The notes beneath the pieces are model-generated. The model was given only the letters and a program-made list of their open reading frames with translations. It searched no databases and had not been told where the DNA came from. A stretch of DNA of 33,682 nucleotides from Methanosarcina spelaei (lineage in GTDB: Archaea > Halobacteriota > Methanosarcinia > Methanosarcinales > Methanosarcinaceae), in contig NZ_LMVP01000335.1 of NCBI RefSeq assembly GCF_002287235.1, positions 1 to 33,682 on the forward strand, written 5' to 3'. Shown in pieces: positions 1 to 33,682 of the stretch (position 1 is the stretch's first letter; each line of letters opens with the position of its first letter). The translations under genes were made by a program, and so were the position numbers.

Positions 1-133
1 TATACTTTTGTCCACCATGACCTAACTTAATTGCTTCTATGGCTGCATATCTCCTTCTGTCTCTCTCATTCAAAGAATCAAAAAATGATTTCATTTGCTT
101 TTCTGTTTCTTCCGGATATTTTTTGCGTAGCAT
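1..133 (-). CDS. ISAzo13-type transposase, N-terminal part only
   Basis: On the minus strand an ATG at 133 opens a 44-codon frame that runs off the left edge; a stop codon lies directly before that ATG, so this start is well defined. The residues include the run NERDRRRYAAIEAIKLGHGG, which matches my memory of the N-terminal region of ISAzo13-family transposases (an ERDRRRYAA..A.KLGHGG pattern ahead of the helix-turn-helix). Only the first part is in the window, so completeness cannot be judged. The gene points away from the truncated permease to its right, and the IS end probably lies between 134 and about 224. Family assignment is from memory of the motif. Confidence 0.75.
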   Translation of the reverse strand, partial: MLRKKYPEETEKQMKSFFDSLNERDRRRYAAIEAIKLGHGGQKY

Positions 134-224
134 TCAAATAAATTCCTTTATGGTTTGTATCAGTTAAAACAGAATTATCTTTAGGCAATGAAAATATTTG
201 AATTTATATCTTTGTAATTCCTAA
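134..224. mobile_element. presumed terminal segment of the ISAzo13-type element
   Basis: This 91-bp non-coding stretch lies between the transposase start at 133 and the point (about 225) where readable permease homology begins. A TAA in the permease frame at 222-224 marks the abrupt loss of its reading frame. I infer that the insertion-sequence end falls here. I could not identify the terminal inverted repeat because the other end is outside the window. Confidence 0.4.
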
Positions 225-2078
225 GTAGCAGCTGCAACCGGCGTGATCCTGTTAGTAATTAACTATCGTGGAGCAAAAAGCAGCGGTTCACTACAGAACT
301 TTATCGTGATCTTTTTGCTGGTAATCCTGGCTTTCTTCATAGCCCGAGTATCTTTTATAGTTAATCCGGCTGACTTTTCATCTGCCACATCTTATGGGGC
401 TACCTCAATAATCACAACAGCAGGAGTTGTTTTCATATCCTATCTCGGGCTTGCAGAAGCTGCCGCAGTGTCCGAGGAAGTAAAAAACCCATCAAAGAAC
501 CTGCCACTGGCTTTTATCTCTTCAGCCATTGTAGTAACCTTATTCTACGTTGGTATAATGGCAGTGGTTGTAGGATTCTCTAACCTTCAAGGAATCATGA
601 CATCAGTTACTCCCCTTGCTGATATTGCAGGTCTGATGGCAGGAGAATCCGGAAGAATAGCAATAGAACTGGGTGCGCTGCTTGCTACCCTTTCCACAGC
701 TAACGGCGCTATATTATCGTCTTCCAGATTTCCTTTTGCCATGAGCAGAGATGCACTTATGCCTGAATGGTTTGTTCTCATCCATCAAAAGTTTGAAACT
801 CCTCATAATGCTATACTGGTAACAGGAACAGTAATGGTCTTGCTTTTATTCCTGTTCGACATAGAGGAGCTTGCAAGATTGGGTGGAGCTTTTAATATTT
901 TGATATTTATCCTGCTAAATATGGCAGTGATAATCCTCAGAAAAAGAACCCTGCCAGGATATGAACCCACTTTTCGCGACCCTTTCTTCCCCTATACGCA
1001 GATTTTCGGGATACTCGGGAGCATAGTACTTCTTCCCATGCTTGGTGGATTACCTCTTCTCTTCACAGTAATGATGATTTTTGCCGGGATTGGCTGGTAC
1101 TCATTTTACGGAAGGGGCAAAGCCGTTCCTGAGTATAACTTATTTGACCTGCTGGAGAATACTGTAGAAAAGAAGGAGATTAAGCCTGTCTCCCTGGTAA
1201 AAGTGCTCGTACCGATCTCCAATCCGAAACATGAGCGTGATCTTTTGAAATTGGCAGACTTTATGGGAAGCGAGATAGTCTGCCTCCACGTTATTGAAGT
1301 ACCGGATCAAACAAACTTAAAGTTAGCTCAGGAAGCATATCATGAGAAAAAGATAGAAATGGACTGCCGTTTCAAAGAAGAATTTGAGAGTTATCCTGCA
1401 ATTCTCGGACATAAAAGAGAATATATTGCTGCCTTTGACCACAGCATATCAAACTCAATTCTGGAGCAGGCTGAAATTGAGCAGGCAGACATGATTATTA
1501 TGGGATGGCACGAACCAAAGAGATTCGAGTACTTACATGATGTTACAAACCAGGTTATCCTGTCCTCAAAAAGTCCAATAGCGTTATTAAAGGGGCATCT
1601 ACCTGACAGCATAAACAAAATCCTTGTAGGGTATAACGGTAAAGAAAACTCGGTCTATGGCCTTTATCTCGCAGAAAAACTGGCTATAAACACAGGTGCC
1701 GGAGTAGAAATTATCAGTATCATTAGCCCTGATGAAGCTCAGGAAAAAAGGCAGAAAATTACTGACGAACTTGAGAGTCTCATTGAGAAAATAACTTCTA
1801 TACCTGTTAGTTTCAGAGTACTTGAGAAATATTCCATAGAAGATGCTCTACTGGAGGCCTCAAATAACAATGATCTGCTAATCATTGGAGACTCAAGTGA
1901 AAGATTTAAGATTTCTTTACTTGGGACTCTATCGCAGAGAATTGCCAGGCATTCTAAGAAACCTATAGTGATAGTCAAGAAACCAAAACCAATCTCAAGA
2001 GAAAGTTTTAATTATCTGGTTAAAAAACCTGCCCGTAGAATATATGCAAGTCTCAGGGGGAAAAGAGGTCAAAACTAA
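225..2078 (+). pseudogene. APC-superfamily permease with two universal stress protein domains, 5'-truncated
   Basis: The frame is open from 225 and could start at GTG 243, giving 611 residues. The N-terminal part has about seven hydrophobic segments and the typical APC stretch SEEVKNPSKNLPLA. Two universal-stress (UspA-like) domains follow, roughly residues 315-455 and 456-590; the second ends in a recognisable SQRIARHSKKPIVIVKK. Full APC permeases have about 12 membrane helices. The first four to five are missing here, and the open frame already reads as mid-protein (VAAATGVILLVINYRG) before the GTG. I therefore read it as a permease cut by insertion of the IS element at its left. A functional protein starting at GTG 243 is possible but unlikely to transport. 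The substrate cannot be predicted, and the USP domains suggest nucleotide-linked control. Confidence 0.75.
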
Positions 2079-2532
2079 CTTGGATAAATCAAAAGCATCT
2101 TGGTTTAAAAGAACTCGGTTCAAGCCCAATCCCATAAGGTGGGATAAAATTACACAACGGTTTCGGATAAAACCACTCAAGGAGATGCACGTGTTTCGTT
2201 TTCTCTTCAGTGTGCCAATTTTTCTTTAAAATTAGAAATCCTAATAAATTGATAGTTTGAGAATCCAATAGCAAGAGAACTAAACTTGGTCAGTATACAA
2301 AAATTTGACTTTGAATTTACAGGAAATTTGTGACACTGCCTCTTTCCCTTCCGTCTCAAAAGTTTGGGATTTTAGTTACAAAGTAGAGCTATATATAGAA
2401 GGTCAATATAAGATTAGTATAACATTATAGGCAAAAGCTTATAAAAACAACTACATGTGAGTATTAATCAGCTCTTATTTTTTTAAGTGTGAAGTCCAGA
2501 TGGACAATGCACATTTGAGAGGGGGAGGACTT
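2079..2532. other. intergenic region with hairpin and promoter
   Basis: No convincing gene is seen in these 454 bp. A short hairpin (ATCCCA, 5-nt loop, TGGGAT) lies at 2129-2145, about 50 bp past the permease stop, and may end that transcript. A TATA-like CTATATATAG at 2388-2397 probably serves the small gene at 2533, leaving a leader of about 110 nt. Confidence 0.4.
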
Positions 2533-2793
2533 ATGTCAGTTAAAATTGAATGGCAAATTTTTGAAGCCGAGGCCCAGAGCAATGGTACCTGGAGCTCGAA
2601 CAGCCCTGCACTTGCAGAGCTGCTCAACGCCATAGCAAGCCCGGACAAAATTAAGGAACCTGTTCCGGACATTGAGCACGCTATGGCTCATCTGGCTATC
2701 AAAGGGCTGCCGTATTTCAAAATGACTGAAACCACTTCAGGAAATACCAGAGTGAATAATAGTATTAAAAAGTCTTCAAGAACCATATGCTAA
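2533..2793 (+). CDS. small protein of unknown function (86 aa)
   Basis: I chose ATG 2533 because a strong purine-rich ribosome binding site (GGGGGAGGAC, 2521-2530) sits just upstream; an in-frame ATG at 2500 has no such site. The product begins MSVKIEWQIFEAEAQSNGTW and carries SNSPALAELLNAIASPDKIKEPVPDIEH in two stretches. It is soluble and mildly acidic, with a Lys/Ser/Thr-rich tail, and has no signal peptide or membrane helix. I do not recognise the family. Codon use and the clear ribosome site support a real gene. It has its own likely promoter (TATA near 2388) and is followed by a long AT-rich gap, so it is probably monocistronic. Confidence 0.6.
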   Translation: MSVKIEWQIFEAEAQSNGTWSSNSPALAELLNAIASPDKIKEPVPDIEHAMAHLAIKGLPYFKMTETTSGNTRVNNSIKKSSRTIC

Positions 2794-3009
2794 TATGAAC
2801 TCGCAGGTTAAACCCAGTAAAAGCAAGTAGTTTGTGTGTTCGGTCAAAACGTAGTTTGAAGGAAATGCGTTATTTTCATTGCACTTCTGTAGATTTATAG
2901 CATGGGAAAAACAAAACAATATAATCTTTATATAAAATTATACTATTTTTATTTTATTTAACTGTATAATACATATTTTATATTTTAGTTTTTCGTAACT
3001 TTATCTATG
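2794..3009. other. AT-rich intergenic stretch before a possible small RNA
   Basis: No gene is seen here. The stretch from about 2925 to 3000 is very AT-rich, with several TATA-like words, and could hold the promoter of the structured segment at 3010-3165. Confidence 0.3.
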
Positions 3010-3165
3010 CTGTTTTAGTGAGAGACAACGATAAACTAAACAGGTAGTAGATTCCTGATTCACTCGTTGAAATCTACTTGAGGCCTTGTTAACAAGGGTC
3101 CCAATAAGAGCACCGTAGCTATCTTCAAGCTAGCTGTCTTGCTGGTAAGGATAGAACATTCATGA
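3010..3165 (+). ncRNA. candidate structured small RNA
   Basis: A segment richer in GC than its flanks follows a very AT-rich tract. It can fold into consecutive hairpins: AGTAGATT pairs with AATCTACT around 3047-3079; the perfect 14-bp palindrome CCTTGTTAACAAGG lies at 3084-3097; and TAGCT/AGCTA arms pair around 3116-3135. It has no open frame and no Shine-Dalgarno site. No known RNA family was recognised. It could equally be a remnant of a mobile element. Strand is assigned from the AT-rich promoter-like tract on the left. Confidence 0.25.
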
Positions 3166-3210
3166 AGAATGATTGAAAAGATAAACAGATATAACTTCGA
3201 AAATCAAATC

Positions 3211-3438
3211 TTACCTTTTTACCCAGTTTCCTTTAGAATCCTTCTCATATACTTTCTTAACTGCGCTCCAGGCAACTTTGTGTGCAGTTTCCTCTCTTGT
3301 AGTGTCTCCCCGTCGTTCGGAAGGCTCTTTATACTCTTCCCAGGCGCTATTGAAAGCTTCCCTGTAAATGTCCTGCCCGTGCTCCGGCAAATTTTCCCTA
3401 ACCATTTTCGGTAGTTCGCAATTTGTTTTATACGGCAT
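3211..3438 (-). CDS. ChaB family protein
   Basis: This 75-residue protein begins MPYKTNCELPKMVRENLPEH and continues with the pattern QDIYREAFNSAWEEY, which matches the small ChaB family (PF06150), also about 75 residues in E. coli. ChaB is named as a putative regulator of the cation antiporter ChaA, but its biochemical role is uncertain, and archaeal copies occur without chaA. The start is supported by a GGGGAAT ribosome site just upstream of ATG 3438. No chaA is in the window. The plus-strand frame over the same bases (3169-3414) is a shadow. Confidence 0.8.
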   Translation of the reverse strand: MPYKTNCELPKMVRENLPEHGQDIYREAFNSAWEEYKEPSERRGDTTREETAHKVAWSAVKKVYEKDSKGNWVKR

Positions 3439-3680
3439 TTATTCCCCATTTAATTATAGGAGATTCTTTTTTAAAAGGATTTGTATAAACCGGACTGAAT
3501 CAGTATGCTTTTACTGTGAATAGAACAGTGGGCGTCCTCCTGTCAGCAGGATAACCATGTTGTTGCTTAACCTTTAAAGGCCTGGAATTAATACAACATG
3601 TTAGAGGATAAGAAACAAGAGAAAGTATACATTTTAAATATTTGAACATAGTATTTAATATAGGAGGGGAGACGTAAAAA

Positions 3681-3821
3681 ATGAACTTACTATCCCTTAT
3701 AATAAATACTAAATGCAAATACCGTGCTTCTTGTCCTCATTTTCAGAAGGGAGGTAAATATTGCGAAGGGGTAGATTACTGTAAGTGTGGGCTGTTTTTG
3801 AAAAGGAAGAGAGGAGTTTAA
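3681..3821 (+). CDS. small Cys-rich protein (46 aa)
   Basis: A short frame from ATG 3681 to TAA 3819-3821 is preceded by a strong ribosome site (GGAGGGGAG, 3663-3671). The product begins MNLLSLIINTKCKYRASCPH and has five cysteines at residues 12, 18, 28, 34 and 36, followed by a Lys/Arg-rich tail. The spacing C-x5-C-x9-C-x5-C-x-C suggests binding of zinc or an iron-sulfur cluster. Small Cys-rich proteins with C-x5-C spacing are common in methanogens, but I cannot name this one. The strong ribosome site and the compact cysteine pattern argue that it is real. Confidence 0.55.
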   Translation: MNLLSLIINTKCKYRASCPHFQKGGKYCEGVDYCKCGLFLKRKRGV

Positions 3822-4133
3822 ACTTTTTCAGTTTCATTCTTACAATTCTGGTTCTCTATCATTATGCAATAGTCTCAAACATTTCAGATATGGGAGTTTG
3901 CAGCTTATAAGCCTGGATTTATTTATAAGCCTGAATATCTCAGGTATTGTCACAAACAATAGTAAGAGTTATAGCTTAAAAGTTTATACTTGCAAGCTTT
4001 TTTGATAAGTAGATAGCTTACAAATTTATACATGCAAATCTATAGTTACAGACCTGTAGAGATAAGTTAGACCTTATTTATACTGCATATAATTTCAATT
4101 ATATTGATCCAGAAAGTTGATAAAGTGATCAGG
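3822..4133. other. intergenic region with 25-bp direct repeat
   Basis: No gene is seen. Two near-identical 25-bp copies (ATAGCTTA.AA.TTTATAC.TGCAA) lie at 3971-3995 and 4013-4037, 42 bp apart, just upstream of the lipoprotein gene. They may be regulatory direct repeats. The word TTATAAGCCTG also occurs twice (around 3905 and 3932). Confidence 0.45.
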
Positions 4134-4994
4134 GTGAAGTTTTTCAAGTTATTAAGTTTCCTTCTTCTTTTTGCATTTGCTTCCGGGTGTATATATCCTG
4201 CAGCTACGGATGAAGTTCCTGTTTCAGGTCTGAACTCAGAAGAACTGATCAAGGATTTACAGAATACAACACCCAATGAAATGGATAACCCTTTGTCTGC
4301 TGATACAGTATCTGGAGAACAAAACAAGAAAGAAGAAAATGAGAGCTCTGTATACCTGACAAACTCTACTTCTCCTGAGATACCAGAGGTTCCGACTTAT
4401 CGTGAAGAAAAAACAAACGTTGTCTATCCTAGAGAGTACAGGCGATTGTCCATGAATTTTCAGAGAGGTATTGGGTTAGAAAATGAGAAAATCGCCTCCG
4501 AAGTCTTCAATATAACTGGAAAGACCTCAGGATACAATATTAAAGGTGCTTGTGATGTTTTTGATTACGTGAACCAGCGTTGGGAGTACCGCGATGAAAA
4601 AAAAGGTGAATTTTTCTTCGATGCATCTCAGACTATAAGTGAAGGATATAAAGGGGACTGTGATGACTATTCCATAGTTATATCTTCCCTTTTAAAAAAT
4701 ATGGAGTTCAATACAAGGGTCGTTACTGTAACAAACGAAAGCTACGGGCATGCCTATCCTGAACTTTATATCGGGGATAACCAGGAAACGGCATCCGAAA
4801 TTCTCAGATATGTACAGGGTAGATATTACTATGCTGAAAATATCTGGTACTCAGGTAGAGAACTTAAAGACGGGAAGCTTCAGTACTGGTTAAACTTTGA
4901 CTGGAGCGGGTCAAATGGATACAGGCACCCCGGAGGCATATATTTTAAAGGAGCAGAGGTAATTTACTATCCTGAAGGGCTGATTGAGTTCTGA
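4134..4994 (+). CDS. transglutaminase-like lipoprotein
   Basis: A GTG at 4134 gives 286 residues beginning with a classical lipoprotein signal peptide: basic MKFFK, a hydrophobic core, and ASGC at residues 16-19, so Cys19 should be lipidated. After a Ser/Thr/Glu-rich spacer (to about residue 100) comes a transglutaminase/protease-like domain with the catalytic order Cys176 (KGDCDDYS), His206 (YGHAYPEL) and Asp256 (NFDWSG). This is the C-H-D triad of the transglutaminase-like fold. Proteins of this build sit outside the cytoplasmic membrane, and the domain may act as a peptidase or cross-linking enzyme; the substrate is unknown. GTG 4125 and TTG 4104 are alternative starts, and no start has a strong ribosome site. 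It appears to be a single-gene unit. Confidence 0.8.
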   Translation: MKFFKLLSFLLLFAFASGCIYPAATDEVPVSGLNSEELIKDLQNTTPNEMDNPLSADTVSGEQNKKEENESSVYLTNSTSPEIPEVPTYREEKTNVVYPREYRRLSMNFQRGIGLENEKIASEVFNITGKTSGYNIKGACDVFDYVNQRWEYRDEKKGEFFFDASQTISEGYKGDCDDYSIVISSLLKNMEFNTRVVTVTNESYGHAYPELYIGDNQETASEILRYVQGRYYYAENIWYSGRELKDGKLQYWLNFDWSGSNGYRHPGGIYFKGAEVIYYPEGLIEF

Positions 4995-5240
4995 AATAGG
5001 TGATAAGACAGTACTTCGGAATCATTCCTGGGATATAAAAATCCGTTTTTCCCTCGCAATATCTCAGAAAACAAAAAAGTGGAAAAAAATGTGTTAATGT
5101 CTTTTTTTCTTTATAAAACCAAGTCCTGAAACTAAGTTTTTATGATTAACTTTATATTCGCATACTTCTACCCTCTTTTAGTAAAAGAAAACTCGGGGTA
5201 TGATTACACATTGAAAAGAGACTATTAAAAGGGGAGTTTC

Positions 5241-5720
5241 ATGGAGATGAGCAATTACAGCGAATTCGTGAGAGGAGATAGAGTACGGGCTAATACGCCT
5301 CCTGAGATTAATCAGGCAATCGATACAGAAATAGCTGCAATGGTCAGGTTTTATGCGAGCAAGACCAACTATGAAATAGGCAAAAGGATTGAAGAGCTTG
5401 ATAAAGAGTGGGATATAGGAAGCATTATTGAAATCCGCGCATCTACGGCTTCTTTGATTGGAATAATACTTGGCTTAAAAAAAAGCAAAACATGGTTCAT
5501 TTTGCCCGCAATAGCTTCAACTTTCCTGCTCCAGTACGCTGTGCAGGGCTGGTGCCCTCCTGTATCTATACTAAGAAGATTCGGTTTCCGTACGAGACAG
5601 GAAATAGATCTGGAAAAATATGCACTTAAAGCTTTGCGCGGAGATTTTGATACAATTTCATCTCAAGATAACTGCATAGATCGTGCAAAGGAAGTTATCG
5701 CTGAAAGTAAATCGGTCTAA
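5241..5720 (+). CDS. membrane protein with DUF2892/YgaP-like motif, copy 1
   Basis: A 159-residue protein with a GGGGAG ribosome site just before ATG 5241. The N-terminal half is charged and likely helical (RGDRVRANTPPEINQAIDTE). It is followed by a hydrophobic hairpin of about 40 residues (SLIGIILG, FILPAIASTFLLQ) and the motif VQGWCPPVSILRRFGFRTR, which resembles the GWCP signature after the membrane segment in DUF2892/YgaP-like proteins. The C-terminal tail is hydrophilic and longer than in copy 2 (5830-6249). The first 40 residues of the two copies are almost identical, so they arose by tandem duplication. The function is unknown; the domain often sits in small inner-membrane proteins linked to sulfur chemistry. 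Confidence 0.65.
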   Translation: MEMSNYSEFVRGDRVRANTPPEINQAIDTEIAAMVRFYASKTNYEIGKRIEELDKEWDIGSIIEIRASTASLIGIILGLKKSKTWFILPAIASTFLLQYAVQGWCPPVSILRRFGFRTRQEIDLEKYALKALRGDFDTISSQDNCIDRAKEVIAESKSV

Positions 5721-5829
5721 GATAAATAGTTCGTCTTTCATTTTAAACATCTATTTTTGATATCCGAAAATTAGTAAAGTCAATTTTGTTCGTACTATAG
5801 ACCTTGTAAATCTATTAAGGGGGAGTTTT

Positions 5830-6249
5830 ATGGTAACGGATGACTATAGTAACCTCATTCGGGGAGATAGAGTACGGGCTAATACGCCTCCTGAAATCAA
5901 TCAGGCAATTGATATAGAAATAGCTGCAACAGTACGGTTCTATGCAAGCAAAACGAATTATGAAATAAACAAAAAAATTAAAGAACTAGATTTTGAATGG
6001 GACATCGAGCGCTATCTCGAAGCAAATGCAGCTATATTTACCTTTATAGGAACTGTTATGGGCTTTAAAAAGAGCCGAAAATGGTTTATTCTGCCTCTAA
6101 TAGTCTCTATTTTCCTGTTTCAACATGCAGTGCAGGGATGGTGTCCCCCTGTATCCGTATTCAGACGGCTTGGCATACGCACAAGACGGGAAATAGAAAT
6201 GGAAAAATATGCACTTAAAGCTTTGCGTGAAGATCTTATGAGCTCTTAA
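5830..6249 (+). CDS. membrane protein with DUF2892/YgaP-like motif, copy 2
   Basis: A 139-residue paralogue of the gene at 5241, with a GGGGGAG site before ATG 5830. It shares RGDRVRANTPPEINQAID, the hydrophobic hairpin, and a variant tail motif VQGWCPPVSVFRRLGIRTRR. It lacks the last 20 or so residues of copy 1. The 109-bp gap between the two has no terminator-like hairpin, so they could be co-transcribed. The DNA encoding the shared N-terminus is much more alike than the middle, which suggests either selection on this cytoplasmic segment or local gene conversion. Confidence 0.65.
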   Translation: MVTDDYSNLIRGDRVRANTPPEINQAIDIEIAATVRFYASKTNYEINKKIKELDFEWDIERYLEANAAIFTFIGTVMGFKKSRKWFILPLIVSIFLFQHAVQGWCPPVSVFRRLGIRTRREIEMEKYALKALREDLMSS

Positions 6250-6877
6250 ATAATATAGCAATATGAATCGTGAAAAGAAGGCTATACTAAAGTAGAAACA
6301 TATAATAGCTGAACTAAATGTCCAGTTTATTTTTTGTAACTGCCCAACCTACTCAAAATAAGTTGTTCACTACTTTGGATTACAAATCAAAGTTGATTGT
6401 TAACTAATGAAAAATGAAAAAATAGCCAGTAGAAGAAGTTAAAGAAAAATTTCGAATTTACCCTTTGAGTTTCAACAGTACAGTTATTAATACTGTTGTA
6501 TCCAAGTTAAACAGTTACAAAAATAAAATATCTACGACATTTACAAATTTTTAGAAATATAACGTTATCAATCGTATAAGGGTGAAAACTGTATAAGTTT
6601 TTTATTTTTTAGAAGATGAGATACTTTTCCCACATATTTAAAAAAAAGACACTATTTTTGAAACAAAATTAGTAAATTAATTAAATATATTTTTTGAAAT
6701 AAATTAGTATATTTATTTATTCAGTTTTTTTAAAACAAAATATATTATATACCAAAGTATATAAAGAAGTTATACCATAGTACAGTTTGCCGTTATGGGT
6801 TTATGATATTAAAACGAAAACAGATACTGTAAAGTTTGAAAATGTGGAACTTTATCTTATTGGATTTTTTTAATTGA
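6250..6877. other. long AT-rich region upstream of gvpA1
   Basis: No gene is seen in this 630-bp stretch, which is strongly AT-rich between 6600 and 6760. It is the upstream region of the gas vesicle cluster and probably contains its promoter and regulatory sites. Confidence 0.4.
6753..6765 (+). promoter_or_regulatory. candidate archaeal BRE/TATA promoter for gvpA
   Basis: CAAAG followed by TATATAAA (6758-6765) is a good BRE/TATA match. It would start transcription near 6785-6790 and leave a leader of about 200 nt before gvpA1. A weaker TATA-like ACTTTATCTTA near 6850 would instead put the start site on top of the palindrome at 6878. Confidence 0.4.
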
Positions 6878-6893
6878 TGGCAGTTAACTGCCA
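6878..6893. promoter_or_regulatory. perfect 16-bp palindrome upstream of gvpA1
   Basis: TGGCAGTTAACTGCCA is a perfect inverted repeat 99 bp before the gvpA1 start. The same sequence with one change (TGGCGGTTAACTGCCA) is found at 12574-12589 before gvpJ. The recurrence at two gvp promoters points to a specific DNA-binding regulator of the cluster. Confidence 0.6.
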
Positions 6894-6991
6894 GTACAAT
6901 TAATGCTAAAGTATGCCAATCCTATAAGAGAAAAAAATCTCCACTCTAATTCGCATATCTGTATAAACCCAGACATGGATGGTGAATAAAA

Positions 6992-7222
6992 ATGGTTTCA
7001 CAGAGTCCAGACAGTTCCAGCCTGGCAGAAGTGCTTGACAGGATTCTTGACAAAGGTATAGTTGTTGACGTATGGGCAAGAGTTTCACTTGTCGGTATTG
7101 AAATCCTGGCAATTGAAGCAAGAGTAGTTGTTGCATCTGTTGACACATTCCTGCACTATGCAGAAGAGATCACAAAAATCGAAATTGCTGCAAAAGAAGA
7201 AAAACCAGCTATTGCAGCATGA
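6992..7222 (+). CDS. gvpA: gas vesicle structural protein GvpA, copy 1
   Basis: A 76-residue protein with the unmistakable GvpA core: [43 protein letters not shown] read in consecutive parts. GvpA is the small hydrophobic protein that forms the ribbed gas-permeable wall of the vesicle. Helix 1 spans about residues 9-20, the beta hairpin about 25-50, and helix 2 about 52-62. The tail is Lys/Glu/Ala-rich. A GGTGA site (6980-6984) precedes the start. It is the first of three near-identical copies with a 267-bp period. It ends in TGA, the other two in TAA. Confidence 0.97.
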
Positions 7223-7258
7223 TCTCATAAAAACAGAATAAAAATTGGAGTGATGACA

Positions 7259-7489
7259 ATGGTTTCACAGAGTCCAGACAGTTCCAGCCTGGCAGAAGTG
7301 CTTGACAGGATTCTTGACAAAGGTATAGTTGTTGACGTATGGGCAAGAGTTTCACTTGTCGGTATTGAAATCCTGGCAATTGAAGCAAGAGTAGTTGTTG
7401 CATCTGTTGACACATTCCTGCACTATGCAGAAGAGATTACAAAAATCGAAATTGCTGCAAAAGAAGAAAAACCAGCTATTGCAGCATAA
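7259..7489 (+). CDS. gvpA: gas vesicle structural protein GvpA, copy 2
   Basis: This encodes the same 76-residue protein as copy 1. Besides the stop codon, I see one synonymous change (ATT for ATC near 7437). I chose ATG 7259 because it aligns with copy 1 and has the site TTGGAGTGA just upstream; an in-frame ATG nine bases earlier is less likely. The 36-bp spacer on each side of this copy is identical, so the repeat unit includes gene plus spacer. The copies are probably co-transcribed and raise the dose of wall protein. Confidence 0.97.
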
Positions 7490-7525
7490 TCTCATAAAAA
7501 CAGAATAAAAATTGGAGTGATGACA

Positions 7526-7756
7526 ATGGTTTCACAGAGTCCAGACAGTTCCAGCCTGGCAGAAGTGCTTGACAGGATTCTTGACAAAGGTATAGTTGTT
7601 GACGTATGGGCAAGAGTTTCACTTGTCGGTATTGAAATCCTGGCAATTGAAGCAAGAGTAGTTGTTGCATCTGTTGACACATTCCTGCACTATGCAGAAG
7701 AGATCACAAAAATCGAAATTGCTGCAAAAGAAGAAAAACCAGCTATTGCAGCATAA
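7526..7756 (+). CDS. gvpA: gas vesicle structural protein GvpA, copy 3
   Basis: The protein is identical to copies 1 and 2, with a TTGGAGTGA site before ATG 7526. Similarity to the other copies ends within about 25 bp after the stop. The sequence then runs directly into the small inverted-repeat element at 7779-7929, which may separate the gvpA transcript from the genes downstream. Confidence 0.97.
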
Positions 7757-7778
7757 TTTCATAAAAACAAAGTAAAAA

Positions 7779-7929
7779 GGCTGTATCAAAACTCGATTCG
7801 TTTTGATAATTGGATAATATGTATTATTGCCTTAAATTCAGGAGGGCAATTATTCCGAATTTAAGACATAAGTAACCTAGTAAAATATGTTATTCCAGTT
7901 GCAAAATCAAATGTAGTTTTGATACAACC
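7779..7929. mobile_element. MITE-like element, 151 bp, with 15-bp terminal inverted repeats
   Basis: The left end GGCTGTATCAAAACT (7779-7793) and the right end AGTTTTGATACAACC (7915-7929) are inverted repeats with one mismatch in 15. Inside, CTTAAATTC and GAATTTAAG form a further inverted pair (about 7833-7870). There is no open frame. I see no clear target duplication at the borders. The structure is that of a miniature inverted-repeat element or of a large RNA hairpin; the parent transposon is not in the window. Confidence 0.6.
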
Positions 7930-8244
7930 TGCTTATATTAGATTTGGATTGCTATGACTTAGTTCCGAAATCTAGTGAGAAATGTAAAACCAAGAATACT
8001 AAATTTCTAAACCGAATACAAATTGTTGAACGTCTATAAATAGATATCTAGAGATGTTGAACATTAGGGCCAATTAAAGGAATTGTCTATCATATAAATT
8101 TAGCTTCCAATTTAAAAGTTCAAGTTAGCTAGATTTCCGGAAATGAGTCAATTATATATGAAAATTCGGTACTATAAAAAATGTTTCTGCAAAAGTGCAG
8201 AAACAAAATAGAGAAAAGGTATGTGTAAAAAGGAGGTCAAAAAT
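7930..8244. other. leader and promoter region of the gvpC-position gene
   Basis: No gene is seen in the first 300 bp. Candidate sites in order are the perfect palindrome ATTTCCGGAAAT (8133-8144), a TATA-like TTATATAT near 8150-8158, and a leader hairpin at 8183-8204 (GTTTCTGC, 6-nt loop, GCAGAAAC). A start of transcription near 8180 would place the hairpin at the very 5' end of the mRNA, where it may stabilise it. Confidence 0.45.
8183..8204 (+). promoter_or_regulatory. 5' leader hairpin
   Basis: A perfect 8-bp stem (GTTTCTGC/GCAGAAAC) with loop AAAAGT lies 40 bp before the ATG at 8245. It could stabilise or regulate this mRNA. Confidence 0.45.
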
Positions 8245-8460
8245 ATGCCCAAAAGCGTTGCTGATCTAAATAAAGACATAAGTACTAAGACACTGGAAAT
8301 GGAAGAGGGGGTATCAAAGTTCAATTCCGCAGTAATGCAGCTTCAGGCGGAGAATCAGGAAAAAGCCATGCAGATTCAATCTGGAGTCGCAGAAATTAGA
8401 TCAGGAGTAGATGAAGAGATAAAAAATATCAATCTCTATACTAAAGAATTCTATGGATAA
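8245..8460 (+). CDS. small helical protein in gvpC position
   Basis: A 71-residue protein; ATG 8245 is chosen over 8221 because a near-perfect AAGGAGGTC site lies just upstream. The sequence is hydrophilic and predicted to be almost all helix. It has Gln-rich stretches (SAVMQLQAENQEKAMQIQ) and a short internal repeat (SGVAEIR, SGVDEEI). It sits between the gvpA copies and gvpN, the position of gvpC in haloarchaea. GvpC is a helical protein that binds and stiffens the outside of the vesicle in repeats of about 33 residues. The position and helical, Gln-rich character make a miniature GvpC-like role possible, but I see no certain homology. A plain unknown coiled-coil protein is the alternative. 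Confidence 0.6.
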   Translation: MPKSVADLNKDISTKTLEMEEGVSKFNSAVMQLQAENQEKAMQIQSGVAEIRSGVDEEIKNINLYTKEFYG

Positions 8461-8724
8461 TGGAATTAAAGCAAATCTAAAAAGAATAAAAATACATTTG
8501 TAATCGGTTAGGACTCAAGCCAAAATAACAGACTTAATGACTTCCCCCAAACGCGCCATATTGAGAAATATTGGAACGAGTTGAGTGATTAAAGGATCAT
8601 TGAGAAGGTTATTTGTGATAGGCCCTTAAGGAGTTTATCAACTCCATAGTAAATACTCAAATTAAAGTATATTCTTTAGATTTGGTAGCGAACATTCTAA
8701 ATACGAATGTATTTTTATTGCACT

Positions 8725-8750
8725 GTAAAAGAGTTATTTAACTCTTTTAC
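8725..8750. terminator. perfect 11-bp hairpin
   Basis: GTAAAAGAGTT, loop ATTT, AACTCTTTTAC. A second hairpin (GGAGTT, loop TATC, AACTCC) lies at 8630-8645. Both are downstream of the gvpC-position gene and may end or process its transcript. Archaeal termination relies more on U-tracts, so this is tentative. Confidence 0.4.
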
Positions 8751-8773
8751 TTATGTTATTATTATAGGTCTCC

Positions 8774-8878
8774 ATTTCATAGATTTGCATTTTATAAATC
8801 TGAATTTCACAAATTTGCATTTCATAAATCTGAATTTCATAGATTTGCATTTCATAAATCTGAATTTCATAGATTTGC
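8774..8878. repeat. 15-bp tandem repeat, seven units
   Basis: Seven 15-bp units alternate between the forms ATTTCATAGATTTGC and ATTTCATAAATCTGA. Because 15 is a multiple of 3, both strands stay open through it (five-residue repeats such as FINLN on plus and QIYEM on minus). The surrounding short frames lack ribosome sites, so I treat it as a non-coding minisatellite. Confidence 0.85.
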
Positions 8879-9273
8879 ATTTTCTTATCTGCGTTTCCGT
8901 GATATAACTTATAATTCCACACCAAACTAAAGAGGATACAAATCACAATCTGGTACTTCACACCATTATAGAAAAAAATTAAGAAAGACATGTAGCTCTT
9001 TGCTATTTTACATAGTGATAACTACTGTGTAGACAAGATATAACTCTATAAAAAAATCGTCCTCATAAACCGATATAGAAACGGAGCTTTTGAAACTTTA
9101 AATCAATAATACGTAAGTTACTCAATGAAGTATATGTAAGTTACTCAACGAAGTCCATTAAGTATCAAACTCATACTCATTTGACATAAATCCTGATAAT
9201 TTTTACCTTTGAAGACAAACAATATTCAACACAAAACAAATCTCGAGGACTATGACTAAAAGAGGAAAGAAAA

Positions 9274-10377
9274 ATGGTATATAAAGCGACGCATCAGAGA
9301 ATAATAAGGGGTAAACCTATTCACAAAACCTTAGAGGAAACAAAACAGGAATCAGTTGATGGCGATCTGAAAAATATAAATGAACCATTTAAGTCCAGTG
9401 CGAACTTAAAAAATAGTTATAAAGAAAAAAAGTATCTGGTTCCTGAAATGGAGTGTTTTATCAATAGTTCTGAAATCCAAGAATTAAGTGAAAGAATAAA
9501 ACTATGGGTAAAAGCCGGATACCCTGTACATTTGATTGGTCCTACAGGTTGTGGAAAAACAAGTCTTGCTGTACATATTGCAAAAGAACTTGGACGTCCT
9601 GTCGTATGGATTAATGGAGACGAGTCTCTTACGACAAAAGATCTCATAGGTGGATATGCTCAAATCAAGCAGGAGTCGATAAGGGACAATTATATTCATA
9701 ATGTACTAAAAAGTTCAGATGTCATAAAACCTGAGTGGACTGACAATCCTCTGGCTATTGCATGCAAGTACGGATATACTCTCATATATAACGAATTTTC
9801 CAGGGCAAAACCATTTGCAAATAACGTTTTACTCTCGGTTTTTGAAGAAGGGATACTTGAACTACCTTCCAGGTTTGGTGAGGAAAAATACATAAAAGTA
9901 CATCCGGATTTCAGGGCAATTCTGACAAGTAATTCGGTTGAGTACGCAGGAGTTCATGTTCCTCAGGACGCTTTGCTGGATCGAATGGTAGGCATATATA
10001 TGGACTACTATAGTTTTGAAACTGAAGTTCAGATAGTGAAAGGTCATACAGGCATATCTGAGAAAGAATCTGAAAAAATAGTATCTACCATCCGGAAAAT
10101 AAGAGATCAGACTACTGAAGCTCAGAAACCTGGAATCAGGTCTGGCATTATGGTTGGAAAAGCTGTGAAAAATTTGAATGATAATGTAAAAGATTATTTT
10201 GAACAGCTATTCGTCGATGTAATTGCAACAAAAACAAGTTCCAATGCTGAACTGCTTAAGAAAAAGAAACTCGTAATTGACGTCATATCAGAGCTGAACT
10301 CTGAAAATACAGATTCTAATGCTGAACCACATAGGAAAGAGAAGCCTGTAAATAAAGCAGTGTTAAAGACTGCGTAA
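9274..10377 (+). CDS. gvpN: gas vesicle assembly ATPase GvpN
   Basis: A 367-residue MoxR-type AAA+ ATPase. The Walker A motif GPTGCGKTS is at residues 89-97 and the Walker B-like TLIYNEFSRA at about 169-178. A SNSVEYAG segment and a LLDRM motif follow, as in GvpN/CbbQ/NirQ/MoxR proteins. GvpN is a cytoplasmic ATPase needed for vesicles to reach full width in haloarchaea. The N-terminal 50 residues are basic and poorly structured, and the C-terminal 35 are Lys/Glu-rich. An AGAGGAAAG site precedes ATG 9274. The order gvpA-(C)-N-O matches haloarchaeal clusters. The sequence is about 20 residues longer than typical GvpN, mainly at the ends. Confidence 0.95.
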   Translation: MVYKATHQRIIRGKPIHKTLEETKQESVDGDLKNINEPFKSSANLKNSYKEKKYLVPEMECFINSSEIQELSERIKLWVKAGYPVHLIGPTGCGKTSLAVHIAKELGRPVVWINGDESLTTKDLIGGYAQIKQESIRDNYIHNVLKSSDVIKPEWTDNPLAIACKYGYTLIYNEFSRAKPFANNVLLSVFEEGILELPSRFGEEKYIKVHPDFRAILTSNSVEYAGVHVPQDALLDRMVGIYMDYYSFETEVQIVKGHTGISEKESEKIVSTIRKIRDQTTEAQKPGIRSGIMVGKAVKNLNDNVKDYFEQLFVDVIATKTSSNAELLKKKKLVIDVISELNSENTDSNAEPHRKEKPVNKAVLKTA

Positions 10378-10410
10378 GTATTCAAAATACACTTGCGGAT
10401 TAATTAAAGT

Positions 10411-10460
10411 TGCGCTGGCGTATCTCTATGTAAGCAATAGATCACATTAACGCCACCGCA
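10411..10460 (+). other. GC-rich intercistronic hairpin between gvpN and gvpO
   Basis: TGCGCTGGCGT (10411-10421) pairs with ACGCCACCGCA (10450-10460) with one mismatch in 11, and CTAT/ATAG arms can pair inside the loop. It is clearly richer in GC than its surroundings. It could be a processing or stability element in the gvpNO mRNA, or a terminator that reduces readthrough to gvpO. Confidence 0.5.
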
Positions 10461-10602
10461 GTATGTTTCATGAAATTGGATAATAATTTAAACTTTGTTA
10501 GTTTCAGCAAAATTTCGCAAATGAAAGAGTGGATAAGTAAGGATAAGTGTAGAACAACTGTCCCTATAAATGCGAAATTTAAAAGGAATTTGGAGAGTTT
10601 TT

Positions 10603-10953
10603 ATGGAATTAAAATCTGGGAAAAAAATCAGAGGCAAAGAAAAAGGGGAAGAAATGAACTCTAATGTAAAAGAAACCCAAACCAGGACAATTTCATTAAT
10701 TGAAAACCTTGATAAAGCAATTTTTGTGATTGAGAAAATTACCCGAAAGAAAGCGGAAGGAGTAGTAAGTGTATCCAGAGAAGAGGATATCACAAAATTC
10801 ATAGTTGAGGTCCTTGAAAGAAAGTCAATTCCCGATACACAGGATATACTGAGTATCTATGAAATGAACTTTAACTCAAGTATGGAGATTATGGACTATA
10901 ATAAAATAGGGATGCGGCGTAGATCTGACATGTTCGTACAAGAAGAGGACTAA
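10603..10953 (+). CDS. gvpO: gas vesicle protein GvpO
   Basis: ATG 10603 gives 116 residues, with a TTGGAG site about 9 bp upstream. ATG 10570 and ATG 10654 are alternatives in the same frame. The C-terminal half has the GvpO (PF05800) pattern: FIVEVLERKSIPDTQDILSI, then YEMNF...EIMDYNKIGMRRRSDMF. In halophiles GvpO is essential for vesicle formation and has been linked to gvpACNO mRNA level or stability. Its N-terminal half here is Lys/Glu-rich. It follows gvpN after a 225-bp gap with a stable hairpin. Confidence 0.9.
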   Translation: MELKSGKKIRGKEKGEEMNSNVKETQTRTISLIENLDKAIFVIEKITRKKAEGVVSVSREEDITKFIVEVLERKSIPDTQDILSIYEMNFNSSMEIMDYNKIGMRRRSDMFVQEED

Positions 10954-11273
10954 AGATCAAAATATAATATATCTAGCTGGTTAACGATTCCATGCACAGC
11001 TTTGAACGTTGAATATATTTTTAATGTAATTTATACGCTAATTTAGAGAAGAACATTCACTGGAAGCTCTGCATATTAACCGAACACGTATGGACATATA
11101 ATGCTTGTTCTTATTGAAAGCAAGTCCGCGTAAGGAATCAAAATTCTTGATGCGTTTAATAATATTTCGATATAACTTCAAACCTACGTAAAAACGATTC
11201 GATAAGCATAGCAAATGAAGTTTTGAATTGATATTTAATGTAAACTGCTTTGCGAAGTTGGGAAGGGTATTCG
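10954..11273. other. intergenic region upstream of gvpF
   Basis: No gene is seen in 320 bp. Several AT-rich TATA-like words occur (about 11010-11030 and 11160-11175), so gvpF-gvpG-12189 could have its own promoter. A single GGTTAAC near 10979 resembles the centre of the gvp palindrome but lacks the flanking arms. Confidence 0.35.
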
Positions 11274-11933
11274 ATGAAGCTCGCGCCTGAAAATAGTAAG
11301 TATGTCTATTGCATAATCAAATCCCAAGAAGAAACTATAAGCTTTGGTAATATAGGTTTTCAGGGACACGAGGTATATACACTGGACTGCATGGATTTTT
11401 GTCCTGTTGTAAGCGATGAGCCATTTAAAAAATATGAAATAGATAACGAAGAGGAAATAAATATTCATCAAAATGTAGTCAAGGAAGTAATGAAAGATTA
11501 TAGCATTATCCCGGTAGCATACGGAATGGGATTCAAGAATAAAAAACTAATACAAGTCTCCATACGTGCAGGAAAAAAAGCTATTAAAAAATCTTTTACA
11601 CTGGTGGATAATAAGGTAGAACTCGGGATAAAAATATTTTTACCAAAGGATACTGAAATAGACAATGAAAAGAGAGAACATTGTAAAACTGAATCAACTG
11701 AAAACTTTGAGAAAATAACTTCTCAATCGAAGAGTCTTAACCTTTTTAGCCCACGCCTTTTGATGAATACTACTTATCTTGTAGATAAGGAGAAAATTCA
11801 AATTTTCTCAGATGAAGTTGAGAAACTTAAACTAAAGTATAGTGATTATAAATTTCGATATAGCGGACCCTGGCCACCATATAATTTTGTAGATATACAT
11901 ATATTATCAAATAAGAAGGGTGGCTTCAGGTAA
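11274..11933 (+). CDS. gvpF: gas vesicle protein GvpF (GvpF/L family)
   Basis: A 219-residue protein of the GvpF/L family (PF06386). ATG 11274 is preceded by GGGAAGGG. It begins with the family strand KYVYCIIKSQ and ends with the signature YSGPWPPYNFVDIHI, shared with GvpL at 14212. GvpF is a minor vesicle protein that contacts GvpA in halophiles and may keep it soluble before assembly. The central part (about residues 120-170) is divergent. The stop overlaps the next start (TAATG), so gvpF and gvpG are translationally coupled. Its position right after gvpO and before gvpG supports the name gvpF over gvpL. Confidence 0.92.
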   Translation: MKLAPENSKYVYCIIKSQEETISFGNIGFQGHEVYTLDCMDFCPVVSDEPFKKYEIDNEEEINIHQNVVKEVMKDYSIIPVAYGMGFKNKKLIQVSIRAGKKAIKKSFTLVDNKVELGIKIFLPKDTEIDNEKREHCKTESTENFEKITSQSKSLNLFSPRLLMNTTYLVDKEKIQIFSDEVEKLKLKYSDYKFRYSGPWPPYNFVDIHILSNKKGGFR

Positions 11934-12214
11934 TGTTTGTCTTTGATGATATTCTTTTGAGAATGATAGGAATTTCAATTCCTGGACTCGATCTCATTTC
12001 AAACATAGAAACAATAAGGGACTTTGCTTACAGAGAACTTTACAACGTGGATAAAATTAAAAACAAAATCAAGGAAAATCAACTGCTTTACGAATTTGAT
12101 GAGATCTCGACAGAAGAATATGAAGAAAAGAAAAGCGAGCTCATGAGACAATTAAAATTTGCAGAAAGAGTTTTGGAGACGAATCTTAATGTCAGAACCG
12201 ACATATTTTCCTGA
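11933..12214 (+). CDS. gvpG: gas vesicle protein GvpG
   Basis: A 93-residue protein starting at the TAATG overlap with gvpF. The N-terminus is hydrophobic and the rest is helical: NKIKENQLLYEFDEISTEEY then EEKKSELMRQL. This is the GvpG family (PF05120), normally about 80 residues and encoded directly after gvpF. GvpG is a minor protein needed for vesicle formation and interacts with GvpF/L-type proteins. The next frame (ATG 12189) overlaps its last 26 bases. Confidence 0.92.
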   Translation: MFVFDDILLRMIGISIPGLDLISNIETIRDFAYRELYNVDKIKNKIKENQLLYEFDEISTEEYEEKKSELMRQLKFAERVLETNLNVRTDIFS

Positions 12215-12497
12215 TAAATTCTCGAAAAAAGGAGCGGAAAAAAATTCAAAACTTATAAAAGCCAAAGAGAAGTCTTTTGGGTTGTACAACTTTCTTAAAT
12301 TACTTGAAGAAATGGATAATCAAGGTATAACTCAAAAGTCCGGATCAGGCAAAATCGATGGGCCTTTCAGCTCAAAAGCTGAATATAATTACAATATAAC
12401 TATTGATACACACTCAAGTGATTTTCACACTCTGAAAACTCACCCCAACCTTTTAACCAAAAACCCTGTGAAACGCCATCGTAAAAAGCGAATATAA
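12189..12497 (+). CDS. small protein resembling the N-terminal part of GvpH
   Basis: A 102-residue basic protein whose ATG 12189 lies inside the end of gvpG, so it is translationally coupled. It has the stretch FGLYNFLKLLEEMDNQG followed by SGSGKIDGPFSSKAEYNYNI. The pattern (short leucine-rich helix, then G.G, then Y.Y.I) resembles the N-terminal segment I recall in haloarchaeal GvpH, where it precedes an Hsp20 domain. Here there is no Hsp20 domain and the tail is Lys/Arg/His-rich. It occupies the H slot after gvpG, while a full Hsp20-type GvpH lies at 13253. It may be a split or diverged GvpH relative; this is an inference. Confidence 0.55.
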   Translation: MSEPTYFPDKFSKKGAEKNSKLIKAKEKSFGLYNFLKLLEEMDNQGITQKSGSGKIDGPFSSKAEYNYNITIDTHSSDFHTLKTHPNLLTKNPVKRHRKKRI

Positions 12498-12573
12498 GCA
12501 TTTTTTCTTTAGTTAAGTAACTACGATGTGTGCTAACTGAAGGCCTTTCAATATGTTCTGTAATTCTGGTCAA

Positions 12574-12589
12574 TGGCGGTTAACTGCCA
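12574..12589. promoter_or_regulatory. 16-bp palindrome upstream of gvpJ
   Basis: TGGCGGTTAACTGCCA differs by one base from the perfect palindrome at 6878-6893 before gvpA1. It lies 159 bp before the gvpJ start and 77 bp after the previous stop. This supports a second, co-regulated gvp promoter here. Confidence 0.6.
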
Positions 12590-12641
12590 ATGGGATTCGT
12601 ACTAAGCATAAATTAATGGGACTCGTACTAAGCATAAATTA
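12589..12641 (+). repeat. 26-bp tandem duplication next to the gvp palindrome
   Basis: Two adjacent copies of a 26-bp unit beginning ATGGGA(T/C)TCGTACTAAG follow directly after the palindrome and differ at one base. They may be part of the same regulatory region. Confidence 0.7.
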
Positions 12642-12747
12642 AATTGAAAATTCATCTGTCAAAAAGTTAACCGACTGAGCACTCAGTTCTACCGCGCAAA
12701 TAATAAAAATATTAGAAAGTTTTAGAAATCATCAAAAGAGGTAAATT

Positions 12748-13161
12748 ATGAGCGGAAATAGTAATGCAAGTGTTGTAAGAGAATCCGCGGGACTTGTGGA
12801 TGTAATAGATCGAGTTTTGGATAAAGGACTTGTACTTAATGCTGATATTTCAGTATCCATCGCGGGAACTGAGCTTCTTGGAATAAAAATTACGGCTACC
12901 CTGGCATCCTTTGAAACCGCAGCAAAATATGGACTTGAGTTTCCTTCGGGAACAAATCTTGATGCTCCGGCCTGGAAGAGAACAGATATAAATTATGCAA
13001 ATTGTCCTGAGTGTGGGAATCGTAGAGAAGAAAAACTCTTAATCGAAAAAGGATGCCCGATTTGCGGATGGACAAGCCCACTTTCCAAGAAAAAACATGC
13101 AATAATCCCTGCAAGTTACATAGAACTCGATCAGGATGGGAACTACATTCCTGAGAAATAA
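12748..13161 (+). CDS. gvpJ: GvpJ with C-terminal zinc ribbon
   Basis: A 137-residue protein. Residues about 14-70 are a GvpA paralogue of the J type: LVDVIDRVLDKGLVLNADIS, ELLGIKITATLASFETAAKY, GLEFPSG. The ETAA.YGLEFP segment is typical of GvpJ. After it, residues 86-107 form a zinc ribbon with CPECG (Cys86, Cys89) and CPICG (Cys103, Cys106). GvpJ is a minor GvpA-like component thought to shape the conical vesicle tips or start assembly. The ribbon is not part of the GvpJ proteins I know and could bind nucleic acid or a partner protein. An AGAGGT site precedes the ATG. It is the first gene after the second gvp palindrome. Confidence 0.9.
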   Translation: MSGNSNASVVRESAGLVDVIDRVLDKGLVLNADISVSIAGTELLGIKITATLASFETAAKYGLEFPSGTNLDAPAWKRTDINYANCPECGNRREEKLLIEKGCPICGWTSPLSKKKHAIIPASYIELDQDGNYIPEK

Positions 13162-13252
13162 AATTAGCTGTAATAGGTATTGCTGTCAGTTTATTACTTT
13201 ATAAATTACCTTGTATAGGAGTGGCAACCCGATTAATTGGGAGGGATCAATC

Positions 13253-13909
13253 ATGGGCAATGATGATGAGAAAAATGAAAATGAGAAAGAAACAAAAACT
13301 GACATAAAAAAAGAAGACCTGGAAAAAAAAGTCCAATACTTGGAAAATAGAATTAAAGAACTTGAACAGAGAGTAGAAGAACGCAGAACTACAGATTATG
13401 AACATGCTAGCTTAGTAGGAGATATTGTAGGATCAATTCCAGGCTTCAGCAGAATCATAAAAGTTCTCGAAAAGACCTCTCCAGAATTCAGGCAGAAAAT
13501 TACTGAGACAGATATGGAAATAAAACATAGGCTTGAAACTGGATGGAGTAGCAAACCAGTAGTAAGCTATGGACTATCAATAAGACCTCTGTCTACAAGA
13601 AACAAATCTTCTAATGTTCCAGGTACAGTTTCAAGAGAAAGGAAAAAAGTAATGTTAGAGGGTTCAGAGCCAGCAGAACCTATTTTTGATGTGTTTGAAA
13701 AACAGGACTTTGTTTATGTAATAGCTCAAATTCCTGATGTAGAGGAGCAAGATATAAACATAGAAATTCAGGATGACGTGCTGGATATTTCTGCAGGTAT
13801 TTACAGTAAAAAGATTTCATTGCCATGTAAATCGGGGTCAATTGAAGAAAAAAGCTACAAGAATGGTGTACTTCAGCTGAAGATAAAAAGGGAAAAAAAT
13901 GTCAATTAA
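13253..13909 (+). CDS. gvpH: Hsp20-like gas vesicle protein GvpH
   Basis: ATG 13253 (site GGGAGG) gives 218 residues. Residues 20-46 form a charged coiled coil (KVQYLENRIKELEQRVEERR). Residues 50-110 are a linker with SYGLSIRPL. Residues 143-213 form a small heat-shock (alpha-crystallin) domain: FDVFEKQDFVYVIAQIPDVE up to NGVLQLKIKR. This matches the GvpH type of Hsp20 protein, which binds GvpF/L-like proteins and may act as a chaperone in assembly. The N-terminal coiled coil is longer than I recall for haloarchaeal GvpH. Its stop overlaps the gvpK start by 11 bases. Confidence 0.8.
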   Translation: MGNDDEKNENEKETKTDIKKEDLEKKVQYLENRIKELEQRVEERRTTDYEHASLVGDIVGSIPGFSRIIKVLEKTSPEFRQKITETDMEIKHRLETGWSSKPVVSYGLSIRPLSTRNKSSNVPGTVSRERKKVMLEGSEPAEPIFDVFEKQDFVYVIAQIPDVEEQDINIEIQDDVLDISAGIYSKKISLPCKSGSIEEKSYKNGVLQLKIKREKNVN

Positions 13910-14273
13910 TATTGATGAAAACAATTTAAAAAAAGGATTATTGGGTCTTGTTGTAGCCCTTGTTGAGATTATCCAGGACTTACTTGAGAAACAGGCATTG
14001 TTGAGAATAGAAAACGGATCTTTGAGTGAAGAAGAGGTTGAAAGGCTCGGAGAAGCCCTTTTTGACCTTCAAGAAGCACTTGAAGCCATAAAAATTGATA
14101 ACGAGCTTGAAGATTGTGTTTATTCTGTGCGAGAAGGATTGGATAAGGTAGTAGATCAGGTAATTGATAAATTTTTAAATCCAACAAGGTGGATTGAGGA
14201 AGCTGATAAAAATGAAAGAAATAACACAGGAGAGTTGCCTATATCTCTACTCAATTGTGAACACAGCCGCTGA
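13899..14273 (+). CDS. gvpK: gas vesicle protein GvpK
   Basis: A 124-residue protein of the GvpK family (PF05121), starting at ATG 13899 within the end of gvpH. It shows the family pattern GLLGLVVALVEIIQDLLEKQ, then ALLRIENGSLSEEEVERLG and EALFDLQEALE. It is helical and soluble. GvpK is a minor component required for vesicle formation in haloarchaea and Bacillus. The last 20 residues are also covered by the start of gvpL in another frame, giving a 62-base overlap. Confidence 0.93.
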   Translation: MSINIDENNLKKGLLGLVVALVEIIQDLLEKQALLRIENGSLSEEEVERLGEALFDLQEALEAIKIDNELEDCVYSVREGLDKVVDQVIDKFLNPTRWIEEADKNERNNTGELPISLLNCEHSR

Positions 14274-15012
14274 ACAAAATCTGGGACCTATTGGGATTAA
14301 TGACAATTCTGTGTACACAATTGTTTATAGAGATATTGCTGCAGCTGTACATTTCTCAGAGACAAAACCCAAAGCAGCAAAGGATGAACAACAGGCAAAA
14401 GAATGGATATTTTCTCATAATTATGCAATTGATAAGCTCACTGAAAAATTCAACACCATCCTCCCGTTTTCTTTCGGGTGTGTAGCACAAGGGAACGATG
14501 AAATCATAAGATCCTGGATGCAGAAGAACTATGATTCTTTTAAAAGTGAGCTTGAAAGACTGAGTGATACTGCAGAATATTTAGTTCAAATCTTCTATGA
14601 CCCAAAAGTACTTGCTGAAAAAGTCCTCAAAGAGAACCCTGATCTTCAAGCATTGAATGCAAAAATAGATGGAGGGTCCAAGGGGAAAAACTACATCCTT
14701 AAAAAACAGTTTGATGTCCGGCGGGACCACGCCATAATGAACGAGCTTTCGATACTTGGAACCGAGTTTGGGAACGCTATATATGAGAATACAATGGAGA
14801 TGATTCATGAAGAAAAAAGTTTCCATGTTCCGGAAAAATATAAGGGCAAAAAATCTGTGATTACACTTTCTTGTCTTGTTTCCAATAGAAGTGTTGAAAA
14901 TTTAGGGCATGTCCTTGATCAAATAAATCAACGTGAAGGTTTTACAGTCAGATTTACGGGACCATGGGCACCGTTTAGTTTTGTTGATCTTAAAAGGGAT
15001 TTTCAAACATGA
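14212..15012 (+). CDS. gvpL: gas vesicle protein GvpL (GvpF/L family)
   Basis: ATG 14212 gives 266 residues. The family N-terminus (CLYLYSIVN) starts at residue 9 and the signature FTGPWAPFSFVDLKR is at the C-terminus. There is an ILPFSFGCVA strand near residue 87. GvpL is a minor GvpF/L-family protein that in halophiles interacts with several accessory Gvps and may serve as a platform for early assembly. The start must be at or very near 14212 to include the first strand, so the 62-base overlap with gvpK is real. The stop overlaps the gvpM start (ATGA). Confidence 0.92.
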   Translation: MKEITQESCLYLYSIVNTAAEQNLGPIGINDNSVYTIVYRDIAAAVHFSETKPKAAKDEQQAKEWIFSHNYAIDKLTEKFNTILPFSFGCVAQGNDEIIRSWMQKNYDSFKSELERLSDTAEYLVQIFYDPKVLAEKVLKENPDLQALNAKIDGGSKGKNYILKKQFDVRRDHAIMNELSILGTEFGNAIYENTMEMIHEEKSFHVPEKYKGKKSVITLSCLVSNRSVENLGHVLDQINQREGFTVRFTGPWAPFSFVDLKRDFQT

Positions 15013-15554
15013 TACCGGAACGTGAAGGGGACTCCTTGGTAGAACTTCTTGATAGGTTACTTAATAAAGGGCTTGTTCTTAATGCTGATGTTCTTATTTC
15101 AGTTGGAGGCATACCTCTAATAGGCTTGAGTCTCAGACTTTTAGCTGCTGGAATTGAAACAATGCTTGAGTATGGGCTTTTTGAACAATTCGACAAGGAT
15201 ACAAGAGCCTGGGAACTTGAGCATAGAATAAACAAGCCAGTTCTTATGTCGGAAGAAGAAGTTATGCTGAGATTTTACGGTTCTTATTCTCATAACCAGA
15301 GTAAAACCTGGAACTACTGTTTTATATATTTAACAAATCGCAGAATTTTTGGATGGAATAAAAGTATTAATAAAATCTTATATGAAGTGTCGCTAAAAAA
15401 TATACTGGAAATTACTGTTATTACAAACATTCACGAGGAAAAAGAAAGGGAAGAAATATGTATCAAAACTAATGATGACAATTTTCTCTACGTCCACAGC
15501 CAAAACATAAATGAAATTTATTGCAAACTTATAAAAGAAGTCCACTGCATATAA
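15009..15554 (+). CDS. gvpM: GvpM with C-terminal PH/GRAM-like domain
   Basis: A 181-residue protein starting at the ATGA overlap with gvpL. Residues 8-60 are a GvpA paralogue of the M type (SLVELLDRLLNKGLVLNADV, then GIPLIGLSLRLLAAGIETML). Residues about 78-178 are an added domain with alternating strands, EEEVMLRFYGSYSHNQ...NYCFIYLTNRRIFGW...LYEVSLKNILEI. The YLTNRRI..W turn followed by a strand with L..I is like bacterial PH or GRAM-type domains. GvpM is a minor hydrophobic vesicle protein, normally about 80 residues. The extra domain could bind membrane or a partner. Position after gvpL supports gvpM. Confidence 0.85.
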   Translation: MIPEREGDSLVELLDRLLNKGLVLNADVLISVGGIPLIGLSLRLLAAGIETMLEYGLFEQFDKDTRAWELEHRINKPVLMSEEEVMLRFYGSYSHNQSKTWNYCFIYLTNRRIFGWNKSINKILYEVSLKNILEITVITNIHEEKEREEICIKTNDDNFLYVHSQNINEIYCKLIKEVHCI

Positions 15555-16144
15555 CTTGGCTGATTAAAGTGTGCTGACACATCATTTTGCAATTAATGGG
15601 CAAAAGACATAAAATATTTTTAACCATTTTCAAAATAGAATTGAAATTCTGTAAATTTATAGACTAAATAGTTGAGAAATAATAAAATAAGAAAATTAAT
15701 TATTTGGTTTGTTTTTATAACACGTGATGTGTATTAATATCTTAACATGTTTTCATTAATTTTTATTATTGTTGGATAATTATCCTAGTTAATAATGTAA
15801 GTTCATAGAAGTTGTTATATATTAGAAGCCTGGTATATTTGAACGATAACTATGGCTTAATATGATTTTATGAGTCCTTGGTGACATCAATTGTTGAACT
15901 AAGAATGGAAGTTTTAAGCTCATTGCATTTCAAAAGTACATACATTAGTCAATTTGGATTTAAAGCTGATAAATAAAAATTGTTAAACATAACAAGCTCA
16001 TCTCAAAGCTTGATAACAATTTGGATTTAAAGCTGATAAATAAGAATTGTTAGACATAACAAGCTCATCCCAAAGCTTGATAACAATTTATATTTAAAAT
16101 TAAAAGAGTGTGCCACAATTATGCCTTCCAACCCAGGTGAAACA
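15555..16144. other. 590-bp upstream region of the PadR-like gene
   Basis: I see no gene in this AT-rich stretch. Its right end carries a 67-bp direct repeat with palindromic cores (15950-16083); the rest shows only scattered TATA-like words. Confidence 0.45.
15950..16083 (+). repeat. 67-bp tandem direct repeat with palindromic core
   Basis: Two adjacent 67-bp units (15950-16016, 16017-16083) differ at only a few bases. Each holds the inverted repeat TTGTTA-N4-TAACAA (15980-15995 and 16047-16062). They end 62 bp before the preferred start of the PadR-like gene and look like paired operator sites, possibly for autoregulation. Confidence 0.75.
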
Positions 16145-16522
16145 ATGAATCTTGAAAATGATAACTATGTAGTTCAACCTACAGGATCGCCTGTACATAA
16201 CTGTTATGTGCAGGAACTTATAAAGAGACATCTTGACATAGCAGTACTTTGCGTAATCAGGAACAATTCGATGTCAGGGCAGGATATTGCAAAAGAGATT
16301 TTCTATAAGCACCAGGTTTATGTGTCTCCAAGCGCGATATATTCATTATTATACTCTTTAAAAAATCAAGATATACTTGAGATAGATACAGTAAAAGGTG
16401 ACCTGAGAACTAAGTGTTATGTTCCCACTGAAAAAGGAAAACAGATAATCACTAAACAGCTACAAGAGTTTAGAGAAGCTCTCATGTATTTTCTACTACA
16501 AATAAATAAGAATTTGCCTTAA
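16145..16522 (+). CDS. PadR-like winged-helix transcriptional regulator
   Basis: I prefer ATG 16145 (125 residues) because AGGTGA lies four bases upstream; ATG 16121 has no ribosome site. The helix-turn-helix reads SGQDIAKEIFYKHQVYVSPS followed by AIYSLLYSLKNQDILEID and a wing ending in YVPTEKGKQII, the layout of PadR-family regulators (helix 3 with a P/S-x-x-IY..L motif, then Y.LT..G). The C-terminal helix probably dimerises. PadR proteins are usually repressors that often control their own genes. Two copies of a palindrome lie upstream. It sits just after the gvp block, so gvp control is a reasonable guess, not shown. Confidence 0.75.
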   Translation: MNLENDNYVVQPTGSPVHNCYVQELIKRHLDIAVLCVIRNNSMSGQDIAKEIFYKHQVYVSPSAIYSLLYSLKNQDILEIDTVKGDLRTKCYVPTEKGKQIITKQLQEFREALMYFLLQINKNLP

Positions 16523-16672
16523 AGTCAAACAATTTTTGAAATGACAATCAGGTTCATTTTAAGTAATTTATAATTTTAAAAACTAGATTAAATATTCGAA
16601 GTTATATAATTTTTTGGAATCTTGCCGTAGTTTACGTAAAGATTCCTGTAAAACAATAAATTGGGTGGGAAT

Positions 16673-17263
16673 ATGAGAAAACTTGTATATGTAAGGATTG
16701 TCCATACCTCTGCAGATATGGGAACTCTAAGTGAAGAACTAGTGCAGCTGGCTATTTCTAAAATTGGCAAGGAAAAATGGGAAGAGAACCAGAAACTTAT
16801 TGAAAAGTTCTGGGATGAACTTGAAAAAGAAATCTTTCAGCTTAATCTCGATTTTAAGCACACAAGAATTTATCAGGATGGCTTGCCATGTGAAGGAGAA
16901 ATAGGAATGAAAATCATTCATAGTACGGCAGAACTCGGGAGCAAGAACTACCAGATTATCGAGAAACTGGTAGTAAAGGGAGCAAAGGTCGTTGCCACTG
17001 AAAGTTCTCAGCTTCTTATTGAAGAACGTAATCTATTGCTTGAGACCCTAAACAGTTCTTCTACTGCAGAAAAAGACGAAGCAAAAAAGAAATATGATTC
17101 AAAAAAAGACATTTTGCTCGAACAAAGAGACGCATATATAGCTTCAAGGATAAACAATACTCTGGAAGATGGGAAAACTGGAATTTTATTTATAGGGGCG
17201 GAACATAACGTGATTCCAAAACTAGCCCATGATATTGAAGTTCTTGATCTGGTAAAGCATTAA
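16673..17263 (+). CDS. TraB/EreA-like protein of unknown function
   Basis: ATG 16673 with a GGTGGGAAT site gives 196 residues. The N-terminus reads LVYVRIVHTSADMGTLSEEL. A central stretch has IIHSTAELGSKNYQIIEKL then GAKVVATESSQLLIEE. The C-terminus has RDAYIASRINNTLEDG and ILFIGAEHNVIPKL. The combination of a central E-S and a terminal R(D/N)..A..I...L..G...F..GA.H is the pattern of TraB/EreA/Tiki-type proteins. I do not recognise a specific function, and the match is by motif only. The role next to a PadR gene and gvp cluster is unknown. Confidence 0.55.
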   Translation: MRKLVYVRIVHTSADMGTLSEELVQLAISKIGKEKWEENQKLIEKFWDELEKEIFQLNLDFKHTRIYQDGLPCEGEIGMKIIHSTAELGSKNYQIIEKLVVKGAKVVATESSQLLIEERNLLLETLNSSSTAEKDEAKKKYDSKKDILLEQRDAYIASRINNTLEDGKTGILFIGAEHNVIPKLAHDIEVLDLVKH

Positions 17264-17392
17264 AAAATTGCCAGATCAAAGATAAAAATTTTGCGCTGCT
17301 ATTAATCTAAACCCAGGTATCTCTTGCCGGTCTTCTACTCTCGAAATCTGATCGTGCTCTGAACTCTCCTCTTCTAATTTTAGTCTTAGATA

Positions 17393-17403
17393 TAATTATA
17401 TAA
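17393..17403 (+). promoter_or_regulatory. TATA box for a probably leaderless DUF2267 mRNA
   Basis: An AT-rich ATTATATAAT core centred near 17399 lies about 30 bp before ATG 17430, which itself has no ribosome site. In archaea transcription starts about 25-30 bp past the TATA centre, so the mRNA would begin at or next to the start codon. Confidence 0.45.
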
Positions 17404-17429
17404 TACAGCTCATAATTTAATTCTGCCAA

Positions 17430-17906
17430 ATGATGTTTATTTTTCAAGCTTTGGGGGGAGTTGAAACGACTACTGGCGTACGGAATCTTGACAATAGTAT
17501 AGACTTAACCAATGTATGGCTCAGGGATATTCTGAGCCAGTTGAAATGGCAGAGCAAAGAAAGTGCATATCAGGCATTAAGGGGTACACTGCACGCAATC
17601 AGAGACCGGCTTCCGGTGGAGGAAGCTGTTGATCTTGCTTCACAGCTGCCCCTTATGATTAAAGGAGTGTATTATGACGGCTGGACTCTCAGAGATAAAC
17701 CCGAGAAGTTCAAAAAAGAGGAATTTGCAAGAAGGGTGCATGCGCAGTTTGAATTCGATGATAATGTAAACCCGGCTGAAGTTATTCGAGCTGTCCTGCG
17801 GGTCATGTACAGGCACATGGGCGAAGGAGAAATTCGGGATGTAAAATTCAATATGCCAAAAGAAATTCAGGAGTGGTTTCCAGAAGAAATCGCGCCGAAA
17901 GGATGA
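17430..17906 (+). CDS. DUF2267 domain protein
   Basis: A 158-residue protein; residues 22 to about 145 match the DUF2267 pattern (WLRDILSQLKWQSKESAYQA, LRGTLHAIRDRLPVEEAVDL, then ASQLPLMIKGVYYDGW). The family is small, helical and cytoplasmic, and its function is unknown. The C-terminal part has VNPAEVIRAVLRVMYRHMGEGE. Starts at 17430 and 17433 (ATG ATG) are equally possible. Neither has a ribosome site, and a TATA box at the right distance suggests leaderless translation. Confidence 0.75.
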   Translation: MMFIFQALGGVETTTGVRNLDNSIDLTNVWLRDILSQLKWQSKESAYQALRGTLHAIRDRLPVEEAVDLASQLPLMIKGVYYDGWTLRDKPEKFKKEEFARRVHAQFEFDDNVNPAEVIRAVLRVMYRHMGEGEIRDVKFNMPKEIQEWFPEEIAPKG

Positions 17907-18475
17907 AAACGTAGAAATCCAAACTAAATTTTTATTAAAATTTATCAACTTTTTAGAGTTCTTCAACCTTATACCTGTTTAATGTTTCTCTTCTTTCGTC
18001 TTATTCTTGTAAAGATACCTTTATTTCAGACATATAAAACAGCCGTTAGATGTTATTTTCTCAAAATTGAAAGTATACGGCTTTTTATGAGCCGCTATTG
18101 CCGCTTGTCCTCACAGTATCAGACCGTGCTTATTCATCTACTTTTAACACATTTGTTTAATATTTATTTTTAGAGTTTAGATACATTAATATGATTAAAA
18201 CTAGGAAATGATATTCCGATTAATGCGAAAAGTTAATATATGAATATAAGGAAATACCGTGCTGGTGAGATAAATACAGGGCTCTATTAGACGGATAAGA
18301 TAGACCTTAAGGATAGTAATTATAAAAAATCAATCTTAAAGAAGTTTCAATTATATCTATCATATCTTATTGTCCTTTCAACCTGTCTTATTAAAATAAC
18401 AAAAACCATAAGATCACGCATATCGCTGACCGCCTATTATTAAAGCCCGAATGGAAAAATTAAGGAGTTTATTGA
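17907..18475. other. upstream region of amt with NrpR-like site and long leader
   Basis: No gene is supported; a 63-codon frame at 17982 lacks a ribosome site and any recognisable product. The right half holds the NrpR-like operator (18204-18217), a TATA candidate TTAATATA near 18233-18240 preceded by CGAAAAG, and then about 215 bp of untranslated leader before amt. Confidence 0.5.
18204..18217. promoter_or_regulatory. NrpR-like operator upstream of amt-glnK
   Basis: GGAAATGATATTCC fits the nitrogen repressor NrpR operator GGAA-N6-TTCC known from Methanococcus maripaludis (Methanosarcina mazei sites are variants). It lies about 16 bp upstream of a TATA-like TTAATATA, which is a sensible place for repression, and the genes it precedes are nitrogen-controlled in other methanogens. 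Confidence 0.6.
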
Positions 18476-20089
18476 ATGCGGAAAAAAATGAATAGGTTAC
18501 TCGTTAGTTTTTTGATATTCTTTATATTGGTCGTTGCTTTTCCGGCCATAGTGCTGGCGGACCAGCAGGCAGACCCTACAGGAGCTGATACGGATTATTC
18601 CAGCTATGTAGCGTCGAGCACCGGAGGTGCACCTTCTTTAGCAGATGTGACCAGTGCTGTAGGGCACAGTAGTGTAGCCATAAACATTATGTGGACACTG
18701 CTTGCAGGTTTTCTGGTTATGTTCATGCAGGCCGGGTTTGCGATGGTTGAGACTGGGTTCGTCCGCGTGAAGAATGTCGCGCATACGATGGCTATGAATT
18801 TCTTTGTGTATCCACTAGGTATGCTAGGATTCTTCCTCACGGGTTTTGCCATTATGTTCGGAGGTATTGGTCCACTGGCCACTTTGGGAGGCTATACAGG
18901 ACTTAACCACGAGTTCTCGATTACTCTTTTAGGGCATCAGTTCGGGCTCTTCGGAATGACCGGATTTGGGCTAATAGGCACTTATGATGTGGGCGTATTC
19001 GCTTTATTCTTATTCCAGATGGTCTTCATGGATACGACCGCGACGATTCCTACCGGAGCGCTTGCAGAGCGCTGGAAGTTTCTGTCGTTCTGTTTCATGG
19101 GATTTGCTATTGGTGCCTTTATATACCCACTCTTCGGCAACTGGGTATGGGGTGGAGGCTGGCTGTCACAGCTTGGAGTTAATTTCGGTCTGGGCCACGG
19201 TCACGTGGACTTTGCAGGCTCATCGGTTGTGCACATGACCGGAGGAGTTATCGGCCTGGTTGGCGCATGGCTAATCGGACCACGCATAGGCAAGTATAAC
19301 AAAGACGGTTCGGTTAATGCAATACCCGGTCACAGTATTCCTATGGCTATAGTCGGCACCTTCATCCTGGCTTTCGGATGGTTCGGTTTCAATGCGGGCT
19401 CAACCATGGCAGGTGAGGATCTTAGACTAGCTGTTGTAGCCACAAACACTATGTTGGCTTCAGCTACCGGTGCTGTAGCGGCTACGGCATGGATGTGGGC
19501 CGTCCGCACGAAAAAGCCGGATCCAGGTATGGCATGTAACGGTATGTTAGCAGGACTTGTAGCTATCACTGCACCCTGTGCGTTCGTCAACCAGATCAGC
19601 GCCGCGGTCATCGGCCTTGTTTCGGGCGTTCTTGTAGTTGAATCAGTCTTCTTCGTTGAGAAAAACTTGAAAATCGATGACCCGGTCGGTGCGGTCTCAG
19701 TACACATGGTCAACGGCGCATGGGGTTGTCTCGCTCTGGGTCTGTTTGCAGATGGCAGTTATGGCGCTGGCTGGAATGGCGTGCCTGGAACAGTTACCGG
19801 TTTGCTGTACGGCCAGCCTCTGCAGTTCGTGGCAGAATTTATCGGTGTGGCTACCAACTTTATCGTAGTTGGCGGACTGGCATTTATCATTTACAAGGTG
19901 ATCAACCTGATCACGCCAATGCGTGTGAGCACCGAGGTCGAGATCGGAGGTCTTGACGTACCCGAGGTGGGATGCCCTGGTTATGTTGGTGACATCCCTG
20001 AAACTGGAATGGATAAAAGCCCTGAACCGAGTCACATACGTGATCCGATAGTGGTAGCGGCCGAGACTAAAAAGGAGAGGGTCATATGA
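18476..20089 (+). CDS. amt: ammonium transporter Amt
   Basis: A 537-residue membrane protein with a cleavable-looking signal (hydrophobic residues 8-28, LVVAFPAIVLADQQ). It has the Amt signatures GFAMVETGFVRVKNVAHTMA, DFAGSSVVHMTGGVIGLVGA and VSVHMVNGAWGCLALGLFAD; the two histidines (in VVHM and VSVHM) line the ammonium pore. FGWFGFNAGST is also typical. It is longer than common archaeal Amt proteins because of the N-terminal signal region and a hydrophilic C-terminal tail of about 65 residues. An AAGGAG site precedes ATG 18476. GlnK starts within its stop (ATGA), so the pair is coupled. The gene is GC-richer than its neighbours, which could mean transfer or high expression. Confidence 0.97.
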   Translation: MRKKMNRLLVSFLIFFILVVAFPAIVLADQQADPTGADTDYSSYVASSTGGAPSLADVTSAVGHSSVAINIMWTLLAGFLVMFMQAGFAMVETGFVRVKNVAHTMAMNFFVYPLGMLGFFLTGFAIMFGGIGPLATLGGYTGLNHEFSITLLGHQFGLFGMTGFGLIGTYDVGVFALFLFQMVFMDTTATIPTGALAERWKFLSFCFMGFAIGAFIYPLFGNWVWGGGWLSQLGVNFGLGHGHVDFAGSSVVHMTGGVIGLVGAWLIGPRIGKYNKDGSVNAIPGHSIPMAIVGTFILAFGWFGFNAGSTMAGEDLRLAVVATNTMLASATGAVAATAWMWAVRTKKPDPGMACNGMLAGLVAITAPCAFVNQISAAVIGLVSGVLVVESVFFVEKNLKIDDPVGAVSVHMVNGAWGCLALGLFADGSYGAGWNGVPGTVTGLLYGQPLQFVAEFIGVATNFIVVGGLAFIIYKVINLITPMRVSTEVEIGGLDVPEVGCPGYVGDIPETGMDKSPEPSHIRDPIVVAAETKKERVI

Positions 20090-20424
20090 AGAAAATCGAA
20101 GCAGTTGTCCGGCCCACAAAACTTGAAGAAGTGAAAGCCTCACTTGAAGATGCCGGTTTCAGCAGCCTCACTATTGTTGACGTAAAAGGACGCGGACAGC
20201 AAAAAGGTATTATCCAGCAATGGAGAGGGCAGGAGTACCGAGTTGACACTTTGCCGAAGTTAAAGGTTGAGCTGATTGTAAATGATGAAGACGTGGATAA
20301 GGCTATCGATATTATCGTTAGTTCCGCCAGGACCGGAAACATTGGAGATGGTAAAATCTTTGTCTTACCGGTAGAAAAGGTGGTTAGGATAAGAACAGGT
20401 GAAAGAGATGGAAAGGCCGTTTAA
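20086..20424 (+). CDS. glnK: nitrogen regulatory protein PII, GlnK
   Basis: A 112-residue PII protein. The T-loop reads QQWRGQEYRVDTLPKLK, with Tyr51 at the canonical uridylylation position, and the B-loop is TGNIGDGKIFVLPVEKVVRI. PII trimers bind ATP/ADP and 2-oxoglutarate; GlnK plugs the Amt pore when nitrogen is ample. Pairing with amt and the NrpR-like operator upstream fit this role. The start is the ATGA overlap with amt, with GGAGAGGG as its ribosome site. Confidence 0.97.
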   Translation: MKKIEAVVRPTKLEEVKASLEDAGFSSLTIVDVKGRGQQKGIIQQWRGQEYRVDTLPKLKVELIVNDEDVDKAIDIIVSSARTGNIGDGKIFVLPVEKVVRIRTGERDGKAV

Positions 20425-20432
20425 GGCCTTTC
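20411..20432 (+). terminator. hairpin overlapping the glnK stop codon
   Basis: GAAAGGCC and GGCCTTTC form a perfect 8-bp stem around the stop TAA (loop GTTTAA), followed by TTTCTT-like bases. It probably ends or protects the amt-glnK mRNA. Confidence 0.55.
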
Positions 20433-20436
20433 TTAC

Positions 20437-20530
20437 AAATTTCATGGTAAACAGAAGCTACTCATAAATTTCCTGGTAAACAGAAGCTATTTATAAATTT
20501 CCTGGTAAACAGAAGCTATTTATAAATTTC
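20437..20530 (+). repeat. 29-bp tandem repeat after glnK
   Basis: Three units with core GGTAAACAGAAGCTA start at 20446, 20475 and 20504; a fourth degenerate piece follows. The repeat lies between the convergent ends of glnK and the metal ATPase gene. Confidence 0.8.
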
Positions 20531-20573
20531 CCATACACAGAAGGTTCGGTAAACCGATGTAATAAACAAATTC

Positions 20574-22511
20574 TCAGTCTTTGGGACTATACGTAATTAG
20601 TCTCGCTGAGTTCATTATTACTGGAATTGATGAAAGTTCGTGCAGCAGTGCCCCTGTCACGGGTGTAAGTATACCAGGTATAGTCAATATAACTGCCATT
20701 GAGAGGACACTAAGCGAGAACACAACGTTTTGCCAGATAGTACTTATTGCCTTCTTGGACACGCTTATAAGGTATGGAATTTTTAAAAGGTCATCAGATA
20801 ATAGTCCAACTTCTGCTGTTTCTATTGCCACATCTGTTCCGGTAAGTCCCATAGCTATTCCTACATCAGCCGTGACAAGTGCCGGACCATCATTAACACC
20901 ATCACCTACGAAGATAATTTTATGACCTTCAGACTGTAGACGTTTCACAATTTTGACTTTTTCCTGGGGCATTACTTCGGCATATATATCATTTATACCA
21001 AGAGCTTTAGCTGTCTGTTCCGCAACTACTTTACTGTCACCTGTAACCATTATTGTCTTTATTCCAAGCTTATGAAGGCTCTCTATGGACTTTTTTGACT
21101 CAGGCCTGATTTTGTCCTCAAATGTCAGCAACCCTGCGATTTCGTCATCAATTCCCATCATGACTACGTTACGGCCCAGTTGAGATTGTTCTTTAATGCT
21201 TTCTTCAGCTTCATGAGAAATTGATAAATTAAGTTCAGATGCTTGTTTCAGACGGCCTATAAAGATATTTTTTCCTCTTGTTTTAATTTTTATACCTGCT
21301 CCTGATATGGATTCAAAAGATTCTGGATCCGGAATTAATAACCTCTTCTCTTCAGCAGCTTTGACAACAGCTTTTCCAAGCGGGTGCTCGCTGAATTTCT
21401 CTGCGATAGCAGCCAATAATAATAAGTCTTCATCTTTATTGTTGTTCAATGCTATGATACCGGCAAGTTTTGGTTCACCATGAGTAAGTGTCCCGGTCTT
21501 ATCGAAAATAACGGTATCTATCTTCGCCATAGACTCTATCGTAGCTCCTTTTTTAATAAGATTGCCTCTTAATGCCGCGTTACCAACCGAAGCAACCAGT
21601 GCTGTAGGTGTAGCGAGTACCATCACGCATGGACAAAACACTATTAGCATAGTAATTGCTCGTGTCAGGTCTCCACTCCACCACCAGAGCAGGACACCTA
21701 AGATAATTGCAGTAGGTGTGTAAAATTTGGCATGGTTGTTCAGGAGCCTTTCTACGTTTGGTTTCTGAGTCTGGGCTTCCTCAATCAAACGATGGATTTG
21801 CCCAAGGGTCGTTTCATTTCCGACTTTAGTTGCCAATATTTCCATTGCACCTACTTCGTTAAGAGTGCCTGCAAAAACATTATCTCCTTCTTGTTTATCG
21901 ACTGGCAGACTTTCTCCGGTAATAACAGCCTGATTTACTGAAACAGTGCCCGAAAGAACAGTGCCGTCAACAGCAACGCGTTCTCCGGACTTAACCAGAA
22001 TCGTATCCCCTACTTTAACTTCCTCAAGAGGCACTACAATATCATGTCCGTCACGTCTGACTGTGACTCTATCAGGCAATAGTTTCGCCAGGGATTCGAG
22101 TGCCTTTCCTGCTCTCGCAGAAACAAATTCCTCCAGCATGCCTCCAAGGAGCAAAAGTACGGCTACGACTGCAGCAGCTGAATACTGTCCGATTGCAATA
22201 GCAGCAATTGTTGCGATAGTAACCGGGATATCAGCAGTAAAGTCCTTTTCTTTAATTCCCTGGTAGGCAGACCACCATATAAACGATGATCCTACCAGTG
22301 CAGATAATAAATATAACCAGTTGCCTTCGCCTGAGTTATTTCCTTCTGATAGCATATTCTGCGGATACATAGCTATCGCTATTATAAGCAAGACCCCGCT
22401 TGCTACAGTAAATAACGTTCCAGGCTCAAGTAAAAAATCCTGATAACGAGTAGCCAGGATACGAATGCTGCTCCAAAAACCTATATTACGACTATAAGTG
22501 TTATCCGTCAT
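20574..22511 (-). CDS. P1B-type heavy-metal-transporting ATPase
   Basis: A 645-residue P-type ATPase on the minus strand. Motifs in order: TGES at 198-201 (actuator), CPC at 293-295 within the membrane, DKTGT at 337-341 (phosphorylated Asp337), SEHPLGKAVV (the nucleotide-binding HP), VTGDS, and GDGVNDGPAL. CPC marks metal transport and ATPTAL after it is Cu-like, but the last membrane helix reads HELSSIPVIMNSARLI, closer to Zn/Cd-type HEGST...N..RL. The metal is therefore open (Cu, or Zn/Cd/Co). There is no N-terminal HMA or CXXC metal-binding domain. It lies alone, convergent with glnK, with a palindrome at its promoter. Confidence 0.93.
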   Translation of the reverse strand: MTDNTYSRNIGFWSSIRILATRYQDFLLEPGTLFTVASGVLLIIAIAMYPQNMLSEGNNSGEGNWLYLLSALVGSSFIWWSAYQGIKEKDFTADIPVTIATIAAIAIGQYSAAAVVAVLLLLGGMLEEFVSARAGKALESLAKLLPDRVTVRRDGHDIVVPLEEVKVGDTILVKSGERVAVDGTVLSGTVSVNQAVITGESLPVDKQEGDNVFAGTLNEVGAMEILATKVGNETTLGQIHRLIEEAQTQKPNVERLLNNHAKFYTPTAIILGVLLWWWSGDLTRAITMLIVFCPCVMVLATPTALVASVGNAALRGNLIKKGATIESMAKIDTVIFDKTGTLTHGEPKLAGIIALNNNKDEDLLLLAAIAEKFSEHPLGKAVVKAAEEKRLLIPDPESFESISGAGIKIKTRGKNIFIGRLKQASELNLSISHEAEESIKEQSQLGRNVVMMGIDDEIAGLLTFEDKIRPESKKSIESLHKLGIKTIMVTGDSKVVAEQTAKALGINDIYAEVMPQEKVKIVKRLQSEGHKIIFVGDGVNDGPALVTADVGIAMGLTGTDVAIETAEVGLLSDDLLKIPYLISVSKKAISTIWQNVVFSLSVLSMAVILTIPGILTPVTGALLHELSSIPVIMNSARLITYSPKD

Positions 22512-22534
22512 ATTATCTACCCAAATAAAATAAA

Positions 22535-22551
22535 ATTTTAGATGCTAAAAT
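22535..22551. promoter_or_regulatory. palindrome at the metal-ATPase promoter
   Basis: ATTTTAG-ATG-CTAAAAT (7-bp arms) lies just downstream of a minus-strand TATA-like CTTTATAG and 24 bp before the ATPase start. It would cover the start of transcription, so it could be an operator for a metal-sensing repressor. Confidence 0.4.
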
Positions 22552-22559
22552 CTATAAAG

Positions 22560-22960
22560 GTTAATAACATAAAACTATTATGATTTATTACGAAATAATA
22601 AAATTAGGTTTAATTGTAAGAAACTAAAGTTGTGCTGATGAGAATAATCTCTAAAGCAGCTAAAAGAACTAGACTGAAACAACAACTTTAGCTCCAGGGC
22701 AAATAATACGTACCAAAATTAAAAACAAAAATCCGAAATCAACCAGTTAAATTTACAAAGTTACAATATTAATTTACTATAGTAATTTACTATATTAATT
22801 TATTTCAACTTTGTTAGGCCCGGATCTATCAAAACTTTCTCCCGCTGTTCCTTTTTCAAAAGGATTATATCATATAAATCCTAACTATGTTAAACTCTTC
22901 ATTATTACAAATCCAAATGATTGTGTTAAGCCTGAACAGACAGAGATTGAGGTTTTAAAA
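22560..22960. other. intergenic region between the metal ATPase and cfbA
   Basis: No gene is seen, although the cfbA frame stays open upstream to 22811 without a ribosome site. The words AATTTACTATA repeat around 22770-22800 and supply TATA-like sequences for cfbA. Confidence 0.4.
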
Positions 22961-23353
22961 ATGACAGAAAAACTCGGAATACTGGCCATTGGCCATGGGA
23001 GCAAGCTACCTTACAATAAAGAAGTAGTCACTAAGATCGCAGATTATATAGCACGAAAGCACTCGGATGTCGTTGTCAGAGCCGGCTTTATGGAAAACAG
23101 TGAGCCAACCCTTAGAAAGGCAATTGAAGGCTTTTCAGGTACCGGTGTGACAAAAATTGCGGCAGTGCCGGTTTTCCTGGCGTCTGGAGTTCATATCACA
23201 AAAGATATCCCTGAGATCCTGAGCCTGGACGAAAATGGCTGTGGCACCCTGGAAATTGACGGAAAAGCCGTTCCTCTGTGCTATGCAAACCCTATCGGGG
23301 CCGACGAGCTTATCGCTGACCTTGTGTTCAAGAGGGTTCAGGAAGCCCTTTAA
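22961..23353 (+). CDS. cfbA: sirohydrochlorin nickelochelatase CfbA
   Basis: ATG 22961 (GAGGT site) gives 130 residues, the size of the small single-domain CbiX-S type chelatases; an upstream start at 22811 would add 50 residues unlike the family. GHGSK (residues 11-15) and [11 protein letters not shown] carry the two metal-binding histidines. CfbA inserts nickel into sirohydrochlorin, the first dedicated step of coenzyme F430 synthesis; it can also insert cobalt. It heads the cluster cfbA-E-D-C-B. A 25-bp gap separates it from cfbE, so both are likely in one transcript. Confidence 0.93.
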
Positions 23354-23378
23354 TTTATACCTGGGGTCCGGTTTTATC

Positions 23379-25019
23379 ATGGACCTTAATCGGAAGAAGT
23401 TCGCCGTGCTCGATCTGACCCACGGTGGCATTCCTATCGCAAAAAGCCTTGCAGCAGCTGGAAATGAAGTAAGCGGAATAGATGTATACGGGACAGTCAA
23501 GCCTGAAACTCTGCTTGAACTTGAGGAGAAGTATGGGATACACTGCTCAAAAACTCCTCTTCCTGTCTCGGGATTTGACCTAATTGTAGCGCCTGTACAC
23601 CTTGATTCTGCCTATCCTATGCTTATAGAAGCCAGAGAACATGGAAAAGACATCCTTTCGCACCATGAAATTGTCGGAGAAATTCTCAATGGCGATTCAA
23701 GGCTTTCAGGCATAAAAACGGTCGAGGTTACCGGCGTAAAAGCAAAAACAAGTACTGCATCCCTCCTGGCCCATATGCTCTCCAGGAAGTTTGAAGTAGT
23801 ACTGCATACTTCACGAGGGCTTGAATATTGGAAAGAGGGTTCTTCGTCTCTCATTTATAAGGGCCTGAGCATAACTCCAGGAAGTATTCTGGTTGCAGTT
23901 GAGAAAGCTTTTGAGGCCGGAATCAGACCGAATTTTTTTATAGTAGAAATCTCGATAGGAGGCACAGGTACTGCTGATCTGGGGATTCTTACAACCCTTA
24001 CCCCGGACTACGGGATTGCAAATAATACAGCCCTTGCAAGCGAAGCAAAACTCCAGCTTGTAAAGCACGCAAAACCAGGAAGTACCCTTCTAATCAATGC
24101 AGGGGCCAAAAAAGCCCTTAAAGCTGCAAAAAAGGATCAGATAAAAGTTATAACCTTCAAAGACCCATTCGGTAACCAACTTTCCGAGACACAAGGTCAA
24201 ATAGTCGACTTTGTGCTGGAAACCGGATCCAGAACTTTAGCCCTATCAGTCCCCTCAGAGTTTGTAACATCTTCAGACTTACCAGGGCCAGATAGACTAT
24301 CAGGGTCAACCGACCTATCAGGGTCAACCGATCTATCAGGGTCAACCGACCTATCAGGGTCAACCGATCTATCAGGGTCAACCGATCTATCGAACTCAGC
24401 CAACCTATCAGGTTTATTGATGCAAACCGGCTCAACCGAACTCCAGGCTTCGCCTACAACTTCAGGCTCTTGTATTCGCTTTTTGCATAGGGGAAAGGAA
24501 ATTTTATCAGCTTCCCTGCGTCCAGGATATAATGTCTCGGCTTACAGGACTGCTTTTGTCGCAGCAGCGGCAGCTGCCCTCGAACTTGGAATCGAACCTG
24601 AAGCTGTAATATCGGTAATTGAAGGATTCGGAGGGCTTTCAGGCAGGATGCAGGAAAAGGAAATGAACGGCATTTCCTTGATAGATAATTCCAATTCCGG
24701 CATGGATATCCTCTCGGCCGAAAAAGCCCTTGATTACGCTCTTCTTAAGAAAAAGGATGAAAAAAAGAAGAATATTATTCTTGTGCTTGGCGAAGAAGCC
24801 TCTCAGGTATGTGAAGGGCTGCCACCTGAACTCGTGCAGGGCTTTGTGAATAAATTCGGTACGAAGTGCAAACAGGTTATCCTGGTAGGAGAACGGATGA
24901 AAGCAGTCAATGGGAAAAACATTTCATATGCATGGAATCTTCCGGAAGGGCTTTCAAAAGCCTCGGAATTTGCAGGAGGCGAAGATATAATACTCTCTTC
25001 GGTAAAATGTTTCCGTTAA
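23379..25019 (+). CDS. cfbE: F430 cluster Mur ligase-like enzyme CfbE
   Basis: ATG 23379 gives 546 residues. The N-terminal part is a Rossmann-like Mur domain. The nucleotide loop is the unusual TGVKAKTST at 118-126 instead of the normal GTNGKT, and an [13 protein letters not shown] stretch follows. The C-terminal Mur domain contains DNSNSGMD. CfbE uses ATP to convert seco-F430 (15,17(3)-seco-F430-17(3)-acid) to F430 in the last step. Residues about 307-340 are a low-complexity insert of LSGSTD repeats between the central and C-terminal domains, coded by an 18-bp tandem repeat. No ribosome site is strong; translation may be coupled to cfbA. Confidence 0.9.
24297..24386 (+). repeat. 18-bp tandem repeat inside cfbE (five units)
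   Basis: Five head-to-tail units of the form CTATCAGGGTCAACCGA(C/T) encode LSGSTD; degenerate units continue to about 24415. The length keeps the reading frame. Confidence 0.95.
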
Positions 25020-25370
25020 GGATTTTTTATACGCAGTCTTTTCACTGAAGAATTGTTGAAGAATTACCGAAGAGTCAGGGAATTGCCAGGGACTTCTGCC
25101 AGTGATAAAAATCTCGGATACGATTTTATCAACTCAAATAGACTAAACTCAGGCTTCAGTCTTTTCGCCGAAATTTTTATGATAGAGTTTTATACAGGCT
25201 CTTCCAATCTGTATTCGTTTCCATTACTCGCTTTAATTTCAACTGATCATGTTTCCCAATCCTACTGCGATACAGGTGGTAGTTCATATCCTGAGGACAC
25301 GGGAACTTTCAGGGAAATGCGTTCTACCATTCTTATCAATATCCCTATTATCCAAACAAGAGGATTTGTC
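25020..25370. other. 351-bp gap between cfbE and cfbD
   Basis: The cfbD frame stays open upstream to 25053 but lacks a ribosome site and family likeness, so I treat it as untranslated. The gap may hold an internal promoter (TATA-like words near 25185-25195). No other feature is seen. Confidence 0.4.
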
Positions 25371-26483
25371 ATGGCTGAAAAAGAGATTTCAATCATTCAT
25401 CCCCGCCCAAGTTCCATTGTTGCGGCTCTTTATACTCTGAGAGACTTAAATGTTGATGTCGCTATCCTGCATGGGCCTCCCGGGTGTTCCTTTAAACATG
25501 CAAGGCTGCTCGAAGAAGACGGTATACATGTAGTTACAACAGGCCTCGATGAAAATGGTTTCGTTTTCGGAGGGCATGATAAACTTGTACAACTTATCAA
25601 CAAGTCGGTTGAGCTTTTTAACCCTAAAATTATCGGTGTTGTAGGAACCTGCGCCAGTATGATTATAGGAGAGGAAATGCATGATGCCGTGCTCGAGGCA
25701 AATCCTGATGTTCCTGTAATCGAGGTTGAGGTGCACGCAGGCTATCATAATAACACAAAAGGAGTACTCTTTGCTCTGGAATCCGCACTCGATGCAGGGA
25801 TTATTGATCATGCAGAGTTCGAGCGTCAGAAATACCTTCTTGAAAAAGCTACGGAAGTGGAAAAAAAGTTTGGGGCTGCAAGCAAAGAATATCTTGCCCC
25901 TTCACGGGGGGATGTAAAATACAAAGCCGCAAAGCGTGTAATTCAACTCCTCAAGGAAGGCAAAAAGGGTCTTGTCATCATGAATGCCAAAAAAGAAACC
26001 GGTTACATGTTTGCAGACATTACCCTTGCAGTCAATGAAGTTGCAGCAGCTCTCGGAAAAAAAGAAAACCTTATTAATATGGCAAATATCGACCCAGAGC
26101 TCGGACTTCCCAGAGTAAGGCAGCATGCCGAGAATATAATAAGAGACTTAAAAGCACACGGAATTGAGGTGCATGAGATTATTGGCGGTATGGACGAGTA
26201 CCCGGTTGCAGGCGAAAAGGTCAGCGAATTAATAAAAGAAAAATACAGTGACTTTGATTTTGCAGTCATTACGGGTGTCCCGCACGCAATCCCTATGGAA
26301 TATATAAAAGACATGGAGCTTATTTCAGTCACTAACGGCCCGAGACAGGTTCTCCCCTTAAAAGAAATGGGTCATGAGTATGTGCTGGTAGAAATCGACC
26401 TTCACCCGAAAACACTTGGAGTCAGTGAGATTGTAGAATCCGAGTTTGGAGCTACCTTAAGGGAAATTGCAAAGGAAGCCTGA
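25371..26483 (+). CDS. cfbD: Ni-sirohydrochlorin a,c-diamide reductive cyclase subunit CfbD
   Basis: ATG 25371 (GAGG site) gives 370 residues of the nitrogenase NifD-like class. [14 protein letters not shown] has Cys39 and [14 protein letters not shown] has Cys94; these are likely ligands for an iron-sulfur cluster shared in the dimer. CfbD is the catalytic partner of the NifH-like CfbC. Together they reduce Ni-sirohydrochlorin a,c-diamide and close its ring in an ATP-dependent reaction to give seco-F430. It lacks the extra domains of true NifD. cfbC follows after 36 bp. Confidence 0.95.
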
Positions 26484-26519
26484 GAAGGAAGAACCAGGAT
26501 AAATCAGGAGGAAAATCCT

Positions 26520-27317
26520 TTGAAAAACCAGAAGATCATAGCGATCTACGGAAAAGGCGGCATAGGTAAATCGAGTACGGCTTCAAATGTTGCCGCCGCC
26601 TGCGCCGAGGCAGGAAAGAAAGTCATGATTATAGGCTGCGATCCTAAAAGCGACTCATCAATCACCCTGCTTGGAGGCAAGAGAATTCCGACCATTCTCG
26701 ACCTCCTGCGTGCGGGTGTGGACGTAAAGAAAGAAGATGTGGTCTTTGAAGGGTATGCAGGCGTCAAATGCGTGGAAGCAGGCGGCCCCGAACCGGGTAT
26801 AGGATGTGCGGGGCGAGGAATTATTGTTGCCATCCAGAAACTGAAAAGCATTTCAGGAGATCTCTTAAAAGAACAGGATTTGATTATTTACGATGTACCC
26901 GGAGACATCGTCTGCGGAGGGTTTGTTGCTCCTGTCAGGAAAGGGTTCGTAAATGAGGCTTATGTCCTGACTTCAGGAGAGTACATGCCCCTTTATGCAG
27001 CAAACAATATCTGCAAAGGCTTCTCGAAGATAGGAATGCCGCTTAGCGGGGTAATTTGCAATTCAAGAAATGTGAGCAGGGAAGAGGAGATCGTTTCGAA
27101 ATTTTCTGAGGAGATAGGCAGCCAGCTTATGGCTTTTATCCCGAAGAGGCAGGCAGTTCAGGACTGTGAAAGAGAAGGTTACTCTGTAATGGAAAAAGCA
27201 CCCGAATCTGATATTGCAGAAATCTACCGCACGCTTGGGAAAGCAATCCTTGAAAACGAAAAAAGAGTTACAGCCGATTCTCTGAGTGACGAACGATTAA
27301 GGGAATTGACAAAATAA
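26520..27317 (+). CDS. cfbC: NifH-like reductase CfbC
   Basis: A TTG at 26520 with a strong CAGGAGG site starts a 265-residue NifH-family protein. The P-loop GKGGIGKSS is at residues 11-19. Cys96 ([12 protein letters not shown]) and Cys132 ([11 protein letters not shown]) match the cysteines that hold the 4Fe-4S cluster between two subunits in NifH. It supplies ATP-driven electrons to CfbD in F430 synthesis. No nitrogenase genes are nearby, which together with the neighbours separates it from nifH. Confidence 0.95.
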
Positions 27318-27363
27318 GTTAGAGTAGCAACAGTTGATTAAACACGTAAGGGGTATCGAAAAA

Positions 27364-28851
27364 ATGCTCAATAATAAGCAATCCGCAGCAGGGAACATTC
27401 CCAGAATTCTTATTTCTGCAGACCGTTCGTCCTCAGGCAAGACTACAATCTCTATGGGCCTGATGGCCGTTCTAGTTTCAAGGGGATATAAAGTCCAACC
27501 CTTTAAGGTCGCCCTGGACTATATCGATCCGAGTTACCATACTGAAATAACTGGCAGGTTCTGCCGGAACCTTGACGGCTATCTTATGGATGAGAACGGG
27601 ATTCTGGATGTATATACTCATGCCTGCGAGGCCGGAGAGAAGGCGGATATAGCGATTATTGAAGGAGTTCGCGGGCTTTACGAAGGTTTTGAAAGCTTAA
27701 GCGACCTTGGAAGCACTGCCCAGATTGCAAAGACCCTTAAATGCCCAGTAATCTTTGTAATTAACGCCCGTAGCATTACTCGTTCGAGTGCTGCCCTTGT
27801 CAACGGATACAGGAACTTCGACCCTGATGTGGAAATTGCAGGGGTCATCCTTAATAATATAGGAAGCCGCCGCCATGCCGAAAAAGCAAAAGAGGCAATA
27901 GAACACTATACAGGCATTCCGGTTATCGGAATTGTTCCAAGAGACCCCGCTATGCAGATTTCCATGCGCCACCTAGGGCTTATGCCAGCTCTCGAAGGCC
28001 GAAGACGGCTTGGGGACGGAGGTTTTGAAGCCCGTCTTCACGGCATTGAAGAAATCATAAATAAAGGAATTGACGTAGACCGCTTTATGGAAATCGCAAA
28101 AAGCGCAAAGTCCCTGAAAAGCCCAGATAATAGCGTTTTTTCTTCGGTCTCCGGTGCTGATATACTAAAGCCAAAGATAGGAGTAGCTCTTGATGAGGCT
28201 TTCAATTTTTACTATCGTGATAACATTGATCTCCTGAAACTTGCAGGTGCAGAAATCGTTTACTTTAGTCCTGTTAGAGACAACTCACTTCCCGAGGTTG
28301 ACGGGCTCTATATAGGGGGCGGTTATCCCGAACTCTTTGCAGCCGAACTTGAAGCTAACCAGTCCATGCGCCAGGATATAAAAAAGGCATCTATTGCAGG
28401 CATGCCTATTTATGCCGAGTGCGGAGGGCTTATGTATCTTACGGAAAAAATAAGCACAGGCATCCCCGGAAAAGGCACCTATCACGATGCCTCAATGCCG
28501 GAGTCTACATATTCAATGGTAGGGGCCCTCCCAGGGCATACTATTATGGGACAGACAAGAGTGGTCAGCTACAATATAGGAACCCTTAATAAGGACTGCA
28601 TTCTCGGAAAAAAAGGCAACAATTTCAAGGGACATGAGTTCCACCATTCTGAAATAAGGGAAATTCCTGAGGATGCCGAATTTGCAATAACTCTGTCAAG
28701 AGGTACAGGCATAACGAATGGCATGGATGGGCTTATTTCTGAAAATACTCTGGGCTCGTACGCCCACCTGCACGGAGTTGCGTACAGGGAGCTTGCAAGC
28801 TCACTTGTAGAGGCTGCAAGAAAGTTTTGGGAATCCAGGATTCTTCCATGA
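27364..28851 (+). CDS. cfbB: Ni-sirohydrochlorin a,c-diamide synthase CfbB
   Basis: ATG 27364 (GGGGT site) gives 495 residues; an upstream TTG at 27334 is an alternative. The build is that of cobyrinate a,c-diamide synthase (CbiA): an N-terminal ATP-binding domain with SSSGKTT (residues 22-28), then a class I glutamine amidotransferase domain with nucleophile Cys353 in YAECGGLMYL and a GHEFHHSE motif. CfbB amidates the a and c acetate groups of Ni-sirohydrochlorin with glutamine. Because it lies in the F430 cluster, the cfbB role is preferred over cobalamin cbiA. Confidence 0.93.
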   Translation: MLNNKQSAAGNIPRILISADRSSSGKTTISMGLMAVLVSRGYKVQPFKVALDYIDPSYHTEITGRFCRNLDGYLMDENGILDVYTHACEAGEKADIAIIEGVRGLYEGFESLSDLGSTAQIAKTLKCPVIFVINARSITRSSAALVNGYRNFDPDVEIAGVILNNIGSRRHAEKAKEAIEHYTGIPVIGIVPRDPAMQISMRHLGLMPALEGRRRLGDGGFEARLHGIEEIINKGIDVDRFMEIAKSAKSLKSPDNSVFSSVSGADILKPKIGVALDEAFNFYYRDNIDLLKLAGAEIVYFSPVRDNSLPEVDGLYIGGGYPELFAAELEANQSMRQDIKKASIAGMPIYAECGGLMYLTEKISTGIPGKGTYHDASMPESTYSMVGALPGHTIMGQTRVVSYNIGTLNKDCILGKKGNNFKGHEFHHSEIREIPEDAEFAITLSRGTGITNGMDGLISENTLGSYAHLHGVAYRELASSLVEAARKFWESRILP

Positions 28852-29264
28852 TACGTGTAGGCTCCTTCCTTAGTGCATGCAAACATTACCCTTTTATATG
28901 CAGGTCGAAAAAGCAATATTATATTAATTGATTATAACAACTTAGATTACAATATATTAGATTACAATAGATATGACTGCAATCGATCAAATTACAATAA
29001 ATTACAATAGATAAGACTGTAACAGATCGAATTACAATAGATCGGATTACAATAGATCGGATTACAATAAATAAAAATCACGATAAACACGATTATAAGA
29101 AATTATTTTAATAATAAGTTTATTTTAACAATAAATTTATTTTAATGATAAATTATTATAGGAAAGTCTAGATCAAGAGAAATTACGCTATAGCAAATTG
29201 GACTAGAGCAAGCCAGACTGGTAAAGAACTTATTTTCGTTTCATTTTCTTTTCAGGTGAATCTA
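28852..29264. other. AT-rich repeat-containing gap between cfbB and endA
   Basis: No gene is seen. From about 28943 to 29072 the region is built of degenerate repeats with the word GATTACAATAGATCG or shorter forms of it. Further right are AT-rich words such as TTTATTTTAA. Confidence 0.6.
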
Positions 29265-30317
29265 TTGAAAACACAACTTAAAGGAGACCGGGTCCTTGCC
29301 GGAAAGGAAGCGGTAGCCGAGCTTTATAAAAATGGTTACTTCGGGCGCCCTAAAGAGGACGGGCTTGAGCTCTCACTTGTAGAAGCTGCTTTTCTCCTGT
29401 CCAGAGGAAAACTCGAAATTGAACTCGAAGGCACACTGCTTAATTTCAAAGCCTTTTTCGAACAGGCTTCTTTGAGGCAACCGAATTTTGAGCTGAAATA
29501 TATAGTTTATAAGGACCTTAAAGAGAGGGGGTATTATGTCCAGCCATCAGCTACGGATTTCAGGGTATATCCAAGAGGTAGCCACCCGGGTAAAAGTGCA
29601 GCAAAAATTTTTGTGCATGTCCAGTCTGAGAGGCAGCTCCTTCCCGTAAAACTCCTTCAAAACTCGGTTGCTTCGGCAGAGAACGTACACAAGCAATTTA
29701 TCCTTGCTGTGGTGGATGAAGAAAGTGACCTTACCTTCTATGAAATTAAAACCGCAGTTCCTAAAGGAGAAATGCCTGAATCGTATCCTGCCGTCAAAAG
29801 CGATTCCACTTTCCTGGAGGACAGGGTAATAGCCTGGGATGCTCAGGCTTCGGAAACTCTCTATAAAAGGAGCTTTTACGGGAAAATGCTGGACTCTGAA
29901 AGACTACAGCTTTCCCTTGTTGAATCCCTTTACCTCTTTTCCGGAGGTGTGATAACAGTTCGGGACAGGAAAGGTAAAGTGTTTTCGTTTGACGAGTTTA
30001 TCGAGAAAGCCTCGGAGATTGAGAGCTCTTTCATGAGAAAATACTGTGTATATAAAAATCTCAGGGATTTAGGAAATGTAGTCAAAACCGGTTTTAAATT
30101 CGGAACGAATTTCAGGGTATACAGAAAGGTCGAGTCAATAGAGAGAATTTCCCATTCGGAATATCTTGTAAATGCTATTCCTGAGGATTTTGAGTTCAGG
30201 CTTTCGGTTATGTCAGGAGCTGTCAGGCTTGCAAACAGCGTTAGGAAAACAATGCTTTTTGCAGTTGAGAAAGGGGAGGAAATCGAATATCTTGACATCA
30301 GCCGGACGAAAATGTGA
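29265..30317 (+). CDS. endA: tRNA-splicing endonuclease, fused homodimer type
   Basis: I chose TTG 29265 because AGGTGA lies five bases upstream; GTG 29256 would overlap that site. The product is 350 residues, a duplicated endonuclease fold as in the alpha-2 type of euryarchaea. The first half has degenerate catalytic residues (FRVYPRGSHPGKS). The second half holds the triad Tyr286 (FRVYRK), His297 (SHSEY) and Lys328 (SVRKTM). It cuts introns at bulge-helix-bulge sites in tRNA and rRNA precursors. The next gene begins 23 bases after its stop. Confidence 0.95.
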   Translation: MKTQLKGDRVLAGKEAVAELYKNGYFGRPKEDGLELSLVEAAFLLSRGKLEIELEGTLLNFKAFFEQASLRQPNFELKYIVYKDLKERGYYVQPSATDFRVYPRGSHPGKSAAKIFVHVQSERQLLPVKLLQNSVASAENVHKQFILAVVDEESDLTFYEIKTAVPKGEMPESYPAVKSDSTFLEDRVIAWDAQASETLYKRSFYGKMLDSERLQLSLVESLYLFSGGVITVRDRKGKVFSFDEFIEKASEIESSFMRKYCVYKNLRDLGNVVKTGFKFGTNFRVYRKVESIERISHSEYLVNAIPEDFEFRLSVMSGAVRLANSVRKTMLFAVEKGEEIEYLDISRTKM

Positions 30318-30340
30318 GATTCTTGTCAAGGGTGAAGTAT

Positions 30341-30736
30341 ATGTGGGATATTATTGCAGTAGACATCTCTGGCAGGCACAGGATTAAAGGAGGTTACTAT
30401 ATGGTATGTGCGGCAGCAGCGCTTACGGTTTCGGCTAGCCATATTGAAAAAGTCAAACAAATAAAAATCCTTCCCCTCTGGCAAAAAAGAGCTCCCAGCC
30501 TGCTGGACGTCGTGCAGCTAATCGAAGACACGGCTGACCAGCTTTCCTTTGAGGGTACGATTGTAGCAGAAAAGGGAGACATGTATAATAAACCCAAATG
30601 GGTGACCGAAAGTATGTTTTCCAGGGCTTTTAAGTATCAGGAATCAATTGCCGAGAGACGATCAATTGAACTCGTGCACCATATTTCCCTGAGCGCCCGT
30701 AATTTACTGATAAAAGAACTTGAAATCGAGGCGTAA
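30341..30736 (+). CDS. conserved archaeal protein, possibly DUF2209
   Basis: ATG 30341 (GGTGA site five bases upstream) gives 131 residues beginning MWDIIAVDISGRHRIKGGYY. The DISGRH start and GGYYMV strand resemble my memory of the archaeal DUF2209 family and faintly an RNase H-like first strand. The central part has LLDVVQLIEDTADQLSFEGT and the end is helical. The function is unknown. It lies between endA and hflX with minimal gaps, suggesting one operon for RNA or ribosome tasks. GTG starts at 30314 and 30332 are less well placed. Confidence 0.7.
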   Translation: MWDIIAVDISGRHRIKGGYYMVCAAAALTVSASHIEKVKQIKILPLWQKRAPSLLDVVQLIEDTADQLSFEGTIVAEKGDMYNKPKWVTESMFSRAFKYQESIAERRSIELVHHISLSARNLLIKELEIEA

Positions 30737-30738
30737 AA

Positions 30739-32043
30739 ATTTCAGCTGAACAAAAATCCAGTAAAGGATCCGATAACGGAAATAGAGTAATTCTCGTTAA
30801 AAGAACAATTCCCAATTCGGACCCTGAACGTGAAGAATATCTCTTTCAGGAGTTCAGGGAACTTGCAAAGGCTGCAGGTTACCTGCCAGTTGGTGAGCTT
30901 AAGCAAACCAGGTATCCGGATTCGAAATACCAGCTAGGTAGAGGGAAAATCGAGGAACTTGCCGAACTTGTCAGGAGTACGGGTGCAGAGAAAGCAATTT
31001 TCTATAACAGGCTCTCTACAACCCAGCTCTTCAATATCTCGGAAATCTGCGGATGCCCGATTATCGATAAGTTCCAGCTCATTCTTGAGATCTTTGCAAA
31101 AAGAGCAACCACCCACCGCTCAAAACTTCAGGTCGAACTGGCAAGATTGAGATACGAAGTGCCCAGAGCAAGAGCTGTCGTTTCTCTCCTTAAAAAGGAG
31201 GAGAGGGCAGGCTTCATGGGACTTGGGGACTACGAGGACTCTTATGAACAGGACCTGAAGAAGAGAATAACAAGGATTCAGAATGAACTCGAATCTGCAG
31301 AAAAAGACGATGAATCCCTGAGAGCTTTAAGGCACAGAAAAGGCTTTTCCTTAGTTTCCCTTGCAGGATATACAAACGCCGGAAAAAGTACTCTTTTCAA
31401 CGCAATTGTGAATGAAAGCGTTGAGGCAAAGAACATGCTTTTTACAACGCTTGTGCCTATGACCCGAGCTCTGGACCTGGGAGGACGAAAAGCTCTTTTA
31501 ACCGATACCGTGGGATTTATAGAGGATCTTCCTCACTGGCTGGTTGATGCCTTCAAGTCCACCCTTGATGAGATTTTTCTTTCGGACCTTATACTCCTTG
31601 TAGTGGACGCAAGCGAAAAACCCGAAACAATCCTTCAGAAACTTTCAACATCCCACGACACTCTCTGGGACCGAATACAGGGAGTTCCCATTATTACCGT
31701 ACTTAATAAAGCCGATCTGGTTGATGAATCCGAATTTGATGCCATTATGGAACATATAGGGTATATGGCCCCGAACCCTGTCCTTGTCTCTGCAAAAAGA
31801 GGCACCGGGATGGATGCTCTAAAAGCCGAGATAATGAAACACCTGCCTCCCTGGTGTTTTTGCTCTCTTTCTCTTCCGAATTCGGAAAAAGGGATGTCAA
31901 TGCTCTCCTGGCTGTATGAAGAAGGAGTCGTACACAGAGTTGAATTCGGACAGCGGATTCTTGTAGATTATGAAGCCAGAACAGAGATAATTAACCGTGC
32001 ACATGCTCTCCTTGAACCTCAGGAAGCTCAAAGAAGTGAATGA
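30739..32043 (+). CDS. hflX: ribosome-associated GTPase HflX, apparent AUU start
   Basis: The full HflX protein needs the frame from about 30739, giving 434 residues. Its N-terminal domain (LVKRTIPNSDPEREEYLFQE, then YQLGRGKIEEL) and the motif TTHRSKLQVELARLRYEVPR are read upstream of the first TTG at 31147. The G domain has GYTNAGKST (210-218), a DTVGF switch and NKAD. Between the stop at 30721 and 31147 there is no ATG, GTG or TTG in frame. ATT 30739 follows a GAGG site by seven bases and is the best start. HflX binds ribosomes and aids rescue or splitting under stress. A start at TTG 31147 would lose the N-terminal domain. Confidence 0.9.
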   Translation: MSAEQKSSKGSDNGNRVILVKRTIPNSDPEREEYLFQEFRELAKAAGYLPVGELKQTRYPDSKYQLGRGKIEELAELVRSTGAEKAIFYNRLSTTQLFNISEICGCPIIDKFQLILEIFAKRATTHRSKLQVELARLRYEVPRARAVVSLLKKEERAGFMGLGDYEDSYEQDLKKRITRIQNELESAEKDDESLRALRHRKGFSLVSLAGYTNAGKSTLFNAIVNESVEAKNMLFTTLVPMTRALDLGGRKALLTDTVGFIEDLPHWLVDAFKSTLDEIFLSDLILLVVDASEKPETILQKLSTSHDTLWDRIQGVPIITVLNKADLVDESEFDAIMEHIGYMAPNPVLVSAKRGTGMDALKAEIMKHLPPWCFCSLSLPNSEKGMSMLSWLYEEGVVHRVEFGQRILVDYEARTEIINRAHALLEPQEAQRSE

Positions 32044-32131
32044 TCCTGGTCAGATGTTCCTAAAAAGACTGAGTTTCGAATCCAAACTTTTTTGAAAAAA
32101 ATTTGATCAAAAAGCAGGTCTTTTAGAAATA

Positions 32132-32392
32132 TCAGACTCCAAATTTTTTCAAAAATTTGGATAAAATCTGTCTAATATTTTTGTTTCGAAATGTATACAT
32201 TTCCTTACTTTTCTGAATAATATAAAACTTTTTTAATATTAAGAAAACTACCGGAATATTGACAGAGTGTTTTCCAATATCGGTTTCTAAGAGAGTTTTT
32301 CGTATAGTCTGAATACTGTTCGCATATATACGAAAGGTACTTATATCCACGAGTTGTTTGTACGTATGCGAACGGGTATCTACTGAAACCAT
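32132..32392 (-). CDS. possible small protein (86 aa), doubtful
   Basis: The frame starts MVSVDTRSHTYKQLVDISTF behind a good GGAGGG site on the minus strand, which is the only reason to list it. The rest is Lys/Ile/Phe-rich with no recognised family, and its DNA overlaps the palindromic sites at 32139-32160 and 32319-32376. It could be a remnant or chance frame. Confidence 0.25.
   Translation of the reverse strand: MVSVDTRSHTYKQLVDISTFRIYANSIQTIRKTLLETDIGKHSVNIPVVFLILKKFYIIQKSKEMYTFRNKNIRQILSKFLKKFGV
32139..32160 (+). terminator. perfect 10-bp dyad downstream of hflX
   Basis: CCAAATTTTT-TC-AAAAATTTGG, about 95 bp after the hflX stop, in a T-rich setting. It may mark the end of the endA-hflX transcript. 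Confidence 0.4.
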
Positions 32393-32514
32393 CAGACCCT
32401 CCTAATATCCTAAACTACACCCCTAAAACCAGATTTTTGCTATGTTTCTGCCCGTTCGCAGTTCCTCTTGAATTTATTTTATTTTTAAGATATTTTTGTT
32501 CGTATATAAGCGAA
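32319..32514. promoter_or_regulatory. cluster of related TTCG-type dyads
   Basis: TTCGCATATATACGAA (32319-32334) and TTCGTATATAAGCGAA (32499-32514) are dyads that match each other in opposite orientation at 14 of 16 positions. Between them TGCGAACGGG (32367-32376) and CCCGTTCGCA (32451-32460) are perfect inverted copies. The word GTTCGCATA or its complement recurs. It looks like an operator array for an unknown regulator. Confidence 0.45.
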
Positions 32515-32550
32515 TTTTTTTGTAGATTATAATAAACTCGGTTACCGATA

Positions 32551-32645
32551 GATTCTTGCCTCAAAATTCATATGATAGATAGACTCCTGCTTCAAAATTC
32601 ATAGGATAGACTCCTGCTTCAAAATTCATAGGATAGACTCCTGCT
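32551..32645 (+). repeat. 27-bp tandem repeat
   Basis: A diverged 31-bp first unit (32551-32581), two perfect 27-bp units starting GACTCCTGCTTCAAAATTC (32582-32608, 32609-32635) and a partial one. Confidence 0.85.
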
Positions 32646-32679
32646 GACTCAGTTCCAAAATCTAGTGATGAAAGTAAGT

Positions 32680-32729
32680 GTAACATCACTACATAAATTT
32701 ATAATTCTCTAATTATGTAATGATGTTAC
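32680..32729. repeat. 17-bp inverted repeat upstream of the transposase
   Basis: GTAACATCACTACATAA (32680-32696) and TTATGTAATGATGTTAC (32713-32729) pair with one mismatch across a 16-bp spacer, 11 bp before the transposase start. This may be an IS end or the operator or hairpin that limits transposase expression. Confidence 0.7.
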
Positions 32730-32739
32730 GGCAAAAACA

Positions 32740-33682
32740 ATGGTAATTATAAATCTTACTCTTAATAACTTATCGGAACTCCCTGCTCTCTCATACCTTT
32801 TTGATAGTTATAGCAATGATTACGAATATACCACAAGAGGAATTTTTCGTAGAAAAATTCCTCCAGCCTGCCCTATTTGCAGTGCTCCTATGGTTCATAA
32901 CGGCTATAATCTATACATCAAAAAAGGTCTTGGAAAAATCAGCATTGGTCGATACAAATGCCAAAATTGTGGTAGTACAGACGAAGAAGATCATAGTTTT
33001 TGGGAAGGTCTGAAAACTTTACTTTTTGATTCATTTAATAATTTTTTCCAGGTGCTCAGATACCATAAAGTTTCTTATGATGGAATTTCTGATATAATGA
33101 GCTTCATATTTCCAAGATCAAGAAGCACTATTTTTAGAACATTCAACAAAGAAATGGAACAGGAAAATGTTCCAATTTTAGAAAATGTACATATGGTGCA
33201 CTATGACGAACAGCATCCAAAAGAGGGACGTTGTCAGAAATACCGTTTAACATTACTGGATGCAAAAACTCAAAGAACAATAGCAGATGAACTTTTTGAG
33301 GATAAAAGTTCAGAAACCATCAAAACGTTTCTACGAAAAAATCTAGATACATCAGAACCTGTGTTTATTGTTACGGATTTTGATAAGAGATACCCAGATA
33401 TTTTAAAGGAAGTTTTTGGGGATAAGTTAGTGCATCAATACTGTTTGATGCACTTAAACAAGCTTATAGTTAGCGATTTTCCGAAGAAAACAACAATTGA
33501 ACAGGAACTATTAAAATACAGGTTATTGAATATATTTTACAATCGTGAAAATGAGATTAAATTCCTGGAAAAAATTCTATCTGAAGAACTTAACGTAATT
33601 ATGAATGAAGAAAAGCATCAAGAATGGAGTATAAAGGCAAAAAAGGAATTTAACCGATTTAGATATAAATTGAAGCTAGAAA
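32740..33682 (+). CDS. zinc-ribbon DDE-type transposase, 3' end outside the window
   Basis: ATG 32740 opens 314 codons without a stop to the window edge. It has a zinc ribbon (Cys44, Cys47, Cys74, Cys77 in CPIC and CQNC) and then a domain with HYDEQHPKE and VTDFDKRYPD; HQYCLMHLNK follows. The conserved acidic residues (Asp in HYDE, Asp in VTDFD) suggest an RNase H-like DDE catalytic fold, with the last catalytic residue beyond the edge. I cannot name the IS family with confidence. A 17-bp inverted repeat just upstream may belong to its left end. The frame at 32801 is a shadow. Confidence 0.8.
   Translation, partial: MVIINLTLNNLSELPALSYLFDSYSNDYEYTTRGIFRRKIPPACPICSAPMVHNGYNLYIKKGLGKISIGRYKCQNCGSTDEEDHSFWEGLKTLLFDSFNNFFQVLRYHKVSYDGISDIMSFIFPRSRSTIFRTFNKEMEQENVPILENVHMVHYDEQHPKEGRCQKYRLTLLDAKTQRTIADELFEDKSSETIKTFLRKNLDTSEPVFIVTDFDKRYPDILKEVFGDKLVHQYCLMHLNKLIVSDFPKKTTIEQELLKYRLLNIFYNRENEIKFLEKILSEELNVIMNEEKHQEWSIKAKKEFNRFRYKLKLE

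Follow-up and report, generated by a model that had tools for sequence, protein, structure and literature searches.

The 181-residue open reading frame that closes the gas vesicle (gvp) cluster of Methanosarcina spelaei is a genuine GvpM carrying a PH/GLUE-like domain. The cluster lies in a stretch of 33,682 nucleotides (contig NZ_LMVP01000335.1), hereafter called the window. Structure modelling makes it almost certain that the C-terminal part takes a PH fold of GLUE/GRAM type and is fused to GvpM, and the whole is probably explained as a GvpM whose PH domain serves as a docking surface. No paper linking gas vesicles with PH domains was found in the open-access literature, subscription papers lying outside the search, and within that literature the PH-bearing GvpM is an unreported variant, widespread rather than exotic. 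The features of the cluster are as follows.

6992..7756, + strand: three gvpA genes in tandem, near-identical
9274..10953, + strand: gvpN and gvpO (gvpN TIGR02640, 1e-102; GvpO, 9.2e-17)
11250..12497, + strand: gvpF, gvpG and probable gvpI (PF06386, 2.1e-38; PF05120, 8e-11)
12159-12497, + strand: probable gvpI, by position only
12748..13161, + strand: gvpJ with a C-terminal zinc ribbon (PF00741, 3.5e-14; CPECG...CPICGW in the sequence)
13211..13909, + strand: gvpH, Hsp20-like (NCBIfam archaeal Hsp20, 2.3e-17)
13899..14273, + strand: gvpK (PF05121, 9.6e-18)
14194..15012, + strand: gvpL (GvpL_GvpF, 1.6e-52)
15009..15554, + strand: gvpM, GvpM core plus PH-like domain, open frame of 181 aa
15009..15206, + strand: GvpA-family GvpM core, residues 1-66 (PF00741, 1.3e-14; NCBIfam halo_gas_GvpM, 80.9 bits, below its cut-off)
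15207..15242, + strand: linker between the core match and the first PH strand, residues 67-78
15243..15551, + strand: PH/GLUE-like domain, residues 79-181 (AlphaFold2 model, Vps36/EAP45 GLUE match, invariant residues)

The cluster is complete and runs in the order gvpA-N-O-F-G-(I)-J-H-K-L-M, with gvpM last after gvpL; the gvpL stop and the gvpM start overlap by 4 bases, which fits translational coupling of the two genes. The GvpM core that the preliminary description had placed at the N-terminus was borne out, as Pfam Gas_vesicle (PF00741) covers residues 9-47 and the best NCBIfam model for residues 1-66 was halo_gas_GvpM, which stayed short of a cut-off of 109 tuned on haloarchaea. The protein shares with the 84-residue GvpM of Halobacterium salinarum the GvpA-family core and the position at the end of a gvpFGHIJKLM-type cluster, whereas the haloarchaeal tail is short and polar and the PH-like domain is absent there. 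A PadR-like regulator gene (16121-16522) lies downstream of the cluster, and a weak homologue of it was seen near the gvp cluster of genome G192 (L144). The zinc ribbon (CPxCG...CPxCGW) at the C-terminus of gvpJ is shared by the window and the relatives L141, L098, L105 and L106, and the haloarchaeal GvpJ-like frames inspected were without it.

The C-terminal part alone matched nothing in Pfam and NCBIfam, and the fold call therefore needed relatives and structure. The window GvpM reached none of the PH-superfamily Pfam models (E up to 1), phmmer with P0001 against PDB sequences returned GvpA chains and chance matches only, and the domain profile found just BBS5 among PDB sequences, weakly (E 0.046). 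AlphaFold2, given an alignment of 14 rows, predicted seven strands, all between residues 85 and 163, and a helix at the C-terminus (167-180) with pLDDT of about 90, the GvpA-like core being modelled at low confidence (pLDDT 36-54). Among 999 solved chains aligned to this model the human EAP45 GLUE domain came first (Z 15.2, 2.1 A over 103 residues); next in rank were the PH domain of GRK2, a PH-like domain from Leishmania and the PH domain of yeast Vps36 (Z 13.8). The curated models pointed the same way in GvpM relatives, where L039, L040 and L123 (from the actinobacterial-phylum sample) exceeded the Vps36_ESCRT-II gathering score of 24.1 with 26.8, 27.7 and 29.2 bits, and L040 and L123 exceeded that of GRAM (23.6) with 25.1 and 27.7 bits; bPH_3 was matched by relatives below cut-off, and neither GRAM nor bPH_3 was reached by the window GvpM itself. 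The Vps36/EAP45 GLUE domain of ESCRT-II is the best match by structure and, in relatives, among the curated PH-superfamily models of Pfam, but identity is about 13%, it is fused there to an ESCRT subunit and here to a gas-vesicle protein, and the likeness described concerns the fold, a shared ubiquitin or PI3P site being hypothetical. Across 14 relatives aligned at 30-76% identity to the window GvpM, W101, Y107, T109 and R112 in the YLTNRRI region, and further on L124 and I132, were invariant, and the motif W-x5-Y-x-T-x2-R, part of which the preliminary description had noticed, is present in 14/14 rows and sits on and beside strands 2-3. The strand-rich domain and the PH/GRAM-like fold, both proposed from the sequence before these analyses, are upheld. 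The two-domain relative L039 was predicted as two consecutive PH units, each of seven strands and a helix; Foldseek matched a two-domain relative best to structures including BBS5, tandem-PH histone chaperones and CheF (7ovp), and the profiles of domains 1 and 2 were homologous (E 1.9e-9).

The fusion had been presented as a departure from a GvpM of normally about 80 residues and, by implication, as a rarity, and the survey reversed both points, since that size holds for haloarchaea only and the PH-bearing form is usual elsewhere in the samples. Gas_vesicle proteins were found in 57 and the GvpM-PH fusion in 19 of the 393 genomes of the window's phylum, and the domain is carried by 19 of the 23 genomes that are gvp-positive and non-haloarchaeal. 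It was absent from all 34 genomes presumed to be haloarchaeal (families f12, f17, f22, f23, f35 and f37, assigned from GvpA and GvpM sequences), and ten haloarchaeal GvpM that were inspected end in short tails lacking it. Among the gvp-positive non-haloarchaeal genomes, G404 and G293 gave no GvpM-grade match, and G207 and G236 encode a short GvpM whose terminal stub, '...VEGEEVVQKEKM' or '...VEGEEIVQE', looks like the beginning of a PH-like domain in sister genomes. Of the 321 genomes of Brevibacterium's phylum, nine have a core of GvpM grade (at least 115 bits), and all nine carry the domain, in open frames of 246-427 aa; the Gemmatimonadota and Chloroflexota surveys each yielded it in one genome. 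The domain occurs in other archaea and bacteria too and is often duplicated: proteins of ~300-340 aa with two PH-like domains, the second diverged, were seen in a Nanoarchaeota MAG, a Gemmatimonadota MAG and Actinomycetota relatives (Brevibacterium, Nesterenkonia, Kocuria and Georgenia), and GvpM of the L039, L040 and L123 type have a GvpJ-like zinc ribbon after the two domains.

Some records in these samples are irregular. The GvpM of L036, titled Cloacimonadota, is 70% identical to that of the window, and that of L040, titled Nitrosotalea, is identical in sequence to the GvpM of G281, a genome from the window's phylum; these titles are at odds with the gvp sequences, probably through mis-binning or misnaming. 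The gvpM frame of Nesterenkonia pannonica (L052/L053) looks broken, with a 113-aa frame and the PH parts in other frames, and the region is present twice in the record. The domain match of G135 (E 5.9e-7) contains two internal stops.

In a tree of 58 GvpM cores the haloarchaeal and other short GvpM fell inside the PH-bearing clade, the haloarchaeal nesting with support of 96/70 and 98/89, and at least four changes of state were required, one of which (L052) is a broken gene and not a clear loss. The tree rests on 72 columns, with many forks unresolved, and does not include short homologues from bacteria, Bacillus GvpS among them, so that it supports an ancestral domain without proving it; on balance the domain was likely ancestral in GvpM and later lost, apparently in haloarchaea and in the f9 archaea. 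The short haloarchaeal protein would then be a reduced form in which docking is done by the short tail. Most GvpM experiments that we found used the 84-residue haloarchaeal protein, seemingly the unusual, domain-less form. Core-only GvpM of family f9 archaea were located at L142:5984-6289 (- strand), L143:1472-1759 (+ strand) and in L101 (G281), and those of L142 and L143 end in a short remnant like the start of the PH domain, which suggests secondary truncation. An ArsA/Get3-like ATPase frame (GKGGVGKT or GKGGVGKST) directly adjoins gvpJ/gvpM in the same two clusters (L142:4938-5966, - strand; L143:1720-2784, + strand).

GvpM is among the least understood parts of gas-vesicle initiation. GvpJ, GvpM or GvpS have been suggested as nucleation factors that are absent from intact mature vesicles (PMC9994262), and the GvpM of Halobacterium, the one protein for which this is known, is needed for gas vesicle formation (PMC8716928). 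We propose that GvpM may start the vesicle as a GvpA-like subunit whose core is built into the nucleus at the tip, and that the PH-like domain, facing the cytosol, would offer GvpF/GvpL, GvpH and possibly GvpJ a surface on which to dock; the accessory machinery so docked would deliver and insert GvpA. GvpF and GvpH, and GvpJ weakly, bind to the last 25 aa of haloarchaeal GvpM (PMC6107691), and vesicles still form when these residues are removed (PMC8716928, PMC6107691), so that C-terminal docking may be non-essential.

A second line comes from archaeal CheF, whose two PH-like domains are likely protein-interaction platforms with phosphate binding unlikely (PMC9126983). Like the multi-domain GvpM relatives, CheF has tandem PH-like domains, in a prokaryotic, motility-related adaptor, but it bears a C-terminal CheY-binding domain and no gas-vesicle core, and the window GvpM has a single PH-like domain. 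The domain profile matched CheF weakly (E 4.9e-4, one genome of 393), and two GvpM relatives matched PF04283 (CheF-arch) weakly in turn (E 0.02-0.06). Furthermore, the domain profile found a second protein encoded within ~3 kb of gvpM in six genomes from the actinobacterial-phylum and Chloroflexota samples, at the loci L124/L131/L137, L130, L132, L133 and L134 (G757, G727, G675, G643 and G794) and in G1017 (L146). Those inspected combine one or two PH-like domains with a downstream helix-turn-helix and, where the sequence was followed to its end, a region of Hsp20 type that resembles GvpH; the gvpH of the window itself has no PH-superfamily match. The PH-HTH layout of this protein resembles CheF, and G643 also has a stand-alone PH-like frame of 144 aa (L138). 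The CheF parallel, the binding of GvpF, GvpH and GvpJ to the haloarchaeal C-terminus and the second PH-bearing protein favour docking of proteins, a role that we regard as evenly poised. A broader and more tentative proposal, to which we give somewhat less than an even chance, is that GvpM was ancestrally a PH-domain adaptor, a nucleator with one or two GLUE/CheF-like PH domains recruiting the chaperone complex, of which haloarchaeal GvpM is a reduced form, and that PH domains carry out the docking step still missing from the account of how vesicles are seeded. That the domain recurs in the second protein of the gvp clusters and also in archaeal CheF suggests a common prokaryotic docking module, and as a folded unit it offers a soluble, expressible handle for finding GvpM partners.

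Other roles were weighed against docking. The domain might act by bulk alone, blocking polymerisation of GvpM into ribs and confining it to the tip or nucleus with no partner involved. The core does belong to the shell-protein family, the suggested nucleation factors are missing from mature vesicles, and either one or two domains are tolerated, all of which would suit such a cap; yet capping independent of the domain surface does not require a fold conserved across phyla, and haloarchaeal GvpM functions without any such domain, and we consider this reading unlikely.

The preliminary description had the domain anchoring nascent vesicles to membrane or protein, of which the protein half fits the evidence given above and the membrane half found no support. 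A PH-like domain binding archaeal membrane lipid could hold the nascent vesicle at the membrane, as phosphoinositide binding is common in eukaryotic PH domains and the fold is common to lipid-binding ones. Against this, the net charge of the domain is close to neutral or negative (-4 to +1 across 14 relatives), no conserved basic cluster of the phosphoinositide-pocket type was present in the beta1-beta2 region of these sequences, the invariant residues seem to belong to the core of the fold, and the PH-like domains of CheF were judged unlikely to bind phosphate. Membrane anchoring would accordingly seem the weaker reading beside protein docking as far as the sequences can tell, and we consider it improbable.

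It could also be argued that in Methanosarcina the domain is an inherited accessory with little present function that is drifting towards loss. The apparent loss in haloarchaea and f9 archaea, where a short GvpM ends in a remnant, and the faster evolution of the PH part relative to the core (higher dN/dS) would agree with this, as would a dN/dS of 0.79 in the closest pair (window and G078), which offers few changes to score. However, dN/dS of the PH part lay between 0.13 and 0.37 in most other pairs of Methanosarcina homologues with measurable dS, and both gvp clusters of the genome keep the domain, which renders drift very unlikely.

That a sequencing or assembly error joined gvpM to an unrelated downstream frame, the artefact that the preliminary description had named as a possible refutation, had no point in its favour and is refuted, its probability being negligible, by the same fusion in independently assembled genomes, nine further Methanosarcinaceae with GvpM relatives of 44-94% identity over nearly the full length, and in a paralogue within the window's own genome (G000, contig C37, L140) that is 53% identical over residues 1-176. 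This paralogue belongs to the second gvp cluster, whose N, O, F, G, I, J and H genes lie on contig C129 (L141) and whose end of H, K, L and M lie on C37.
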